A stretch of 64,000 nt of DNA from NCBI GenBank assembly GCA_027487835.1, contig JAIYCU010000044.1, positions 62,001-126,000 on the forward strand. The letters run 5' to 3'. The notes under the pieces are model-generated. The model did not search any database. It was not told the DNA's origin and worked only from the letters and a program-made list of their open reading frames with translations. Each line of letters starts with the position of its first letter. Within the stretch, counting starts at the first letter, position 1. The DNA is from Bacteroidota bacterium (lineage in GTDB: Bacteria > Bacteroidota > Bacteroidia > UKL13-3). Shown piece by piece: positions 1 through 64,000 of this stretch. The translations under genes and the position numbers were made by a program.

Positions 1-2
1 AG

Positions 3-500
3 GATAAGTATCCAACGGCTTTGCGTTTAGAATTAAAGCAACATGCCCAAGTGATTTTGTTAAAAAACGAACCCAACATGCGATGGGTAAATGGCACTTT
101 AGCTAAAGTAGATTTTATCAGCGAAAATTATATTGAAATTCGATTGCAGGATGGCAGTATTCACAAGTTGGAGCCAGCCACTTGGGAGCACCGCAAGTAT
201 GCGTATAATAAGGATACCCGAAAGATTGTATCGGAGGTGGTTGGTACCTTTATGCAATATCCTTTAAAGTTGGCTTGGGCCTTAACCATTCATAAAAGTC
301 AGGGTTTGAGCTTTGACAAAGTGGCCATAGATCTGGGTAGTGGGGCTTTTGTAAACGGTCAAGTGTATACAGCTTTGAGTCGCTGCCGCAGCCTTGAAGG
401 CTTAACCCTTAAACGAAAGTTAAAGTCGTCTGACATCATTGCAGACCAACGGTTACTTGGCTTTTGGATGGCAGAGCAAGTGGTTAGGGATTTGATGTAG
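3..500 (+). CDS. PIF1/RecD-like DNA helicase, C-terminal part (cut by window edge)
   Basis: The frame is open to the left edge, so only the last 165 or so codons are present; a TTG at position 21 is internal, not a start. The visible part is the C-terminal domain of a superfamily 1 helicase of the PIF1/RecD type. It has a section on handling of new DNA sites (QVILLKN near the start, WVNGT just after), then the helicase motif V-like stretch TIHKSQGLSFDKV and the motif VI-like stretch VYTALSRCRS, which includes the arginine that senses ATP. Family role: ATP-driven DNA unwinding in replication or repair. The last 17 bases overlap the end of the convergent recombinase gene. Walker A and B motifs must lie upstream of the window, so the subfamily cannot be fixed. 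Confidence 0.85.
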   Translation, partial: DKYPTALRLELKQHAQVILLKNEPNMRWVNGTLAKVDFISENYIEIRLQDGSIHKLEPATWEHRKYAYNKDTRKIVSEVVGTFMQYPLKLAWALTIHKSQGLSFDKVAIDLGSGAFVNGQVYTALSRCRSLEGLTLKRKLKSSDIIADQRLLGFWMAEQVVRDLM

Positions 501-1404
501 AAGATTTACTCCTTGGATGAAATGTTTGCACCACTTCTCTCAAATATTCTCTGTCTAAATGCGTATAAATTTCGGTGGTGGTGATGCTTTCATGGCCTAG
601 CATTTGTTGCACCGCGCGCAGGTCGGCACCCGCTTCTACCAAAGCTGTGGCAAAGCTATGGCGCAAGGTATGCGGACTAATATTTTTAGTGATGCCTGCT
701 TTTTGGGCAAGGTCTTTTAGGATATAAAATATCATTACTCGAGTGAGTTTTCCGCCCCTTCGGTTCAAGAATAAAATATCATTGCAACCCGGTTTTGGTG
801 TCATGTGGTTACGTTGTTCTTTGCGGTAAAGATTTATCCAATAAAGGGCAGTTTTGCTTATAGGTACTAGGCGTTCTTTATTGCCTTTGCCTTTTACTTT
901 TATATATTCTTCTTCTTCATAAATATGGGTTTGTTCTAATCCAACGGCTTCGCTCACGCGCAGGCCGCAGCTAAACATGGTTTCTAAAATGGTGCGGTTT
1001 CGCAGGCCTTCTTCCTTGCTCATGTTTATTTGGGCAGCCATGGCATCAATTTCGTGCACGTCTAATACAGCAGGTAAGGCACGCTTTAGTCTAGGAGATT
1101 CTAATAACTCGGCCGGGCTTTTTTGGATTTCATCTTCTTGCAATAAGTAGTTAAAGAATGCTTTGATGCCGCTCACAATGCGGGCTTGGGAGCTAGGTTC
1201 AAGCCCAAGCTCTGAGATGTATTTAACAAAATCTCTTAACTGCTTAAGCTGTATGGTTTTGGGTTGACCCAATTCATTCACTGTGGATAGGTATTGCTCG
1301 AGTTTAGATACATCGCGCAAGTAGCTGTCAATGGTATTAGCCGACAATGATTTTTCTAATTGAAGATAGGCTTTAAAGCCTTTTTGGTAGAGGGTCCAAC
1401 TCAT
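484..1404 (-). CDS. xerD: Site-specific tyrosine recombinase, XerD/XerC type
   Basis: 306 residues, the usual Xer length. An N-terminal core-binding SAM-like domain spans about residues 5-90 and the catalytic domain about 110-295. Catalytic residues visible: Arg149 in the GLRVSEA motif, the lysine of the KGKGNKERLVP beta-hairpin (171-181), His245 and Arg248 in HTLRHSFAT, His271 in LGHES, and the nucleophile Tyr280. Xer recombinases resolve chromosome dimers at dif with a partner and FtsK. No dif-like site or second xer gene is seen here. XerC and XerD are hard to separate by eye; the symbol follows the usual Bacteroidota naming of this ~300-residue form. The gene is convergent with the helicase and overlaps it by 17 nt. 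Confidence 0.9.
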   Translation of the reverse strand: MSWTLYQKGFKAYLQLEKSLSANTIDSYLRDVSKLEQYLSTVNELGQPKTIQLKQLRDFVKYISELGLEPSSQARIVSGIKAFFNYLLQEDEIQKSPAELLESPRLKRALPAVLDVHEIDAMAAQINMSKEEGLRNRTILETMFSCGLRVSEAVGLEQTHIYEEEEYIKVKGKGNKERLVPISKTALYWINLYRKEQRNHMTPKPGCNDILFLNRRGGKLTRVMIFYILKDLAQKAGITKNISPHTLRHSFATALVEAGADLRAVQQMLGHESITTTEIYTHLDREYLREVVQTFHPRSKSSTSNP

Positions 1405-1419
1405 GGGTTAAACATAAAA

Positions 1420-1447
1420 AAAGTCCCGACAAATTTGCCGGGACTTT
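1420..1447 (-). terminator. Intrinsic terminator of the thioredoxin-like lipoprotein gene
   Basis: A perfect 9-bp stem (AAAGTCCCG at 1420-1428 with CGGGACTTT at 1439-1447) around a 10-nt loop. Read on the minus strand it is followed by a run of seven T, just downstream of the stop at 1469. Confidence 0.85.
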
Positions 1448-1468
1448 CTATTTCTTTAAAGCGATTGC

Positions 1469-2290
1469 TTATTTGAAGTGGATATAAGAAGAGTTGCTCA
1501 TAGTAAAACCAGAAGCACCTTTTTTCCAGATACAAGCTACAACAGCAAGATTTTCTTTTTTGAAAGTTGGTTGAATAAAGAAGTTCAATTCTTTCTTGAA
1601 AGTAGCATCTTTCTTAAGGTCTGAACCTAAAGTTTCGCCAGTGATTGAAGTTCCAAATTTAGCGCGCAATACATTGTAGTGAATGTTCTTTTCAACACTT
1701 GCATCACTTGATTGAGCGTAATCCAATTTATCTTCTAACAAATAACCAGAGATAAAGTATTCACCAGTTACATCTTCAAAGAATTTACCTTCTGCAGTAC
1801 AAACTAAAATACCATCTACTTCTTTAACAGAAAGTACAGCATTAACTTTAGCTTTCTTAGCAGCTTGTGTATTTACATGGCCAATTGCAGTTGTACCAGT
1901 TGAAGTGCTACCACCAATCATTGCTACAAATGGATCTTCGTTAGCACCAATGTACATTGCAGGTACACCAGATGGGTTAAATATACCGATTAAAGAGTTT
2001 GCATCAGCGTTAGTCATTGGATCATTTCCAACTTGTGCAGAGATGATAACTGCTTTTCCAGCAGTTTGTGCTTTGATTTGCTCTTTAGCTGGTTTGCCAT
2101 AAGCACCACATGGAGGGCACCAAGTACCACCAAAATAAATTACTGTTGATTTTTGTTCTTGAGGAACAACGGTTCCAGCATTACCACCATTGTTTTTGTT
2201 TTCTTCGCTGCTGTCATCTTTTTTACATGCAGTTAGCGTAAGAGAAAGACCAACTAAAATGGCCATTGAGGTTTTGAAAAACTTTTTCAT
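1469..2290 (-). CDS. Omp28-like lipoprotein with thioredoxin fold
   Basis: 273 residues. The N-terminus is a lipoprotein signal with the lipobox cysteine at residue 22 (LTLTAC), followed by a charged, Asn/Gly-rich linker (23-45). Residues 48 to about 140 look like a thioredoxin-like domain with the redox motif WCPPC (Cys58 and Cys61). The C-terminal half (about 150-273) resembles the beta-rich part of Bacteroidota Omp28-type proteins. A membrane-anchored disulfide handling or redox role is inferred; the substrate is unknown. The gene stands alone, with its own promoter (2332-2361) and terminator (1420-1447). Confidence 0.8.
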   Translation of the reverse strand: MKKFFKTSMAILVGLSLTLTACKKDDSSEENKNNGGNAGTVVPQEQKSTVIYFGGTWCPPCGAYGKPAKEQIKAQTAGKAVIISAQVGNDPMTNADANSLIGIFNPSGVPAMYIGANEDPFVAMIGGSTSTGTTAIGHVNTQAAKKAKVNAVLSVKEVDGILVCTAEGKFFEDVTGEYFISGYLLEDKLDYAQSSDASVEKNIHYNVLRAKFGTSITGETLGSDLKKDATFKKELNFFIQPTFKKENLAVVACIWKKGASGFTMSNSSYIHFK

Positions 2291-2331
2291 ATTTTTAGTT
2301 TATTGGGTTTTATTTAAAATATTTAGACCTT

Positions 2332-2361
2332 CAAATTTTAACAAAAGTTGCATATAAACAA
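2332..2361 (-). promoter_or_regulatory. Bacteroidota-type promoter for the thioredoxin-like lipoprotein
   Basis: On the minus strand, TTG (2361-2359) is followed by an 18-nt spacer and TAAAATTTG (2340-2332), close to the -33 TTG and -7 TAnnTTTG elements. One extra base in the -7 box lowers the score. It lies about 40 nt upstream of the start codon. Confidence 0.45.
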
Positions 2362-2397
2362 GTAAAATGTTAAATATTCCTAAATAAAGTTAATTTC

Positions 2398-3252
2398 CTA
2401 TTTTGAAACTCTCAAACTGAGGTCGATACTTTTAGAGGAATGGGTGAGTGCCCCAACAGAGATAAAGTCGACACCACTAGCTGCATAGTCTTGAATGCTT
2501 TCTAATGTAATGCCGCCAGAGGCCTCTGTTTCGTATTTTTTGTCGATAAGCGCAATGGCATCTTTTAATTGATTTGGGGTAAAGTTGTCAAGCATAATGC
2601 GGTGGATACCCCCCAAACTTAGCACTTCTTTAACTTCTTCAAGGTTGCGGGTCTCAATTTCAATTTTAAGGTCGAGCCCCTTAAATTTTAAATATTGGTG
2701 TGTTTTTTCTATGGCTTGTGCGATACCACCTGCAAAATCAATATGGTTATCTTTAATCATAATCATATCATACAATCCAATTCTATGGTTAGATGAACCT
2801 CCTAAGCGCACGGCCCATTTTTCTAAAAGTCGCATACCTGGGGTAGTTTTACGTGTATCTAAAACAGTGGTATGATAATCTTTTAGCAAATCACTTATTT
2901 TTCTGCTTTGTGTTGCAATACCACTCAAGCGTTGCATAAAGTTAAGAACCAATCTTTCCGCTGTTAGGATGCTAATATCAGAGCCAAAGATGTCAAAAAT
3001 GAGGTCGCCTTTCTTAATATTTTCACCATCCTTTACTTTAGGTTCAAACCGAAGCCCCGGATCTATTCTCTTGAAAATATAACCTGCCAAATCAATTCCC
3101 GCAATCACGCCATCTTCTTTTGCAATGCAGTAAGCATGGCCCATTTTATCTCCTGGGATGCAGGCTAGTGAGCTATGGTCGCCATTGCCAATATCTTCTC
3201 TGATTGCAATTTCAACCAGTTCTTTTATATCTTGTTGTTGTAATAATTCCAT
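2398..3252 (-). CDS. nadC: Nicotinate-nucleotide pyrophosphorylase (carboxylating)
   Basis: 284 residues, normal length for NadC (quinolinate phosphoribosyltransferase). It turns quinolinate and PRPP into nicotinate mononucleotide, CO2 and pyrophosphate in NAD synthesis. The N-terminal open-face sandwich domain starts with EDIGNGDHSS. The barrel domain carries the signature DTRKTTPGMR, then NHRIGLYDMIMIKDNH, with the arginine, histidine and lysine residues that bind quinolinate and PRPP. The EASGG motif near the C-terminus (around residue 245) fits the phosphate loop. The gene starts 6 nt after the end of hutH, so the two are almost surely co-transcribed. nadA and nadB are not in the window; nadK lies far away at 57.3 kb. 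Confidence 0.96.
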   Translation of the reverse strand: MELLQQQDIKELVEIAIREDIGNGDHSSLACIPGDKMGHAYCIAKEDGVIAGIDLAGYIFKRIDPGLRFEPKVKDGENIKKGDLIFDIFGSDISILTAERLVLNFMQRLSGIATQSRKISDLLKDYHTTVLDTRKTTPGMRLLEKWAVRLGGSSNHRIGLYDMIMIKDNHIDFAGGIAQAIEKTHQYLKFKGLDLKIEIETRNLEEVKEVLSLGGIHRIMLDNFTPNQLKDAIALIDKKYETEASGGITLESIQDYAASGVDFISVGALTHSSKSIDLSLRVSK

Positions 3253-3258
3253 TTTTTC

Positions 3259-4770
3259 TTAATTGGCGGGTAGCCTTTTGTTTCTTATAAAATTCACAGA
3301 AGCAATGATGTCATCATGCAAAAGTCTATCTTCTTCTAATTTAGGTACAATTTCTCTGTATTCTTCCATCAAAGTGCTAATAAGTGTTGAACTCATTAAC
3401 GGCTTTCTAAATTCTAAGGCTTGGGTAGCGCACATCCACTCGATGCCGAGAATAGTAAATACATTGTCTAATACCCTTAGGGCTTTGGTAGCAGCGTTGG
3501 CGCCCATGCTCACATGATCTTCTTGTCCATTACTGCTTACAATACTATCAACAACAGCTGGCGTGCAAAGTTGTTTATTCTGACTCACAATACCTGCTGC
3601 GGTATATTGTGGAATCATAAAGCCGCTGTTGAGTCCAGGGTTTGCAGTGAGAAAAGGAGGGAGTCCACGTTGGCCAGAAATTAATTGATAGGTTCTTCTT
3701 TCGCTGATGTTTCCCCATTCTGCCATGGCAATGGCTAAAAAGTCTAAGGCCAAGGCAAGGGGTTGTCCATGAAAATTACCACCCGAAATAATTTTATCCT
3801 CGTCGGGGAAAACTAAAGGATTATCTGTTACAGCCTCAAACTCTGTAATCACGGTAATCTTTGCAAAGGCAACTGCATCCCTTGAGGCGCCATGTACTTG
3901 TGGAATGCACCTAAATGAATAGGGATCTTGAACACTGGTTTTAGGCGCTATCGCCAATTGGCTGTCTTGTAAAATTCTGCGAATATTATTGGCTACTACA
4001 ATTTGTCCATCATGACCGCGGGCTTTATGGACAAGGTCGGTAAAAGGTTCTAACCTGCAATTAAACGCATCAATAGAAGCACTGGCAATTACATTGGCCC
4101 AAGCTGAAAGATTGGCTACTTCTATAATTAAGAACAGGGCATATGCCGTCATAAACTGTGTGCCATTGATGAGTGCAAGTCCTTCTTTTGCTTGCAACAC
4201 AATGGGTTCCCAGCCATTTTCTTTGAGCACAATCGCTGCATCTTTTATAACAAAATTATCGTTCTCTTTTACCCAAACTTTTCCTTTGCCAATTAATGGC
4301 AAACATAAATGCGCTAATGGCGCTAAATCGCCGCTGGCACCAAGAGAGCCTTGTTCAAATACAACAGGTAATATATTATTATTATGAAAATCAATTAAGC
4401 GTTCAACAGTTTGCAATTGCACCCCACTAAGTCCAAAACTAAGTCCTTGCACTTTTAATAAAAGCATCAACTTAATAAGTTTATGCGGCACCTGTGCACC
4501 AGTGCCACATGCGTGAGAGAGTAATAAGTTTTCTTGCAGTTTACTTAATTCATCTTTAGAAACTACAGTATCACATAAGGAGCCAAAGCCAGTATTGATG
4601 CCATAAAAAGCTTCGTTGCTGTTCTTTAGTTTTTGATCGAGGTAATTTCTACCCTTTATTATGTTTGCTTTGGCTTCTGGGTGTAATTTGATAGGTAAAT
4701 CTTGCAATACAGCGTGCGTAAGGTCATTGTATCCATTTTCTGGGTTGCCTATTTCAAAATATATTTCCAT
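3259..4770 (-). CDS. hutH: Histidine ammonia-lyase
   Basis: 503 residues, the typical length. It removes ammonia from histidine to give urocanate. The self-made MIO cofactor comes from Ala145-Ser146-Gly147 in GSLGASGDLAP. The catalytic tyrosine region AFYGINTGFG is at 55-63. The related tyrosine 2,3-aminomutases and tyrosine or phenylalanine ammonia-lyases share the fold, so substrate is inferred from overall resemblance to HutH. No hutU, hutI or hutG/F gene lies next to it. Instead it sits 8 nt downstream of hisS and 6 nt upstream of nadC, an unusual place for a degradative enzyme. Confidence 0.88.
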   Translation of the reverse strand: MEIYFEIGNPENGYNDLTHAVLQDLPIKLHPEAKANIIKGRNYLDQKLKNSNEAFYGINTGFGSLCDTVVSKDELSKLQENLLLSHACGTGAQVPHKLIKLMLLLKVQGLSFGLSGVQLQTVERLIDFHNNNILPVVFEQGSLGASGDLAPLAHLCLPLIGKGKVWVKENDNFVIKDAAIVLKENGWEPIVLQAKEGLALINGTQFMTAYALFLIIEVANLSAWANVIASASIDAFNCRLEPFTDLVHKARGHDGQIVVANNIRRILQDSQLAIAPKTSVQDPYSFRCIPQVHGASRDAVAFAKITVITEFEAVTDNPLVFPDEDKIISGGNFHGQPLALALDFLAIAMAEWGNISERRTYQLISGQRGLPPFLTANPGLNSGFMIPQYTAAGIVSQNKQLCTPAVVDSIVSSNGQEDHVSMGANAATKALRVLDNVFTILGIEWMCATQALEFRKPLMSSTLISTLMEEYREIVPKLEEDRLLHDDIIASVNFIRNKRLPAN

Positions 4771-4778
4771 GGGATAAA

Positions 4779-6203
4779 TTATAATTGATGGTATAATTCG
4801 GCAGCACTCAATTCTATTTGGGTGCCGCTGTTTAAGTCTTTTCTTACATACTTGCCACTTTCCATTTCATTGCTGCCAATAATTACAGCAAATTGAATTT
4901 GATTTTTATCGGCATATTCTAATTGCTTGGCAATTTTCTTGGTAATATCAGGATATACTTCTGCTGCGATATTTTGTTTCCTTGCTTCTGCACAAAGCTT
5001 AATGGCGTGCAAGCGGGTAGCTTCATCAAAGTGACAAAAGAGTAATATGGTTTCTTTCTTTTTCAGGTTTTCTGGAAATAGTTTTAACTCATCCATTACA
5101 TCATATATCCTATCCAAGCCAAATGAAATACCCACACCCGAAACGTCGGGTAGCCCAAAGATGCCTGTTAGGTTATCATACCTGCCACCGCCGCCAATGC
5201 TAGGTTTAAATGTGCCTGCATTGGCTACCACTTCCACAATGGCACCTGTATAGTAGGTTAAACCTCTTGCTAGGGTTACATCAATTTGAATGGGATTATT
5301 ACGCCCAAGTATTTGGGTATAGGTAAAGATTTCTTCGAGTTCTTGAACGCCTGTTAAGCCTTCTGGTATTTCAGCAAAAAACTGCTTTAGAATAGGTAAT
5401 ATGTTTTCTGATTTACTAATGCTCAAAAATTCCAATACCAAGGTAGATTGTGTTTGGTTAAAACCAGCTTTTTCTAAATCTGTGAGTAGGCCGCTTTCAC
5501 CCGTTTTATCTAGTTTATCAAGCGCTACGGTAAGGGCAATAAATTTATCTTCTGCATGTATTTTAGTAGCTAAGGCAGCTAACAACTTTCTATTATTGAT
5601 GCGAATTATAACAGGAATATTTAGGTAACTAAAGGCTTCATCATACATCTTTAGCAATTCTGCCTCATTAATTAGACTTTTTGAACCAATCACATCTGCG
5701 TCACATTGCCAAAACTCGCGGTAGCGTCCCTTTTGAGGTCTGTCGGCGCGCCACACAGGCTGCATTTGAAAGCGTTTAAAAGGAAAAGTAATGTCATTTC
5801 TGTTCATTACAACATAACGCGCAAAGGGTACGGTAAGGTCGTAACGCAAGCCTTTTTCAGCAATAAACGGAAGTGAGTTTTTGCTATCTAAAGCATTTAC
5901 CTTTCCGTTAATGGAGGGCAAATAGGTTTGATCCAACTCTTCATGCCCTTCTGCTTGGTCTTGGTATTCTCTCAGTTTTTTGAAATAGTCGCCAGAATTA
6001 AGTACCTTAAATAGTAGTTGATCTCCTTCATCCCCATATTTTCCAGTGAGGGTTTGGAGGTACTCCATGGTAGGCGTTTCTAGAGGCATATAGCCATATT
6101 TAACAAATACTTGTTCAATGGTTTGAAGAATATGTTTGCGTCTTCTAACCATCAACGCGTCAAAGTCGCGCGTGCCTTGTGGTATTGTGGGTTTTGCTGC
6201 CAT
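4779..6203 (-). CDS. hisS: Histidyl-tRNA synthetase
   Basis: 474 residues, slightly longer than the common 420-460. A class II synthetase that charges tRNA-His. Motif 1 lies within the first 60 residues. Motif 2 covers about 141-169 (FQMQPVWRADRP then FWQCD). The histidine-specific HisA-type stretch LARGLTYYTG and the SIGGGGRYDNL loop follow, and motif 3 is in GVGISFGLDR. The C-terminal anticodon-binding domain runs over the last 100 residues. A short insert near 80-105 accounts for the extra length. It is 28 nt downstream of the DUF4293 gene and 8 nt upstream of hutH, so it is probably part of a multi-gene transcript. Confidence 0.96.
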   Translation of the reverse strand: MAAKPTIPQGTRDFDALMVRRRKHILQTIEQVFVKYGYMPLETPTMEYLQTLTGKYGDEGDQLLFKVLNSGDYFKKLREYQDQAEGHEELDQTYLPSINGKVNALDSKNSLPFIAEKGLRYDLTVPFARYVVMNRNDITFPFKRFQMQPVWRADRPQKGRYREFWQCDADVIGSKSLINEAELLKMYDEAFSYLNIPVIIRINNRKLLAALATKIHAEDKFIALTVALDKLDKTGESGLLTDLEKAGFNQTQSTLVLEFLSISKSENILPILKQFFAEIPEGLTGVQELEEIFTYTQILGRNNPIQIDVTLARGLTYYTGAIVEVVANAGTFKPSIGGGGRYDNLTGIFGLPDVSGVGISFGLDRIYDVMDELKLFPENLKKKETILLFCHFDEATRLHAIKLCAEARKQNIAAEVYPDITKKIAKQLEYADKNQIQFAVIIGSNEMESGKYVRKDLNSGTQIELSAAELYHQL

Positions 6204-6231
6204 TACAGCTTGCGAATATAGTCAAAAAGAC

Positions 6232-6717
6232 TTATCTCAGCCTGTCGGCGCTTTTTACAAGGGCTTCATCTTTTTTAATCAAGTAAAATACCCTGATATT
6301 GAGGTATAAAACAAATAGAATGAGTGCGATGCCAATGATGGACGAGGTCATTAATTTTTCGCCGCTAAAATTGGGAGCATATAAATAGGCTTTGGTAAAA
6401 AAAGTTGCCAAAAGCGACACCAAGGCTAACATATTAATCAGGGTGAATTTCATTTGTTTTACCCTATTTGTGTAGCTAAAAAGAGTATATAGGCTCAAAC
6501 CAATTACAATACTTGCAATTAGGATTAAACCAATTTGCAAATGACTTTCAATCAAAACGCCGTTTTCAAGTTTGTTAAAGTAAAATAGGTTCAACACATA
6601 TTCTGTAGTTTTTATATTGGTTTCAACCGTAACAAAATGCAAAACCTTAATACTACAGAGCACCGCCACAATGGCAATAATCATTACTAAAAAAACAGAT
6701 TGAATTCTTTGTATCAT
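6232..6717 (-). CDS. DUF4293 family membrane protein
   Basis: 161 residues, four predicted membrane segments (about 6-26, 60-82, 95-115, 122-145). The opening MIQRIQSVFLV is typical of the DUF4293 family, which is restricted to Bacteroidota and has no known function. It sits upstream of hisS with a 28-nt gap. Family assignment rests on the N-terminal signature and topology. No catalytic motif is visible. Confidence 0.75.
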   Translation of the reverse strand: MIQRIQSVFLVMIIAIVAVLCSIKVLHFVTVETNIKTTEYVLNLFYFNKLENGVLIESHLQIGLILIASIVIGLSLYTLFSYTNRVKQMKFTLINMLALVSLLATFFTKAYLYAPNFSGEKLMTSSIIGIALILFVLYLNIRVFYLIKKDEALVKSADRLR

Positions 6718-6787
6718 ATTGCAAAGGAATTAAATCTAATGGTTATAACAAACAACTTTTGCCAATTTTGATAGGTGTTTCAAAAGT

Positions 6788-8149
6788 TTAAATTTTGCTT
6801 ACCCACCTCAATAGTTTTACTTTCCAATTGCTGTGTGGGTAGTATTTTAAGTTTGGTTCAAACCAACTTGGTTTTTTAAGGATGCTTTTAAAATGCGAAA
6901 AGGCTTTAAAACCATACTCTCCATGGTAGCTACCAAAACCACTATTGCCCACGCCTCCAAAAGGTAAATGATGGTTTGTTAAATGCATAATTCCTTCATT
7001 AATGGTGCCTCCACCAAATGAAATTTCGCTGCTTATTTTTTCAGTTTCTGTTGTATTTTCAGAAAATACATAGCAAGCCAAGGGCTTAGGTAATTGCTTA
7101 ATTAGACCAATTGCTTCTTCTAAATTTTGGTAGCTAAGAATGGGCAAAATGGGTCCAAAAATCTCTTCTTCCATTATTTTGTCCATCTTGCTAACATCAG
7201 TCATGAGGGTGGGTTCAATCCAACGTTCTTCTCTATTGTGCTTGCCTCCATAGACCACTTTTTTGGGGTCAAGTAAGGCTATTAAACGTTCAAAATTACG
7301 ATGGTTTACAATTTGCACATAATTGCCATTTTCTATTTTTATTTGTTGGGCTTCAATTTCATAAATTAATGCCTTCACAAATGCTTCTTTTATTGCGGTT
7401 TGAACCAAAACATAATCTGGTGCAACGCAGGTTTGGCCTGCGTTTAAAAACTTAGACCATACAATTCTTTTGGCGCTTAAGGCTAAATTGCAATGTTGGC
7501 TCACAATTGCCGGACTCTTACCTCCTAATTCTAGGGTAACAGGTGTTAAATGTTTAGCAGCAGCTTCATACACAATTCTGCCCACGCCTGTGCTTCCAGT
7601 AAAAAAGATTTTATCGAATTTTTCAGCCAATAAAGCACTTGTTTCTGGCACGCCACCTTCTACCACTGTAAGATAATTTGGTTCAAAATACGTTTCTGCC
7701 AATTTCTTAATGGCTTTGCTGCTGTTTAAGGCAAGTTCGCTGGGTTTGATGATAACAGTATTGCCAGCTGCCATGGCTGCTATGGCTGGCGCAAAACAAA
7801 GTTGAAAGGGGTAATTCCAGGCGCCTATGATTAAACAAACGCCTAAAGGTTCAGTTAAAATATAGCTTCTGCCGGGAAAATTAATTAGGTTGGTGGCTAC
7901 TTTTTGTGGACTGGCCCATTTGGAAAGTTTTGCAATACAAGTGTCAATTTCTATGAATAACAAAGCCAGTTCATTGCTTAAGTTATCGAAAGCAGACTTT
8001 TTAAAGTCTTGGTAAATGGCACGTGCCAGGTTTTCCTCTTCCTCTTTAAGCGCTTTTCGCAGGGTTATTAGTTGGGAAATTCTAAAGTCGATTGACTTAG
8101 TTTTACCTGTTTCGAAAAAGACTTGTTGTTGACTTATAATTGCTTTCAT
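6788..8149 (-). CDS. Aldehyde dehydrogenase, class 3-like
   Basis: 453 residues, the short ALDH form lacking the tetramer-forming extension. It oxidises an aldehyde to the acid with NAD(P)+. Visible residues: Asn111 in WNYP, the cofactor-binding KPSE (135-138) and GSTGVG (185-190), general base Glu207 in LELGGKSP, and nucleophile Cys241 in AGQTCVAPD. EEIFGPILP follows near residue 330. The C-terminal stretch (about 430-453) is basic and slightly hydrophobic. The substrate is unknown; class 3 enzymes often act on fatty or aromatic aldehydes. A 70-nt gap separates it from DUF4293 and 24 nt from the unrelated gene before it. Confidence 0.93.
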   Translation of the reverse strand: MKAIISQQQVFFETGKTKSIDFRISQLITLRKALKEEEENLARAIYQDFKKSAFDNLSNELALLFIEIDTCIAKLSKWASPQKVATNLINFPGRSYILTEPLGVCLIIGAWNYPFQLCFAPAIAAMAAGNTVIIKPSELALNSSKAIKKLAETYFEPNYLTVVEGGVPETSALLAEKFDKIFFTGSTGVGRIVYEAAAKHLTPVTLELGGKSPAIVSQHCNLALSAKRIVWSKFLNAGQTCVAPDYVLVQTAIKEAFVKALIYEIEAQQIKIENGNYVQIVNHRNFERLIALLDPKKVVYGGKHNREERWIEPTLMTDVSKMDKIMEEEIFGPILPILSYQNLEEAIGLIKQLPKPLACYVFSENTTETEKISSEISFGGGTINEGIMHLTNHHLPFGGVGNSGFGSYHGEYGFKAFSHFKSILKKPSWFEPNLKYYPHSNWKVKLLRWVSKI

Positions 8150-8173
8150 GTGAAAATGCTTATTCCTTTTGTA

Positions 8174-9034
8174 TTATTCTAGTTTAATAGATTTAAACGC
8201 CTCAAAGTACAGGTTGTTTTGGGCTTCGTTTTTGGCCTTAGCAATTTCAACAGCGCTTTTTGCATTGCCAAAATAAAAGTGAGGTACATAATATACCCAA
8301 AAAAGCGCTGCTTGCGGCCAATTGTAAAAATGTGCCGTAACAACAGTTGCTGTAATGAGCCCACCGTTCAATAGGATGGCATTGCCTGCATTGCTAAAGT
8401 CTTTCATATATAATTGTCCTAAACCTGGTAGGATTGAACTTAGTGTTTTGATAGAATTTAATTTATAGGGTGAATGGTTTTGATATGACTTAATGAGACT
8501 ATCTATAACAGCACTTGCCTTTTCAGTTTGTGTAAATTTTATTAATTCATTGGCTGTATTTATGGCATCTTGTTTTCGTTCTAATTGTATTTCTGATAGG
8601 AGTTTGAAATAAATTAAATTAGCTTGAATTTGTTGATTGGTATTAAAAGTATCTATTATAAGTTCTTCTGTTTTATCTATGCAAGTCTCCCATTGTTCCA
8701 AGTTGAAAATAGCAGCAATTCCTATGAGCAATTCTTCTGTTGAAAGGCTTATTTCAGCATTTTCTTTTGGGTAAAAAATTATTTGTTTTAAGGGGTAAAA
8801 TTGTTTGGTTTCAAACATGGCTAGAATATACTTACTTGCCATTTTTTGTTTTATTTCGCTGTCACCAAAGAACCAAATACGATGGTAAATCTTAGTTGCT
8901 TCTGCATACTGCTTTGCTTCAAACAAACTATCACCTTTTTGTAAAAACGAAGTTAAATCTTGGGCATTAAGCTTCCCTATAAAATTAACAAGCAACAGAA
9001 AAGTAACTTGTATAAAGATTTTTCTTAAGTTCAT
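8174..9034 (-). CDS. Exported TPR-like protein with C-terminal membrane segments
   Basis: 286 residues. A signal peptide ends near residue 24 (LNAQ). Residues 28-190 are helical and TPR-like (GDSLFEAKQYAEATKIYHR is the clearest repeat). Around 200 comes the motif SILPGLGQLYMKD, then two hydrophobic segments (about 213-255) and a charged tail. The PGxGQ-Y motif recalls DUF5683/TM2-type membrane proteins, but I do not assign the family. It is a distant relative of the next gene upstream (same order of parts, ILPGSGK in place of ILPGLGQ), and its first 50 bases overlap that gene. Function unknown; the pair may have come from duplication. Confidence 0.7.
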   Translation of the reverse strand: MNLRKIFIQVTFLLLVNFIGKLNAQDLTSFLQKGDSLFEAKQYAEATKIYHRIWFFGDSEIKQKMASKYILAMFETKQFYPLKQIIFYPKENAEISLSTEELLIGIAAIFNLEQWETCIDKTEELIIDTFNTNQQIQANLIYFKLLSEIQLERKQDAINTANELIKFTQTEKASAVIDSLIKSYQNHSPYKLNSIKTLSSILPGLGQLYMKDFSNAGNAILLNGGLITATVVTAHFYNWPQAALFWVYYVPHFYFGNAKSAVEIAKAKNEAQNNLYFEAFKSIKLE

Positions 9035-9794
9035 TTTTGTAGAATTGAATTTTAAAATTCTTTTTTCTTTTTATGAGGTTTTTTGTGCCGATAATGTTTC
9101 CTAAATAAAAGGCAGTACCCATCACAGCATTTGTCCAAGCAAATACAGAGCGAATCCCATATTGATTAAATGCATAAAAACTAAGATAGGTGTGTGCACT
9201 CACAACAAATAATTGGCTGAAGCCTTGCATATATTCTCTAAGAAGAAGTTTGCCACTACCTGGCAAAATAGCTGCTGCTGTCATGTATTTAGTAGGATTA
9301 ATATCTGCGGCTTGTTGCATGTTTTTTAACACTCCTAAATAATAATTGCTATCTATGCTTGAACCTAAACTTTGAATGATGCCATAACAAGAGTCATATT
9401 TTTCTAATAATAGGAGGGTTCGAATTTTTAAATCTGCATCTAGAAGTTCCATTTTAGGGATTAATAAATGAGCAGAATCTTGTGTTAAACAAATGGCTGC
9501 TACTTGTTCTAAAAGAACAGTGGAAATAGTTTGCTTTTCCAGAAGAGAAGTGATAGTGGTAAATAGTAATTCATTATTATTAATGGCATAAAGACAATGC
9601 AGGTATAATGGCAAAATAGAATCAAAATGGTTATTGCTTAAGTGCGGTTCAAGGGCTTCAATTGCCAATGCATATTCATGCTCACAAATTAGTTGTTTGG
9701 CAAATTGATAGGAGTGTATTTTGTCAAAAATATCTTGTGCCATCGCTGGCATAAAGGAGAATATTAGTAAAAATGGAAAAAGGATTTTTCTCAT
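8985..9794 (-). CDS. Exported helical-repeat membrane protein, relative of its neighbour
   Basis: 269 residues. Signal peptide to about residue 19 (AMAQ). Helical-repeat region about 25-165 with a YALAIEAL repeat. AAILPGSGKLLLREY near 175 is followed by two hydrophobic segments (about 188-230) and a basic end (KRKKNFKIQFYKN). Domain order matches the 286-residue protein encoded just downstream, whose start lies 50 nt inside this gene. It overlaps the YidD-like gene upstream by 4 nt (9791-9794). The three genes form a tight unit. No known function; a role in the envelope is inferred from the signal and membrane parts. Confidence 0.7.
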   Translation of the reverse strand: MRKILFPFLLIFSFMPAMAQDIFDKIHSYQFAKQLICEHEYALAIEALEPHLSNNHFDSILPLYLHCLYAINNNELLFTTITSLLEKQTISTVLLEQVAAICLTQDSAHLLIPKMELLDADLKIRTLLLLEKYDSCYGIIQSLGSSIDSNYYLGVLKNMQQAADINPTKYMTAAAILPGSGKLLLREYMQGFSQLFVVSAHTYLSFYAFNQYGIRSVFAWTNAVMGTAFYLGNIIGTKNLIKRKKNFKIQFYKNELKKNLYTSYFSVAC

Positions 9795-10150
9795 GGAAGG
9801 TCAATTGCTTTTCCTTGTGCATTAAAAAAATGGTCTTCAAAGTGTCCATTGCACCTAATAAGTCTGTCAGTAGTGAGAATTATTCCAAGAAATAGATGAT
9901 GTTTTATAATGGCTAGTTTAGCATAATGCGAACAAGAAGGCGCAAATTGGCAGGAAGACCCATCTTGAGATGAAACATATCTTTTGTAGAATCCATGAAG
10001 ACCGCTGTATGTATTTTGGAATTGAACCGATTTATTAGGCAAGTGAATTAAATTGCTTTTGAGCGTAATCGCTTGGCTCAAACCAATCCATGGAAAGCCA
10101 ATTAAAACTATGTTAACAAAAATTAATTTAGAAAAAAATCTAATAATCAT
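9791..10150 (-). CDS. yidD: YidD-like membrane protein insertion efficiency factor with signal-like N-terminus
   Basis: About 119 residues from the ATG at 10150. A longer reading from 10180 would leave 3 nt to the divergent gene and is less likely. After a hydrophobic segment (about 5-25) comes the YidD core: GFYKRYVSS, then SSCQFAPSCSHYAKLAI with the paired cysteines of the family, then LTTDRLIRCNG with the conserved arginines and cysteine. Known YidD proteins are small membrane-associated proteins near yidC, rpmH and rnpA that assist membrane protein insertion. Here none of those genes is nearby and the partners are two exported helical-repeat proteins, so this is probably a specialised copy rather than the housekeeping one. 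Confidence 0.75.
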   Translation of the reverse strand: MIIRFFSKLIFVNIVLIGFPWIGLSQAITLKSNLIHLPNKSVQFQNTYSGLHGFYKRYVSSQDGSSCQFAPSCSHYAKLAIIKHHLFLGIILTTDRLIRCNGHFEDHFFNAQGKAIDLP

Positions 10151-10183
10151 ATTTTGCAATATAATTACATTTAAAACCAAAGC

Positions 10184-11848
10184 ATGAAAAAATTACTTTT
10201 ACTAATTGTTATCTCCTTTTCCTTTATAAAATTACAGGCGCAAGATCAAGACCGAATAGAGTTTGATATTGATAATATAACTTATGCTGAATTTAAGTTG
10301 GTGCCAATTGGTTCAGATGGGGCGATAGTTATTTATTACGCAAAAGGTGAAGATAAGAAAGCAGTTCCTAGCTATAACATGAAAAAAATTGATGTTAATT
10401 TTAAGCAAACTGGGAAGGGTGTTATTATTCCGCAAGCAGGGGAGCGATTAGCAGAGGTAGTAACAGATAATGCAAATGTATATGCACTATTTATGAGTGG
10501 TATTACGAAGCATTACTCAATAGTTAAAATTGATAAAGCTACTCTTAAAACTACTGTTTATCGCGAGAATAATGAAAAGTACATGCAATTTGATGCAATG
10601 GAAACGCTGAATGGTCAGGTAAATTTAAGTGTTAAACTTGTGCCAAATCCTACTACTGAAATGCTTATTGGATGTATTTCTATGCCCCTATGTTTTATAC
10701 CCTATTTGTTGTACAAGCCAAAATTTTATTTAAACGTACACGCTGTTGATTTTAATAAAAAAACAGCTACAAAAAAGGAACTTACTTTAGCTGGGGGTAA
10801 AAAATTAAGATTGAATTATCTTGATTTCACTAAAAATGATTCACTAGGCGTTTTTGACGTTATGTATAGCATTTCAAGTAATAAAGTTGAAGATAAACGT
10901 GTAGTTATCCGTGAAATAAACAAAGGAAATGCAAGTAAGGAGAAAGTAATTAAGCTGCCCAATGGAAAAGATGTTTACAGCGGAAGGGTATTTAGTTTGT
11001 CTGCAACAGAAAAATTAGTTTTCGGTCAATTTAAAGTAAATACAAAAGGGAAAAGTAGCAAAGAAAGAAAGGCTGCAAAAACCCAAGCCCCTGGAGGCTT
11101 TTTTATTACAATTGTTGAAAATGATAAACAGACTTTCACTAAACTTACTCCATTTAGCACCTTTAAAAATTTTACCATGAGCATCCCAAGTGCTAGTAAA
11201 TCAAAGAAAGAATCTAAAGGGAAATCAAAAACAAAAGCAAAAAGAGATAGAATGCTTCAATCCATTCTCTCTTTTGCCTTTCATAATGTAATTGTTAGAG
11301 ATGATGAAATTATAATTGTTGCAGAGCCTTATTACCCAACTTATCATACAGAGTACCGTGTTGTATATGTTAATGGTAAACCCACTACACAAGCTGTAAC
11401 TGTTTTTGATGGATATAGATTTTTAGGTGTTGTGGTAATTGCCTATGATTTAGAAGGGAATTTTAAATGGGAGAATGGGTTCAAAATTGCTAATGGCCCA
11501 CTTTCTTTCTCTACTAAATGCAAATTCGATTATTATGAAGTGGAAGACGATGGATTTAAAATTGTTTACAATGCAATGGGTAAAATTTACTCAAAAATAA
11601 TTTACAACGACAAAGTAGCTGACGAAGTAGAATTAACTAAAGTTTCAACTAAGACGACGGATAAAAAAGTAGTTAACTACGGATCGAGGGTTACTGAAAT
11701 GAGCGGCACAGATTATTGGTATGATAATTATTACCTAGCTTTCGGCATTCAAACCATTACGGCCGATAAAAAAGCTGCTAAGAAAAATGAAGACGATAAA
11801 AAGAAGCGTAAAGTGTTTTACCTAAATAGAATCGAGATTGAAAACTAA
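10184..11848 (+). CDS. Exported protein of unknown function
   Basis: 554 residues. Signal peptide MKKLLLLIVISFSFIKLQAQ, cleaved after about residue 20. The rest reads as a mostly beta-structured secreted protein with short hydrophobic segment near 165-180 (CISMPLCFIPYLLY) and two lysine-rich patches (around 295-310 and 340-360). A propeller-like or WD-like repeat cannot be made out with confidence. I do not recognise a family. It is the first of three overlapping plus-strand genes: the stop overlaps the TTG start of the M48 peptidase gene. It is divergent from the YidD-like gene with about 33 nt between starts, so at least one promoter must overlap coding sequence. Confidence 0.7.
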   Translation: MKKLLLLIVISFSFIKLQAQDQDRIEFDIDNITYAEFKLVPIGSDGAIVIYYAKGEDKKAVPSYNMKKIDVNFKQTGKGVIIPQAGERLAEVVTDNANVYALFMSGITKHYSIVKIDKATLKTTVYRENNEKYMQFDAMETLNGQVNLSVKLVPNPTTEMLIGCISMPLCFIPYLLYKPKFYLNVHAVDFNKKTATKKELTLAGGKKLRLNYLDFTKNDSLGVFDVMYSISSNKVEDKRVVIREINKGNASKEKVIKLPNGKDVYSGRVFSLSATEKLVFGQFKVNTKGKSSKERKAAKTQAPGGFFITIVENDKQTFTKLTPFSTFKNFTMSIPSASKSKKESKGKSKTKAKRDRMLQSILSFAFHNVIVRDDEIIIVAEPYYPTYHTEYRVVYVNGKPTTQAVTVFDGYRFLGVVVIAYDLEGNFKWENGFKIANGPLSFSTKCKFDYYEVEDDGFKIVYNAMGKIYSKIIYNDKVADEVELTKVSTKTTDKKVVNYGSRVTEMSGTDYWYDNYYLAFGIQTITADKKAAKKNEDDKKKRKVFYLNRIEIEN

Positions 11849-14093
11849 TTTATTAAGCCTGGCTTGGCTTTGTCTCATCCCATTCTTACTGAATGCACAA
11901 ACATATAAGCATTATTTTAAGGCAACTTACCCTTTAGGAAATGAGTTTACAAATAGAGCTAGTATTTTAGAAAACATAGAGGTTGAAAAGCCAATAAAAA
12001 GCACCAAGGTTGATTACAAAGTTTTTAAAGAATCTAATGATTACTTTATTGATCGCTTCCTAAATTCGGGAAAAGTAATTGCCTACAGTAAAGCCAATCT
12101 TTACTTAGATAGGGTAGCCGATAAGTTGTTGCAAAACGACCCAGCCCTTAGGGCAAAAGTTAAGTTTTACTTTGTATATACAACTGAGGTGAATGCTTTT
12201 ACGTTTACCAATGGGATGATTTTTGTGAACATTGGACTTTTGGCTCGCTTAGATAATGAAGCCCAATTGGCATTTATAATGGCCCATGAAATAGCTCATT
12301 ATAAAAAGAAGCATGCCTTTGAACGTTATAAGTTTAGAACAGAGTCGGAAGTGAAGGAAATAGACGAAGAGGAGTTTCTGGAAGTGGTGTTAAGTAAGTT
12401 CTCTAAAGACCAAGAGTTTGAAGCTGACAAGATTGGTTTTGAGATTTATAAAAACTCAGGATATTATTTAAACGAATCGGTTCAGACATTTGAGATTTTA
12501 AAGTTTGCTGAATATCCAGTTGAAAATTTAAGAATTGAAAAGAATGTGTTTGAAGGGCAGTTTTTAAAAATCCCTCAAGGCTTTTATTCCGACTCTAGCT
12601 ACCAAGCGGTTTTTAATGAGAATGATACTTCCCTTACACATCCTAGCAGTGTAAAACGCCAAGAGGCTTTAAGGGCGCAAATTGCGGCAACACCTGCCGC
12701 ACCAACTGGAAAATTTTTAGTGAATGAACAAATGTTTTATGAACTAAAACTTGCTTCTCAATTTGCTTTAAGTGAGATTTATATCAATGAGAGAGATTTT
12801 ATTAGTTCCTTGTATAATACCGAACGACTTTTACTAAAGTATCCTGCAAATGAAACGCTATTAGAGCAAAAAGTTCAAGCCTTATATTTTCTAGTTGCCA
12901 ATATTAATTTTGGTTCTAAAAGTTCAGTCATTAGAAGACCTCAGAAGATTCAAGGCGAAATAAAAAAGTTTCATCAACTCTTTAAGAACTTGAGTAAAAA
13001 AGAAGCAAATACGCTTGCTTTAAGGTTGGTTTGGGATATTTATTTAAAATACCCATCGGATGTAATCATAAAAGAATTTACTAAAAAGGTTACCAAGCAC
13101 TTTATTATTTCAGTGGGCAAAGACCTCAGTATTTTTGAAAAAAGAGAAGCTTATAACCAATATCTAATTGATTCTGTTTATTCATTAAAAGTTGAATTAG
13201 ATAAACAAGTGAAAAGGGCAAGTACCAAAAATAGCTCTAGCGCAGTGGTTAAAAAGACTCAAAAGGTTGGGAAAGACTTTTTTGTGAAGTATGCAATTCC
13301 TGATTTAATCGAGAACCAAGAGTTTAAGTCAGTTTTCAATGAATTAGTGAAAGAAGTTGAAAACGAAGCTGTAATGCTTGAAGAGGAAGAATCAGAACTT
13401 TTAGAAAATGAAAACGGAGCATCAAGTGGAAGTTCAACCACTCGAAAGGCTAAGAAAAAGAAATCTTCAAAGAAGTTAGTGAATGAAGGAAAGCCAGTAG
13501 TGCAATTAGATAAATTACTTGTTATTGAAATTAGCAATATAAACCTCGACTTATCATCGGGCAATCCAGTTAAGTTTTTCGCTATTAAGAACAAGCAAAA
13601 GGAATTAGTTAATACCATTCAAACCTGTGCGAAAATGAATGGTATTGAATTGGTGGTTTTTAATCCAGGGGATTTGGCTGAAAATGATACTGCTTTCTTT
13701 AATGATAGAAGTGTTTTAGAGAATTGGAAAGGTACTTGTGTAGCTAATAATTTAAATGAAATGCTACCTTCCAACTATCTAGAGGTTTCAGATATCTGTG
13801 AAAAGTATGGAACACGCTATGTTACTTTTATAAATACGCAAACCATCATTATTCCAGAAAATCAGTCATACTATTTTCTAAATATGCTTTACACTGCCTA
13901 TAACCCTCCATTATTTGTAGTGGCAATGGTTGCTGTTTTTAGAAATAGAAGATATAGCGCCCTACAAATGCCAATTTATGATATTATGACGGGTAAATTG
14001 GTAAGCGACTTTGCCTTTGAATACGATGTGCCAGATCATTCTGATTTTATGAAGGCTGAATTTTATTCTATTTTTAATACCATTCGGAAATGA
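11838..14093 (+). CDS. Exported M48-family zinc metallopeptidase with long C-terminal region
   Basis: 751 residues from a TTG start that overlaps the previous gene by 11 nt. The start is supported because a signal peptide (MKTNLLSLAW to LLNAQ, residue 21) begins exactly there. The M48 catalytic domain covers about 75-270: zinc motif HEIAH (150-154) and third ligand Glu195 in FEADKIG. Downstream (about 300-450) is a helical, TPR-like part, then an acidic Ser/Lys-rich linker (about 500-535), then a 200-residue C-terminal domain that I do not recognise. M48 proteases such as BepA act in envelope quality control; the same role here is inferred. Ends in an ATGA overlap with the next gene. Confidence 0.85.
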   Translation: MKTNLLSLAWLCLIPFLLNAQTYKHYFKATYPLGNEFTNRASILENIEVEKPIKSTKVDYKVFKESNDYFIDRFLNSGKVIAYSKANLYLDRVADKLLQNDPALRAKVKFYFVYTTEVNAFTFTNGMIFVNIGLLARLDNEAQLAFIMAHEIAHYKKKHAFERYKFRTESEVKEIDEEEFLEVVLSKFSKDQEFEADKIGFEIYKNSGYYLNESVQTFEILKFAEYPVENLRIEKNVFEGQFLKIPQGFYSDSSYQAVFNENDTSLTHPSSVKRQEALRAQIAATPAAPTGKFLVNEQMFYELKLASQFALSEIYINERDFISSLYNTERLLLKYPANETLLEQKVQALYFLVANINFGSKSSVIRRPQKIQGEIKKFHQLFKNLSKKEANTLALRLVWDIYLKYPSDVIIKEFTKKVTKHFIISVGKDLSIFEKREAYNQYLIDSVYSLKVELDKQVKRASTKNSSSAVVKKTQKVGKDFFVKYAIPDLIENQEFKSVFNELVKEVENEAVMLEEEESELLENENGASSGSSTTRKAKKKKSSKKLVNEGKPVVQLDKLLVIEISNINLDLSSGNPVKFFAIKNKQKELVNTIQTCAKMNGIELVVFNPGDLAENDTAFFNDRSVLENWKGTCVANNLNEMLPSNYLEVSDICEKYGTRYVTFINTQTIIIPENQSYYFLNMLYTAYNPPLFVVAMVAVFRNRRYSALQMPIYDIMTGKLVSDFAFEYDVPDHSDFMKAEFYSIFNTIRK

Positions 14094-14812
14094 AATTAAC
14101 TGATAAAATTTTACTAACTTTTCTATTTATTACATACTGCTATGCAGTTGCTAACGCGCAGCGGGTTTCAGGTTATTTAGGAAAGCGCACTTTTGTTGGA
14201 ACTTCAATTGTATATATCCCAAATGTCTTTCGCTTTGGTAATTCTTCAGCTGGTATTGATTACAGAAATATCAGTAAATTTTACATGCTCAATTCTTTAA
14301 AATATGGATTGAGTGTTGGATATGCCTTAAACAATGATAAATCTTTGATAGTTGATTTGGATTATCAAAGACTTGGACTCTTAGATAATACGGCTTCTGA
14401 AATACGAGGTTCCTATGATCCTCTTGACTTTTTGTATGCAAGAAGCACTGCAATTGGCCTTAAGGTGAAAGTACAAAATTCGGTTCAGTTTTGCGCACCT
14501 ATTGGTGCCTATAAAGGTCTATCATTTGGTTTACACCAATACAATAACTCTTACTTAAATACACAAAAGGAGGAGAAATATTTCTCGCCAGTTTATGATG
14601 CTTCAATTGGATTTACTGGAGGTGTTAGAAGGGTATATAAAGATAAATTTATGCTAGACTTAGGTGTAGACTTGAATTTACACATACGTTTAATTGGCTC
14701 TATGCTTATGGCCGATGACGACATCGAGAAAATAGCTAAGAAATATGCAATCAGGAAAAATGGATATAATAATATCCTATCCTGCAAAGCCGCTCTTTAT
14801 TATCTCTTGTAA
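14090..14812 (+). CDS. Small outer-membrane beta-barrel-like protein
   Basis: 240 residues. Signal peptide to about 23 (VANAQ). The rest alternates polar and hydrophobic residues with many aromatic girdle residues and glycine turns, the look of an 8-10 strand barrel; it ends AALYYLL. No family is recognised. The ATG overlaps the TGA of the M48 gene (ATGA), which implies translational coupling. It is the last gene of the three-gene unit and ends just before a bidirectional terminator. Confidence 0.7.
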   Translation: MKLTDKILLTFLFITYCYAVANAQRVSGYLGKRTFVGTSIVYIPNVFRFGNSSAGIDYRNISKFYMLNSLKYGLSVGYALNNDKSLIVDLDYQRLGLLDNTASEIRGSYDPLDFLYARSTAIGLKVKVQNSVQFCAPIGAYKGLSFGLHQYNNSYLNTQKEEKYFSPVYDASIGFTGGVRRVYKDKFMLDLGVDLNLHIRLIGSMLMADDDIEKIAKKYAIRKNGYNNILSCKAALYYLL

Positions 14813-14826
14813 GAGAAACTTAACAT

Positions 14827-14860
14827 AGAAAGAAGTAGGAACTATCGCCTACTTCTTTCT
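14827..14860. terminator. Bidirectional terminator shared with the msrA 3' end
   Basis: A perfect 13-bp stem (AGAAAGAAGTAGG at 14827-14839 with its complement at 14848-14860) around an 8-nt loop, between convergent genes. The right arm contains the last codons and TAG stop of msrA. The T-tracts are short, so efficiency is uncertain. Confidence 0.65.
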
Positions 14861-15514
14861 AAATTGTTCGCCAAATACCTTTTCAAACTTCTCTAACTTA
14901 GGTGCAATTACAAATTGGCAATAGCTTTGACCGCTGTTTTGGTTATAATAATTTTGGTGATAATCCTCTGCCGGATAATAGTTCTGTAAGGCAGTAATTT
15001 CTGTAACAATTGGATTGCCAAATGCGCCACTTTTATCTAAGTCGGCTTTTAATTTTTCTGCACTGGTTTTCTGCCCTTCACTGGTATAAAAAATAGCTGA
15101 ACGATATTGCGTACCTGCATCGGCACCTTGCCTATTTAAAGTTGTTGGGTCATGTGTTTGCCAAAAAACAGATAATAAGGTTTCATAGCTCACTTTATTT
15201 GGGTCAAAACTAATTTTGCAAACTTCTGCATGACCGGTTAACCCACTGCAAATTTCTCTGTAAGTTGGGTTTTTGATACTTCCACCACTGTATCCAGATT
15301 CTACTTTTATAACACCTGGTACCCTTTGAAAAACGGCTTCTACGCACCAAAAACAACCCGCGCCAAAAATGGCTTGTTCAATGTTTACTGTACTATCCAT
15401 GTTTTTTTGTTCTTTAGTTTCTTGTTCGTTTGTTTGTGTTTTCTGTTTGGTTTGAGCCTCACAAGAACTCATTGCAAAGGCAAATCCTGCCAATAAAATT
15501 AATATTTTTTTCAT
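14849..15514 (-). CDS. msrA: Peptide methionine sulfoxide reductase A, lipoprotein form
   Basis: 221 residues. It reduces methionine-S-sulfoxide in proteins. The signature GCFWC (53-57) holds the catalytic Cys54. GYSGG and TGHAEVCKI follow, as in MsrA. The extra N-terminal part is a lipoprotein signal with lipobox cysteine at 18 (MSSC) and a Lys/Gln/Glu-rich linker (21-40), so the enzyme is probably anchored in the envelope rather than cytosolic. Start is 28 nt downstream of the photolyase gene, and both may respond to oxidative or light stress (inference). No msrB is present here. Confidence 0.94.
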   Translation of the reverse strand: MKKILILLAGFAFAMSSCEAQTKQKTQTNEQETKEQKNMDSTVNIEQAIFGAGCFWCVEAVFQRVPGVIKVESGYSGGSIKNPTYREICSGLTGHAEVCKISFDPNKVSYETLLSVFWQTHDPTTLNRQGADAGTQYRSAIFYTSEGQKTSAEKLKADLDKSGAFGNPIVTEITALQNYYPAEDYHQNYYNQNSGQSYCQFVIAPKLEKFEKVFGEQFRKK

Positions 15515-15542
15515 GTTGTGCTGATTGTCTATTTCATTGGTG

Positions 15543-17075
15543 CTATAAAGCTTCTATTCCTGACAAATATTTTTCTGCTTGTTCCATCAATTCTTTTTTG
15601 TTGTTATCACTCATTTTGTTGAGCGTAACGTACATCATTCCTATACGTGGATTTTTCTCGAGTAGGGGTCGGTTAACTTCGTAAAATCGCCAATACAAAC
15701 TATTAAATGGACAAGATTTTTCTCCTGTTTTTTTTGCGGCTTCATAAAAACAACTGCCACAATAATTACTCATTTTGTGAATATAGTTTGCAGAGCTCAC
15801 ATAAGGCTTCGAGCCAACAATTCCGCCGTCTGCAAACTGGCTCATGCCACGTGTATTGGTGATTTCTACCCATTCTATGGCATCAATATATATGCCTAGA
15901 TACCATGCATCTATTTCATCTGGATGAATCCCAGCAAGTAAGGCAAAATTCCCAGTTACCATTAAGCGTTGAATGTGATGCGCATAAGCATAAGATAGCG
16001 ATTGTTCGATGCTTTTAGCGAGGCAATTCATTTTGGTTTTTCCAGTCCAATACCACTTTGGTAAAGTACGCTCATGACCAAAGTAATTTAGCTTGGCAAA
16101 GCCAGGCATCTTCCACCAATAAATCCCACGCATATATTCACGCCAGCCAGCAATTTGCCTAATAAAACCTTCTACCTGCGCAAGACTAATCAAATCTGGA
16201 AATTTATAAAATGCTTCAATTGCTGCCTCAATTACTTCTTTAGGGTGCAGCATTTTAGTGTTTAAGGCAAACGACAGGCGTGAATGAAATAGCCAAGGTT
16301 CTTTTGGGTCCATGGCGTCTTGAAAGCTTCCAAAATAGGGGAGAGATGTCTTGTAAAAATATTCGAGTACTGCTAGACTTTGTTGTCTATTAATAGGCCA
16401 TACAAATTCCTTTTCTTCAATGCTGCCAATAAAATGGCACCCACATGCTAAAACCTCTTGATATATTTCGCTAACATTATTTATTACAGGAAAATCTTTT
16501 AGGGTAGCCGGTGTGCCATTCCATTTCTTTCTGTTGTCGTGGTCAAAATTCCACTTGCCACCCAAGGGCTCATCGCCTGCCATTAAAAAGCCATATTGCT
16601 TGCGCACCTTGCGGTAAAAGCTTTCCATTAGCACCTGCTTTTTACCCTCAAACAATTGCTTTAAATAGTTTTGTTCAACTAAGAAATGTTCCGACCCATA
16701 TACTTGACTACTAATCGGAAGTTTGCCGCAAATTTCTTTTAATTGTTCTGCCAATCGATACTCATCTGGTTCTTGGTATTCAAATTGTGTAAATGACTGC
16801 TTTTCGATTAACTCTGTTAGGTTCGAACCTAAATCTTGTGTATTGGCTGCATCATTAATACGTAAATAGATTACCTGGTGTCCATGGGCTTTTAAGCTTG
16901 CCGCCATGCTTCGCGTAGCCGCGAAAAAGCCAACTATTTTTTGAACATGATGCTGCGCATAATCAGTCTCTTGACGCATTTCAAAAAGGCAATAGCAAAC
17001 ATTATCTTGACATTCGTTAAACCAACTGTGCTTTAAATTGAGCTGGTCTCCTAATAGTAATCGCAATGTTTTCAT
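15543..17075 (-). CDS. Iron-sulfur (6-4) photolyase of the FeS-BCP/PhrB class
   Basis: 510 residues. Start MKTLRLLLGDQLN is typical of bacterial cryptochromes and (6-4) photolyases with a 4Fe-4S cluster (FeS-BCP; A. fabrum PhrB is the model). The four cluster cysteines are present at 351, 439, 442 and 455, one off from PhrB's 350, 438, 441 and 454. The N-terminal Rossmann domain (1-130) would hold 6,7-dimethyl-8-ribityllumazine; the FAD-binding helical domain runs from about 230 to the end (GWREYMRGIYW and GNFALLAGIHPDEI are conserved). Family role: light-driven repair of (6-4) photoproducts. It lies 10 nt after the flavin reductase gene and next to an SDR gene, a recurring company for this class. 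Confidence 0.92.
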   Translation of the reverse strand: MKTLRLLLGDQLNLKHSWFNECQDNVCYCLFEMRQETDYAQHHVQKIVGFFAATRSMAASLKAHGHQVIYLRINDAANTQDLGSNLTELIEKQSFTQFEYQEPDEYRLAEQLKEICGKLPISSQVYGSEHFLVEQNYLKQLFEGKKQVLMESFYRKVRKQYGFLMAGDEPLGGKWNFDHDNRKKWNGTPATLKDFPVINNVSEIYQEVLACGCHFIGSIEEKEFVWPINRQQSLAVLEYFYKTSLPYFGSFQDAMDPKEPWLFHSRLSFALNTKMLHPKEVIEAAIEAFYKFPDLISLAQVEGFIRQIAGWREYMRGIYWWKMPGFAKLNYFGHERTLPKWYWTGKTKMNCLAKSIEQSLSYAYAHHIQRLMVTGNFALLAGIHPDEIDAWYLGIYIDAIEWVEITNTRGMSQFADGGIVGSKPYVSSANYIHKMSNYCGSCFYEAAKKTGEKSCPFNSLYWRFYEVNRPLLEKNPRIGMMYVTLNKMSDNNKKELMEQAEKYLSGIEAL

Positions 17076-17085
17076 GCCTGTTTAT

Positions 17086-17706
17086 TTAGCCGTTATGTGG
17101 CTTTGCATAGGGCAATCTATCTACAAAGTTGGCAGAATAATAAGATTCTAAACCTTGCACTAAAATGGTATTGGCCTTTGCTATTTCTATAAAACCTTCT
17201 TCATCTATAATTCCTGGGGCAAGGTATATTTCTTTAATCCTACCCACTAGCAATAAAGTATCATTGGAAGTTATTTTTACTTCTTCTTCTAAGGTGAGTC
17301 CAATTTGAATGGGGCTTTCACCTACAAAAGGTGCAATTATATTTCCTTTAAACACTGGGGTAAATCCACACGCCTCAAATTCGCTCGTGGCTCTATCATA
17401 CCTTGCAGAAGTTTGATGGCCATTTTTATAGAGTTTTATTGGGATATGATTAATTGTAAAATGCCCATTGGCCTTGATGTTTTCATATGTGTGTTTTTCT
17501 ACACTTACTGGCCTTTGAATAATCCCCATTAAAGGCGGGTTTGCCCCAATATGAACAACATTAGAATACAAGGCAAGGTTGTGCTGATTATTATCATTTG
17601 TTGTGCCAAGTAACAAAGCAGATTTAAATCCACTTAACCCATTGATTAAATTGGTTCTTTGTTGTTTGTCGAGCGTTGCAATTTCTATGGCATCAAGTGC
17701 TATCAT
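17086..17706 (-). CDS. Flavin reductase-like FMN-binding split-barrel protein
   Basis: About 206 residues from the ATG at 17706, one base after the TAA of the SDR gene. An ATG 11 codons further upstream (17739) would overlap the SDR gene by 32 nt and is less likely. Sequence fits the flavin reductase-like split barrel: GFKSALLLGT, NVVHIGANPPLMGIIQRP and TYENIKANGHFTINHIP. Such proteins bind FMN and often reduce free flavin with NAD(P)H. It sits between the SDR gene and the FeS photolyase gene, so a role in supplying reduced flavin or in making or recycling a photolyase cofactor is a reasonable guess, not shown. Confidence 0.85.
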   Translation of the reverse strand: MIALDAIEIATLDKQQRTNLINGLSGFKSALLLGTTNDNNQHNLALYSNVVHIGANPPLMGIIQRPVSVEKHTYENIKANGHFTINHIPIKLYKNGHQTSARYDRATSEFEACGFTPVFKGNIIAPFVGESPIQIGLTLEEEVKITSNDTLLLVGRIKEIYLAPGIIDEEGFIEIAKANTILVQGLESYYSANFVDRLPYAKPHNG

Positions 17707-17707
17707 T

Positions 17708-18409
17708 TTATCCGTTGCTAAGTGTTGACATTCCTCCATCTACTGCAATAACCTGACCGGTAACCCAGCTGCTTTCAATTAGAAATTTTACCGCCTTTAC
17801 CATGTCTAGGGTCGACCCAACCTTTTTTAAAGGATGTCTTTCTTCTGCTGCTTTTAGTTTGGCTTCAGCATTTAAAAGTTTATCAGCCAAAGGTGTTTGG
17901 GTTAAAGATGGAGCAATGGCATTCACTCTAATTTTGGGTGCAAATTCCGCTGCCAAACTTCTGGTTAGGCCTTCTATAGCTCCTTTTGCGCCTGCAATGC
18001 TCGCATGAAATGGCATTCCTTTATTTACTGCAACTGTGCTAAATAGAGTGATGGATGCACCTTCCTGCTGCAATAAGTTGGGTAGGTATTTTTGAATGCA
18101 TCGGATAGCACCCAAATAATTAACCTGTAGGTCGTTTATGAAATCAGCTTGCTTAAGGGCCTTAAATGGTCTAAGATTAATGGTGCCTGGGCAATATATT
18201 AAGCCATGTATGGGTCCATCAATTAAAGGCAATTCAGTGCTTTCAATTGCAATGTCTGCAATGGTATGCAATTGTATGTTTCGGTTTGAACCAAACGCTG
18301 TCTGCCTGCTTAACACGTGTATAATATGACCCTCATTTGAAAGTTGTTCTGCAACCGCGCTTCCAATACCTCCTGTTCCTACTACCATAAATGTACTCAT
18401 TAAATCCAA
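17708..18409 (-). CDS. Short-chain dehydrogenase/reductase-like protein lacking the catalytic tyrosine
   Basis: 233 residues. NAD(P)-binding motif GTGGIGSA (11-18), conserved Asn97 in VNYLGA, Ser124 in LFSTVAV, Lys142, and RVNAIAPSLTQTPLA near 161. In the YxxxK position of the active site the tyrosine (138) is isoleucine (HASIAGAK). The fold is clear but standard SDR chemistry is doubtful. I recall that SDR proteins next to FeS photolyases share this HAS-AK pattern, so it may be a family trait rather than decay. Start could also be Met4 (18400). It is 21 nt after the FAD oxidoreductase gene. Confidence 0.88.
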   Translation of the reverse strand: MDLMSTFMVVGTGGIGSAVAEQLSNEGHIIHVLSRQTAFGSNRNIQLHTIADIAIESTELPLIDGPIHGLIYCPGTINLRPFKALKQADFINDLQVNYLGAIRCIQKYLPNLLQQEGASITLFSTVAVNKGMPFHASIAGAKGAIEGLTRSLAAEFAPKIRVNAIAPSLTQTPLADKLLNAEAKLKAAEERHPLKKVGSTLDMVKAVKFLIESSWVTGQVIAVDGGMSTLSNG

Positions 18410-18430
18410 ACGCAGTATCGTTTGAATTGT

Positions 18431-19561
18431 TTAAAAATTTTTGCCGTGGGTTAGCTTCACTAAAGGATTTACCAATATCGGCATAGCCTTGAGGCTTGCC
18501 ACCACCCCATTGGTAATTTGGCTCGAACCAAATAAGGATTGAAAAGTTCTACCTGCCTTAATTCTTAGGCTAAAGGTCTTTTTCCATTCTTTTTGATAGG
18601 CCCTCTCAAATGTGGCTCTTTGCTGAATATTATCAGGCAATAAAGAGGCAATGATAGCCGCTGCTTGCATAGACATACTCATTCCGTTGCCACATAAAGG
18701 TGTGATGAGACCTGCTGCATCTCCCAATAAAACCAAATGATTTTCGATTTGCGTTTTCGGTTCAAACCGAATCTGAGAAATGGTTAGAGGTGATTGATAT
18801 AAGAACTTAGCATTATCCCAAATATGTTTTAAATGGGGGTTCTTCTTTAAAACATTTTCTTCCATCGCAGCTATCGAACCATTGGCTTTTAGGTTTGCGG
18901 CGCTTGTTAAGTAACATAAACACCAGCGCTCATTGTCAACTTTTGAGATGCCGCAATAGCCATCTTCAAAGTTGTGCAACGCAATTAAATCCTCTGCATG
19001 CGGATATTGAATATGGTATTTTACACCAATATAATTTTTGGCGCCTTGGTGTTTTTCAAGTGTAAAGTCGCGTTTTAGTTTTACATCTAAATTGCTTTTT
19101 TTACCATAGGCTCCAAAGGCAAAATCTGCGGTAAATAGGCCTTTTTGGGTGATAATTGTAAATTGATTATTTTCAAATTTAACTTCATCCACCCTGCAAT
19201 TTTCAAGTAAGCTTACTCCTTCGACTTTGGCTTGTTCTGCTAGTAAATGATCTAAGGTAAACCTCGAAATGCCAAACCCGCCGGGGCTTAATGTATGTTT
19301 AAATGAATTGCCATTGGGCGCACTAATTTGTAATTTTTGAATGCGAGGAAGGTTCATAGCAGAAAGTGGAATGCCGCATCTTTCTAAATAATCGTAGCTT
19401 TCCATGGCAATGTATTCTCCGCAAACTTTATGATATGGATAGCTTTCCTTTTCCATCAACAACACTTTCCGACCTTGTTTAGCAAGCTGTATGGCTAGGG
19501 TTAAGCCACCTAGGCCACCTCCAATTATGGCAATATCAAAATGTGAAAAATTAGGCTGCAT
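18431..19561 (-). CDS. FAD-dependent oxidoreductase, geranylgeranyl reductase/PHBH-like
   Basis: 376 residues. Dinucleotide-binding GGGLGGL (14-20) followed by an acidic strand end (LLMEKE), a KVCGEYI motif, and the FAD-contacting GDAAGLITPLCGNGMS (about 282-297) place it in the flavin monooxygenase/geranylgeranyl reductase superfamily. Substrate unknown. It overlaps the methyltransferase gene upstream by 11 nt. In other Bacteroidota and in actinobacteria such pairs follow a type III polyketide synthase and modify alkylresorcinols; no such synthase is present here. The C-terminal part (residues 330-376) is basic and may contact membrane. Confidence 0.88.
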   Translation of the reverse strand: MQPNFSHFDIAIIGGGLGGLTLAIQLAKQGRKVLLMEKESYPYHKVCGEYIAMESYDYLERCGIPLSAMNLPRIQKLQISAPNGNSFKHTLSPGGFGISRFTLDHLLAEQAKVEGVSLLENCRVDEVKFENNQFTIITQKGLFTADFAFGAYGKKSNLDVKLKRDFTLEKHQGAKNYIGVKYHIQYPHAEDLIALHNFEDGYCGISKVDNERWCLCYLTSAANLKANGSIAAMEENVLKKNPHLKHIWDNAKFLYQSPLTISQIRFEPKTQIENHLVLLGDAAGLITPLCGNGMSMSMQAAAIIASLLPDNIQQRATFERAYQKEWKKTFSLRIKAGRTFQSLFGSSQITNGVVASLKAMPILVNPLVKLTHGKNF

Positions 19562-20255
19562 TGTTTTTAACTACTACTAACCACCTAAACGCCCATTTCC
19601 AACTAACCTTTGCCTGCCTAAATGGTTTTAATAGAGTAATCCAATCTTGTTTAACAAAGCCTCTTTTGACAGAAAGTGGCGCGTCGTTTTTAACCAAATA
19701 GCTTTTAGAAAAAAGTGTAGTTAGCCATTTAATGCTATAGTAGGCCAATGAATGCCTATGTAAATCATTTATGAAAAAGCCTAAACGGGAATGTCTTTCC
19801 TTAAAAGCCAATAGCTCTTTTAATCCTTGGTCTGTAAAATGATGGCAGCACAAGGCCGAAAAAATAATGTCAAAGTTCAACTGCGTGCTTGCCAAGTTTC
19901 TGTAGTCACTTTCAATAAAGGAGATTTCAGGAAATGCCTGACATTGAGATTTTGCATAACCAATGCAATCTTCCTTTAAATCTACCCCAACTAGCTCTAA
20001 CGTTAATTGATGTTTTCTTGCCCAAATGGCCAATACCCGCAAGTTATCGCCGCCACCGCAGCCAATATCAAGTATTCTATAGGTTTTATTTTTGCTTAAC
20101 TTAAATGCCTTAATGCCTGCTATAGTAATCTCGTGCCCACCCAATAAAGTATTAATAACATTAAGCTCAAAAAGGTTTCTGTGCAGGTCAGATGTGGGAA
20201 TGTTTTCTGCATCTAAAAGCTCCGCATCATAAGACCTGTTTCGCATGTTAATCAC
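19551..20255 (-). CDS. Class I SAM-dependent methyltransferase
   Basis: 234 residues. The SAM-binding motif LDIGCGGGDNLR lies near residues 73-84, the acidic ribose-binding end of strand 2 in GVDLK near 105, and motif IV in FDIIFSALCCHHF near 150. The N-terminal stretch (ELLDAENIPTSDLHRNLFEL then LGGH) resembles methyltransferases found in type III polyketide/phenolic lipid clusters. Overlaps the FAD oxidoreductase gene by 11 nt, so the two probably act together. The acceptor is unknown; quinone or resorcinol methylation are candidates. Confidence 0.87.
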   Translation of the reverse strand: MINMRNRSYDAELLDAENIPTSDLHRNLFELNVINTLLGGHEITIAGIKAFKLSKNKTYRILDIGCGGGDNLRVLAIWARKHQLTLELVGVDLKEDCIGYAKSQCQAFPEISFIESDYRNLASTQLNFDIIFSALCCHHFTDQGLKELLAFKERHSRLGFFINDLHRHSLAYYSIKWLTTLFSKSYLVKNDAPLSVKRGFVKQDWITLLKPFRQAKVSWKWAFRWLVVVKNNAA

Positions 20256-20289
20256 GATAGCTTTATGTTAGATTTGGGTCAACCCAAAT

Positions 20290-21294
20290 TTACATTTTCT
20301 TTAACTTAAGAATACTAAAGCCTGTTTGTTCAGCACGAATGGTATTGCTTAATCTACCTAGGCCCGTAATTTCCATTTCTACTACATCTCCATCTTGAAG
20401 CCATTGCGGTTTAAAATTAGAATCATTTAATAAGCCAGTGCCATTAAGTTCTAGGAAGCAGCCTGTGCCAACGGTTCCTGAGCCAATTACATCGCCAGGT
20501 AAAACATCTACGCCATATGCACAACGTTCAATGATTTCTGCGAAAGTCCAATCCATATCTCCCACACTTCCTTGGCTTACCAAAACGCCATTAACCCAAC
20601 ACTTCATAGATAGGTCGTGGCTATTGCCTACATGACCAGGTTTCGCTGGTATTTTATAAGGTTCTAATTCATCTGGTGTTACAAAATAAGGCCCAATAAC
20701 TGTTGAAAAATCTTTGCCTTTGGCAGGCCCAAGGTTCAAAAGCATTTCTTCCATTTGCAAGGTGCGGGCACTCATGTCATTCATAATCATATAGCCTGCA
20801 ATATATTCATCCGCTTCTGCGGCTTTAATGTTTCTTCCTTTTTTACCAATAACAATGGCAGCTTCAAGTTCAAAATCCAATTTGTTAAAGTGGTCTGGCA
20901 TGCAAGGAATATCACCAGGGCCTTGAATGGCATTATGGTTTGTAAAATAAAAAATTGGGTATTGGTCAAACTCAGGAATCATAGGTACACCGCGGTTTCT
21001 TCTTGCTGCGGCCACATGCTGTCTAAAAGCATACCCATCTCTACAAGAGGTTGGATTTGGAACAGGTGCTTCTAGTTTAACGGATGATTCTGCTACAGGA
21101 GATAGCTTGGCATTTCCAGCAATAACTGTTTCATTAACTACTTTTGCTGCTTCCATAAAGCTAGCACCGCCATTCAAAAAATCACGCATATTATTGGGCA
21201 AGGATGGGTTCAACCCTTGTAAAGACCAAATATTGCCTTTATGGTATATGCCTAAATCTGTAGTATTGTTAACTATGTAGCTTACTAATTTCAT
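20290..21294 (-). CDS. Fumarylacetoacetate hydrolase family protein
   Basis: 334 residues, a mid-length member. The C-terminal FAH domain (about 100-325) shows the metal ligands in the pattern LDFELEAAIVIGKKG (Glu-x-Glu) and, further on, MIMNDMSAR (Asp). The H/Q dyad region is NHNAIQGPGDI. The fold covers fumarylacetoacetase, acylpyruvases and 2-hydroxyhepta-2,4-diene-dioate isomerases; a role at the end of tyrosine or homogentisate breakdown is plausible but hmgA and hppD are not in the window. It is 34 nt upstream of the methyltransferase gene and 10 nt after the SPOR gene. Confidence 0.88.
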   Translation of the reverse strand: MKLVSYIVNNTTDLGIYHKGNIWSLQGLNPSLPNNMRDFLNGGASFMEAAKVVNETVIAGNAKLSPVAESSVKLEAPVPNPTSCRDGYAFRQHVAAARRNRGVPMIPEFDQYPIFYFTNHNAIQGPGDIPCMPDHFNKLDFELEAAIVIGKKGRNIKAAEADEYIAGYMIMNDMSARTLQMEEMLLNLGPAKGKDFSTVIGPYFVTPDELEPYKIPAKPGHVGNSHDLSMKCWVNGVLVSQGSVGDMDWTFAEIIERCAYGVDVLPGDVIGSGTVGTGCFLELNGTGLLNDSNFKPQWLQDGDVVEMEITGLGRLSNTIRAEQTGFSILKLKKM

Positions 21295-21304
21295 TATTGA
21301 AGTA

Positions 21305-21691
21305 TTATAAGGATGGTAAATTTACTTTATCTGGAACAATTAAGAGTTGTTCATAGTCTGGCGCCAATTTTAAATAAAATTGTTGTGCCTCAATTTTGTT
21401 TCTAAAATCGCCAACCCTGAGTTTATAATAGGGTTGTTGGTAGATTAGATAGATGGGGACTTCTGGATAATCTATTTTAAATTTATTTCTAAGGTTATTA
21501 GCATTTATTCTTTCTGTGCCTGAAAACAATTGAACCCGATAGCCATCTCTCGTTTGTTCAGCCTTATGTTTTTCTATGTTTTTTTGAACCAAGGAGTCTA
21601 AATAGGGGGGCGTTTTAATGTTATTTTTGGTTTGACCCAAAGCCGTAAATCCAACAATTATTAAAATGGAAGTTGTTATTATTGCTTTCAT
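21305..21691 (-). CDS. Exported SPOR-domain protein
   Basis: 128 residues. Signal peptide to about residue 19 (ALGQ), a short linker, then a SPOR domain over about 48-122 (GYRVQLFSG, YKLRVGDF, EAQQFYLKL). SPOR domains bind glycan strands stripped of stem peptides at septa. Thus a small periplasmic cell-wall-binding protein. It overlaps the deoC end by 4 nt (21688-21691) so it is translated with deoC. Confidence 0.85.
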   Translation of the reverse strand: MKAIITTSILIIVGFTALGQTKNNIKTPPYLDSLVQKNIEKHKAEQTRDGYRVQLFSGTERINANNLRNKFKIDYPEVPIYLIYQQPYYKLRVGDFRNKIEAQQFYLKLAPDYEQLLIVPDKVNLPSL

Positions 21692-22356
21692 TTTATAACC
21701 TCCTCACTATTATCTAACATCATGGCAACACCAGCAGAACTTCCAATTCTATTGGCTCCTGCTGCTAGTAATTCCATTGCAAATGCCTTGTTTTTGATAC
21801 CACCCGAGGCTTTAATTTGAATTTTTTGCGGTAAGTGCTTTCTAAGTAATTTAACTTTTTCTACCGTTGCACCTTCTGGTGCAAATCCTGTACTGGTTTT
21901 AACAAAATCAACCTCACAGTCGGCGCAAATCTTACATAATATTTTAATTTCTTCAGCAGATAAATAGGCTGTTTCTAGGATTACTTTAATTTTTTTATTT
22001 TGCAAATGACAAGCTGTAACCACAGATTGTATATCATTTTGCACGGCAGTTAAATCTCCACTTTTGAAGGCAGAAATATTAACAACCATATCAACTTCAT
22101 TGGCCCCAGAGTTGATGGCTTTTTTTGTTTCTTCTACCTTGCTACTAACCGCTCCATATCCAAATGGAAATCCCACCACTGTAATAATTTTAATGTCAGG
22201 ATTTTTAATTGTTTTTTTTGCCAATTGAACAAAATAAGGCGGTACACAAACCCCACAAAATCCATATGCTTCAGCTTCTTTACAAAGGCTAAGAATATCT
22301 GCTGCAGTGCAATCTGCTTTTAAATTGGTATGCTCGATGTAGGGTGCAAGGTTCAT
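21688..22356 (-). CDS. deoC: Deoxyribose-phosphate aldolase
   Basis: 222 residues, normal length. It splits 2-deoxyribose-5-phosphate into glyceraldehyde-3-phosphate and acetaldehyde. The Schiff-base lysine is Lys153 in FVKTSTGFAP; the relay lysine is Lys182 in IKASGGI; NEVDMVVN (86-93) holds the conserved Asp. No other deo genes are nearby. It begins 8 nt downstream of secA and overlaps the SPOR gene by 4 nt, so it is probably expressed from the secA transcript. Confidence 0.96.
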   Translation of the reverse strand: MNLAPYIEHTNLKADCTAADILSLCKEAEAYGFCGVCVPPYFVQLAKKTIKNPDIKIITVVGFPFGYGAVSSKVEETKKAINSGANEVDMVVNISAFKSGDLTAVQNDIQSVVTACHLQNKKIKVILETAYLSAEEIKILCKICADCEVDFVKTSTGFAPEGATVEKVKLLRKHLPQKIQIKASGGIKNKAFAMELLAAGANRIGSSAGVAMMLDNSEEVIK

Positions 22357-22364
22357 GTTAAAGA

Positions 22365-25300
22365 TTAGTTTAGTTCATCTTTGCCGTGGCAAGATTTATA
22401 TTTTTTTCCGCTTCCACATGGGCAGGCATCATTACGTCCAATTTTAACTACCCCTTTAACTTGGGCAGGTTTTTGAACCTCTTGCGTTTGCTGCATCGCC
22501 TGACGATTTTGTTGTTGCGATTCTGCTAAATCATCAGTTCTTGAGGTTTTAAGTTTGGAGGTATCTTGGCGTTTGGGTTGTTCTGCTGCCTTCACATCTT
22601 TGCTGCTATCTTGCGGGATATGCGCTTTGAATAACATGCCTAATACTTGTTTGTTAATTCTAGAAACCATTGCTTTAAACAAATTAAACGACTCAAGTTT
22701 ATAGATTAACAATGGGTCTTTTTGTTCAAACACTGCATTTTGAGAAGATTGTTTTAACTCATCCATTTCACGCAAATGCTCTTTCCAATCATTGTCAATT
22801 ACATAAAGAGAGGCAAACTTCTCATATATTTTAGTAATTTCTCTAGCTTCTGATTCGAAGGCCTTTTTAAGATTTACCGGTATTTGCATATTATGAATGC
22901 CATCTGTTACAGGCACACCAATCATTTCAAATTGTCCACCTTTGTTAAGGTAAACATCTTCAATCACTGGCCAAGCTATTTGTGCAAGCTCTTTTGATCG
23001 TGTTTGGTAGTGCAGTTGTAAGTCTGCAAAAAGTTTATCTGCAACTACTTCTGGCTTATTAGCCATAAAGTAATCATCGTCCATTTTAGGTTCAAAGGCA
23101 AAGATGCGCATCACCTCAAATTTGAACTCATTGAAGTTTTTCTGGTCTTTATAGGTATCTACTAATTCATCGCAGGTGTCTGCTAACATATTATTGATGT
23201 CTAAAGATAGCTTATCACCATGCAAAGCATTTCTTCTTTTTGCATAAACTACCTCGCGTTGCGAGTTCATAACATCATCATATTCTAACAAACGCTTACG
23301 AATGCCAAAGTTATTTTGCTCAACACGTTTTTGCGCACGTTCAATATTTTTGGTAATCATAGAATGCTCTATGTTTTCGCCTTCTTTCATACCCAAGCGA
23401 TCCATAATACCTGCAATTCTTTCAGAACCAAACAAGCGCATTAAATCATCTTCTAAAGAAACATAAAATTTAGAAGATCCAGGGTCTCCTTGACGGCCTG
23501 CTCTACCACGAAGCTGTCTGTCTACACGACGACTTTCATGGCGCTCTGTGCCTATAATTGCTAATCCTCCAACCTCTTTTACGCCTTCAGCAAGTTTAAT
23601 GTCTGTTCCCCTTCCTGCCATGTTGGTGGCAATGGTAACAGCACTTTTATGACCGGCTTCTGCAACAATATCTGCTTCGCGTTGATGTTGCTTGGCATTT
23701 AGTACATTGTGTTTAATTTTGCGCATGGTGAGCATTCTGCTCAATAACTCACTAATTTCAACTGAGGTTGTACCAACAAGGATGGGTCTTCCTGCTTCTG
23801 TAAGTTTAACCACTTCATCAATTACCGCATTATATTTTTCGCGTTTGGTTTTATAAATAACATCTTCGTCATCCTTTCTAGAGATGGCTCTATTGGTAGG
23901 AATTTCAACTACATCTAATTTATAAATCTCCCAGAATTCACCTGCCTCGGTAACCGCTGTACCTGTCATACCACAAAGCTTGTGGTACATTCTAAAGAAA
24001 TTTTGTAGGGTTACGGTTGCATAAGTTTGTGTAGCCGCTTCAACCTTTACATTTTCTTTGGCTTCAATTGCTTGATGTAAACCATCACTGTATCTTCTTC
24101 CATCTAACACACGGCCAGTTTGTTCATCTACGATTTTAACTTTGCTATCCTGAATGATGTATTCAACATCTTTTTCGAACATGCAATACGCTTTCAACAA
24201 TTGGTTAATGGTATGTATACGCTCTGTTTTAATAGTAAAATCAAGCATTAACTGCTCTTTTCTTTTGAGTGATTCTTCCTCGCTCAATCCCATTTTTTCT
24301 ATCTCAGCAATAGCAGTTCCAACATCTGGAATGATAAAAAAGTTAGGGTCTTCACCAGATGAAGTAATTAATTCAATTCCCTTTTCTGTAAGGTCTACAG
24401 AATTAAGTTTTTCATCAATCACAAAAAATAAATCGCTGTCAATTTTATGCATTTCCTTTTGTTGGTCTTGCATATAATAGTTTTCTGTTTTGGTTAGAAT
24501 TTGTCTAACCCCTTGCTCTCCCAAATATTTGATGAGTGCGCTATTTTTAGGTAAACCACGCTGTGCTTGTAATAACTTAAATCCACCTTCTTTGTCGTTT
24601 CCAGCAGTGATTAAGCGTTTGGCATCAACTAAAGCGGTGTTTAAGTATGCTTTTTGGGTATTTACCAATTTTTCAATTCTAGGTTTAAGTGCATAAAATT
24701 GTTGGTCATCTCCTTTTGGTACGGGGCCAGAAATAATTAAAGGTGTTCTAGCATCATCAATTAATACCGAGTCAACCTCATCCACCATCGCAAAATGATG
24801 TTTTCTTTGAACCAATTCTTCAATGCTATTGGCCATATTATCCCTTAGATAATCAAAGCCAAATTCATTATTGGTGCCATAGGTAATATCTGCAAGGTAT
24901 GCCTTTCTTCTTTCGGGCGAATTGGGTTGATGATAATCTATACAATCTACACTCAAGCCATGGAATTCAAACAAAGGAGCATTCCATTCGCAGTCTCTTC
25001 GTGCTAAATAATCATTCACTGTAACAATATGAACACCTTGACCTGCCAATGCATTTAAATAGGCTGGCAAAGTAGATACAAGGGTTTTACCTTCTCCTGT
25101 TGCCATTTCTGAAATTTTGCCCTTATGCAATACGATACCACCAATTAGCTGCACATCATAATGGACCATATTCCAAGTAATAGAATTTCCAGCAGCTTCC
25201 CAAGTATTTCCCCAAATTGCTTTATCGCCCTCAATATTCACTGGTTTTTTAGGCTTTGTGCGGGCACTCATGGTTTTATCCCATTCAGTAGCGGCAACCA

Positions 25301-25694
25301 CTAGCTGTTTGTTTTCGCTCAAGCGCCTTGCAGTTTCTTTCATAACAGCAAAAGCATCTGGAAGAATTTCTAGCAAAACAACTTCTAATTGCTCGTCTCT
25401 GTTTTTCTTTAATTTGTCAATTTCTTTGAATAGGTCGTCTTGGTCATGCAAGTCCAAACCTTCTGCATTTGCATCTGATTTTAACTTTTCAATTTCATCA
25501 TCAATGCTTTTCAGTGCATCGGCAATAACAACTTTAATCCTGTTACTTTCATCGCGTAATTCTTGGTCAGAATACGAGTTTAACTTAGCAAACTGCTCGT
25601 TAATTTTGCTAACCAAAGGGTATATTTCTTTAAGATCTCGGTCTGATTTACTTCCGAAAATTTTGGTTAGGCCTTTAAAAATACTTCCAATCAT
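22365..25694 (-). CDS. secA: Preprotein translocase motor subunit SecA
   Basis: 1109 residues, the long Bacteroidota form (about 200 more than E. coli). It drives Sec export with ATP. Walker A in [20 protein letters not shown] for Walker B, preprotein cross-linking domain after it, second nucleotide domain with [10 protein letters not shown] and [12 protein letters not shown] and [10 protein letters not shown], then helical scaffold and wing domains, and a C-terminal SEC-C zinc motif [14 protein letters not shown]. Extra length lies in an insertion in the first nucleotide-binding domain (around 350-470) and in the Gln-rich linker before the zinc motif. It heads a co-directional run of ten genes with short gaps. 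Confidence 0.98.
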
Positions 25695-25784
25695 AATGTG
25701 TTGTCTCGTCGGTTATGCTCCTTTAGGGAGCAAAGGGCCGTAAAAATAAGTTTATTTTTTACAACAGCATAAATTAATCCAAGG

Positions 25785-25817
25785 CAATTGTTTGACAATT
25801 TGACAGCCAATTGTTTG
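25785..25817. repeat. Direct repeat CAATTGTTTG in the secA upstream region
   Basis: CAATTGTTTG occurs at 25785-25794 and again at 25808-25817, 23 bp apart (about two helix turns), each containing the palindrome CAATTG. It lies in the 210-nt space between secA and the upstream gene, which holds no ORF or clear TAnnTTTG box. It may be an operator; nothing more can be said. Confidence 0.4.
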
Positions 25818-25904
25818 GTTCAGCCATGAAAAAACATAGAAACAGCGTAGTTTTGGCTACTTAGGAGTTTTTGTCAGAATTTGTACAGCGATTATTTCCA
25901 ATAA

Positions 25905-26588
25905 TTAATCGCCTTCCTTGTCTATTTGATTTCTAAAACCAAGGCGCTTTCCTGTGGGCATCCCGCTGCTGTGGCTCATTATATTTTTTTGCTCTAAGGT
26001 AATAAAGCTCATGTTTTCTAGTGGTGGCGCCAACAAATCGAAATTTATACAATATTGAATAGATTCAAGTACAATTTGCTCAAAGTTGGTTGCATTAATT
26101 TGGTTCGAACCAAAATCATTAAATTGAAAAGCAAGTGGTCTTTTACCTTCAATAAAAAAGTGATTGTCTTTGTTAATGAATAGTCTGCCCACCAAATAAC
26201 CAATGTCTCCCTCTCGGTTGTATTTAATAGAATCTGCAAGGAAATTATAAATCTGAATCATGCCGCAGAATTCCCTTAAAGGGTCTTCTTTTACATAAGG
26301 CATATTATGTATATAATGGTGTTGGTCGAAATCGAAAATATTGGTATGCATCATAAACACCAGCGTATCACCACTAAATTTAAGATGTACTTCAAATTCA
26401 CTTTTCTCAAAATATTTAACTTCCACACTTTTGTCAATTGGCTGAACCGACTCATTTAAATGCGAGGCTATTTCTTTAATAACTTCTTTTAACTGCGTAA
26501 AAGAAACAAGGGTATTTCTATAAACCAATTGCTTGGTAGCAGACTTTTGCAATAACAGCTGCGTTATTTTTTCAAACTTGTTTTCCAT
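25905..26588 (-). CDS. Conserved-looking protein of unknown function
   Basis: 227 residues, no signal peptide and no membrane segment. The protein is mixed alpha/beta, rich in Phe, Tyr and His in the middle (FDFDQHHYIHNMPY, 95-115), and no catalytic motif is recognised. It lies 40 nt downstream of proS on the same strand, so it is probably co-transcribed with proS. A GGTTCGAACC copy of the repeated palindrome falls inside it (26102-26111). Function unknown. Confidence 0.65.
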   Translation of the reverse strand: MENKFEKITQLLLQKSATKQLVYRNTLVSFTQLKEVIKEIASHLNESVQPIDKSVEVKYFEKSEFEVHLKFSGDTLVFMMHTNIFDFDQHHYIHNMPYVKEDPLREFCGMIQIYNFLADSIKYNREGDIGYLVGRLFINKDNHFFIEGKRPLAFQFNDFGSNQINATNFEQIVLESIQYCINFDLLAPPLENMSFITLEQKNIMSHSSGMPTGKRLGFRNQIDKEGD

Positions 26589-26628
26589 CCTAATTTTTTA
26601 GGTTCAACAAATTCCTAAGCATTTTTGT

Positions 26629-28104
26629 TTAGTAAGCTCTTGCAAACAACACCCGTTCTTTCGATGGATTGCCTGTTAATACACATTTGCCATCTTCTTG
26701 TGGGTTATTTAAGGGTATGCAACGAATGGTAGCTTTAGATAATTCTTTTATTTTTTCTTCAGTTTCGCTGCTGCCATCCCAATGGGAGCTCACAAAACCT
26801 GTTTTATTGTCTAAAGCATCAATAAACTCATCCCATGTATTCACTGCATGAATGTGCTCGGTTCTGTAATCAAGGGCTTTTTGATAAATGTTTTGTTGAA
26901 TCTGTTCTAAAAGGTGTGGAATTTTATGTTCTAAATCTGCGGCCTGAAGCACCATTTTTTCTTTGGTATCTCTGCGTGCTACCTCAATGGTTCCATTTTG
27001 CACATCCCTTGGTCCGATGGCAATTCTAACTGGCACACCTTTTAATTCATATTCTGCATATTTGAACCCTGGCGTCATGTTATCACGGTCGTCAACTTTT
27101 ACAGAAATGCCCAATTTCTTTAGTGCTGCAAAATAGGCATCTGCTTTTTCCATCACTAATTCGCGTTCGCCTTCCTTTCTAAAAATTGGGATAATTACTA
27201 CTTGAATTGGAGCCAAATTTGGGGGTAAAACCAAGCCTTCATCATCGCTATGGCTCATGATGAGTGCGCCCATTAATCTAGTAGAAACCCCCCAAGAGGT
27301 AGCCCAAACATATTCCGACTTGTTTTCTCTTGTTACATATTTTACATCAAACGCTTTGGCAAAGTTTTGACCCAAAAAGTGTGAAGTGCCCATTTGTAAG
27401 GCCTTTCCATCTTGCATTAAACCTTCAATGCAAAAGGTGTCTAAAGCACCAGCAAATCGTTCGTTGGCAGATTTTACTCCTTTAATTACGGGTACGGCCA
27501 TAATTTTTTCAGCAAAATCTGCATATATTTCCAGCATTTGTTTTGTCTCTGCAATGGCTTCTTCAGCCGTGGCATGGGCGGTGTGTCCTTCTTGCCATAA
27601 AAACTCTGTTGTTCTTAAGAATAACCTTGTTCTCATTTCCCATCTAACCACATTTGCCCATTGGTTTATTAAGATAGGCAAATCGCGGTAGCTTTGAATC
27701 CAGTTTCTATAGGTACTCCAAATAATGGTTTCACTGGTAGGTCTTACAATTAACTCTTCCTCAAGTTTAGCATCTGGGTCAACCACAATTTGACCAGTTT
27801 CAGGATCATTTTTTAATCTATAATGTGTCACAACGGCGCACTCTTTTGCAAAGCCATCTACATGTGAAGCTTCCTTACTAAAGAATGACTTTGGAATAAA
27901 TAGAGGGAAATATGCGTTTTGGTGTCCTGTTTCTTTGAACCTTCTGTCTAGTTCTGCCTGCATTTTTTCCCAGATAGCATATCCATAGGGTTTTATAATC
28001 ATGCAACCTTTAACGTCTGAATGTTCCGCTAAATCTGCATTCTTAACTAAATTATTGTACCAGCCGCTGTAATCTTCGCTTCTTTTTATTTTTTTTACGT
28101 CCAT
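26629..28104 (-). CDS. proS: Prolyl-tRNA synthetase, short (archaeal/eukaryotic-like) type
   Basis: 491 residues, the shorter class II ProRS that lacks the bacterial editing insertion. Charges tRNA-Pro. Motif 2 in [23 protein letters not shown] and motif 3 in [14 protein letters not shown]. The anticodon-binding domain starts near residue 295 ([12 protein letters not shown]) and the C-terminal zinc-like domain ends in tyrosine (VLFARAY), a mark of this type. A TACTTTTG box lies about 41 nt upstream. It is divergent from the repeat lipoprotein gene. Confidence 0.96.
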
Positions 28105-28144
28105 GATTTTTATTGGAATAATATTTGAAACCTATTAATGGTCA

Positions 28145-28152
28145 CAAAAGTA
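28145..28152 (-). promoter_or_regulatory. TAnnTTTG -7 box for proS
   Basis: TACTTTTG on the minus strand matches TAnnTTTG exactly and lies about 41 nt before the proS start. No good -33 TTG is seen at the usual distance, so this is a moderate prediction. Confidence 0.4.
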
Positions 28153-28193
28153 GTTTTTAGTCGTTACTTTGTATAACAGTAAATTTAGGATTT

Positions 28194-29654
28194 ATGAAAC
28201 CAATTAAAATCATAGCCTTTTTTGCCTTTACAGGCATCATTGCTTCTTGCAGTTCTATTATTAATCCAGTGAATGGTGTTAATGATGATGTGTATGCTAA
28301 AAGAAGAGAATCTAATGCCAAGCCAAAGTCGGTTGGCGAGATTGAACCTTGGAACAATAAGAAAAAGGGGCCACAGGCTAACCTAAATCAAAATGCCACA
28401 AGCGAAACTTCAAGTGTTTCAGCAGCAGCAGCACCTGTTTATACACCCGATCCCTATGAAGCAGAACGGGCTGCAGAAGCAAGTCGTTTATGGTCTCAAA
28501 GACGCAATATGCTTACTGCTAATGACAGTCCAGTTTACGAATCCAATTTAGTTTATCAAGAAGAAAGAGAAGATGATAGAGAATCTAGGAGAATGGGTAC
28601 TTCTCGTTCTCGATATTACGATGACCCTTACTATGATGTCTTAAGTCAAAATTGGGGATGGACAAGTTTTTATAATCCCGTAACTGTTTTTCCTGGGTAT
28701 TATGGATATGCACCTGGGTTTAATATTGGCTTAGGTTGGAATAATAATTTTGGTTGGAATACTGGATTTGGGTTTAATTCAGGCTGGGGATATAATCCTT
28801 GGAACCCTTATGCTGGTTTTGGTTGGAATGACCCATTCTTTAATCCATATTATCCATATGGAGGCATGGGCTGGGGATACAATCCATGGAACCCATATGG
28901 AGTCATGGGCTGGGGTTATAATCCATATCATCCATATGGAGGCATGGGTTGGGGTTATAATCCATGGCAAAGAAATTGGGGATGGGGCGGCGGCTGTTAT
29001 AATAACCGTTGGGGCAATGATATCGTTTCAAACAGACCATTTATGCGCCCAATGAATGGAATTGGTTCGGCATTACCTTCAGGAAATTCAAGACCAGCAG
29101 TACCAGTTCCAGGTGGTAGAAGTGTTCGACCTAATGCGCCTTCTCCCGCTGTTAACCAACAGGGGCCAGATAAGCCTCAACAAATTACTCGTCCTGCATA
29201 CAATCCAAACAGGCCACAAGCACCACAAGCAGAATCTCCACGTCCAGCTTATACTAATAAACCTGGAGGGGATTTAATTTATGACAATCAGGGTCGTCCC
29301 ACTTATGTTCCACCTAGGAGAGATAGGGGAGGAAATACAGGAGAATCTCCACGTCCTTCTGCCCCAACCTATAATGGAACAGGCGAGGTGAGACCTTCTT
29401 ATGGAAGTCCTGCACCAGAAAGACCAAGGAATAATAATTCAAATGGACGTCCTTCTGCCCCAAGTGCAGCGCCATCTAGACCAAGTACACCAAGTCAACC
29501 GGCACCTAGCAGGCCCTCGGCTCCTGCACCTTCATATAGTAGACCAGCGCCTTCGGCGCCAGCACCAAGTAGACCCTCCGCATCACCACCCGCACCTAGC
29601 AGGCCATCAGGCGGTGGCGCAGCACCTTCAGGCGGTTCGTTTAGACGTCCATAA
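28194..29654 (+). CDS. Repeat-rich lipoprotein (Gly/Trp/Tyr/Asn repeats plus Pro-rich tail)
   Basis: 486 residues. Lipoprotein signal with lipobox Cys19 (IIASC). Residues 20-160 are charged and probably disordered, with an Arg/Glu/Asp-rich stretch. Residues about 165-285 are built of Gly, Trp, Tyr, Asn and Pro, with a 13-residue unit MGWGYNPWNPYGG repeated three times in tandem (28866-28975) and looser copies before. From about 300 onward the chain is Pro/Ser/Arg/Ala-rich (PSRPSAP-like repeats). No enzyme domain. A surface or periplasmic adhesive or structural protein is inferred. Alternative-frame ORFs over the repeats are composition artefacts. Confidence 0.75.
   Translation: MKPIKIIAFFAFTGIIASCSSIINPVNGVNDDVYAKRRESNAKPKSVGEIEPWNNKKKGPQANLNQNATSETSSVSAAAAPVYTPDPYEAERAAEASRLWSQRRNMLTANDSPVYESNLVYQEEREDDRESRRMGTSRSRYYDDPYYDVLSQNWGWTSFYNPVTVFPGYYGYAPGFNIGLGWNNNFGWNTGFGFNSGWGYNPWNPYAGFGWNDPFFNPYYPYGGMGWGYNPWNPYGVMGWGYNPYHPYGGMGWGYNPWQRNWGWGGGCYNNRWGNDIVSNRPFMRPMNGIGSALPSGNSRPAVPVPGGRSVRPNAPSPAVNQQGPDKPQQITRPAYNPNRPQAPQAESPRPAYTNKPGGDLIYDNQGRPTYVPPRRDRGGNTGESPRPSAPTYNGTGEVRPSYGSPAPERPRNNNSNGRPSAPSAAPSRPSTPSQPAPSRPSAPAPSYSRPAPSAPAPSRPSASPPAPSRPSGGGAAPSGGSFRRP
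28866..28975 (+). repeat. Tandem 39-bp coding repeats
   Basis: Units start at 28866, 28905 and 28944 (last one partial). Each encodes a GWGYNP-containing 13-residue segment: NPWNPYGV, NPYHPYGG and NPWQRNWG endings. A looser earlier copy starts near 28785. Such in-frame repeats can expand or shrink by slippage. Confidence 0.8.
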
Positions 29655-29672
29655 TTTTTAATATCACGCAAT

Positions 29673-31154
29673 ATGAAAAAGATAGCATTTGTACTTTTAT
29701 CGGCAATTGCAGGGAATGCAATTGCCCAAAATCAAGAGGAGGTGTTTAGGTACACCCTCACCCAAACCCAAGGATCCGTGCGTTCTTTAGGCGCCGCAGG
29801 CGCTTGGGGAGCTGTTGGTGCCGACCTTGGCGCTGCTGCAATTAATCCAGCTGGTTTAGGACTTTATAAAAGAAATGAAATGATGGGAGCTATTGCCATT
29901 AGTAGCATTTCTAATGAGGCAAAATATAATGGAAATACAGCCTCCGACCGTCGCACTAATTTTAATGTACCCAATTTTGGGGCTGCATTTTATGTAGATT
30001 TAGGCTATACAGGCAGTGGGGTTTCTTCCTTAACCTTTGCCTTTGGAATGAATAGATTGGCCAATTTTCAAAACAATGAAGTTTTCAATGGTAAAGGTTC
30101 TAATACCTCTATTGGTAATTATTTGGCCGCTAAAGCAAATGGTTTAGATAGCAATACTTTTTTATCGAGTGAATGGGATAACGACCCTGTGGCACAAGCT
30201 TGGCGTCTTAGTATGATTTATAATGATAATTCCCCTCGAAAGTATGGCTCTTGGCAAGATATTTCTGGCGACTCAAATTATACTATGCGACAATCAGGCC
30301 AAGTAAGTTCAAGAGGGAGGATCAATGAGTGGCATGCCTCTAGTGGTATTAATATTAGTAATACATTGTATCTTGGTGCTTCATTGGTAGTGCAAGGCTT
30401 AAGGTTTACACAAGATAATACCTATAGAGAAACATTGATTAGCTCGAGCGTTCCCAATAATCAATATAATGGTTCAAGCATTAACCAATATTCTACTACA
30501 ACAGGTGCAGGGCTTGGTGGTAAATTTGGCGCTATTTTAAGGCCTATTGATGCATTCCGAGTTGGAATATCATACCATACACCTGTTCGTATGCGATTGA
30601 ATAAACAATATCAAATTGTAACAAAGGCTACTTATGACGGACTAACCTACACCCAAGATGCAAATAGAATGGATGAATATAATTACCAAGTCATAACGCC
30701 AGGCAGGTTAACTGCAAGTGCTGCTGTAGTGATTGGAAAATTTATGGTTTTGTCTGCTGATTATGAAAGAGTTGATTTTTCAATGGGCAAGTTAAACGAT
30801 ACCGAAGGCTTAGCAGACTTTTCAAACTCAAATGATGCAATGAAAGCAACCTATGGTGTGGCAAGTAATATAAGAACTGGCTTAGAAATAGCTACTGGAT
30901 TTAGCAGATGGCGTTTAGGGTATGCTTCTTTAGGAAGTCCATACCAAGAGCAAGTTGTTTCAAAAAGTGATGGTCAAAGACATTTAATTACAGGTGGTTT
31001 TGGGTGGTTATTAGATGATACTTACTTTTTTGATTTTGCGGTTCAAGGTTTAATTGGTAAGAACTATATCACACCATATGGTGGAATTCCTAGCTCTGCA
31101 ACAAATGAAAGTTTAGCCCTAAACTTTATGTTTGGAACAGGCGTAAGATTCTAG
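29673..31154 (+). CDS. FadL/OmpP1/TodX-like outer-membrane transport protein
   Basis: 493 residues. Signal peptide to about 18 (NAIAQ). The N-terminal plug-like hatch is present: VRSLGAAGAWGAVGADLGAAAINPAGLGLY (split here: residues about 35-66), the Gly/Ala/Asn-Pro-Ala-Gly signature of FadL-family barrels. The remainder is a 14-strand-like barrel ending in LNFMFGTGVRF with a terminal Phe. FadL-type porins take up hydrophobic molecules. It starts 18 nt after the repeat lipoprotein gene, so they may be co-transcribed, and ends before a strong bidirectional terminator. Confidence 0.85.
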   Translation: MKKIAFVLLSAIAGNAIAQNQEEVFRYTLTQTQGSVRSLGAAGAWGAVGADLGAAAINPAGLGLYKRNEMMGAIAISSISNEAKYNGNTASDRRTNFNVPNFGAAFYVDLGYTGSGVSSLTFAFGMNRLANFQNNEVFNGKGSNTSIGNYLAAKANGLDSNTFLSSEWDNDPVAQAWRLSMIYNDNSPRKYGSWQDISGDSNYTMRQSGQVSSRGRINEWHASSGINISNTLYLGASLVVQGLRFTQDNTYRETLISSSVPNNQYNGSSINQYSTTTGAGLGGKFGAILRPIDAFRVGISYHTPVRMRLNKQYQIVTKATYDGLTYTQDANRMDEYNYQVITPGRLTASAAVVIGKFMVLSADYERVDFSMGKLNDTEGLADFSNSNDAMKATYGVASNIRTGLEIATGFSRWRLGYASLGSPYQEQVVSKSDGQRHLITGGFGWLLDDTYFFDFAVQGLIGKNYITPYGGIPSSATNESLALNFMFGTGVRF

Positions 31155-31167
31155 GAAATGTATAAAT

Positions 31168-31205
31168 AAAAAAGGGGGTTGAATGTTAATTCAACCCCCT
31201 TTTTT
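31168..31205. terminator. Strong bidirectional terminator
   Basis: A perfect 17-bp stem (31168-31184 with 31189-31205) with loop GTTA. The base is A6/T6 and the core GGGGGTTGAAT. It lies between the convergent porin and T9SS cargo genes and should stop transcription from both sides. Confidence 0.92.
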
Positions 31206-31219
31206 ATTGGAAAAAAGTT

Positions 31220-31897
31220 TTATTCAGATTTAGTGAAGGTCTTAGAAATGGTTTGGCTACCATTTTTATAGCGAATAAAGTAAATGCCATTTTGCAGGTC
31301 GCTAACATTAACATCACTTTCTAATCCGCTGTGAACAAATGATTTTACTTTAGTGCCTAGTACATTGTAAATATCAATGGTGATGGACTCACGTGCATTG
31401 AATTTTATGCTTAAACGGTCTTTAACTGGATTAGGATAGAAAGAAAAATCTCTATTGCTAGCATTTTCTTTTAAACCAGTTGCCCAGCCTGAAATCTGAA
31501 ACTCAACAGTATCATCAACACTTGGATTGTTTTTAGAGTAGATATGAACTTTTGCTCTTCCAGAGCCCACTATGCTATTTGGTACAAAATCACCTTTAAA
31601 TTCGCCACTTTTTCCTTTTACAACTGTAAAAGTACCCTTGTTTCCAACGCTTAGGTTGGTTAAACAATTAAATGGGTCACACATACCATATTCCCAACCT
31701 GCAGTCATTTGTATTTCTAAAATATGCCATTCAAAAACAGAATCATTGCTATTGTTAGTGAAAATTGATTTTGCTTCTAGCATAAAGTTTCCGCTTGAAC
31801 CTTGCCCCTTAGATAGTTTTGGATTCATCGAAATATCTTGGGCAAATCCGATTTGGAAGGCCGCAAGTGCAAAAATTGAAAGTAGAATTTTTTTCAT
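31220..31897 (-). CDS. Secreted protein with T9SS type A C-terminal domain
   Basis: 225 residues. Signal peptide to residue 19 (GFAQ). Residues 20-145 form an unknown beta-rich region, possibly Ig-like. The T9SS type A sorting domain covers about 150-225, with FYPNPVKDRLSI, IDIYNVLGTKV, LQNGIYFIRYKNG and a C-terminal KTFTKSE. The protein should be secreted through the type IX system and attached to the surface or released. It has only a small passenger domain; function unknown. A TATTTTTG box lies about 50 nt upstream. Confidence 0.88.
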   Translation of the reverse strand: MKKILLSIFALAAFQIGFAQDISMNPKLSKGQGSSGNFMLEAKSIFTNNSNDSVFEWHILEIQMTAGWEYGMCDPFNCLTNLSVGNKGTFTVVKGKSGEFKGDFVPNSIVGSGRAKVHIYSKNNPSVDDTVEFQISGWATGLKENASNRDFSFYPNPVKDRLSIKFNARESITIDIYNVLGTKVKSFVHSGLESDVNVSDLQNGIYFIRYKNGSQTISKTFTKSE

Positions 31898-31949
31898 TGT
31901 AAGTAGGTTTCAGGTAAATATAGTTTGACTAATTTCTATTTACTTGCAA

Positions 31950-31957
31950 CAAAAATA
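31950..31957 (-). promoter_or_regulatory. TAnnTTTG -7 box for the T9SS cargo gene
   Basis: TATTTTTG on the minus strand matches TAnnTTTG. A TTG lies 22 nt further upstream, slightly long for a -33 element. Confidence 0.4.
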
Positions 31958-31989
31958 TATTATTATTCCAAAAATTGCGCAAAAACTTT

Positions 31990-32406
31990 ATGAAAATCAT
32001 TATTATAAATGGCCCAAATCTTAATTTGTTAGGAGTGCGCGAGCCTGAAATATATGGCCAATCTAGCTTTGAGGAATATTTGATTACTTTGAGGCAGCAC
32101 TTTCCTGCGATTGAAATCGCTTATTTTCAAAGTAATATTGAGGGCGAAATCATTAATAAAATTCATGAAGTTGGTTTTTCTTATGATGGAATTCTATTAA
32201 ATGCTGGTGCCTATACGCATACATCAATTGCTATTGGGGATGCTGTAGCAGCTATTAAAACTCCTGTCATTGAAGTGCATATTTCGAATGTTTTTTCACG
32301 AGAATCCTTTCGGCATGTTTCGTTTATTGCCCCATATGCCAAAGGAATTATTGCAGGTTTTGGATTAAATGCGTACCAAATAGCGATTCAAAGTTTACTT
32401 AATTAA
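31990..32406 (+). CDS. aroQ: Type II 3-dehydroquinate dehydratase
   Basis: 138 residues from the ATG at 31990. A TTG at 31975 is also in frame but the family starts with MKIIIINGPNLNLLG. It dehydrates 3-dehydroquinate to 3-dehydroshikimate in aromatic amino acid synthesis. Conserved elements: NGPNLNLLGVREPEIYG (flexible lid with Arg and catalytic Tyr), LNAGAYTHTSIAI, and EVHISNVFSRE with the catalytic His. Its 3' end overlaps the convergent unknown gene by 8 nt. No other shikimate genes adjoin. Confidence 0.95.
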   Translation: MKIIIINGPNLNLLGVREPEIYGQSSFEEYLITLRQHFPAIEIAYFQSNIEGEIINKIHEVGFSYDGILLNAGAYTHTSIAIGDAVAAIKTPVIEVHISNVFSRESFRHVSFIAPYAKGIIAGFGLNAYQIAIQSLLN

Positions 32407-33067
32407 TTCCTTGTTCTAGGAAGAAATTGTCATTGTTGATATATATGATTTGCACTTTTTCTTGTGGATGTAGTTTTGCATTTTGTTGCACCAACTTGAT
32501 TAATCTTTTGCTTTGTCTGCCTAAAAATCTGTTCCAATAAACCAGCACGTAAAAGTTGGAATTATTCAGGTTTATTTTGGCCGCATCATCCCTTGTTTTT
32601 CTTGTGAAATTTAATAATTTTTCTAGCGGAAATATGCTGTCTAACGGCGCTGCTGTTTGGGGTGGAAAATGTTGAAAGTGATTGTCTCGAGTCCAATTTA
32701 AGTTTGGAAATCCGCCAGCAAAACAATTGGCATGAAAGGAAAGCAATTCTCCTTTTTTATTGAAATAGAGTACCTGAAGGGGCTGATAATGATTTTGTAT
32801 GGTTGCTGCATGTAACAAGGTATCGAATTGTCTCAAAAATCCTTTGTAAGTGCTATCCAAAACAAGTAAATCGTTTAATGGAATTTGATTTTTTGCGGCA
32901 ATTTTTTCAATATCGACATCCTTTAGGTATTTATGTTTTTTAAAGCCATACATACTGCTAATAATTGGTGTGCAGGCTTCAAAAATTATGAAAATGCAAA
33001 CAAGAAAAGGTAATTTTTGTAGAGGTTTCAAGGCAATGACTTTGCTCTTTATAACGAATTTTGCCAT
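32399..33067 (-). CDS. Putative lipoprotein or membrane-anchored protein of unknown function
   Basis: 222 residues. A basic N-terminus, a hydrophobic segment (about 18-31) and a possible lipobox cysteine at 32 (FEAC) suggest lipidation or anchoring. The rest has no recognised motif; the C-terminal half has a thioredoxin-like feel (YVLVYWNRFLGRQSKRLIK then KVQIIYINND) without a CXXC pair. Its end overlaps aroQ by 8 nt. A GGTTCAACCC word lies just upstream (33080-33089), in the 23-nt gap to the glycosyltransferase gene. Confidence 0.6.
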   Translation of the reverse strand: MAKFVIKSKVIALKPLQKLPFLVCIFIIFEACTPIISSMYGFKKHKYLKDVDIEKIAAKNQIPLNDLLVLDSTYKGFLRQFDTLLHAATIQNHYQPLQVLYFNKKGELLSFHANCFAGGFPNLNWTRDNHFQHFPPQTAAPLDSIFPLEKLLNFTRKTRDDAAKINLNNSNFYVLVYWNRFLGRQSKRLIKLVQQNAKLHPQEKVQIIYINNDNFFLEQGIN

Positions 33068-33090
33068 AAAAAGTTCATGGGTTCAACCCA

Positions 33091-34110
33091 TTATAAATCA
33101 GAAAATCGTTCTTTCTTTTCTATAAAATGCTCCCAAATTAGACTTTTATGATGCACCCCCTTTAGGTCTTTCCATTCTTTTTTTGGTAATCCATTTTTTC
33201 TTAGTTTGATCCAAAAGCCTAGTTTAAAGAAAAAATCAGCATGTGCGCGATGCACAGCCCAACTGTGTTTTGGTTCAGACCGCATTAAAAAGAAGAAGGA
33301 GCTTAATAAGTCTAAGAAAGAGCGCCAAGGAATAATCCACCAAAGTTTTGAAGCTGGCATATTCTTTAACAACATCAATAATGAGTTTCTAAAATTTAAA
33401 TAGGTTTTTTGCGGGTTTCCTTTCTGTAAGGTGCTTCCCCCTAAATGATACACTTTACTTTCTGCAACATACCAAATAGAATAACCTGCTTGTTGCATCC
33501 TCCAACACAAATCTATTTCTTCCATGTGGGCAAAAAAATGTTCATCAAATCCACCTGCTTTAAAAAATGCTTCCGCTCTTACAAATAAACATGCCCCGCT
33601 TGCCCAAAAAATTTCTTTTGAATCATCGTATTGTTGTAGGTCTTTTTCAATGGATTCGAACAAACGACCTCTGCAACATACATAACCTAATGTATCTATA
33701 TAACCTCCAGCTGCACCTGCATATTCAAAAGTGTCCTTCTGTTTGTATTGCAACAGTTTGGGTTGAATTGCGCCAATATCTTTATCCGATTCAAATAAAC
33801 TTATAATGGGTTCAATCCAATTTTGAGTTACCTCTACATCATTGTTAAGTAAAACAAAATAATCTGCTTTCACTTGTTGCAAGGCCCTGTTATAGCCACC
33901 CGCATAACCGTAATTTTTATCTAATTTTATTATCCTAATGTTTGGATAATGTTGGCTTAGCCATGCTATTGAAGCGTCTGTTGAGGCATTATCTGCCACA
34001 ATAATTTCAAGGTTTTGGTAACTGCTTTCGCAAACAGACGGAAGAAATTGCGCTAAAAGATGAAGATTGTTCCAGTGAATGATTACTACTGCTACCTTGG
34101 GTAAATTCAT
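33091..34110 (-). CDS. Family 2 glycosyltransferase, rhamnosyltransferase-like
   Basis: 339 residues. GT-A fold: VAVVIIHWNNLHLL at the start, ADNASTDAS (residues 41-49), KNYGYAGGYN, and the nucleotide/metal site FVLLNNDVEV (about 85-95, DxD-like NND). GGFDEHFFAHMEEIDLCWR near 195 is the acceptor/catalytic ED motif of the WbbL-like subgroup. A basic, partly amphipathic C-terminal region (250-339) may touch the membrane. It probably adds a sugar to a surface polysaccharide. One nt after the 123-residue unknown gene; the RlmD and MurB genes are upstream. Confidence 0.88.
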   Translation of the reverse strand: MNLPKVAVVIIHWNNLHLLAQFLPSVCESSYQNLEIIVADNASTDASIAWLSQHYPNIRIIKLDKNYGYAGGYNRALQQVKADYFVLLNNDVEVTQNWIEPIISLFESDKDIGAIQPKLLQYKQKDTFEYAGAAGGYIDTLGYVCCRGRLFESIEKDLQQYDDSKEIFWASGACLFVRAEAFFKAGGFDEHFFAHMEEIDLCWRMQQAGYSIWYVAESKVYHLGGSTLQKGNPQKTYLNFRNSLLMLLKNMPASKLWWIIPWRSFLDLLSSFFFLMRSEPKHSWAVHRAHADFFFKLGFWIKLRKNGLPKKEWKDLKGVHHKSLIWEHFIEKKERFSDL

Positions 34111-34111
34111 T

Positions 34112-34483
34112 TTAATCTTTTTTCTTTATATAAGGTGCATAAACAAAGCTTGCCCCTGCGGCAGTAATTAGTAAAATGCACATGAATTCTTTTGGATTTT
34201 TATAGTTCTTTTTAAACTCCTCTTCTCTTTCTGGCAGCACCAGTTTTTTTTCTAATAGTTCTTCTAAGGTTGTGGCATGAACACTAAAATCTCTAGCATA
34301 ATCTTCTTTTAGTAAAATAGGCTCTCCTAGTTTAAGTTCATGCTGGTGGGCAATAAAAATTGGGTAACTAGTAAAGCCTTCTTTAATCATGTCGGTAGAA
34401 ACCTCTTTAATCATGGGCCCATAAAATTTAAGGTCGTCTTTTAAAACCTCCAATAGTTTTTCAAGGATTGCTTTATTTTCCAT
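34112..34483 (-). CDS. Small conserved-looking protein of unknown function
   Basis: 123 residues, acidic and mostly helical. The last 25 residues include a hydrophobic stretch (MCILLITAAGASFVYAPY) that could be a buried helix or strand. No signal peptide. It is 1 nt upstream of the glycosyltransferase gene and its start overlaps the rlmD stop by 1 nt, so it is made from the same message. No function can be inferred. Confidence 0.65.
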   Translation of the reverse strand: MENKAILEKLLEVLKDDLKFYGPMIKEVSTDMIKEGFTSYPIFIAHQHELKLGEPILLKEDYARDFSVHATTLEELLEKKLVLPEREEEFKKNYKNPKEFMCILLITAAGASFVYAPYIKKKD

Positions 34484-35892
34484 TATCGTAATTCGAGTAA
34501 GGCAATATTTTCTACATGATGTGTATGCGGAAACATATCTACCGCTTGCACTTTACTTACAATGTACTTATCCATCATTAAGGCAATGTCTCTAGCTTGG
34601 GTGGCAGGGTTGCAACTAACATACACTATCTTTTTAGGTTCAACCAATAACAATTGATTAATTACATCTTCGTGCATACCTGCTCTTGGTGGGTCTGTAA
34701 TTACCACGTCTGGCTTTCCATTGGCTTCAATAAATGCTGAAGTAAGTAAATCTTTCATATCTCCAGCATAAAAATGTGTATGGGTTATTTGGTTCAAGGC
34801 GGCATTTTCCTTTGCATCTTCTATTGCTTGTGGTACATATTCTATTCCTACCACTTTTGCCGCCATTTTAGCCACAAACAAAGCAATGGTGCCCACGCCT
34901 GTATATAAATCATATACCAATTCTTTGCCTGTTAAACCTGCCATTTTTCTAGCTTCGCTATATAAGTTAAGGGTTTGAAGGGTGTTTGTTTGAAAGAAAG
35001 ATTTAGCACCAATTTTAAACTGCAAATCTTCTAAGGTTTCTAATAGATGGTTATTACCTTCAAAAACCTTTACATCCAAATCATGAATGGTATCATTTAG
35101 TTTATCATTGATAACATACAATAAGGAAGTTATTTGGGGGAATTCAGTTTTGATAAAATTGAGTAATAAGTTTCTCTTTTCTTCATCGTCTGCGCCAAAG
35201 CTCACCAATAACATCCATTCACCTTTGCTATTATTGCGCAACATAAGGTTTCGCATGAGGCCAGTTTTGCCATAAAGGTTAAAGAAATCGAAGTCGTTTT
35301 TTCTGCAAAATTCTCCAATGCGGTTTCTTATATCATTTTGAAGTGGATGCATTAAATAGCAGGTTTCTACTTCAAAAACTTTATCAAATCTTCCTGGGAT
35401 ATGAAATCCTAGTCCAGCATTTGTTGCTTTGTCTAAGGTTCCTATTTCTTCTTTGTTGCTTAGCCATTTTCTATCTGTAAAGCTAAATTCAACTTTATTT
35501 CTATAGTGTTCGGTTTGAACCGATCCGATGATGGGTTCTAGCGGTGGGAAGGGGAATTTTCCTAATCTTTCAAATGCATCAATAACTTGTTGCTGCTTAT
35601 ATTTGAGTTGCGCTGGGTAACTCATTTGCTGCCATTTGCAACCACCACAGGTGCCAAAATGCGTGCAAAAAGTTTCAATTCTATCTTCAGACGGTTTAAG
35701 GATGTTGGTGATTCGGGCAAATTCAAATCGCTTTTTGATTTCGTAAACTTTCGCATCTACAATATCGCCAGGAACGGCATAATCAACCATAATTACCTTA
35801 CCTTCATGGCGTGCAATACATTTTCCCTCGCTGCCAGCATTTTCGATACTTAGCGCGGTGTATTCGTTAAATACTTTTCTTTTTTTTGACAT
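34483..35892 (-). CDS. rlmD: 23S rRNA (uracil-C5)-methyltransferase of the RlmD/RumA type
   Basis: 469 residues. N-terminal TRAM RNA-binding domain (about 1-65), Fe-S cluster cysteines 76, 82, 85 and one near 166 (EVETCYL), then a Rossmann SAM domain (DLYTGVGTIALF near 330) and the catalytic cysteine loop VSCNPATQARD near the C-terminus. It methylates C5 of a 23S rRNA uridine (U1939 in E. coli RlmD). RlmC and RlmCD are related; the presence of the cluster and TRAM favours RlmD. It starts 1 nt after murB. Confidence 0.9.
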   Translation of the reverse strand: MSKKRKVFNEYTALSIENAGSEGKCIARHEGKVIMVDYAVPGDIVDAKVYEIKKRFEFARITNILKPSEDRIETFCTHFGTCGGCKWQQMSYPAQLKYKQQQVIDAFERLGKFPFPPLEPIIGSVQTEHYRNKVEFSFTDRKWLSNKEEIGTLDKATNAGLGFHIPGRFDKVFEVETCYLMHPLQNDIRNRIGEFCRKNDFDFFNLYGKTGLMRNLMLRNNSKGEWMLLVSFGADDEEKRNLLLNFIKTEFPQITSLLYVINDKLNDTIHDLDVKVFEGNNHLLETLEDLQFKIGAKSFFQTNTLQTLNLYSEARKMAGLTGKELVYDLYTGVGTIALFVAKMAAKVVGIEYVPQAIEDAKENAALNQITHTHFYAGDMKDLLTSAFIEANGKPDVVITDPPRAGMHEDVINQLLLVEPKKIVYVSCNPATQARDIALMMDKYIVSKVQAVDMFPHTHHVENIALLELR

Positions 35893-35893
35893 T

Positions 35894-36910
35894 TTATATT
35901 ATGTTCACTTCAGGGATAATGAAAACGCCGAATTTATCCCTTACCGAATTCTGAATTTCCATAGCTACTCTGTAAATTTCGTAGCCACTTGCATTCCCAT
36001 AGTTAACAAGCACTAAGGCTTGATTTTTATGAGCACCAGTATTTCCAATTACCTTGCCTTTATAGCCACATTGTTCAATTAACCAGCCAGCCGGAACCTT
36101 TATATTTTCTTCATTTACGGGATATCCGGGCATCGAAGGGTAGTTTAATTTTAATTGTTGAAACAAGGCCAATGGAATTTCTGGGTTTTTAAAAAAGCTT
36201 CCTGAGTTCCCTAAGATTTTTGGATCTGGTAATTTTGATTGCCTTATTTCAATTACCGCATTACTAATATCTTTTATACTCGGGTTATTGATTCCTTTTT
36301 GTTGCAATACCTCACTAATGGCACCATATTGTGCGTTAATTACAGGGTTTTTATTTAATTTGAAGGTAACAGATACAATGATGTATTTACCTTTGAACTT
36401 TTGTTTAAAAACACTTTCTCTGTATCCAAATTCACATTCGGCGTTTGAAAACTTAACCAATTTACCTGTATTTATTTCAACGGCCATTACCTCGTCTACC
36501 GTATCTTTTATCTCAGCGCCGTAGGCGCCTATATTTTGCATAGGTGCAGCGCCAATACAGCCTGGAATTAAAGATAAATTTTCAACGCCTCCTAAGTTTT
36601 CAGCCACACAGTGTATAACAAAGTCATGCCATATTTCGCCACTGTTGGTTTTCAACCATACATTATCTTCGTTTTCATATACCTTTTCAATACCCTTAAG
36701 GTTCATTTTTACAACCATTCCTTTAAAATCTTGCGTAAGCAAAATATTACTACCGCCGCCAAGGATGAGCAAAGGTCTTTCACTTAGATTAAAAGTGGCA
36801 CATAATACTTGTACTTCTTCAAGTGTATTACATTCTACAAATTCAGCCGCCTTGGCTTCAAGTCCAAAAGTGTTGTAGGGTTTAAGTGATATGTTTTGGT
36901 AGATTACCAT
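35894..36910 (-). CDS. murB: UDP-N-acetylenolpyruvoylglucosamine reductase
   Basis: 338 residues, type I length. It reduces UDP-GlcNAc-enolpyruvate to UDP-MurNAc with NADPH and FAD. Seen: NTFGLEAKAAEF start, FAD-binding LILGGGSNILL and GCIGAAPMQNIGAYGAEI, then the catalytic serine in NSGSFFKNP (near 240) and a C-terminal glutamate region (GVFIIPEVNII). It is directly followed by rlmD with one base between. The other mur genes are not in the window. Confidence 0.96.
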   Translation of the reverse strand: MVIYQNISLKPYNTFGLEAKAAEFVECNTLEEVQVLCATFNLSERPLLILGGGSNILLTQDFKGMVVKMNLKGIEKVYENEDNVWLKTNSGEIWHDFVIHCVAENLGGVENLSLIPGCIGAAPMQNIGAYGAEIKDTVDEVMAVEINTGKLVKFSNAECEFGYRESVFKQKFKGKYIIVSVTFKLNKNPVINAQYGAISEVLQQKGINNPSIKDISNAVIEIRQSKLPDPKILGNSGSFFKNPEIPLALFQQLKLNYPSMPGYPVNEENIKVPAGWLIEQCGYKGKVIGNTGAHKNQALVLVNYGNASGYEIYRVAMEIQNSVRDKFGVFIIPEVNII

Positions 36911-36985
36911 TATTAGGTGGCAAGTAAATAAAACTGCCCCTAAAAAAAGAAACTTTTTGTAAAATTCGCTTTTAGTTTGTGATTA

Positions 36986-37609
36986 TTAATCTAAAAGACT
37001 GAAAAGTTTAAAGCCTAATTGGATGGTAATTAGCCTAGAGGTTAAGGTTGGGGTATCCCCTTTGTAGGTAAAAGGTGTGCCCATTGACCCATTGTTAAAA
37101 TCCCATTTTAAATCTAAACGTAACCTAGCCAAATCAGCACCAACGCCTAATTGGTAACCTGTAGATTGCTTACTTAGGTCCTTTTTAACGTAGTCTAAGT
37201 TATTGCTTGGTATTTCAGTAACTTGTTTGGTGAGTATTTGAAAGTTGGGTCCACCATAAACTCTAACAATTTTCAAGAATCTAAAGCCAAGTAAAACGGG
37301 TACATCGATATAATTGGCCTTATGGTAAAAAGCAGGCTCTGTAAAGACTTTAAAATTACTTGCCCTGCTGTTAAAAATAAATTCTGGCTGAATGTATATT
37401 CCTGCAAAGGGGAATACAAATCTGCCATAGGCACCTACATTGATGGTGTTGTTGGATTCAAAAGTATAGGTTGGAAGGCTTCCTTGGGGTTGGCTCAAGC
37501 TTAATTTACTGCCACTAAGCCCGCCTTTAATGCCAAATTCTAATTCTTGAGCCTTTATGTTATTTGCTGTAAGGCTAAATAGAAATACAATAAAATATAA
37601 CTTTTTCAT
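36986..37609 (-). CDS. PorT-like outer-membrane beta-barrel protein
   Basis: 207 residues. Signal peptide to about 20 (IKAQ). ELEFGIKGGLSGSKLS opens the barrel, typical of the small PorT/outer membrane protein beta-barrel family of Bacteroidota (cargo and function vary). Eight strands can be drawn, ending in ITIQLGFKLFSLLD. The family includes PorT of T9SS, but many members have other roles; this one is not assigned. It is separated from murB by 75 nt and shares strand with both neighbours. Confidence 0.75.
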   Translation of the reverse strand: MKKLYFIVFLFSLTANNIKAQELEFGIKGGLSGSKLSLSQPQGSLPTYTFESNNTINVGAYGRFVFPFAGIYIQPEFIFNSRASNFKVFTEPAFYHKANYIDVPVLLGFRFLKIVRVYGGPNFQILTKQVTEIPSNNLDYVKKDLSKQSTGYQLGVGADLARLRLDLKWDFNNGSMGTPFTYKGDTPTLTSRLITIQLGFKLFSLLD

Positions 37610-37643
37610 GCTTTCGATTTTTTCAAAGGTAAGAAGTTCTGTT

Positions 37644-37679
37644 AAAACAAAAAGCCGGCATTTGCCGGCTTTTTGTTTT
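37644..37679 (-). terminator. Intrinsic terminator after the DPP III-like gene
   Basis: A perfect 16-bp stem with GCCGGC core (37644-37659 with 37664-37679), loop ATTT, flanked by A/T runs. It directly follows the TAA stop of the minus-strand peptidase gene at 37680. Confidence 0.9.
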
Positions 37680-39737
37680 TTAATTATTTATTGGTAAGAA
37701 ACTATAGTTTTTACTTCTCCATAGCTGGTCTTCTAACCAATTGTTAGGGTATTCAACTTTCACATCTATTATTTTATCCCCTTCCATTACTGGTATTAGT
37801 TTGGGTTGTATAAAACCTTTGTAGGCAGCAATATTTAGTTTTTCAAATCTTGCCTTAACTTCTTTTAAAAGTTCTTGGTCAACTTTTACCCCATAGTTTT
37901 CAACCAATGCTTGTCCAGCTGCAAAATCACCTTCCGATTTTATTCTTTGGATTTCTCTCAATAGCTGTCCAAAAATACCTCTTAATTTTTCGTAATCGTT
38001 AACCTTAACATAAGTCTTGCCATCTTTCTTTACAAACTCAATTACATTTTCAGCTTTCCCTTTCTCAAAGGCCCAGCTTGCATTTAATTGACGATTGCGC
38101 ATGTGGGCTTCTTCTAAGTTTTCGCCAATTTGAAGACGCGTTAACTGGGTGATTAATGCATTTCTGATGTAATTATCATATTCGCATTTTCCAACTTCTA
38201 AGCTTGGCATTACACCCATTTCAACCAATTTAGGATCCATAACATAATACAAGGCAACTAAATCAGCTCTTGCTTCTTCTAAAGTGCTAGCGTAATTTTT
38301 TAGGGTTTGGTCTGGGTCGCCAATGCCTGGATTAATTTGTCCAGAAGCATGCCCAATAACTTCATGCATATCTGTATGTAAATCGCTAGCCAGTGCGCCA
38401 TGTTCTGCATTGCGCTTTATCTCTTCTTCAGTTAGGGCAAACTCTTTCATCATCGGGCTTTTGGCGCCAACTATGTTATAAGAATGCACAATATTGCCTA
38501 AAGAAACAGATTTAGAACCATGTTGTTGTCTTATCCAATTGGCGTTTGGTAGGTTGATGCCAATAGGGGTGGAAGGATTAGAAGCGCCTGCTTCTTGAAT
38601 CACAGTAATTACTTTTGCTGTAATACCTTTAACACTTTTCTTTTTATGTTCAGGAACAAGGGGGGAGTTGTCTTCAAACCATTGTGCTTCTTTAGCAATT
38701 GCAGCAATGCGTTTTGTTGCCTCCATATCTTTTAAACTTACTACTGATTCAAATGAAGCTCTTTTTCCTATGGCATCTTCATATACTTCTATAAATCCAT
38801 TTACTACATCCAATCTGCTTTCTGTATCTTCTACCCAAGCAATGCTGTATTCATCAAACTTTTTAAGATTGCCGGTTTTGTAATATTCAACCAATAAACT
38901 TAATGCCTTTTTTTGTTTCTCATTTTCTGCAACGGTAACAGCCTTTTCTAACCAATAGACAATACGGTCTATCGCAGCGCCATACATGCCGCCTGATTTC
39001 CAAACTTTTTCTTTAACTACCCCATTTTCTTTTATCATTTTGGAGTTTAATCCCCAGCTAATTGGGGTGGTATCATTTTGATTGATTCTGGCTGCATAAT
39101 AGGCCTCAACTTCTGTTTGGCTCACGCCTTCATAAAAATTGTTTGCAGAACCTTTTACATTGTCAATGCCAGAAGCAAGGTTTACAATTTTTGCATCAAC
39201 AGTTGGATCAAACAAAATAGGCTGCATCATTTTTAAGAAATCTTCCTTGCTCAAGTTATCAAGTGGAAGGCTGCCTGCATCAATTCCATTGATTAACTCG
39301 CTGAAATACGCAAAGCCAAAATCTGGTGCAAACTTGATATTAGAATAATGGTGATGAATGCCATTTGAGAAAAACACACGCTTTGCATAGCTTTCAAATT
39401 TTTTCCAATCTGCACTTTCTTTGTCGCCAGTATAACCAGTTAAAATGGCTTCGATTGTTTTGCGAATCTTCAGGTTGTGCTTGTATTTTTGGTCGTAATA
39501 AATGTCTCTGCCGCAATTTGCTGCCTCATAAAGATAATAGGCCAATTCTTTTTGTTGGGCATTCAATTCTTCAAATCCTGGAATTTGGTAACGCAAAACT
39601 TGTAAGTCTGCAAATTGATCACAGTTTACTTCAAAAGAAGTTTCACTTTCAGAACCACCTTTTTTGTCGGTATTGCAGGCTGCAAAGCAGGTAACTGCGC
39701 TAATTACGCCGTACATCATCACTTTTTTTAAGTTCAT
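37680..39737 (-). CDS. Dipeptidyl-peptidase III family (M49) lipoprotein
   Basis: About 685 residues from the ATG at 39737. The open frame continues 35 codons upstream, but those residues look non-coding while a lipoprotein signal (MNLKKVMMYGV to FAAC, lipobox Cys near 21) begins at 39737. Zinc motif HEVIGH (the HExxGH of M49) near residue 452 and the third ligand in EEARADLVAL support a DPP III-like metallopeptidase that removes dipeptides from N-termini. Some database entries wrongly call this family dihydrofolate reductase. Envelope location makes it a likely periplasmic peptide scavenger. Confidence 0.9.
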   Translation of the reverse strand: MNLKKVMMYGVISAVTCFAACNTDKKGGSESETSFEVNCDQFADLQVLRYQIPGFEELNAQQKELAYYLYEAANCGRDIYYDQKYKHNLKIRKTIEAILTGYTGDKESADWKKFESYAKRVFFSNGIHHHYSNIKFAPDFGFAYFSELINGIDAGSLPLDNLSKEDFLKMMQPILFDPTVDAKIVNLASGIDNVKGSANNFYEGVSQTEVEAYYAARINQNDTTPISWGLNSKMIKENGVVKEKVWKSGGMYGAAIDRIVYWLEKAVTVAENEKQKKALSLLVEYYKTGNLKKFDEYSIAWVEDTESRLDVVNGFIEVYEDAIGKRASFESVVSLKDMEATKRIAAIAKEAQWFEDNSPLVPEHKKKSVKGITAKVITVIQEAGASNPSTPIGINLPNANWIRQQHGSKSVSLGNIVHSYNIVGAKSPMMKEFALTEEEIKRNAEHGALASDLHTDMHEVIGHASGQINPGIGDPDQTLKNYASTLEEARADLVALYYVMDPKLVEMGVMPSLEVGKCEYDNYIRNALITQLTRLQIGENLEEAHMRNRQLNASWAFEKGKAENVIEFVKKDGKTYVKVNDYEKLRGIFGQLLREIQRIKSEGDFAAGQALVENYGVKVDQELLKEVKARFEKLNIAAYKGFIQPKLIPVMEGDKIIDVKVEYPNNWLEDQLWRSKNYSFLPINN

Positions 39738-39756
39738 TTTTTGAGAGTTAATTAGG

Positions 39757-39764
39757 CAAATATA
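39757..39764 (-). promoter_or_regulatory. TAnnTTTG -7 box for the DPP III-like gene
   Basis: TATATTTG on the minus strand matches TAnnTTTG exactly and is 19 nt before the chosen start at 39737, which supports the shorter gene model. No clear -33 TTG is seen. Confidence 0.5.
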
Positions 39765-39828
39765 ACAGACCCAATTAGAAAGACATAAATAATCGTATGA
39801 ACAATAATTATTTGCATTGAAAATGTTT

Positions 39829-40605
39829 TCAAAACTTATCAAAAGCCCCTAATCCAAACAATGCAAAATCATACTTTACAGGATCAATTGGGTCAAAACT
39901 TCTTAAAATTGTGTCTATTTCAAGCACCGCTTTTGCATCGTCTTGTTTGCGTTTTAATAAGCCCAATTTTCTAGCAATGTTGCCTGTATGCACATCTAAG
40001 GGTAAACTCAATTGATGGGCTTGTAACTTGCCATTCCAAATGCCAAAGTCAACACCCTTATTATCTTTTCTTACAAACCATCTTAACAGCATGTTCATCC
40101 TTTTGGCTGAACTTCCTTTTAGGGGGTCGCTTACGTGTTTTTCTGTTCGTTGTAAATGATCAATTTCAAAGAAAATAGTTTTAAATATTGAGATGGTTAC
40201 TTGCAGGCTTTCTGGTTTTGCAAACTCTTCAAAAATGTCTTGCATTCCTCCGTGGTTTTTGTAAAGATTCCTTAAACAAAAGATAAAACAATGTAGATCC
40301 TGGCTATTAAAAGTGCGATGGACAAATTCAATCGCTTTTATTTGTTTTGCGGAGGCTGTCATTACAAAGTCAAATGGACTGTCACCCAATTTATCCATTA
40401 GTTTATTGGCGTTCTGAATAATGCTTTTTCTATTTCCCCATGCAATGGTTGCGGCAATAAATCCCGCAATTTCTATGTCCTCTTTTTTGCTATATCTATG
40501 TGGAATTGAAATTGGGTCATGCGCAATAAAAAAAGCCTGATTAAATTCATAGACCTTCTCGTCTAAGAATTCTTTTATGTCTATTAATGAAGTTTCAGTT
40601 TGCAT
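39829..40605 (-). CDS. TIGR02757 (DUF2400) family protein
   Basis: 258 residues. The family has the opening EFLDEKVYEFN, the core DPISIPHRYSKKEDIEIAGF and AATIAWGNRKSIIQNA; all are seen here. Its function is unknown; DUF2400 members recall DNA glycosylase-like HhH helical folds and the middle part (LPLDVHTGNIARKLGLL near 215) fits such a helix-hairpin-helix-like segment. It is common in Bacteroidota. It sits 91 nt upstream of the DPP III start on the same strand. Confidence 0.88.
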   Translation of the reverse strand: MQTETSLIDIKEFLDEKVYEFNQAFFIAHDPISIPHRYSKKEDIEIAGFIAATIAWGNRKSIIQNANKLMDKLGDSPFDFVMTASAKQIKAIEFVHRTFNSQDLHCFIFCLRNLYKNHGGMQDIFEEFAKPESLQVTISIFKTIFFEIDHLQRTEKHVSDPLKGSSAKRMNMLLRWFVRKDNKGVDFGIWNGKLQAHQLSLPLDVHTGNIARKLGLLKRKQDDAKAVLEIDTILRSFDPIDPVKYDFALFGLGAFDKF

Positions 40606-40711
40606 TTTATCACTACAAAGCTAAGCTTTTAGTACGCTTGCCAATTGGGTTTATGGGAATAGATAATTTTAAATTTTGGCGATATCTCCTTTGCTGCTTA
40701 GTTTTGTTAAT

Positions 40712-41692
40712 ATGCATTTTACCTTTCGCACTTTACTTTGTATCACATTATGGCCGCAGGTTTTATGGGCTCAGTTTGCCCCGCAAGCAGGTATGATGGG
40801 CACTAGCGCCATTTTTGCTGACAGTAATATCATTGTAAATTGGGCAAGTGGTTATACAATTGAACGTTCTTGGCAAAATATCTCAGATACTACCCTGGGC
40901 AAGGTTACAGCAGGAGAGGAGTGGAGCATAACCGGTAAGGCTGGCAATGGCGTAATTAGCCTTGGCGATGGAGGTACAATTATATTAACTTTTCCCTATG
41001 GCATTAGAAATGGTGCAGGGCCTGATTTTACTGTTTTTGAAAATGGATTTATGGTAAACGATTCACTTGCCTTTTTAGAAATGGCATTTGTGGAGGTGAG
41101 CACTAATGGGCAGAAATATGTTAGATTTCCTTCGCAGTATCTTGGATCATCTATTCAGATAGGCGCATTCACTGGAGCCGATGCCCGTCAGTATCACAAC
41201 TTGGCAGGTAAGTATGTATACAATTATGGGACACCTTTTAATTTAGATGATATCAAGGATAGCACTGGTATAGATATCAATAACATCAATTACGTTAAAA
41301 TTATAGATGTTAAGGGAGCTATTTCAGACTTGGGCTCAAAGGATGTAAACGGCAATTTTATTAATGATCCTTGGCCAACCCCATTTCCAAGTGCAGGCTT
41401 CGACTTTGACGCAATAGGGGTTATTTATCAAAATGATGGTATGGCTTTAAGTGAATTAGATATTGATCCTGTATCTATCTTTCCAAATCCGGCTAAACTT
41501 GGCGTTCCAGTAAGCATTAAAGGTTTCGGTTTGAACCAAATAAAAATACACAAAAGTAATGGCGAAACATTATTGCCAACAACAACTCACCAAGAAGATT
41601 TAGTTTTTAAAGAGTCTGGCTTATACGTTATTGAAGTTAGTTCAATAAATTCAAACGCAAAATCCTTCTACAAATTAGTTATTACCCCATGA
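40712..41692 (+). CDS. Secreted surface protein with T9SS-like C-terminal domain
   Basis: About 326 residues from the ATG at 40712, chosen because a signal peptide (MHFTFRTLLC to VLWAQ) starts there; a TTG at 40676 is in frame but unlikely. Residues 60-240 include ISLGDGGTIILTFPYGIRNG and GPDFTVFENGF, a beta-rich cell-surface domain found next to corrinoid or TonB uptake genes in other Bacteroidota. The C-terminus (SIFPNPAKLGVPVSI to YKLVITP) resembles a T9SS type A sorting domain. Its stop overlaps the M61 peptidase start (ATGA), so both are co-translated. Confidence 0.78.
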   Translation: MHFTFRTLLCITLWPQVLWAQFAPQAGMMGTSAIFADSNIIVNWASGYTIERSWQNISDTTLGKVTAGEEWSITGKAGNGVISLGDGGTIILTFPYGIRNGAGPDFTVFENGFMVNDSLAFLEMAFVEVSTNGQKYVRFPSQYLGSSIQIGAFTGADARQYHNLAGKYVYNYGTPFNLDDIKDSTGIDINNINYVKIIDVKGAISDLGSKDVNGNFINDPWPTPFPSAGFDFDAIGVIYQNDGMALSELDIDPVSIFPNPAKLGVPVSIKGFGLNQIKIHKSNGETLLPTTTHQEDLVFKESGLYVIEVSSINSNAKSFYKLVITP

Positions 41693-43158
41693 TAAAACAT
41701 ACCATAAAGCAAGATCCTGCTGAGCCTAAGTTTATAAAAATAATTTCAGAAATTTCAACACTTGGTTCAAACCGAATCTTAATGCAATTGCCTGCTTGGC
41801 GACCAGGTAGGTATGAGTTGGGTAATTTTGCTAAGAACCTTAAACGTTTTGAGGTCTTTGATGCTTTACAACATCCCATTTCCTATAAAAAAGTTTCTAA
41901 GGATTGCTGGGAAATTGAAACAAATGGCATTGCGTCGTTTCATATCCAATACTATTATTATGCACAGCAAGCCGATGCTGGCGCATGCTTTGTTGCGGAG
42001 GACATGATTTTTTTAAACCCGGTGCATTGTTTTATGTATGTTTCTGATAGAATAAACGAGGCGCATGTGTTAAACTTTGAAGTGCCCGCTAATTGGGAAA
42101 TTGCAAGTCAGTTGCCACTTGAAGGTAAAACTTTGCAGGCAAAGGATTTTGACACCTTGGCCGACAGTCCAATTTTTGTATCACCCAATCTAAAACATCA
42201 TAGCTTTAAAGTCCAGCAAACACGATTTCATTTTTGGTTTTTAGGCGCTGATTTTCCTTTGTTGCAAAATTTGGAGGAGGACACAAAAAAGTATGCAAAG
42301 TGGCAAACCGACTTGTATGGTGAATTGCCTTGCGAAAATTTTCACTTTATGTATTTGTTGCTTCCGAATGCCTTTAGGCATGGGGTAGAACACATGGATT
42401 CAACCGTGATTGCCATGGGGCCTATCAATAATTTAGATACTAAAGAAATGTATAATGATTTACTGGCCATTAGTTCACATGAATTATTTCACTTGTGGAA
42501 TGTGAAGCGAATAAGACCAGTTGAGTTATTGCCGTATGATTTTACGCGTGAAAATTATTCTAGATTAGGTTATATTTATGAAGGCATCACCACTTATTAT
42601 GGCGATTTAGCACTTTGGCAATCTGGGGTTTGGAGTTGGGAGCAATACTGTGAAAGTTTAAGTGGAGATTTAAGTAAGCATTTATCAAATGAAGGTCGCC
42701 ATTACTACAGCGTGGCAGAAAGCAGTTTTGATACCTGGTTAGATGGCTATGTGCCTGGTGTACCTGGAAGAAAAGTTTCAATTTATACAGAAGGTTTAGT
42801 GGCGGCATTTATCGCAGATATTATGGTCCTTGAAGCCAGTAATGGTAGCAAAAGACTTCACCATGTTATGAATATTTTATACGAAAGGACCTGGAAGCAA
42901 GGCAAAGGCTATACCCAAGAACTATATCGAAATATTTTGGAGGAAGTGTCAGGGATTTCTTTTGAAAAGTATTTTTCTGAATTAATAGAGGGAAAAGGAT
43001 TTTTAGAAATTAGTTTAATTGATAGTCTTGAAAAGATTGGTTTAACGCTTGAAAAACAGTTAGATGAAGCAGGGATTGCTGCTTGGAGAATTAAAAAATA
43101 CGTTCATCCGACCAACTTGCAGTCGCAATTATTTGACTTTTGGCGCGAAAGCCATTAA
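41689..43158 (+). CDS. M61 family metallopeptidase (glycyl aminopeptidase-like)
   Basis: 489 residues. The N-terminal beta domain (1-160) is followed by the zinc motif HELFHLWN and the EGITTYYGDLAL stretch with the third ligand. M61 peptidases release N-terminal residues, preferring glycine or alanine. The usual C-terminal PDZ domain is absent or reduced: the last 90 residues look helical, and the protein is about 100 shorter than many M61 members. No signal peptide, so cytosolic. Overlaps the surface protein gene by 4 nt. Confidence 0.87.
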   Translation: MIKHTIKQDPAEPKFIKIISEISTLGSNRILMQLPAWRPGRYELGNFAKNLKRFEVFDALQHPISYKKVSKDCWEIETNGIASFHIQYYYYAQQADAGACFVAEDMIFLNPVHCFMYVSDRINEAHVLNFEVPANWEIASQLPLEGKTLQAKDFDTLADSPIFVSPNLKHHSFKVQQTRFHFWFLGADFPLLQNLEEDTKKYAKWQTDLYGELPCENFHFMYLLLPNAFRHGVEHMDSTVIAMGPINNLDTKEMYNDLLAISSHELFHLWNVKRIRPVELLPYDFTRENYSRLGYIYEGITTYYGDLALWQSGVWSWEQYCESLSGDLSKHLSNEGRHYYSVAESSFDTWLDGYVPGVPGRKVSIYTEGLVAAFIADIMVLEASNGSKRLHHVMNILYERTWKQGKGYTQELYRNILEEVSGISFEKYFSELIEGKGFLEISLIDSLEKIGLTLEKQLDEAGIAAWRIKKYVHPTNLQSQLFDFWRESH

Positions 43159-43191
43159 ATTTCGACAAATTTCTACCAAACCCCATCTCCT

Positions 43192-43902
43192 ATGCAAAAA
43201 ATGTACCTTGAATGCAATCATTGTGATGCCAAAAATGTAAGTTTTTTATCATCATGTACTACGGATGAGGCTGACATAGTGAGTAATGCAAAATCTTGCA
43301 GTCATTATAAAAAAGGACAGGCTATTTTTTATGAAGACAATATGCCACTTGGGATTTATTGTATTAGTAAAGGCGCTATAAAATTAACGCGCTCCAATAA
43401 GGATGGGAAGGAGCAAATTATCCGTTTTGCCCGTGAAGGTGAATTTTTGGGTTATCGAGCATTAATTGCAGATGAACCATTAGTGGCAACGGCAACATGC
43501 ATTGAAGATACAATTTGTTGCTTTATCCCAAAGGCTGTTTTCATGGATTTGTTAGAGAAGAATAGCCAAATAAATAAGCAAATGCTAAAATCGCTTTGCC
43601 ATGATTTGGGATTGGCCGATGAACGCATTCAGAGTTTAGCCCAAAAAAGTGTAAGAGAAAGATTGGCCGAAACATTATTGTTTTTACATAAAACCTTTCA
43701 TGTAGATAGTGCAGGTGATAGTTCATTGATAGCGGTAACACTTCCAAGAGAAGACATTGCAAATATTGTGGGCACTGCCACCGAAACAGTCATTAGGTTG
43801 TTATCTGAGTTTAGAGCAGATAAATTGATAGACATGGAAGGCAAGAAAATTAGAATCGTAAATTTCTCTTCCTTAGAAAAGATTTCACACGCATCAGTTT
43901 AG
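43192..43902 (+). CDS. Crp/Fnr family transcription regulator, FNR-like
   Basis: 236 residues. Cyclic-nucleotide-binding fold (about 35-150) and winged helix HTH (LPREDIANIVGTATETVIRLLSEF near 183-206). N-terminal cysteines at 8, 11, 22 and 36 and Cys110 (aligning with FNR Cys122 by the CxIP context) could hold an oxygen-sensitive 4Fe-4S cluster. In the recognition helix, Glu and Arg of the E--SR triad are kept (ETVIR) and Ser is replaced by Ile. It lies directly before two promoters with FNR-like TGATnnnnATCA sites and before the cbb3 locus. Oxygen sensing is inferred from cysteines and context. Confidence 0.88.
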   Translation: MQKMYLECNHCDAKNVSFLSSCTTDEADIVSNAKSCSHYKKGQAIFYEDNMPLGIYCISKGAIKLTRSNKDGKEQIIRFAREGEFLGYRALIADEPLVATATCIEDTICCFIPKAVFMDLLEKNSQINKQMLKSLCHDLGLADERIQSLAQKSVRERLAETLLFLHKTFHVDSAGDSSLIAVTLPREDIANIVGTATETVIRLLSEFRADKLIDMEGKKIRIVNFSSLEKISHASV

Positions 43903-43909
43903 ATTTTAC

Positions 43910-43921
43910 TGATATAAATCA
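43910..43921 (+). promoter_or_regulatory. FNR-like site TGATATAAATCA upstream of the stress-protein gene
   Basis: TGAT-ATAA-ATCA matches the core FNR half-sites (TGAT and ATCA, 4-nt spacer). It ends 45 nt before the -7 box at 43967, the same spacing as in the ccoNO promoter. Confidence 0.75.
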
Positions 43922-43966
43922 TAGGCCCTCTTGAGTTCGGTCATGTTTTAAAAGGCCAAGCCACAA

Positions 43967-43974
43967 TATTTTTG
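43967..43974 (+). promoter_or_regulatory. TAnnTTTG -7 box of the stress-protein promoter
   Basis: TATTTTTG. No TTG is seen at -33, as expected for a promoter that needs an activator. Predicted start of RNA is near 43980, placing the FNR site centre near -64. Confidence 0.6.
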
Positions 43975-44010
43975 ATTTGTAAAATAATTAGAAATACTGT
44001 GGTACGAAAC

Positions 44011-44835
44011 ATGCTAATTTTAATGGACGAATCTGCGGATGCAGAAAAGTTACTCGACTGCTCAACAAAGATTTTTCCTACCAAGGAAGACCACTTTAAA
44101 GGTGTATTTGTAGATGGAATCATTGGTAAAAACTTAGATCAGGTTTTTGATTTTCCCAATAATTTAAATACGCAATTTACCCGTTCAGAAATTATAGAAA
44201 AAATACTGCATACTAACCTAAACAATAGCAGTGAATATATCTCTAGATTTGTAAGTAAATGCGAAGAGTTAGCCCTTAAAACAAAGGTGTATTTAACAGA
44301 GGAGGAGGTTAATGAAGAGTTAGTAAATGAGAGTTTATTTAACGACCTGTTTTTAATTGGTAAAGATTTATTCAGTAGGCCAGATATCAATACACAATCT
44401 TTTGAAGCACTTAACTTTTTGTTGCGTAATACAAAATGCCCAATACTATTGCTTAGCTGTGAGCAAATTTCATTTCAAAATATTGTGCTTATTTATGATG
44501 GCAGTAATCGTTCATTTGAGGCCATCAAACTCTTCACCTACCTGATGGGTGAACAATTGCAAATTAATAAGGTTACAATCAACATTGTAGTTACGGAAGC
44601 AAGTTCAGATAATGAGAGAGCGGTTATTGAATATTTAAAAATGTATAAACAGCATTTTTATGTGCATAAGGTTTACCCAGATAATTATTTTGAAGAACTC
44701 AGGGGTTTGATTAGAAATATGAATTCATGCTTATTGGTAACCGGCGTTAATAAAAATGAGATTTTGGAAGATTTAATCTTCAATAAAGAGCAGTCTTTTT
44801 TTATGCATGGGCAACGTTCAATCTTTTTAGGATAA
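44011..44835 (+). CDS. Universal stress protein, two-domain
   Basis: About 274 residues from the ATG at 44011. Upstream in-frame GTG (43999) and TTG (43972) codons exist, but the TTG overlaps the predicted promoter and the family begins with the MLILMDES-type strand. Two UspA-like domains are inferred over about 1-140 and 145-274; the ATP-binding GxxG pattern is not clear in either. In Bacteroidota such genes sit by cbb3 loci and FNR. It has its own FNR-like promoter and precedes ccoI by 5 nt, so both are likely induced when oxygen is low. Confidence 0.78.
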   Translation: MLILMDESADAEKLLDCSTKIFPTKEDHFKGVFVDGIIGKNLDQVFDFPNNLNTQFTRSEIIEKILHTNLNNSSEYISRFVSKCEELALKTKVYLTEEEVNEELVNESLFNDLFLIGKDLFSRPDINTQSFEALNFLLRNTKCPILLLSCEQISFQNIVLIYDGSNRSFEAIKLFTYLMGEQLQINKVTINIVVTEASSDNERAVIEYLKMYKQHFYVHKVYPDNYFEELRGLIRNMNSCLLVTGVNKNEILEDLIFNKEQSFFMHGQRSIFLG

Positions 44836-44840
44836 TTAAT

Positions 44841-47261
44841 ATGGTAAAAACTGCTGAAGCCACAAAAGCACTGTGTTTTCATTGTGGTGATAAAATAGCT
44901 ATTTCTCCCATTTTGTTTGAGGAGAAATCCTTTTGTTGTCAAGGATGTCAGGGCGTTTATGAATTGTTATCACAAAGTAATTTGTGCGATTATTATGCCA
45001 TTAATTCAACACCTGGATTGACCCAAAAGAACCCTGTATCAAAAGTAAAATTTGCATATTTAGATGACGAAGAAATTCAGAAGCAATTAATTGATTTTAA
45101 GGATCAGAAAATAGCAAGAATTACTTTTCATATTCCTACCATGCATTGCAGCAGCTGCATTTGGTTACTAGAAAGCTTGTATAAATTAGACAAAGGAATA
45201 GGACATTGTAGGGTAGATTTTTTGAAAAAGCAATTAAGTATAAGTTACACGCATCAAGAAACCAGTTTAAGGAATATTGTTACTTTATTAAGTTCATTAG
45301 GGTATGAACCTTCTTTAAGTTTAAGTCATTTAGAGGAGACAAAAAAAGTAAGTAATAATAACCAATTGCTTTATCAGGTTGGGGTAGCAGGCTTTTGTTT
45401 TGGGAACATCATGCTCATTAGTTTTCCTGAGTATTTTGGTTTAGATAGTTTTTCCCATCAAAACTTTTCGCGCTTGTTTGGTTATTTGAATATGGTTTTG
45501 GCTTTGCCTGTATTTTTATATAGTGCGCAAGGTTATTTTAAATCTGCTTATCAAAGCTTGCGTAAGGGAATTATCAACATAGATTTTCCATTGGCTTTAG
45601 GCATTTTGGTTATGTTTTTCAGAAGTAGTTATGAGGTTCTTTCTCATAGTGGTATTGGCTTTTTTGACACCCTTGCTGGATTGGTGTTTTTTCTTTTAAT
45701 TGGCAAATGGGTTCAGCAAAGAACCTTTGACACACTGTCTTTTGAACGTGATTATAAATCCTATTTCCCTGTTGCGGTTTCAGTATTAAATGATGGCAAG
45801 GAGCAAACAGTTCCTGTTACTAAGCTGAAGGTTGGAGACCGCATGTTAATTAGAAACCAAGAGATCATACCTGCAGATGCAATTTTATTGTATGGAGAAG
45901 CTAAAGTTGATTTTAGTTTTGTAACAGGTGAAAGTTTACCAATAGATAAAGTTTTAGGTGAAATGATTTACGCAGGTGGCAGACAAACCGGAGCAGCCAT
46001 TGAAATGGAGGTTTGCAAACCGGTTTCTCAAAGTTATTTAACACAGCTTTGGAACAGTGAACATTTTACCAAAGACAGGGTTAGTCAAATTATTACCTTT
46101 CAAAGTGTAGTAAGTAGATATTTTACCTATGCCTTATTAGCTATCGCCTTAACTGCAGCTATTTTTTGGTTACTGTTTGATCCAAGCCGAAGTTTGGCCG
46201 CTTTTACTGCCGTATTAATTATTGCATGCCCTTGCGCATTGGCGCTTTCTAGTCCATTTGCTTTGGGCAACGCCTTGCGCATGTTTGGGAGGGCAAAGTT
46301 CTATTTAAAATCGCCTGAAGTTATTGAGCAAATGGCCAGAACCAACCATATGGTGTTTGATAAAACTGGAACCATAACTAATGCAGCACAAGCCAATATT
46401 GAATTTATTGGTGCGCAATTGAGCACATCTGAAAAAGAGGCTATTTTTACGATTGCCAATAATTCGGTTCACCCCTTAAGTAAAAAAATTGCGAGCTTCC
46501 TTAAGTCATATGAAACAGGTAAGCTTGGCTTACGCAACTTTAATGAGACAAGCGGCAAAGGCGTTACAGCTAGTTTTGATACATTTACAATCAAACTTGG
46601 TTCAACCCAACATTTAGGTATAGAAAGTTTTGAAGCCAAAGCAGATATGTTGGCTTCTTATGTAGGTGTTTCAATCAACACTGAGTACAAAGGTTTTTTT
46701 AAGATTGCACATTCTTACCGCGAAGGATTAAAAGAAGTAATTGAACAACTTGCTAACCAAAGAAGTTTGAGTTTGATTTCGGGTGACAACAATGCAGAGG
46801 AGCAAAGATTAAAATCTTACTTTCCTAAAAGTAGCCAATTGCTTTTTCAACAAAGCCCTTCTGATAAATTGCTTTTTATAAACCAATTAAAGGCAAACCA
46901 ACAACAAGTGGTTATGATTGGAGACGGTTTAAATGATGCAGGTGCGTTGAAAGCAGCTAATATTGGGATATCTGTAACTGAGGACACGGCTAATTTTTCA
47001 CCTTCAAGTGATGTGATTATGGATGCAAGTGTATTCAATAAATTGCCAGATTTTTTTCAGTATTCAAAAGATACCGTAAAAGTAATTAGGATGAGTTTTG
47101 TTGTATCCCTTATCTATAATTTGATTGGATTAAGTTTTGCAGTTACTGGCGCCATGTCGCCCATAGTTGCCGCAATATTAATGCCTTTAAGTAGTGTAAG
47201 TGTAATTAGTTTTACCACTGCTGCCACTTGGATTTATGCTCGAAAGCGCGAATTATTTTAA
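44841..47261 (+). CDS. ccoI: Copper-transporting P-type ATPase for cbb3 assembly (CcoI/FixI)
   Basis: 806 residues. An N-terminal four-cysteine region (CFHCGDK and FCCQGCQGVYE) precedes an HMA domain with MHCSSC. P1B-ATPase motifs follow: TGES (actuator), CPCALA in the metal-transporting helix, DKTGT (phosphorylation), and GDGLNDAGAL. Predicted eight membrane segments. FixI/CcoI pumps copper for the heme-copper centre of cbb3 oxidase. Located 5 nt after the stress-protein gene and 24 nt before ccoS, thus in one transcript. Confidence 0.96.
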   Translation: MVKTAEATKALCFHCGDKIAISPILFEEKSFCCQGCQGVYELLSQSNLCDYYAINSTPGLTQKNPVSKVKFAYLDDEEIQKQLIDFKDQKIARITFHIPTMHCSSCIWLLESLYKLDKGIGHCRVDFLKKQLSISYTHQETSLRNIVTLLSSLGYEPSLSLSHLEETKKVSNNNQLLYQVGVAGFCFGNIMLISFPEYFGLDSFSHQNFSRLFGYLNMVLALPVFLYSAQGYFKSAYQSLRKGIINIDFPLALGILVMFFRSSYEVLSHSGIGFFDTLAGLVFFLLIGKWVQQRTFDTLSFERDYKSYFPVAVSVLNDGKEQTVPVTKLKVGDRMLIRNQEIIPADAILLYGEAKVDFSFVTGESLPIDKVLGEMIYAGGRQTGAAIEMEVCKPVSQSYLTQLWNSEHFTKDRVSQIITFQSVVSRYFTYALLAIALTAAIFWLLFDPSRSLAAFTAVLIIACPCALALSSPFALGNALRMFGRAKFYLKSPEVIEQMARTNHMVFDKTGTITNAAQANIEFIGAQLSTSEKEAIFTIANNSVHPLSKKIASFLKSYETGKLGLRNFNETSGKGVTASFDTFTIKLGSTQHLGIESFEAKADMLASYVGVSINTEYKGFFKIAHSYREGLKEVIEQLANQRSLSLISGDNNAEEQRLKSYFPKSSQLLFQQSPSDKLLFINQLKANQQQVVMIGDGLNDAGALKAANIGISVTEDTANFSPSSDVIMDASVFNKLPDFFQYSKDTVKVIRMSFVVSLIYNLIGLSFAVTGAMSPIVAAILMPLSSVSVISFTTAATWIYARKRELF

Positions 47262-47285
47262 GCGTCTATTTTAAATTATTTTCTT

Positions 47286-47474
47286 ATGAACATTATATTT
47301 TTATTGATTGGTTGCAGTTTAGTATTGGCTGTTGGATTTTTAATAGCATTTATCTGGACTGTAAAAAGTGGGCAAATGGAAGATGATTATACACCTTCAG
47401 TTAGAATGTTGTTTGAAGACACTCCACCAGTTGCTGAAAAGAAGGAATTAAACACTGGCACTCCTTTGCAATAG
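47286..47474 (+). CDS. ccoS: cbb3-type cytochrome oxidase assembly protein CcoS
   Basis: 62 residues: one membrane segment (about 4-26) then a polar C-terminus with GQMEDDYTPSVRML, where the tail of CcoS is acidic after the segment. CcoS acts in cofactor insertion of cbb3 oxidase. Small size and position between ccoI and ccoNO fix the identity. Confidence 0.9.
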   Translation: MNIIFLLIGCSLVLAVGFLIAFIWTVKSGQMEDDYTPSVRMLFEDTPPVAEKKELNTGTPLQ

Positions 47475-47475
47475 C

Positions 47476-47487
47476 TGATATAAATCA
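47476..47487 (+). promoter_or_regulatory. FNR-like site TGATATAAATCA upstream of ccoNO
   Basis: TGATATAAATCA, embedded in the longer palindrome GCTGATATAAATCAGC (47474-47489). It begins one base after the ccoS stop and lies 45 nt before the -7 box at 47533, as in the stress-protein promoter. Confidence 0.8.
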
Positions 47488-47513
47488 GCGCACACTATAA
47501 GTTATGTCATTTT

Positions 47514-47530
47514 TCTGTCTGTTAGACAGA
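47514..47530 (+). promoter_or_regulatory. Inverted repeat in the -33 region of the ccoNO promoter
   Basis: TCTGTCT-GTT-AGACAGA, a perfect 7-bp inverted repeat with a 3-nt centre, just upstream of the -7 box. It has no partner in the stress-protein promoter, so it may be an operator for a further regulator. It could also form a short hairpin, but transcription starts downstream of it. Confidence 0.5.
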
Positions 47531-47532
47531 GA

Positions 47533-47540
47533 TAATTTTG
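47533..47540 (+). promoter_or_regulatory. TAnnTTTG -7 box of the ccoNO promoter
   Basis: TAATTTTG matches TAnnTTTG exactly. Predicted RNA start near 47546 is inside the upstream extension of the open frame, which rules out the TTG at 47538 and supports the ATG at 47565. Confidence 0.65.
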
Positions 47541-47564
47541 GTTCAGAATTTTAACACTCAAACT

Positions 47565-49694
47565 ATGCAAATAGAAAACTTTAACTACGACAACCGGATT
47601 GTCCGGAATTTCATTATTGCCTCAGTTATATTTGGGGTAATTGGAATGTTGGTTGGGGTAATTGCAGCTATTCAGCTCTTTTATCCAGCCTTTAATTTTA
47701 ACCTACCCTATACATCCTTTGGTAGAATTAGGCCGTTACATACAAATGCCGTAATTTTTGCTTTTGTAGGGAATGCCATTTTTGCTGGTATTTATTACTC
47801 ATTGCAAAGATTAACAAAGGCAAGGCTGTTCAGTGATTTCTTAAGTAATTTCCACTTTTGGGGATGGCAATTGATTATTCTTGCCGCAGCGGTTACACTA
47901 CCCTTGGGTTATACAACCTCTAAAGAGTATGCAGAGTTAGAGTGGCCAATTGATATTGCCATTGCATTGGTTTGGGTAGCTTTTGGTGTAAATATGATTG
48001 GTACAATTGTAAAGCGCAGAGAGCGCCATATGTATGTTGCAATTTGGTTTTACATCGCAACGTTTGTTACGATTGCTGTTTTACATATTGTTAATTCCTT
48101 TGAATTGCCAATTAGTTGGACAAAAAGTTATATGTTATATGCTGGGGTACAGGATGCACTTGTACAATGGTGGTATGGACATAATGCGGTTGCATTTTTC
48201 TTGACAACTCCTTATTTAGGGATGATGTATTATTACTTACCTAAAGCTGTTAATCGTCCAGTATATTCTTATAAGTTATCTATTTTACACTTTTGGACCT
48301 TAATCTTCTTATACATCTGGGCTGGCCCACATCACTTATTGTATTCATCTTTGCCAGACTGGGCACAATCTTTAGGAGTAGTATTTTCTATTATGTTGAT
48401 TGCTCCATCTTGGGGTGGTATGATCAACGGTTTATTAACTTTAAGAGGTGCTTGGGATAAAGTAAGAGATGAACCTGTATTGAAGTTTTTTGCGGTTGGT
48501 GTTACTGCTTATGGTATGGCCACCTTTGAAGGCCCCATGTTAAGTTTAAAAAATATCAACGCCATTGCGCATTTTACAGATTGGATTGTTGCACACGTTC
48601 ACACAGGCGCTTTAGGTTGGAATGGCTTAATGACCTTTGGTATGTTTTATTGGATTGTTCCAAAAATTTATGGTACTAAATTGTATTCAAAATCTTTGGC
48701 AAATACACATTTCTGGATTTCAACCTTGGGTATTTTATTCTATGCAATCCCAATGTATTGGAGTGGTTTTACGCAAGGTATGATGTGGAAGGAGTTCTTG
48801 CCAGAAGGGATTTTAAAATATCCTAACTTCCTTGAGACAACTTTACAAGTGATTCCAATGCATGTAATGCGTTCTATTGGTGGAACCATGTTTTTATCAG
48901 GTGTATTTGTTATGATTTATAACTTGGTTAAAACTGCTGCAAGCGGCAAATTGATTGCAAACGAGCCAGCTTCTGCACCAGCTTTAGAAAAAGAGTACAA
49001 ACCACACGGTAGCCACAATTACTGGCATAAAGCATTTGAAAGAAAGCCATTTACTTTCACGGTTCTAACAGTTTTGGTTGTCTTGATTGGTGGTTTAATA
49101 GAAATTGTGCCAATGGTAACCATTAAATCTAATGTAAAAACCATTACAAGTGTTAAGCCTTATACGCCATTAGAATTGCAAGGAAGGGATATTTACATCC
49201 GTGAGGGATGTGTTGGTTGCCATTCTCAAATGATTCGTCCTTTCCGCAGCGAAACTGAACGTTATGGTGAATACTCAAAAGCAGGCGAGTATGTATATGA
49301 TCATCCATTTTTGTGGGGCTCTAAACGTACAGGGCCAGATTTGATGAGAATAGGTGGAAAGTATCCTGATAGCTGGCATTACAATCACATGATTGATCCA
49401 ACTTCTATGTCACCAGGTTCTATTATGCCTGCTTATCCTTGGTTGGCAGAAGATGATTTGAACTCATCTAACACAGCCGATAAAATTAAGGCAATGCGCA
49501 CTTTAGGTGTTCCTTATGAAGCCGGATTTGAAGATATTGCTGAAGCTGATTTGCAAAAACAAGCAGAAAAGATTGCAAGCAACCTAACCAAAGAAGGTTA
49601 TCCTGTTGAAGCCAATAAAGAAATCATTGCCATGATTGCTTACTTACAAAGAATGGGAACTGATATTAAATTAAGTAATACCGCAAGTAAATAA
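47565..49694 (+). CDS. ccoNO: Fused cbb3 oxidase subunits I and II (CcoN-CcoO)
   Basis: 709 residues from the ATG at 47565. The CcoN part (1 to about 465) has 12 membrane segments and conserved histidines: heme b ligand in PLHTNAV, CuB ligands in WWYGHNAV and GPHHLLY, and VAHVHTGALGWN near the high-spin heme. The CcoO part (about 490-709) has one anchor segment and one c-type heme motif CVGCH, with Met ligands in DPTSMSPGSIMPAYPW. Fusion of the two subunits is known in Bacteroidota. It is the catalytic core of a high-affinity terminal oxidase for low oxygen. Confidence 0.97.
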   Translation: MQIENFNYDNRIVRNFIIASVIFGVIGMLVGVIAAIQLFYPAFNFNLPYTSFGRIRPLHTNAVIFAFVGNAIFAGIYYSLQRLTKARLFSDFLSNFHFWGWQLIILAAAVTLPLGYTTSKEYAELEWPIDIAIALVWVAFGVNMIGTIVKRRERHMYVAIWFYIATFVTIAVLHIVNSFELPISWTKSYMLYAGVQDALVQWWYGHNAVAFFLTTPYLGMMYYYLPKAVNRPVYSYKLSILHFWTLIFLYIWAGPHHLLYSSLPDWAQSLGVVFSIMLIAPSWGGMINGLLTLRGAWDKVRDEPVLKFFAVGVTAYGMATFEGPMLSLKNINAIAHFTDWIVAHVHTGALGWNGLMTFGMFYWIVPKIYGTKLYSKSLANTHFWISTLGILFYAIPMYWSGFTQGMMWKEFLPEGILKYPNFLETTLQVIPMHVMRSIGGTMFLSGVFVMIYNLVKTAASGKLIANEPASAPALEKEYKPHGSHNYWHKAFERKPFTFTVLTVLVVLIGGLIEIVPMVTIKSNVKTITSVKPYTPLELQGRDIYIREGCVGCHSQMIRPFRSETERYGEYSKAGEYVYDHPFLWGSKRTGPDLMRIGGKYPDSWHYNHMIDPTSMSPGSIMPAYPWLAEDDLNSSNTADKIKAMRTLGVPYEAGFEDIAEADLQKQAEKIASNLTKEGYPVEANKEIIAMIAYLQRMGTDIKLSNTASK

Positions 49695-49706
49695 AAAAGT
49701 AACGCC

Positions 49707-49868
49707 ATGTTTAAACAACACATTCAAAATATGAGCGGTATTCAAGATGGATACCTCATTTTCTCCCTCATTGTATTCTTTTTATTCTTTGTGGGAGTAT
49801 TGTGGTGGACTTTCACCGCTGATAAGAAGTATATAAAAGACATGGAAGAGAAACCATTTGAAAATTAA
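49707..49868 (+). CDS. ccoQ: CcoQ-like small subunit of cbb3 oxidase
   Basis: 53 residues, starting at the ATG 49707, 12 nt after ccoNO. It has one membrane segment (about 16-36, IFSLIVFFLFFVGVLWWTF) and a charged tail (DKKYIKDMEEKP). Length, topology and position between ccoNO and ccoP match CcoQ. The stop overlaps nothing but lies 13 nt before the ccoP start. It is short enough to be missed by ORF callers. Confidence 0.88.
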   Translation: MFKQHIQNMSGIQDGYLIFSLIVFFLFFVGVLWWTFTADKKYIKDMEEKPFEN

Positions 49869-49881
49869 TAAAAATATTCAC

Positions 49882-50748
49882 ATGAGAAATAAATTATCAA
49901 TCAGTTTGGCAATGCTATTTTTTGCCAGCACATTGGGTGCCCAAACTACGGAGGTAGCCAATACCGGTCCTGGATTAACCAGCATTCTCATTGGTGTTAA
50001 TGCAGTATTATTGTTGGTAGCAATTTTCTTGCTTCTAACTTTATCAAACGCTGTTCAACGCCTTCGCGCCAGTGAAAATGGGAAAGTACATTTAACATGG
50101 TGGGAGAGATTTGCCGCGTTAAAAACTGAAAAATCAGAAGAAGAACTAAAGTTAGATGAAGATTTTGATGGCATCTATGAGTTAGATAATCCAACGCCAC
50201 CTTGGTTCAACTTTATTTTCTATACCACAATTATAATTGGAATACTTTACCTCCTAAACTACCATATATTGAAAACAGGCTCTTTGCAAGATGCAGAATA
50301 TGTTGAGGAAATGGATGTAGCGAAAGCAAATACTGCGGCCTACTTGGCTAAAGCCGGTAATCTAATTGATGAAAGCAACGTAACTCTACTAGCTGATAAG
50401 GAAGGGATTGAAGCCGGAGCTAAAATTTACCAAGAAAAATGTGCCGTATGTCATATTAACGATGGTGGTGGCTCAGTAGGTCCAAACCTTACAGATCCTT
50501 ATTGGTTGCATGGTGGAGATGTAAAGTCCATTTTCAAAACAATAAAATATGGTGTGCCGGCTAAAGGGATGGTTGCTTGGCAAAATTCATTTAATGGCAA
50601 ACAAATGCAACAATTGGCAAGCTTTGTTAAATCTTTACAAGGTACAACCCCTGCAAAACCAAAAGAACCACAAGGAGAACTTTTTAATGAAGGGGGAGTT
50701 GTTGCTCCTGCAGATTCTACCACAAGTAAAGCTACTGCTTTGAAATAA
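49882..50748 (+). CDS. ccoP: Monoheme cytochrome c subunit III of cbb3 oxidase (CcoP)
   Basis: 288 residues from the ATG 49882, chosen over a TTG at 49858 that would overlap ccoQ. A signal or first segment ends near 21 (LGAQ), a second segment lies near 30-50, and a third (FYTTIIIGILYLLNYHIL) near 115. A single CAVCH heme motif follows near 190, with PNLTDPYW and later Met ligands. Proteobacterial CcoP has two hemes; one heme is common in Bacteroidota. It passes electrons to CcoO. Confidence 0.93.
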   Translation: MRNKLSISLAMLFFASTLGAQTTEVANTGPGLTSILIGVNAVLLLVAIFLLLTLSNAVQRLRASENGKVHLTWWERFAALKTEKSEEELKLDEDFDGIYELDNPTPPWFNFIFYTTIIIGILYLLNYHILKTGSLQDAEYVEEMDVAKANTAAYLAKAGNLIDESNVTLLADKEGIEAGAKIYQEKCAVCHINDGGGSVGPNLTDPYWLHGGDVKSIFKTIKYGVPAKGMVAWQNSFNGKQMQQLASFVKSLQGTTPAKPKEPQGELFNEGGVVAPADSTTSKATALK

Positions 50749-50758
50749 GTTATTTAAA

Positions 50759-52174
50759 ATGAAAAGCGCAGAGGCCCTCGATCAAAATCACTTTAGAGAT
50801 GAATTGTCAAATGTAGATAAAAAAGGAAAACGCCTTTGGATACATCCAAAGAAACCCAATGGGCGTTTTTATAACTATCGCACTTGGTTCTCTTGGTTTT
50901 TGATGGCCCTTATGTTTATTGGTCCTTTCCTTAAACTTAATGGCCGGCCTTTGTTGCTTTTAAATGTCCTAGAAAGAAAGTTTATCATTTTTGGAATGGT
51001 GTTTTGGCCGCAAGACCTTAACCTATTTGCACTGCTCATGCTTTCTTTTATTCTCTTTATTGTGCTTTTTACTGTTTTGTTTGGACGCGCTTGGTGCGGT
51101 TGGGCTTGCCCTCAAACCATCTTTATGGAAATGCTATTTAGAAAAATAGAATACTTTATTGATGGAGATAGTAACCAACAAAAAAAGCTTGCAAGCCAAG
51201 AATGGAATACTGAAAAAATTACCAAAAGGGTGTTCAAACACACCCTTTTTTGGATTTTATCTTTTGTGATTGCCAATACTTTTTTAGGCTATATTATTGG
51301 AATTGATGAACTAAAATTATTGGTAACGGATGGCCCACTTGCTCATATAGGTAAGTTTATATCTTTAGCCATTTTTACCTCCGTTTTTTATTTTGTTTTT
51401 GCTTCGCTTCGCGAGTTGGTTTGTATTTTTATCTGTCCATATGGAAGGTTACAAGGCCTTATGCTTGATAAAAATTCTATGGTTGTTGCATACGACTTTG
51501 TAAGGGGTGAACCGCGAGGTAAAATAAAGAAACAAGAAGAAACACCTAAAGGAGATTGTATCGACTGTAAATTATGTGTGAATGTATGCCCAACCGGAAT
51601 TGATATTCGTAATGGCACCCAATTAGAATGCATCAACTGCACTGCATGCATTGACGCCTGTGATGAGGTGATGGTGAAAATTGAAAAACCAAAAGGCTTA
51701 ATTCGTTTTGCCTCACTAAATAATATAACAGAAGGTAAAAAGTTAAAATTGAATTTGAGAAATGGCGCTTATGGTGTAGTTTTGTTAGCCTTGTTGAGTG
51801 TATTTGTTTTTTTACTTTCTACAAGAAAACAAGTTGAAACTACCTTGCTAAGAACGCCAGGAATGCTGTATCAAAAGCAGGCAGATGGAAAAATAAGTAA
51901 CTTGTATTCTATTGAGTTTGTAAATAAGACTTTTAATGAATTGCCTATTACGCTTAAACTAGTGGAACCTGCCGAAGCAGAAATAAAACTAGTGGAAGGC
52001 GATATTGTGGTGGTTCATAAAGAAAGTGTTGCTAAGGTGAGTTTCTTTCTATCAATGAAGCCCGAAAATGTAAAGCGTTTAAATACGCCCATTCGTATTC
52101 AGGTTTTAAGTAATGGTAAACTTATCGAAGAAATGAAATCAAAATTCAATGGGCCTGTTTTTAAAACAAAATGA
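50759..52174 (+). CDS. ccoG: cbb3 oxidase accessory protein CcoG, 4Fe-4S ferredoxin type
   Basis: 471 residues. Several membrane segments in the first 210 residues, with CGWACPQ in the loop. Two 4Fe-4S clusters are formed by CIDCKLCVNVCP and CINCTACIDACDE (about 260-300). The C-terminal part (about 330-471) is an Ig-like periplasmic domain. CcoG is a copper reductase that helps deliver Cu(I) to cbb3. It overlaps ccoH by 4 nt. Confidence 0.96.
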   Translation: MKSAEALDQNHFRDELSNVDKKGKRLWIHPKKPNGRFYNYRTWFSWFLMALMFIGPFLKLNGRPLLLLNVLERKFIIFGMVFWPQDLNLFALLMLSFILFIVLFTVLFGRAWCGWACPQTIFMEMLFRKIEYFIDGDSNQQKKLASQEWNTEKITKRVFKHTLFWILSFVIANTFLGYIIGIDELKLLVTDGPLAHIGKFISLAIFTSVFYFVFASLRELVCIFICPYGRLQGLMLDKNSMVVAYDFVRGEPRGKIKKQEETPKGDCIDCKLCVNVCPTGIDIRNGTQLECINCTACIDACDEVMVKIEKPKGLIRFASLNNITEGKKLKLNLRNGAYGVVLLALLSVFVFLLSTRKQVETTLLRTPGMLYQKQADGKISNLYSIEFVNKTFNELPITLKLVEPAEAEIKLVEGDIVVVHKESVAKVSFFLSMKPENVKRLNTPIRIQVLSNGKLIEEMKSKFNGPVFKTK

Positions 52175-52617
52175 AAATGAAATTTAACTGGGGAGCTAAA
52201 CTTGTATTCTTTGCCTTGCTATTTATGACTTTTATCGTTGTGCTGGTGGTTCGAATTATGCGCACCGATATGCCAATGGTAGAAGAAAACTATTACGAAA
52301 AAGGATTAAATTACCAACAGGAAATTGATAATAGCGCACGCACAGATTCTATGGTGCAATTCAACGTATTTAATGACGACAGCGGCTATCAACACCTTGT
52401 AATTTTAAACATTTCAAGCGCAGATATTCCAGATGGTAAACTGGTCTTTTACCGCCCCTCAGACGCTGCACAAGATGCGGAAGCAAATCTCTCTATTCCT
52501 TCAAAGAAGGTATTTGAGTTCCCCTTGCACACGTTAAAGCCAGGTAAATGGACGCTAAAGTTTACGTGGACAAGAGACGGGCAGAAATATAAAATAGAAA
52601 AGCCTATCACGCGCTAA
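52171..52617 (+). CDS. ccoH: cbb3 oxidase assembly protein CcoH/FixH
   Basis: 148 residues. One membrane segment (about 10-30) and the signature MVEENYYEKGLNYQQEID after it, typical of FixH. CcoH helps join CcoNOP subunits during assembly. Start ATG overlaps the ccoG TGA and its stop (TAATG) overlaps the next gene start. Confidence 0.93.
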   Translation: MKMKFNWGAKLVFFALLFMTFIVVLVVRIMRTDMPMVEENYYEKGLNYQQEIDNSARTDSMVQFNVFNDDSGYQHLVILNISSADIPDGKLVFYRPSDAAQDAEANLSIPSKKVFEFPLHTLKPGKWTLKFTWTRDGQKYKIEKPITR

Positions 52618-53306
52618 TGTTATTTATTACCGCATTTTTAACTGGAATTCTTGGAAGTTTCCATTGTGCAGGAATGTGTGGTCCAATTGCATTTGCTTTG
52701 CCTTCCCAACAACTTGGAAAGGTTAATTTTTATTTAGGCAGGCTCATTTATAATTTAGGTCGAATTCTTACCTATTCATTTCTTGGTTTATTAATGGGAT
52801 TGTTTGGTTCAGGCCTTAAACTAGCTGGCATACAACAAAGCCTAAGCATTGCCGCAGGCCTTTTTATTTTGGGTTGGGCTGCGTTTCAATTTTTTGGATT
52901 AAGGCTGGTCAAATTTCAACCTTTAAGTATGTTTGGTAAAGGCCTATTTTCTAAACTGATGAGCAATTCTTCTTTCCTGTCCTTGGCCGCTATCGGTTGC
53001 TTAAACGGACTCCTACCCTGTGGATTTGTGTATCTTGCTTTGGTAGGTTCAACAGTTACACAACATCCAATAGATGCAGCTTTGTTTATGGCAATTTTTG
53101 GCTTAGGAACTTTACCCATGATGTTTGGTGTTTCTATAATAGGCCAATTTTTATCTCAAAAAGTACGCTCAAACCTCAATAAATTAAGTCCGGTATTTGC
53201 TTTAATTATTGGCGTGTTATTTATTTTACGTGGCCTAAATTTAGGCATTCCTTATCTGAGTCCTGCCATTAATTCAACACAAATTGAGGCTGCACAATGC
53301 CATTAA
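52617..53306 (+). CDS. Sulfite exporter TauE/SafE-like membrane protein of cbb3 loci
   Basis: 229 residues, six to seven membrane segments. HCAGMCGPIAFALP near residue 15 is the signature of the COG2836 group, often placed last in cbb3 clusters of Bacteroidota and Proteobacteria. The His/Cys/Met motif suggests metal (copper) handling, though transported substrate is unknown. TAATG overlap with ccoH. The 3' end overlaps the convergent glutaminase gene by 4 nt. Confidence 0.88.
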   Translation: MLFITAFLTGILGSFHCAGMCGPIAFALPSQQLGKVNFYLGRLIYNLGRILTYSFLGLLMGLFGSGLKLAGIQQSLSIAAGLFILGWAAFQFFGLRLVKFQPLSMFGKGLFSKLMSNSSFLSLAAIGCLNGLLPCGFVYLALVGSTVTQHPIDAALFMAIFGLGTLPMMFGVSIIGQFLSQKVRSNLNKLSPVFALIIGVLFILRGLNLGIPYLSPAINSTQIEAAQCH

Positions 53307-53884
53307 ATTTGTTTGCTAAGGCTAGCCAATCCTAAAAAATTTTGTATCAAATCTAAGCCTGAATTTGTTAAACAAGATTCTGGATGAAATTGAATTCCAT
53401 AAATAGGAAGCTCAATATGTTTTATGGCCATTATTTCACCATCGTCTTGGCTATGTGCAATGGCAGTTAGGCTTTCAGGAAGATTTCTTAATACTAAAGA
53501 ATGATATCGAGTTGCCTTAAATTGCTTTTCAATTGTTAAAAATAATTCGTCATCATAATGGATGATTGTACTTACTTTTCCATGCATTGGTTTTAGTCCT
53601 TTTTCTAACCTTGCTCCAAAATATTCTCCAATTGCCTGGTGTCCTAAACATACCCCTAAAATAGGAAGTTCCTGAATGGCCATTGAAAGTATTTGCATTA
53701 GATTTCCTGCTTCTTCCGGTCTCCCTGGCCCTGGTGAGATTACCAATGCATCATATGCTTGAAGTTGTTGGTTTGTGATTTTAACATCATTTCTAATCAC
53801 TTCACAATCTGCTCCTGATTGCTCCAAATAATCCTTTAACATGAAAGTAAATGAATCGAAATTATCAATTAATAGAACTTTCAT
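53303..53884 (-). CDS. pabA: Anthranilate/aminodeoxychorismate synthase component II (glutamine amidotransferase)
   Basis: 193 residues. Class I glutamine amidotransferase with nucleophile Cys79 in GVCLGHQAIG and His-Glu in FHPESCLT. It makes ammonia from glutamine for the chorismate-using partner. TrpG and PabA cannot be separated by sequence alone; a standalone gene away from trp genes favours PabA (or a shared subunit), so the symbol is tentative. It overlaps the glycosyltransferase gene by 4 nt (53881-53884). Confidence 0.9.
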   Translation of the reverse strand: MKVLLIDNFDSFTFMLKDYLEQSGADCEVIRNDVKITNQQLQAYDALVISPGPGRPEEAGNLMQILSMAIQELPILGVCLGHQAIGEYFGARLEKGLKPMHGKVSTIIHYDDELFLTIEKQFKATRYHSLVLRNLPESLTAIAHSQDDGEIMAIKHIELPIYGIQFHPESCLTNSGLDLIQNFLGLASLSKQI

Positions 53885-54987
53885 ACGAGCAAGGAATTAT
53901 AAACATGATAGGTTTTTGCAATGTGCTTTTCCCAACTAAATAGTTTTATCCTTTGTCTTGCTAATTCTTTTAGTTCGGTTTGAACCAAAAGGTTTGCTCG
54001 AATAGTTTCGATTTGTTGGGCAAGTTCCTGCGCCTTGTGTGGTTCAAAAAACAATGCAGCCTTTTCAGCCACTTCTCTAAAAACAGGGATGTTACTTAAC
54101 AGGGTAGGCGTTTGGCAGCTCATGGCTTCTAAAATGGGAATGCCAAAACCTTCACTTAAACTAGGATAAATAAATACTAAAGCCTTCTCATACACATACT
54201 TTAGTTGTGCGTCATTTAACTTATAATGTAGAACTTTGTTTGCGATATTTGCACCCTTAAATTTTAACTTTTCTGTCTTGCTAAAATTTTGACCTCCGCA
54301 GCAAACCAAATAAAGACTAGGTTCTTTTTGAACCAATATTTTATAAGCAGCCAATACTACCTCGAAATTTTTATAGGCGCCTCGTTCACCTACAAATAAT
54401 AAATAGTTGGCAGGTAAATGAGGTACGATTTGTGATTGGACAGGCAGGTTTTGGGCGAGATGTATAATACTTACAGATTTTGATTTAGTAAAGGGGTAAT
54501 AATGCTCCATTTCTTCCTTGGTTTGTGCAGAAACTACAATTATATGATCGGCACGTTTAAGGTTGCGCTCCTTTACTTTTGATAAGAGGTCGCTATTTTT
54601 TTCATGGGTAAGGTCGTGCAGGGTAAAAACCAATTTAGTTTGTTTGGGTAGCGATTCAAAAAAATAGTCGGAATAAAAACTAGGGTGGAATATCTCAATG
54701 TCTCCTTTTTTGAGCAATTCGTTTGTATGTGTATGACTCAGGCCACCAACAATTAATCGAGTTAATTTGCCCTTTAAAGGAAAGTTTAACTCCTTTAAAA
54801 ATGGTCTTAATTTGCTCAATTTAGCTTGTTGGAGGTATTCGTTTTCGCTGTAATTATTGGCAAATTGCAAATCGATGTTTGGAAAGTTAGTTGCGGCTTT
54901 AATAAGTTCAATAAAGATTCTGCTTACCCCACCAAATCTTTGGCGAATGAATATTTCATCATCTATAAGAATTTTCATTTTTTGCAT
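53881..54987 (-). CDS. Family 1-type glycosyltransferase (GT-B)
   Basis: 368 residues. GT-B fold: N-terminal acceptor domain with TLHDLTHEKN (about 140-150) and C-terminal nucleotide domain with FVGERGAYKNF (about 210) and the EX7E signature in PSLSEGFGIPILEAM (near 275-290). Substrates unknown; surface sugar synthesis is likely. The gene follows an FkbM methyltransferase gene by 38 nt. Confidence 0.9.
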   Translation of the reverse strand: MQKMKILIDDEIFIRQRFGGVSRIFIELIKAATNFPNIDLQFANNYSENEYLQQAKLSKLRPFLKELNFPLKGKLTRLIVGGLSHTHTNELLKKGDIEIFHPSFYSDYFFESLPKQTKLVFTLHDLTHEKNSDLLSKVKERNLKRADHIIVVSAQTKEEMEHYYPFTKSKSVSIIHLAQNLPVQSQIVPHLPANYLLFVGERGAYKNFEVVLAAYKILVQKEPSLYLVCCGGQNFSKTEKLKFKGANIANKVLHYKLNDAQLKYVYEKALVFIYPSLSEGFGIPILEAMSCQTPTLLSNIPVFREVAEKAALFFEPHKAQELAQQIETIRANLLVQTELKELARQRIKLFSWEKHIAKTYHVYNSLLV

Positions 54988-55025
54988 CTTTTTGAGAAGC
55001 TTGGTTTTAGGGCAGTCTAATTGGG

Positions 55026-55712
55026 TTATTTTGATGTTTTATCTAAATAAAAACAAGTATTAACAGATTTTGCCACTAATTCATAATCTTGCTCAGTTAG
55101 AAAATTATGCACCTTATCTTTCATAAGGGATTCCATATTTTTCAATAGTACCTCCGCTAAAACATATTTTGGTCGGTATTTCTTCCAATTATTTGATTGT
55201 AAAACTTGTAAATCATGCCCCTCTACATCAACTGTCATAAAACTAATCGATTGATTATTGGGTAAATGTTTTTCTAAAAGATGGTCTAAACGTTGTGTTT
55301 TAATCTCTTTTTCAAAAGCCAATTTGCTGCCTTTTGATAGGTGAAATTCACAAACAGTTTTGTCTAAAGTATTAAGGGCAGGCTCCTCAAAGGCATAATA
55401 CGTTAGGGTATGGGGCATGTCAGAAATTGCCGCTTCTAAGTTTATGTCATTGGGCCTTTTTTTTCGAAATATCTCCATACTACCAGGCATGGCATCTATG
55501 TTTATTCCGTTCCAACCCTTTTTATAAAAAAAATAGGTATTTGAAAATCTATAGGGATGGTGGGCACCAATATCTAAATAAAACCCTTTTTGTGTTCCTT
55601 CAAAGAATCTAGCAAGAATAAGGTCTTCCCCTTCTTGGGCATAAGATTTTCTATGGTACCCGAGTATGTTTTGCTTTAATTGGTAAAGTTTAAGGGAAAA
55701 ATTGTTTGTCAT
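55026..55712 (-). CDS. FkbM family SAM-dependent methyltransferase
   Basis: 228 residues. FkbM motif LDIGAHHPYRFSNTYFFYKKGW (split: LDIGAHHPY near 46-54) and NIDAMPG near 74. The family O-methylates sugars or polyketides. Placed with a glycosyltransferase, so a methylated surface glycan is likely. No membrane segment. It lies 38 nt upstream of the glycosyltransferase and divergent from the hydrolase gene. Confidence 0.88.
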   Translation of the reverse strand: MTNNFSLKLYQLKQNILGYHRKSYAQEGEDLILARFFEGTQKGFYLDIGAHHPYRFSNTYFFYKKGWNGINIDAMPGSMEIFRKKRPNDINLEAAISDMPHTLTYYAFEEPALNTLDKTVCEFHLSKGSKLAFEKEIKTQRLDHLLEKHLPNNQSISFMTVDVEGHDLQVLQSNNWKKYRPKYVLAEVLLKNMESLMKDKVHNFLTEQDYELVAKSVNTCFYLDKTSK

Positions 55713-55797
55713 TTTTTTTAGTTAAATCGAAGTGCCGTTTGCAAACTTATTTATTTTTTGGTTCAACCCAACATAAAGGAAATTCCTAAAATTAAAT

Positions 55798-55826
55798 TTG
55801 CCCAAATAATAAATTGTCTATATTTG
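55798..55826 (+). promoter_or_regulatory. Bacteroidota promoter upstream of the alpha/beta hydrolase gene
   Basis: TTG (55798-55800), an 18-nt spacer and TATATTTG (55819-55826), a near-ideal -33/-7 pair. The predicted RNA start is about 12 nt before the ATG at 55845. Confidence 0.75.
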
Positions 55827-55844
55827 GCCTACAAAACAGCGTGA

Positions 55845-56609
55845 ATGGATTATCATATTCGCAAAGAAGGCAAATTTAATTACATAGATGAAGGCGAGGG
55901 CGATGTGCTAATCTTGCTTCATGGATTATTTGGCGCGCTTAGCAATTGGAAAGATGTGCTGGGTCATTTCAGCAAGGGACATCGTGTGGTTATCCCATTA
56001 ATGCCAATTTTTGAAATGAATATTCTAAAGCTTAGTGTGGAAGGATTGGCAAATTTTATTCATGATTTTATTGAATTCAAAGGTTTTGAAAAAGTACATA
56101 TTTTAGGTAATTCACTTGGCGGGCATGTTGCATTGGTCTATGTTAAGAAACATCCTTCTAAAGTTAAGACTTTATTGTTAACTGGCAGTTCGGGCCTATA
56201 TGAAAATGCTTTTGGAGCTTCCTATCCAAGAAAAGGTGATAAATCCTTTTTAAAAGAAAAAATTAGTCAGACTTTTTATGACCCAGCTTCTACAACTGAT
56301 GAATTGGTAGATGAGGTGTATGAGACCATTCAGGATAAAGGGAAGTTGCTTCGTATTTTGACCATGGCAAAATCCGCCATTAGACATAATATGCGTAACG
56401 ATATTCCTAACTTTAATATGCCTGTTTGTTTAATTTGGGGTCAACAAGATACTATTACACCACCTGAAGTTTGTGACGAATTTCATTCATTATTCCCAAA
56501 TTCTGAAAAGCACTTTATTGATAAATGCGGCCACGCACCGATGATGGAACAGCCCTTAATTTTTAATGAAATAGCATCTACTTTTTATGCTAAACAAATA
56601 AAAGCGTAA
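55845..56609 (+). CDS. Alpha/beta hydrolase
   Basis: 254 residues. Nucleophile Ser90 in the elbow GNSLGGH, oxyanion motif LLHGLFG (24-30), acid in WGQQDTITPP (near 208) and catalytic His in CGHAPMMEQP (near 235). Substrate unknown. It leads the nadK, uppS, bamA gene run. The CBS gene follows 3 nt later, so they share a message. Confidence 0.9.
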   Translation: MDYHIRKEGKFNYIDEGEGDVLILLHGLFGALSNWKDVLGHFSKGHRVVIPLMPIFEMNILKLSVEGLANFIHDFIEFKGFEKVHILGNSLGGHVALVYVKKHPSKVKTLLLTGSSGLYENAFGASYPRKGDKSFLKEKISQTFYDPASTTDELVDEVYETIQDKGKLLRILTMAKSAIRHNMRNDIPNFNMPVCLIWGQQDTITPPEVCDEFHSLFPNSEKHFIDKCGHAPMMEQPLIFNEIASTFYAKQIKA

Positions 56610-56612
56610 ATT

Positions 56613-57272
56613 ATGTTTGCTATCCAATTTGTGTCGCAAGAGCTTTTTCCTCTAAAACGCTCAGATTCAGCTGAAAATGCTTTGCTTTTTATGGAAGATT
56701 GGCAAGTGAAAGAATTGCCAATTGTTGAAGCTGGATTTATAGTAGGCATGGTTACCTATTTGCAAGCACAAGCTAATGAGGGGCAGCGTGTTGATGAATT
56801 TATGCAAGCTGCAACTCTTTTTACTGGTGCAAGTCATTTACATATTTGGGATGTTTGGAAAATCATGGTTGCAAATAAATTTAGTACCCTTTGCTTGCAA
56901 ACTAATGAAGGCGTTTTTGCTGGTCAAATACAGATTAAAGTTTTAGCACAACAATCATTTTCACATTCTGCTTTAATGCAGGATGGGGCTATTTTAGTAC
57001 TAGAGGTTGAACCAATCCAATATTCGCTTGCAGAAATTGCAAGGATTTGCGAAGCAAATGAATCGAAAATCATTCAGTTGATGATTGAGCCGCTCAAAAA
57101 TGAAAAGAATTTATTGCATGTTTCCATAAAATTAAATACCAGTTATCCGTCGCATACCATTGCTAGTTTAGAGAGGTTTGGATACCACGTTTTGTTTAGT
57201 AGCGGAGAAACAGACCCTAATCATTCCTTAGACGATAGATACAGATGGCTGGTAAAATACCTTAACACATAA
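56613..57272 (+). CDS. CBS-domain protein
   Basis: 219 residues. Two CBS-like motifs cover about 1-130 (MFAIQFVSQELFPL... WQVKELPIVEAGFIVGMVTYL). The C-terminal part (135-219) is ACT-like: QLMIEPLKNEKNLLHVSIKLN. CBS pairs bind adenosyl ligands and sense energy charge. Lies 3 nt after the hydrolase and 3 nt before nadK, suggesting control of NAD(P) metabolism, which is only an inference. Confidence 0.85.
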   Translation: MFAIQFVSQELFPLKRSDSAENALLFMEDWQVKELPIVEAGFIVGMVTYLQAQANEGQRVDEFMQAATLFTGASHLHIWDVWKIMVANKFSTLCLQTNEGVFAGQIQIKVLAQQSFSHSALMQDGAILVLEVEPIQYSLAEIARICEANESKIIQLMIEPLKNEKNLLHVSIKLNTSYPSHTIASLERFGYHVLFSSGETDPNHSLDDRYRWLVKYLNT

Positions 57273-57275
57273 CCC

Positions 57276-58169
57276 ATGCGCTTAGCTATTTTTGGTAAAT
57301 ATTTTAAGGAAGAACGCTTTACTGCAATCCAATTGTTTTTTGAAACCCTACTAGAAAGGAAAATCTATTTTGCTGTTTACAGAAAATATTATGACGATTG
57401 CATTAGAAATGGCTTGAACCTACCAAGCAACCTGCCTCTTTTTAATATGCATGAAGATTTTTTGGAAGGTAATTTCGACTTTCTATTTAGTATTGGCGGT
57501 GATGGAACTATTTTGAATAGCATCGAAATAATGCGAGAAAATCCAATTCCTATTATTGGGATAAATACGGGTAGGCTTGGATTTTTAGCAGGCGTTGCAG
57601 CCTCTGATTCGGCTTCCATTATAAGTGAATTGGAAAAGGGTAGGTTTACGCAAGATAAAAGGACATTATTAGAATTGGCTTCTAACAAGCCTTTGTTTGG
57701 GGGCGTTCGGTATGCTTTGAACGATTTTGTGCTGCACAAAAAAGATAGTTCAAGTATGATTACCATCCATACTTATATCAATGGAGAGTTTCTTAACTCA
57801 TATTGGAGCGATGGTTTGATTATTTCAACTCCAACAGGTTCTACCGGTTATAATTTGAGTTGTGGAGGTCCAATTTTATATCCTAGTTCTCAGAGTTTTG
57901 TAATTACGCCCATTGCCCCACATAATTTAAATGTTCGGCCTATCATTATTTCGGATCAAAATGTAATTTCCTTTGAAATTGAAGGCCGTAGCAGCAGTTT
58001 TCTTGCAACGCTTGATTCTCGGTCGGAGAGCATAGATAATAACACGCAATTAGCCATTAAAAAGGCTGATATAGAACTTTGTTTGCTAAGGTTTAATGGA
58101 AACAACTATTTGGGTACCCTCCGAGAAAAGCTACTTTGGGGTCATGACAACCGAAATTTTAAGGCTTAA
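57276..58169 (+). CDS. nadK: NAD kinase
   Basis: 297 residues. Phosphorylates NAD+ to NADP+. The GGDGT motif lies near 72-76 in SIGGDGTILNS, NTGRLGFLA follows, and the STPTGSTGYNLSCGGPI region near 185-200 is the second conserved site. The gene is 3 nt after the CBS protein and 77 nt before the DUF6089 gene chosen start. In the same organism nadC is at 2.4 kb. Confidence 0.96.
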   Translation: MRLAIFGKYFKEERFTAIQLFFETLLERKIYFAVYRKYYDDCIRNGLNLPSNLPLFNMHEDFLEGNFDFLFSIGGDGTILNSIEIMRENPIPIIGINTGRLGFLAGVAASDSASIISELEKGRFTQDKRTLLELASNKPLFGGVRYALNDFVLHKKDSSSMITIHTYINGEFLNSYWSDGLIISTPTGSTGYNLSCGGPILYPSSQSFVITPIAPHNLNVRPIIISDQNVISFEIEGRSSSFLATLDSRSESIDNNTQLAIKKADIELCLLRFNGNNYLGTLREKLLWGHDNRNFKA

Positions 58170-58246
58170 GCAGAATATTTGATATCAATTTGCACTTTCC
58201 ACACGTTTAACTTTGTGATTTGATGTTTTTCAGTATTTTTGCCTTT

Positions 58247-59161
58247 ATGCGCATTTTAAAAAGCTCTATATTAATTGCCTTGAACCTACTTTTGGTTTCA
58301 GGTTTAAAATCTCAAAATGTTGAGGTGGGATTAATGTTGGGGGCCTCTAATTACCTTGGAGACCTTAGCAATGAAACCTTTTTAATGAAGGAAACAAAAT
58401 TTGCTGCTTCTATTTATGGCAGGTATAATTTTCTGCCTCGCTTTTCAATGAAAGGATTTATTGGGTACGGACAAATTGCCGGAGACGATAATAATTTCGC
58501 TGCAGAGACTAGAAGTTACGCTGGAGTTGACGATTTTAAATTTAATTATTATCGTAACTTAAATTTTTATTCAGATATTTATGAGGCTTCTGTTCATGCA
58601 GAATATAACCTTTTAAAAATGGACCTAAATGGATATCAGTCCCGACCGTTTATTCCATATGTTTTTGGTGGAATCGGGATTTTTCACTTTAATCCAAAAA
58701 GTACCTTTCAAGGTAAAGAGGTTGAGCTACAGCCCTTGGCAACGGAAGGCCAAGGCTCTACCACCTATAACGACAAGCCAAAATATGCGCTAACTTCAGT
58801 TTGTTTTCCTGTGGGTTTAGGCTTTAGACAAAAAATTGGAGATGATTTTTTTGTAGGCTTCGAAGCTGGTTTGAGGTTTACTACCACCAATTATTTAGAT
58901 GATGTAGGTGGTTTGTATGCTTCTAATTCGGTTGTATATGGTGCTACTGGCAGAACAGGTTTATTCATGTCTGATAGAAGTTGGGAAAGAGATCCTAATG
59001 CAAATCCATCGAATGAATTTCCAATGACAGAGAATTTCCTTTTTCAAGAAAGTCAGAAAAGAAGCGATAAACAAACCTTTAAGAATGATGTATATTTCAT
59101 GGCTGGCATAACTATTTCTTATGTGATAAGGTTTAGAGGTCAAGGTTGCCCAACCTTTTAA
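58247..59161 (+). CDS. DUF6089 family outer-membrane protein
   Basis: About 304 residues from the ATG at 58247, where the signal peptide (MRILKSSILI to LKSQ) begins; upstream in-frame TTG and ATG at 58220 and 58223 look unlikely. VEVGLMLGASNYLGDLS opens a beta-barrel, followed by SRPFIPYVFGGIGIFHF. The family is found before uppS and bamA in Bacteroidota. Function unknown. The next gene encodes a shorter relative, 6 nt later. Confidence 0.82.
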   Translation: MRILKSSILIALNLLLVSGLKSQNVEVGLMLGASNYLGDLSNETFLMKETKFAASIYGRYNFLPRFSMKGFIGYGQIAGDDNNFAAETRSYAGVDDFKFNYYRNLNFYSDIYEASVHAEYNLLKMDLNGYQSRPFIPYVFGGIGIFHFNPKSTFQGKEVELQPLATEGQGSTTYNDKPKYALTSVCFPVGLGFRQKIGDDFFVGFEAGLRFTTTNYLDDVGGLYASNSVVYGATGRTGLFMSDRSWERDPNANPSNEFPMTENFLFQESQKRSDKQTFKNDVYFMAGITISYVIRFRGQGCPTF

Positions 59162-59167
59162 TTGTTC

Positions 59168-59959
59168 ATGAATAATTTAGTTCTGATAAGTTTGTTTGCA
59201 ACTTTTGCAATTAATGCCAGCGCCCAAAGGGTAGAATTTGGCTTGCAAGCAGGTGCATGCAATTATTGGGGCGACCTTTCACCCAAGGTTATAGCAAAAG
59301 AGACGCATTTCACGTCTGGATTATTCATGAGGGTAAATTTAAATAATACTTGGGCCATAAAAGGGGAATTTAATAGGTACCAAGTCTCTGGCACGGATCA
59401 AAATTTTGAATTTAATAAAAATCGAAACCTAAGTTTTTCAAGTCCTATTAATGAAGGTGCTATTATTTTTGAATACAACTATTCAAAATATGGCCCCTTT
59501 ATCCTTGATAAAAAGTTCACCTCTTATTTCTACGCAGGATTAGGCGGCTTCACATTTAATCCGCAAGCTACCTTAAAAGGTAAGGTGTATGATTTAAGAG
59601 ATTTTCAAACAGAAGGGCAAGCCTATAGCAGATTTTCCATGGCAGTTCCTTTTGGAATGGGAATTAAATGGATGTTGAGTAATAGATTTGCTTTAGAGGG
59701 GCAATTTGGTTTTAGAAAGACATTCACAGACTACTTAGACGATGTGAGTACCGTTTACCCAGATGTACAAGCTCGTTTAAATGATGGTGGGCTAATAGGT
59801 GCCACCCTTACAGATAGATCAATAGAAACTTATGGAACGCCACAATATGCCAAAGGGTATAAAAGAGGAAATTCAAATCATAATGATTGGTATATGAGCG
59901 CTACTATTTCTATTGCCATGCGTTTAAATACAAAAATAAAGTGCGCAAGATTTTATTAA
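59168..59959 (+). CDS. DUF6089 family outer-membrane protein, paralogue
   Basis: About 263 residues from the ATG 59168. Signal peptide to 20 (INASAQ). VEFGLQAGACNYWGDLSP matches the opening of the previous gene (LGASNYLGDLS), and FTSYFYAGLGGFTFNP matches its FIPYVFGGIGIFHFNP. The two are tandem paralogues. Barrel ends with KIKCARFY. Lies 26 nt before uppS. Confidence 0.82.
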   Translation: MNNLVLISLFATFAINASAQRVEFGLQAGACNYWGDLSPKVIAKETHFTSGLFMRVNLNNTWAIKGEFNRYQVSGTDQNFEFNKNRNLSFSSPINEGAIIFEYNYSKYGPFILDKKFTSYFYAGLGGFTFNPQATLKGKVYDLRDFQTEGQAYSRFSMAVPFGMGIKWMLSNRFALEGQFGFRKTFTDYLDDVSTVYPDVQARLNDGGLIGATLTDRSIETYGTPQYAKGYKRGNSNHNDWYMSATISIAMRLNTKIKCARFY

Positions 59960-59985
59960 ATTCGCACCCTTACCTTAGTTAGAAA

Positions 59986-60735
59986 ATGAGTTTGAAGGAA
60001 AAGATAGATGAAAAAAAGTTGCCAGAGCACATAGCCATCATTATGGATGGTAATGGTCGTTGGGCAAAGGGGAAAGGAAAACTCAGAATTTTCGGGCACC
60101 ATAATGGAGTTACTACTGTAAAAACAATCACTGAGGCATGTGCAAAAGTGGGTGTTAAGTACCTTACACTGTACGCCTTTTCCACAGAGAATTGGAACAG
60201 ACCCGCATTTGAAGTTAAAGCATTAATGGAGTTATTGGTAGATACAATGCGCAAAGAGTTGCCAACGCTACAGAAAAACAATATTAAACTCTCTTTCATA
60301 GGAAATTTTGATGATTTACCTGTAAAATGTCAACAACAGTTAAATGCAACAATGGAGGCCACTTCCCAAAACACACGTATGAATCTTGTGTTGGCATTAA
60401 GTTATAGTGCAAAATGGGATTTGGTTCAAGCCATAAAAAATATTGCTACGGATGTTAAAGGCGGAAAATTAGCAGAGGCTGAGATTACAGATAAGTTAAT
60501 TAACTCTTATTTGTCTACCCGCAACATGCCACATCCAGAACTAATGATAAGGACGAGCGGCGAAAAAAGAATTAGTAACTTTTTGCTATGGGAAATCGCT
60601 TATAGTGAATTATACTTTTCGGACAAGTTATGGCCAGATTTTACGGAAGAGGATTTATACCAGGCCATTTTAGATTACCAACAAAGAGAAAGACGATTTG
60701 GAAAAACAAGCGAACAAATAAGCAACAAGGCATGA
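59986..60735 (+). CDS. uppS: Isoprenyl transferase (undecaprenyl pyrophosphate synthase)
   Basis: 249 residues. Makes C55-PP lipid carrier from FPP and IPP. Catalytic Asp21 in IMDGNGRWAKG, then FIGNFDDLP and the RTSGEKRISNFLLWEIAYSEL stretch with Arg/Ser/Glu residues that bind IPP. The stop overlaps the bamA start (ATGA at 60732-60735). Confidence 0.96.
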   Translation: MSLKEKIDEKKLPEHIAIIMDGNGRWAKGKGKLRIFGHHNGVTTVKTITEACAKVGVKYLTLYAFSTENWNRPAFEVKALMELLVDTMRKELPTLQKNNIKLSFIGNFDDLPVKCQQQLNATMEATSQNTRMNLVLALSYSAKWDLVQAIKNIATDVKGGKLAEAEITDKLINSYLSTRNMPHPELMIRTSGEKRISNFLLWEIAYSELYFSDKLWPDFTEEDLYQAILDYQQRERRFGKTSEQISNKA

Positions 60736-63263
60736 AAAGTAAGTTAATCGTATTTTGTTTCTTTTTGGCGCTAATTGGATTTGCAGATGCCCAACAATTG
60801 TCTGGTGATACCTCGCGTTACATGGATATTAATTATAATAATCCTAAACAATATGTAATTGAAGGTATCAATGTAATTGGCACTGAATATTACGATAAAA
60901 GTGTTCTTGCAGTTATTTCTGGTTTGAGCCTAGGTCAAAAAATTCGTATCCCTTCAGAAGATATTGCAAAGGCAATCAATAACCTTTGGAAGCAGAAGTT
61001 ATTTGAAGATGTAAAAATAATAGTGAGTAAAATTGAAGATGATAAAGTATGGTTTGAGATTCATTTGAAAGAAAAGCCTCGCCTCTCTTCATTCACCATC
61101 AAAGGTCTTAAAAAAGGCAAGGCCGAGGAATTACGCGAACAACTTACTTTGCGCGCAGGTCAAATCATTACAGAAAATGTGCTAAATAGTACCAATCGCG
61201 AAATACGTAAGTACTACGAAGAAAAGGGCTTCTTAGATGCATACGCCACCTTTGAGCAAATTCCAGATGCCGCAAAAACAAATACAGTGAAACTGCGCAT
61301 CAATGTAGTTAAAGGGAATAAAATCATTATCTCTAATATAGATTTTGTTGGCAATAAAGAGGTTGAGGCCAAAAAATTGAGGAAGGCGATGAAAGATACT
61401 AAAATGAAAAAGTATTTTTTCACTAAGTCTAAATATATAGAGGACACCTACCAAGAAGATAAACAAAATATTTTGAACAAATACCTAAGTCTAGGCTATA
61501 GGGATGCAACCATTGTTAATGATAGCATTTGGAGAGATAGCAAAGGCATTAGAATTAGAATGAATGTTTTTGAAGGTCAGAAATATTATTTTAGAAATAT
61601 CACTTATGTAGGTAATTCTAAATATTCAAGCGATACACTTAATAGAATTCTTAGAATTAAACGCGGTGATATCTTTGATCAATCAATCCTTGATTCAAGG
61701 CTTAATGGAAGCCCAGATGGTAACGATATCTCTACACTTTATATGGATGATGGGTATTTGTTCTTTAGAGTTGATCCAGTTGAGGTTGCCATTGAAAAGG
61801 ATTCTATTGATTTAGAAATTAGAATCATGGAGGGTAACCAAGCCTACATAAATAAAATAACCGTAAGGGGAAATTCCAAAACCAGTGATCATGTGGTTCT
61901 AAGGGAACTTAGAACGAAACCTGGCCAACTTTTTAGTAAAACTGATGTAACCCGATCTATTCGTGAATTAGCCCAAATCGGATATTTTAACCCAGAGGCT
62001 TTAAATGTAAATCCAGTACCAAATCCAAATAATGGTACGGTGGATATTGAATACATTGTAGAGGAACGTGCCAATGATCAAATTGAATTAAGTGGGGGCT
62101 GGGGTGCAGGTTTTGTGGTTGGTACCTTAGGTTTGACCCTAAATAATTTTTCGGTAAGAAAGGCGGGCAAAAGCAAATATTGGAATCCAATTCCATCTGG
62201 TGATGGTCAGCGAGTTTCTTTGAGGGCCCAAACCAATGGTAGTTTTTTTCAATCTTATTCTGCATCCTTTACTGAGCCTTGGCTCGGTGGTAAGCGCCCT
62301 AATTCTTTGACCACTTCTGTTTTTCACTCTATTCAGTCTAATGGTCGACAAGGGGAGTTGCGTTCGGGTTTGTATACCACAGGCGCTTCCATTGGATTGG
62401 GTAAACGTTTGCGCTGGCCAGACGACTTTTTTACAGTGCAGTATCAATTAAGTTATCAATTGTACAATAATGATCCAGATGCCAATGGGAACATATTTTT
62501 TGGAACCATACCTAATGGCAAATCTAGTAACCTAAGTTTTAGGGTAATATTGGGTAGAAACTCAACCGACCAACCTATTTATCCAAGAAATGGATCAAAC
62601 ATTTCCTTAAGTTTGCAATTTACGCCACCTTATTCTTACCTCAATGGGAAGGATTATTCGGGTCAAGATGTAATCGCAAATACACAATGGTTAGAGTTTT
62701 ATAAGTGGAAATTTGATGCAACTTGGTTCAATAGAATTGCTGGTAATAAGCGTCCTTTGGTATTAATGACTCGAGTAAATTTTGGATTTTTAGGTTCTTA
62801 TAATCCAAGGATGAGTGTTACACCATTTGAACGTTTTTGGGTAGGTGGTTCAGGCTTAACTGGTTTTAGTTTGGATGGCAGAGAGTTAGTGGCATTAAGA
62901 GGGTATCAAGATAATTCACTTACACCTTATACAATTAATTCAACAACAGGTGCGTATCAACAAACAGGTGCCACCATTTATAATCGTTATACAATGGAAT
63001 TAAGGTATCCAATATCTTTAAATCCACAGGCAACGGTTTTTCCACTGTTGTTTTTAGAGGCAGGCGGTACTTGGTTAAATGAAAGAAAATTTAATCCATT
63101 TGAGGTAAATCGATCATATGGGTTGGGTGTTAGGATATTTTTACCAATGTTTGGGATGATTGGTTTAGATTATGGTTGGGGTATAGATTTACCCCCAAAT
63201 CATCCTAATCCTTCTAGAATTAACGGCGGTAACTTTCACTTTTTATTGGGTCAACAATTTTAA
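60732..63263 (+). CDS. bamA: Outer-membrane protein assembly factor BamA
   Basis: 843 residues from the ATG at 60732 (the frame is open further, to 60630, inside uppS, but the signal peptide MKSKLIVFCF to ADAQ starts here). Five POTRA-like repeats over about 40-420 and a 16-strand barrel (about 440-843). The barrel has FERFWVGGSGLTGF (VRGF/Y-like motif in the strand-15/L6 region: GSGLTGF) and ends in FHFLLGQQF with a terminal Phe. It folds and inserts outer-membrane proteins. Overlap with uppS by 4 nt; ompH follows 5 nt later. Confidence 0.96.
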   Translation: MKSKLIVFCFFLALIGFADAQQLSGDTSRYMDINYNNPKQYVIEGINVIGTEYYDKSVLAVISGLSLGQKIRIPSEDIAKAINNLWKQKLFEDVKIIVSKIEDDKVWFEIHLKEKPRLSSFTIKGLKKGKAEELREQLTLRAGQIITENVLNSTNREIRKYYEEKGFLDAYATFEQIPDAAKTNTVKLRINVVKGNKIIISNIDFVGNKEVEAKKLRKAMKDTKMKKYFFTKSKYIEDTYQEDKQNILNKYLSLGYRDATIVNDSIWRDSKGIRIRMNVFEGQKYYFRNITYVGNSKYSSDTLNRILRIKRGDIFDQSILDSRLNGSPDGNDISTLYMDDGYLFFRVDPVEVAIEKDSIDLEIRIMEGNQAYINKITVRGNSKTSDHVVLRELRTKPGQLFSKTDVTRSIRELAQIGYFNPEALNVNPVPNPNNGTVDIEYIVEERANDQIELSGGWGAGFVVGTLGLTLNNFSVRKAGKSKYWNPIPSGDGQRVSLRAQTNGSFFQSYSASFTEPWLGGKRPNSLTTSVFHSIQSNGRQGELRSGLYTTGASIGLGKRLRWPDDFFTVQYQLSYQLYNNDPDANGNIFFGTIPNGKSSNLSFRVILGRNSTDQPIYPRNGSNISLSLQFTPPYSYLNGKDYSGQDVIANTQWLEFYKWKFDATWFNRIAGNKRPLVLMTRVNFGFLGSYNPRMSVTPFERFWVGGSGLTGFSLDGRELVALRGYQDNSLTPYTINSTTGAYQQTGATIYNRYTMELRYPISLNPQATVFPLLFLEAGGTWLNERKFNPFEVNRSYGLGVRIFLPMFGMIGLDYGWGIDLPPNHPNPSRINGGNFHFLLGQQF

Positions 63264-63268
63264 AAGGT

Positions 63269-63847
63269 ATGAAATTAAAGAAATTTATAGGGGTTCTGGT
63301 ATTCTTTCTCTTGGTAGGAAGTGCCAAAGTATCTGCACAACGCTTCGCGTATGTTGATACTGATTACATCATGGATATGTTGCCAGATTATAAATCGGCA
63401 CAAAGGCAATTGGATTTAATTGCAGAAAATTGGCAAAAGGAAGCAGAAGCCATGAAGCAAGAAATTGATAAAATGCAGAAAGAGTATCAAGCAGAGGAGG
63501 TTTTACTCACTGAAGAATTAAAGAAAAAGAAAGAAGCCGAAATAAAAGCCAAAGAAGCAGAACTAAAAGATTTTATGAATAAAAAGTTTGGCTATGAGGG
63601 AGAACTTTTTAAAAAGCGTCAAGAATTGGTAAAACCTATCCAGGATAAAGTTTTTGATGCCTGTCAAAAAATTGCAAAACAAAGTGCCTTAGACTTTATA
63701 TTTGCCAAGGGTGGAGAGGTAATCATGATGTACAGCAACGCCAAATATGATAAGAGTGACGAGGTCTTGGCTGAGTTGGGGGTTAGTGTAACCAAAAACA
63801 AAGGTCAAGGCAGCGAACAGGGCAAACCAGCGCCCGGTGGTAGGTAG
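63269..63847 (+). CDS. OmpH/Skp family periplasmic chaperone
   Basis: 192 residues. Signal peptide to about 24 (VSAQ). Starts RFAYVDTDYIMDMLPDYKSAQ, as in OmpH/Skp proteins. The middle (about 55-130) is a Glu/Lys-rich coiled coil that forms the tentacles. The C-terminus is Gly/Pro-rich (GSEQGKPAPGG). Holds unfolded outer-membrane proteins for BamA. Followed by a second copy. Confidence 0.9.
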   Translation: MKLKKFIGVLVFFLLVGSAKVSAQRFAYVDTDYIMDMLPDYKSAQRQLDLIAENWQKEAEAMKQEIDKMQKEYQAEEVLLTEELKKKKEAEIKAKEAELKDFMNKKFGYEGELFKKRQELVKPIQDKVFDACQKIAKQSALDFIFAKGGEVIMMYSNAKYDKSDEVLAELGVSVTKNKGQGSEQGKPAPGGR

Positions 63848-63892
63848 CTGGCACGATTTTAGAAAGAAATAATTTAACCAATAATTACACAA

Positions 63893-64000
63893 ATGAAAAA
63901 CAATTTTAGAATCCTGGTTGCTTTTTTTGCCATGCTGATTTTGGCAGGAAGCAACGTTAATGCACAAAAAATCGGATACGTAGACCTGCAAGAACTTATG
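63893..64000 (+). CDS. Second OmpH/Skp family protein, start only
   Basis: Exactly 36 codons before the window ends: a signal peptide (MKNNFRILVA to NVNAQ, about residue 25) then KIGYVDLQELM, the usual opening of OmpH/Skp proteins. It lies 45 nt after the first copy. The rest lies outside the window. Confidence 0.85.
   Translation, partial: MKNNFRILVAFFAMLILAGSNVNAQKIGYVDLQELM

Follow-up and report, generated by a model that had tools for sequence, protein, structure and literature searches.

The M48 peptidase gene of the locus described here and the next gene, for a small outer-membrane (OM) beta-barrel-like protein (BAR), belong to a conserved gene association. In 75 of 89 distinct places, an M48 gene bearing the same C-terminal domain (CTD) has a barrel-family gene no more than two genes away, and where the CTD is a separate gene the order M48-CTD-barrel is usually kept. 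Chance cannot explain this adjacency together with the shared order of the split and fused forms. We propose that the products of the locus form a BepA-like protease/chaperone module docked on the OM, with a dedicated barrel and a lineage-specific propeller, and that this module would serve OM-protein assembly or quality control; we give this reading an even chance of being right.

Three overlapping genes for exported proteins

The window is the whole 64,000-nt stretch analyzed (contig JAIYCU010000044.1, positions 62,001 to 126,000) and comes from a Bacteroidota genome of 3.4 Mb in 46 contigs. Its three genes of interest, designated A554, M48, and BAR, are listed with their features in Table 1. 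As the sequence-only reading had stated, they overlap in series: the TTG start of the M48 gene lies 11 nt inside A554 (11838-11848), and the M48 and BAR genes share an ATGA of 4 nt (14090-14093). That reading also described all three as signal-bearing, and a hydrophobic N-terminal stretch ending in AQ was found in each protein, a putative signal judged by eye from the sequence. A TTG start inside the upstream gene, with an overlap of 11 or 17 nt, was seen in all four other same-genus loci that have the junction (L032-L035). In L038 and L097, the M48 gene begins with ATG after a gap of 23-24 nt, so the coupling of the A554 and M48 genes is not universal. Upstream of A554 and divergent from it are two genes for exported proteins as well as a YidD family gene. 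Similar-sized genes occupy the same divergent position in L032, L033, L034, L038, and L095, with YidD identified in the window copy only.

Table 1. Positions of the genes and protein features within the window.
Feature	Window position	Residues	Strand	Basis
YidD family gene	9791-10180		divergent, upstream of the three genes	Pfam, E 2e-16
A554 gene	10184-11848	554 aa	+	ORF, ATG start, predicted exported
M48 peptidase gene	11838-14093	751 aa	+	ORF, TTG start, predicted exported
HEIAH zinc motif	12285..12299	150-154	+	motif search
EFEAD motif, E193 the presumed third zinc ligand	12414..12428	193-197	+	motif search
HPSSVKR, presumed plug-histidine place of BepA-type M48	12639..12659	268-274	+	analogy, motif
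Helical TPR-like region	12726..13181	297-448	+	model helices
Linker, acidic then basic, mostly low-confidence	13188..13496	~451-553	+	pLDDT <50 at 451-478 and 524-553
CTD, predicted HpaA/PelC/FlgT/TolB-N/CsgG-like fold	13497..14090	554-751 (198 residues)	+	structure comparison of model
Hydrophobic proline-containing helical segment in CTD	13863..13937	676-700	+	model helices 676-685 and 690-700
BAR gene (small OM beta-barrel-like protein)	14090-14812	240 aa	+	ORF, ATG start, predicted exported

A BepA-like peptidase with an additional domain

PF01435 was the sole Pfam family matched by the 751-aa protein (E 1.2e-22; 81.1 bits against a curated cut-off of 20.3). By sequence, its closest solved structures were BepA and the Geobacter M48 protein 3c37. 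Residues 44-338 of the AlphaFold2 model (pLDDT 78.5, pTM 0.80) aligned to BepA with a VIA-align Z of 17.6, the alignment ending at residue 338. BepA was thus the best match in both sequence and fold, although the protein scored 62.7 bits against the NCBIfam BepA equivalog NF052400, far below its cut-off of 570.

The catalytic motifs are widely kept in 111 M48 relatives at distinct places. HExxH is present in 107, it is accompanied by the E..AD-type glutamate motif in 103, and an HPx(3-5)R motif occurs in 106. The active-site plug histidine of BepA is given as H246 in PMC7950410. We infer that HPSSVKR, which the profile alignment pairs with 3c37, occupies the corresponding place, an assignment made from the motif rather than from a residue alignment to BepA. 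The four relatives that depart from HExxH read REIAH in L048 and REAAN in L177, with neither form in L054 and L055. Proteolysis is therefore not always needed.

The sequence-only reading had divided this protein into a helical part, an acidic linker, and a C-terminal domain of about 200 residues, and the model agrees with this division, except that the linker turns from acidic to basic. The helices of the TPR-like region come from the model; the Pfam scan gave no TPR profile match in the protein.

Fold of the C-terminal domain

The same reading did not recognize the CTD. Sequence comparison indeed gave little: the best hit of a profile search against solved structures was unrelated (E 0.15), no Pfam family was recognized in more than one of 24 CTDs, and residues 554-751 of the window protein had no usable Pfam match. 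Structure comparison made the domain recognizable. The model has the topology beta-alpha-beta-alpha-alpha-beta-beta-beta-alpha, and VIA-align placed it with HpaA (Z 10.1 over 145 residues, rmsd 5.4), PelC (Z 9.1 over 127 residues, rmsd 3.4), and FlgT (Z 8.5), followed by TolB (7.7), CsgG (7.4), PqiC (7.3), GNA1162 (6.4), LpoB (6.2), TraT (6.2), and LptE (6.1), the quoted range reaching down to 5.9. These Z-scores were computed on predicted models, and the list is a re-ranking of the best 1000 Foldseek matches. A Z below 8 can reflect a common arrangement, so most reliance is placed on HpaA, PelC, and FlgT and on how well the listed matches agree. The matches are presumably, for the most part, OM lipoproteins or OM-associated periplasmic domains. 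These results suggest that the CTD has a fold of the OM-lipoprotein/periplasmic docking type. The possibility of a new fold was rejected on the match to the HpaA/PelC group, with Z up to 10.1.

Since PelC and CsgG are parts of OM export devices, the fold could also point to export: the CTDs would form a ring at the OM like that of PelC or CsgG, the barrel, which is always a separate and dedicated gene product, would be the conduit, and the M48 domain would process the exported substrate. We regard this as improbable. The same fold occurs in TolB, LpoB, and LptE, which are not export components; a barrel of 220-280 aa would have about 8-10 strands, making too narrow a pore; and the scan of 148 neighboring genes revealed no conserved substrate gene nearby.

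A further feature of the CTD is a hydrophobic segment. In 72 of the 89 fused CTDs, the 19 consecutive residues of highest hydropathy (mean of 1.0 or more) are found at the same position, and in 71 of these 72 they include a proline; about 17 of the 89 have no hydrophobic segment there. We propose that this segment dips into the membrane as a hairpin and takes the place of a lipid anchor.

The domain as a separate lipoprotein

In 16 loci the protein is split: an M48 gene of 455-492 residues, whose product stops near the place where the linker of the window protein starts, is followed by a separate gene of 186-249 residues. All 16 separate products have a lipobox-like cysteine at the end of the signal (11 by the strict pattern, three by a relaxed pattern judged by eye, plus L185 and L191). 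On the other hand, only 4 of 90 fused M48 proteins have a lipobox-like start, and the window protein has none. The CTD profile recognized eight of the 16 separate genes at E<=1e-3, with 8.6e-31 as the best value, and three more at 1.1e-3 to 1.8e-2. For the four founding ones (L051, L053, L057, L058), the match to the CTD came from hhalign alone (probability 82, pairwise E 1e-5), and those of L182 and L184 matched only through the profile of these four. The barrel gene directly follows the lipoprotein gene in 14 of the 16 split loci; in L181 the next gene encodes 250 residues without a match, and in L182 the contig ends. The order of genes in the split form, M48-lipoprotein-barrel, is therefore the order of domains and genes in the fused form, M48-CTD-barrel.

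It should be mentioned that a hydrophobic stretch comparable to that of the fused CTDs is also present in some separate lipoproteins (L190 and L193, and elsewhere in the chain in L051-L058). For this reason, the exchange of lipid and hairpin is a tendency and not a rule. A tree built from 111 M48 regions placed the 90 fused, the 16 split, and the 5 M48-propeller proteins each on one side of a branch, with support of 89, 67, and 99, respectively. This was a quick tree with long branches, in which 44 of 108 inner branches were well supported.

The probable barrel protein and its association with M48

The BAR family shares an N-terminal consensus GYxGK and an AP.G.[YF] motif. OM barrels end in F or Y, and so do 40 of the 65 new members of the family; the window BAR ends in L. 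Among these 65, matches to barrel models were single: one to OMP_b-brl_2 (1.8e-14), one to OMP_b-brl (1.4e-9), and one to OmpA_membrane (9e-4). The window BAR scored 15.4 against Omp85, below the cut-off of 24, and a sequence profile search of BAR against solved structures gave no match. From these sequence features, BAR is probably an OM beta-barrel.

Gene order in relatives had been named beforehand as a test of the idea of a coupled unit, and the M48 and barrel genes do co-occur in relatives. In the 89 CTD-bearing fused loci, the barrel gene is the next gene on the same strand in 69, lies two genes on in one, and adjoins divergently in five; 13 have none, and one is cut by a contig edge. 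Several of the 13 hold an exported gene of the right size at that place, without a profile match. The barrel profile was built from 27 barrel genes of the same loci. It matched 97 of 1212 ORFs, and all but two of these were within two genes of M48; the two exceptions come from loci with further barrel copies. When the first set is left aside, 65 fused loci remain, of which 52 have a barrel beside M48 or within two genes of it, 12 have none, and one is cut by a contig edge. For the fused/split, motif, lipobox, and barrel counts, 11 loci that had been retrieved twice were first taken out.

These results largely refute, for M48 and the barrel, the view that the three genes are neighbors by chance or drift without a joint function, to which we give very little probability. 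Some support for that view comes from the propeller gene, which is missing from most CTD-bearing M48 loci and, in 13 of the 21 family genomes that have an A554 relative, was not seen beside M48. Even the propeller, however, is enriched beside M48 in several families.

The one-to-one adjacency and the short overlaps are also what one would expect if M48 were the personal chaperone or protease of the adjoining barrel, the barrel being its substrate and not its partner. BepA itself is described in PMC13067283 as acting on particular OM proteins, BamA and LptD. We nevertheless consider such a maturation pair rather unlikely. The barrel is very divergent (mean column identity of 15% in 65 members) while the pairing persists; an OM-docking domain and a propeller exceed the needs of a maturase with a single substrate; and the pseudoproteases L048, L054, and L055 still keep an adjoining barrel gene.

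Across the class, the M48 search gave matches at E<=1e-30 in 118 of 395 genomes, representing 73 of 196 genera. These matches include split and other short M48 proteins, and the count is a lower bound because the survey scored just two candidates per genome. The CTD profile gave two matches in a sampled search of 395 genomes of the phylum, an insensitive search in which at most eight candidates per genome were scored, and a search of genome contigs by peptide patterns found two close loci only. Beyond the barrel and the propeller, no neighbor recurred: at most four of the 148 scanned genes shared a Pfam family. These 148 were the genes that fell within a residue limit out of 191 eligible ones, the triad loci L032-L036, L095, and L097 being left out. 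Since no other neighbor recurs, the genes are not set in a BAM or Lpt operon, save in L048, the one locus whose surroundings include LptD, MlaD, and a DAHP/KDO-8-P-synthase-type gene. Membership of BAM or Lpt by gene context was dropped as a candidate, as no neighbor family had more than four members in the scan.

A predicted propeller protein in the family of the window

A554 gave no match at E<=1 to Pfam, PF20559 included, or to NCBIfam, and none to solved structures in a sequence profile search. To this extent its description as a 554-residue protein of no recognized family stood; the view that it is a family without relatives was rejected. Its AlphaFold2 model (pLDDT 79.6) is all-beta and aligned by VIA-align to the propellers of EMC1 (Z 17.5), IFT-A (17.2), and BamB (about 13-15). 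The model thus predicts a periplasmic beta-propeller. A lipobox was found in none of 24 family members.

The A554 profile matched in 21 of 64 genomes of the window's family. The full triad of A554, M48, and barrel was found in eight genomes of four genera, all in that family (the window, L032-L034, L035, which is cut by a contig end, L038, L095, and L097). The coupled unit, as first described, recurs as the M48-barrel pair, and as a whole it was seen in this one family. Of the three parts, the propeller is the least constant. In the remaining genomes the A554 relative was found at other places, in L100 as three tandem copies.

More distant relatives were sought by hhalign among 192 ORFs of 380-700 aa in loci selected by M48. 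A probability of at least 50 was reached by 11 of 37 immediate same-strand neighbors of M48, doubly fetched rows included, vs 1 of 155 others, and that single ORF lies two genes from an M48. In other families, distant A554 relatives lie beside M48 or two genes from it in L039, L140, L144, L176, and L189 (probability 96.6 to 27).

Six loci matched both PF20559 (DUF6770) and the A554 profile (E 1.9e-11 to 4.1e-6), and these bridging loci tie the two families together. A554 is therefore a candidate distant relative of DUF6770, solely through bridging homologues. The DUF6770 proteins are also exported and of 500-550 aa. In 295 class genomes, 15 distinct places scored over the DUF6770 family cut-off, of which 7 have a flanking M48 gene; in L060 and L195, from the window's own family, a DUF6770 protein follows M48.

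Pairs of propeller and M48 without CTD and barrel were found in five loci, and the DUF6770-M48 pairs also lack both. Such recurrent pairs would suit a signalling role, in which the propeller or the barrel senses the state of the envelope and M48 cuts a signalling protein. We think this quite improbable, as no sigma/anti-sigma or two-component family is among the 25 commonest neighbor families listed and all three parts are exported.

Discussion

The sequences show or predict how the genes are ordered, how far that order is conserved, the folds, the zinc motifs, the lipobox cysteines, and the equivalence of fused and split forms; the location of the module at the OM, a physical complex, and its substrates, activity, and function are inferred. 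In the preferred reading, an OM-docked BepA-like module, the M48 catalytic domain and the TPR-like helices would be tethered through the long linker to the CTD. The CTD would sit on the inner face of the OM, held by the hydrophobic hairpin in fused proteins or by the lipid anchor in separate lipoproteins, and would partner the dedicated small OM barrel of the next gene. In this lineage, the periplasmic DUF6770-like propeller may have been added as a scaffold, like BamB in the BAM complex of E. coli. The protease would thereby be held at sites of OM-protein insertion, where it may help folding or remove stalled OM proteins. Supervision of OM-protein insertion appears the likeliest task because of the presumed location and the BepA-like body. 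Of the two roles that the sequence-only reading suggested, envelope quality control is our best guess, with a secretion system as a minority guess. A bolder and improbable extension is that the CTDs assemble at the inner leaflet into a ring like that of PelC or CsgG, which either encircles the barrel or lies below it. The resulting ring of M48 domains would make a Bacteroidota-specific gate for assembly or export, controlled by the protease, with the propeller as a cap that is not always present.

The module resembles BepA (YfgC) of E. coli in its M48 domain, the zinc motifs, the HP..R motif, the helical region that follows, and export without a lipobox. It differs in scoring below the NF052400 cut-off, in having an extra linker, an OM-docking CTD, and barrel and propeller neighbors, and in belonging to another phylum. 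In our reading, the module may act like BepA, yet it is not BepA. The CTD shares with HpaA, PelC, FlgT, TolB-N, CsgG, and LpoB its predicted fold and, in the split form, lipid anchoring; it is unlike them in its fusion to a protease, its hydrophobic segment, the absence of a lipid anchor in the window protein, and an identity of 5-20% in the fold alignments. A554 resembles BamB in its predicted propeller fold but has no lipobox and no sequence link to it. The BAM complex of B. thetaiotaomicron is described as having a propeller subunit, BamI (PMC12578637). Propellers are common scaffolds, however, and the higher fold matches of A554 (EMC1, IFT-A) are to unrelated proteins. The terms "M48" and "BepA" do not occur in two papers on Bacteroidota BAM complexes (PMC12611786, PMC12578637), and as far as these sources tell, the module has no named component in common with those complexes.

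The suggestion that the system is undescribed stood insofar as none of its parts clearly matched a whole system already described; the parts are less unusual than supposed, the peptidase being BepA-like, the CTD of a well-known fold, and A554 a predicted propeller. Searches of open-access papers gave no description of the module and no paper that names DUF6770. Pfam and NCBIfam scans named no T9SS component among the three proteins; the genome has T9SS-tail proteins (118 matches). A defence system was rejected because the PADLOC matches were weak (E 0.003 and 0.019) and to protease domains, as was a phage origin, for which the best PHROGs match covers the M48 part (E 2e-8).

The BAM complexes of Bacteroidota, bacteria with a protein-rich OM, have only recently been solved. 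A class-wide conserved module of protease, OM-docking domain, and barrel would be a candidate for a missing arm of OM quality control. The exchange of a separate, lipid-anchored domain for a fused one with a hairpin predicts directly where the module would work, and the pseudoproteases still paired with a barrel provide a natural way to tell a chaperone function from a protease function.

Arrangements of M48 genes with DUF6770 and barrel genes

The M48 gene is found fused to the CTD (residues 554-751 of the window protein), usually with a barrel gene, or in a shorter form followed by a separate lipoprotein gene and usually a barrel gene. The pairs with a DUF6770 (PF20559) gene at comparison loci L201-L221, which have neither the CTD nor a barrel, constitute a third arrangement. 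The A554 propeller family also occurs remote from M48, with three tandem copies at L100:5378-10492. Some M48 relatives have lost the zinc motif, HExxH (table).

At one comparison locus, LptD, MlaD, an M48 gene with a divergent barrel and a DAHP-synthase-family gene lie within a single stretch (L048:1-11573), and at another (L144:5666-7954) a single M48 gene is followed by three tandem barrel-family genes. PrcB_C (PF14343) was detected in 4 of the 148 proteins encoded beside M48 loci. Similarly sized genes occupy the position of the window's YidD and two exported-protein genes at L032, L033, L034, L038 and L095.

Coordinates of M48 relatives and of genes upstream of the window triad
Feature	Location	Strand	Remarks
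M48 relative, HExxH lost	L048:7685-10057		barrel neighbour kept
M48 relative, HExxH lost	L054:8308-10536		barrel neighbour kept
M48 relative, HExxH lost	L055:7751-9976		barrel neighbour kept
M48 relative, HExxH lost	L177:3437-5680		
695-residue membrane M48 protein	L031:8265-10352		own genome, contig C8; hydrophobic segments N-terminal
YidD gene and two exported-protein genes (286 and 269 aa)	8174-10180	-	divergent from propeller gene

Another M48 protein and type IX secretion in the own genome

The M48 protein encoded at L031 differs in architecture from that of the window. The same assembly contains 118 matches to PF18962, the type IX secretion tail family, and the source organism is therefore a T9SS bacterium.
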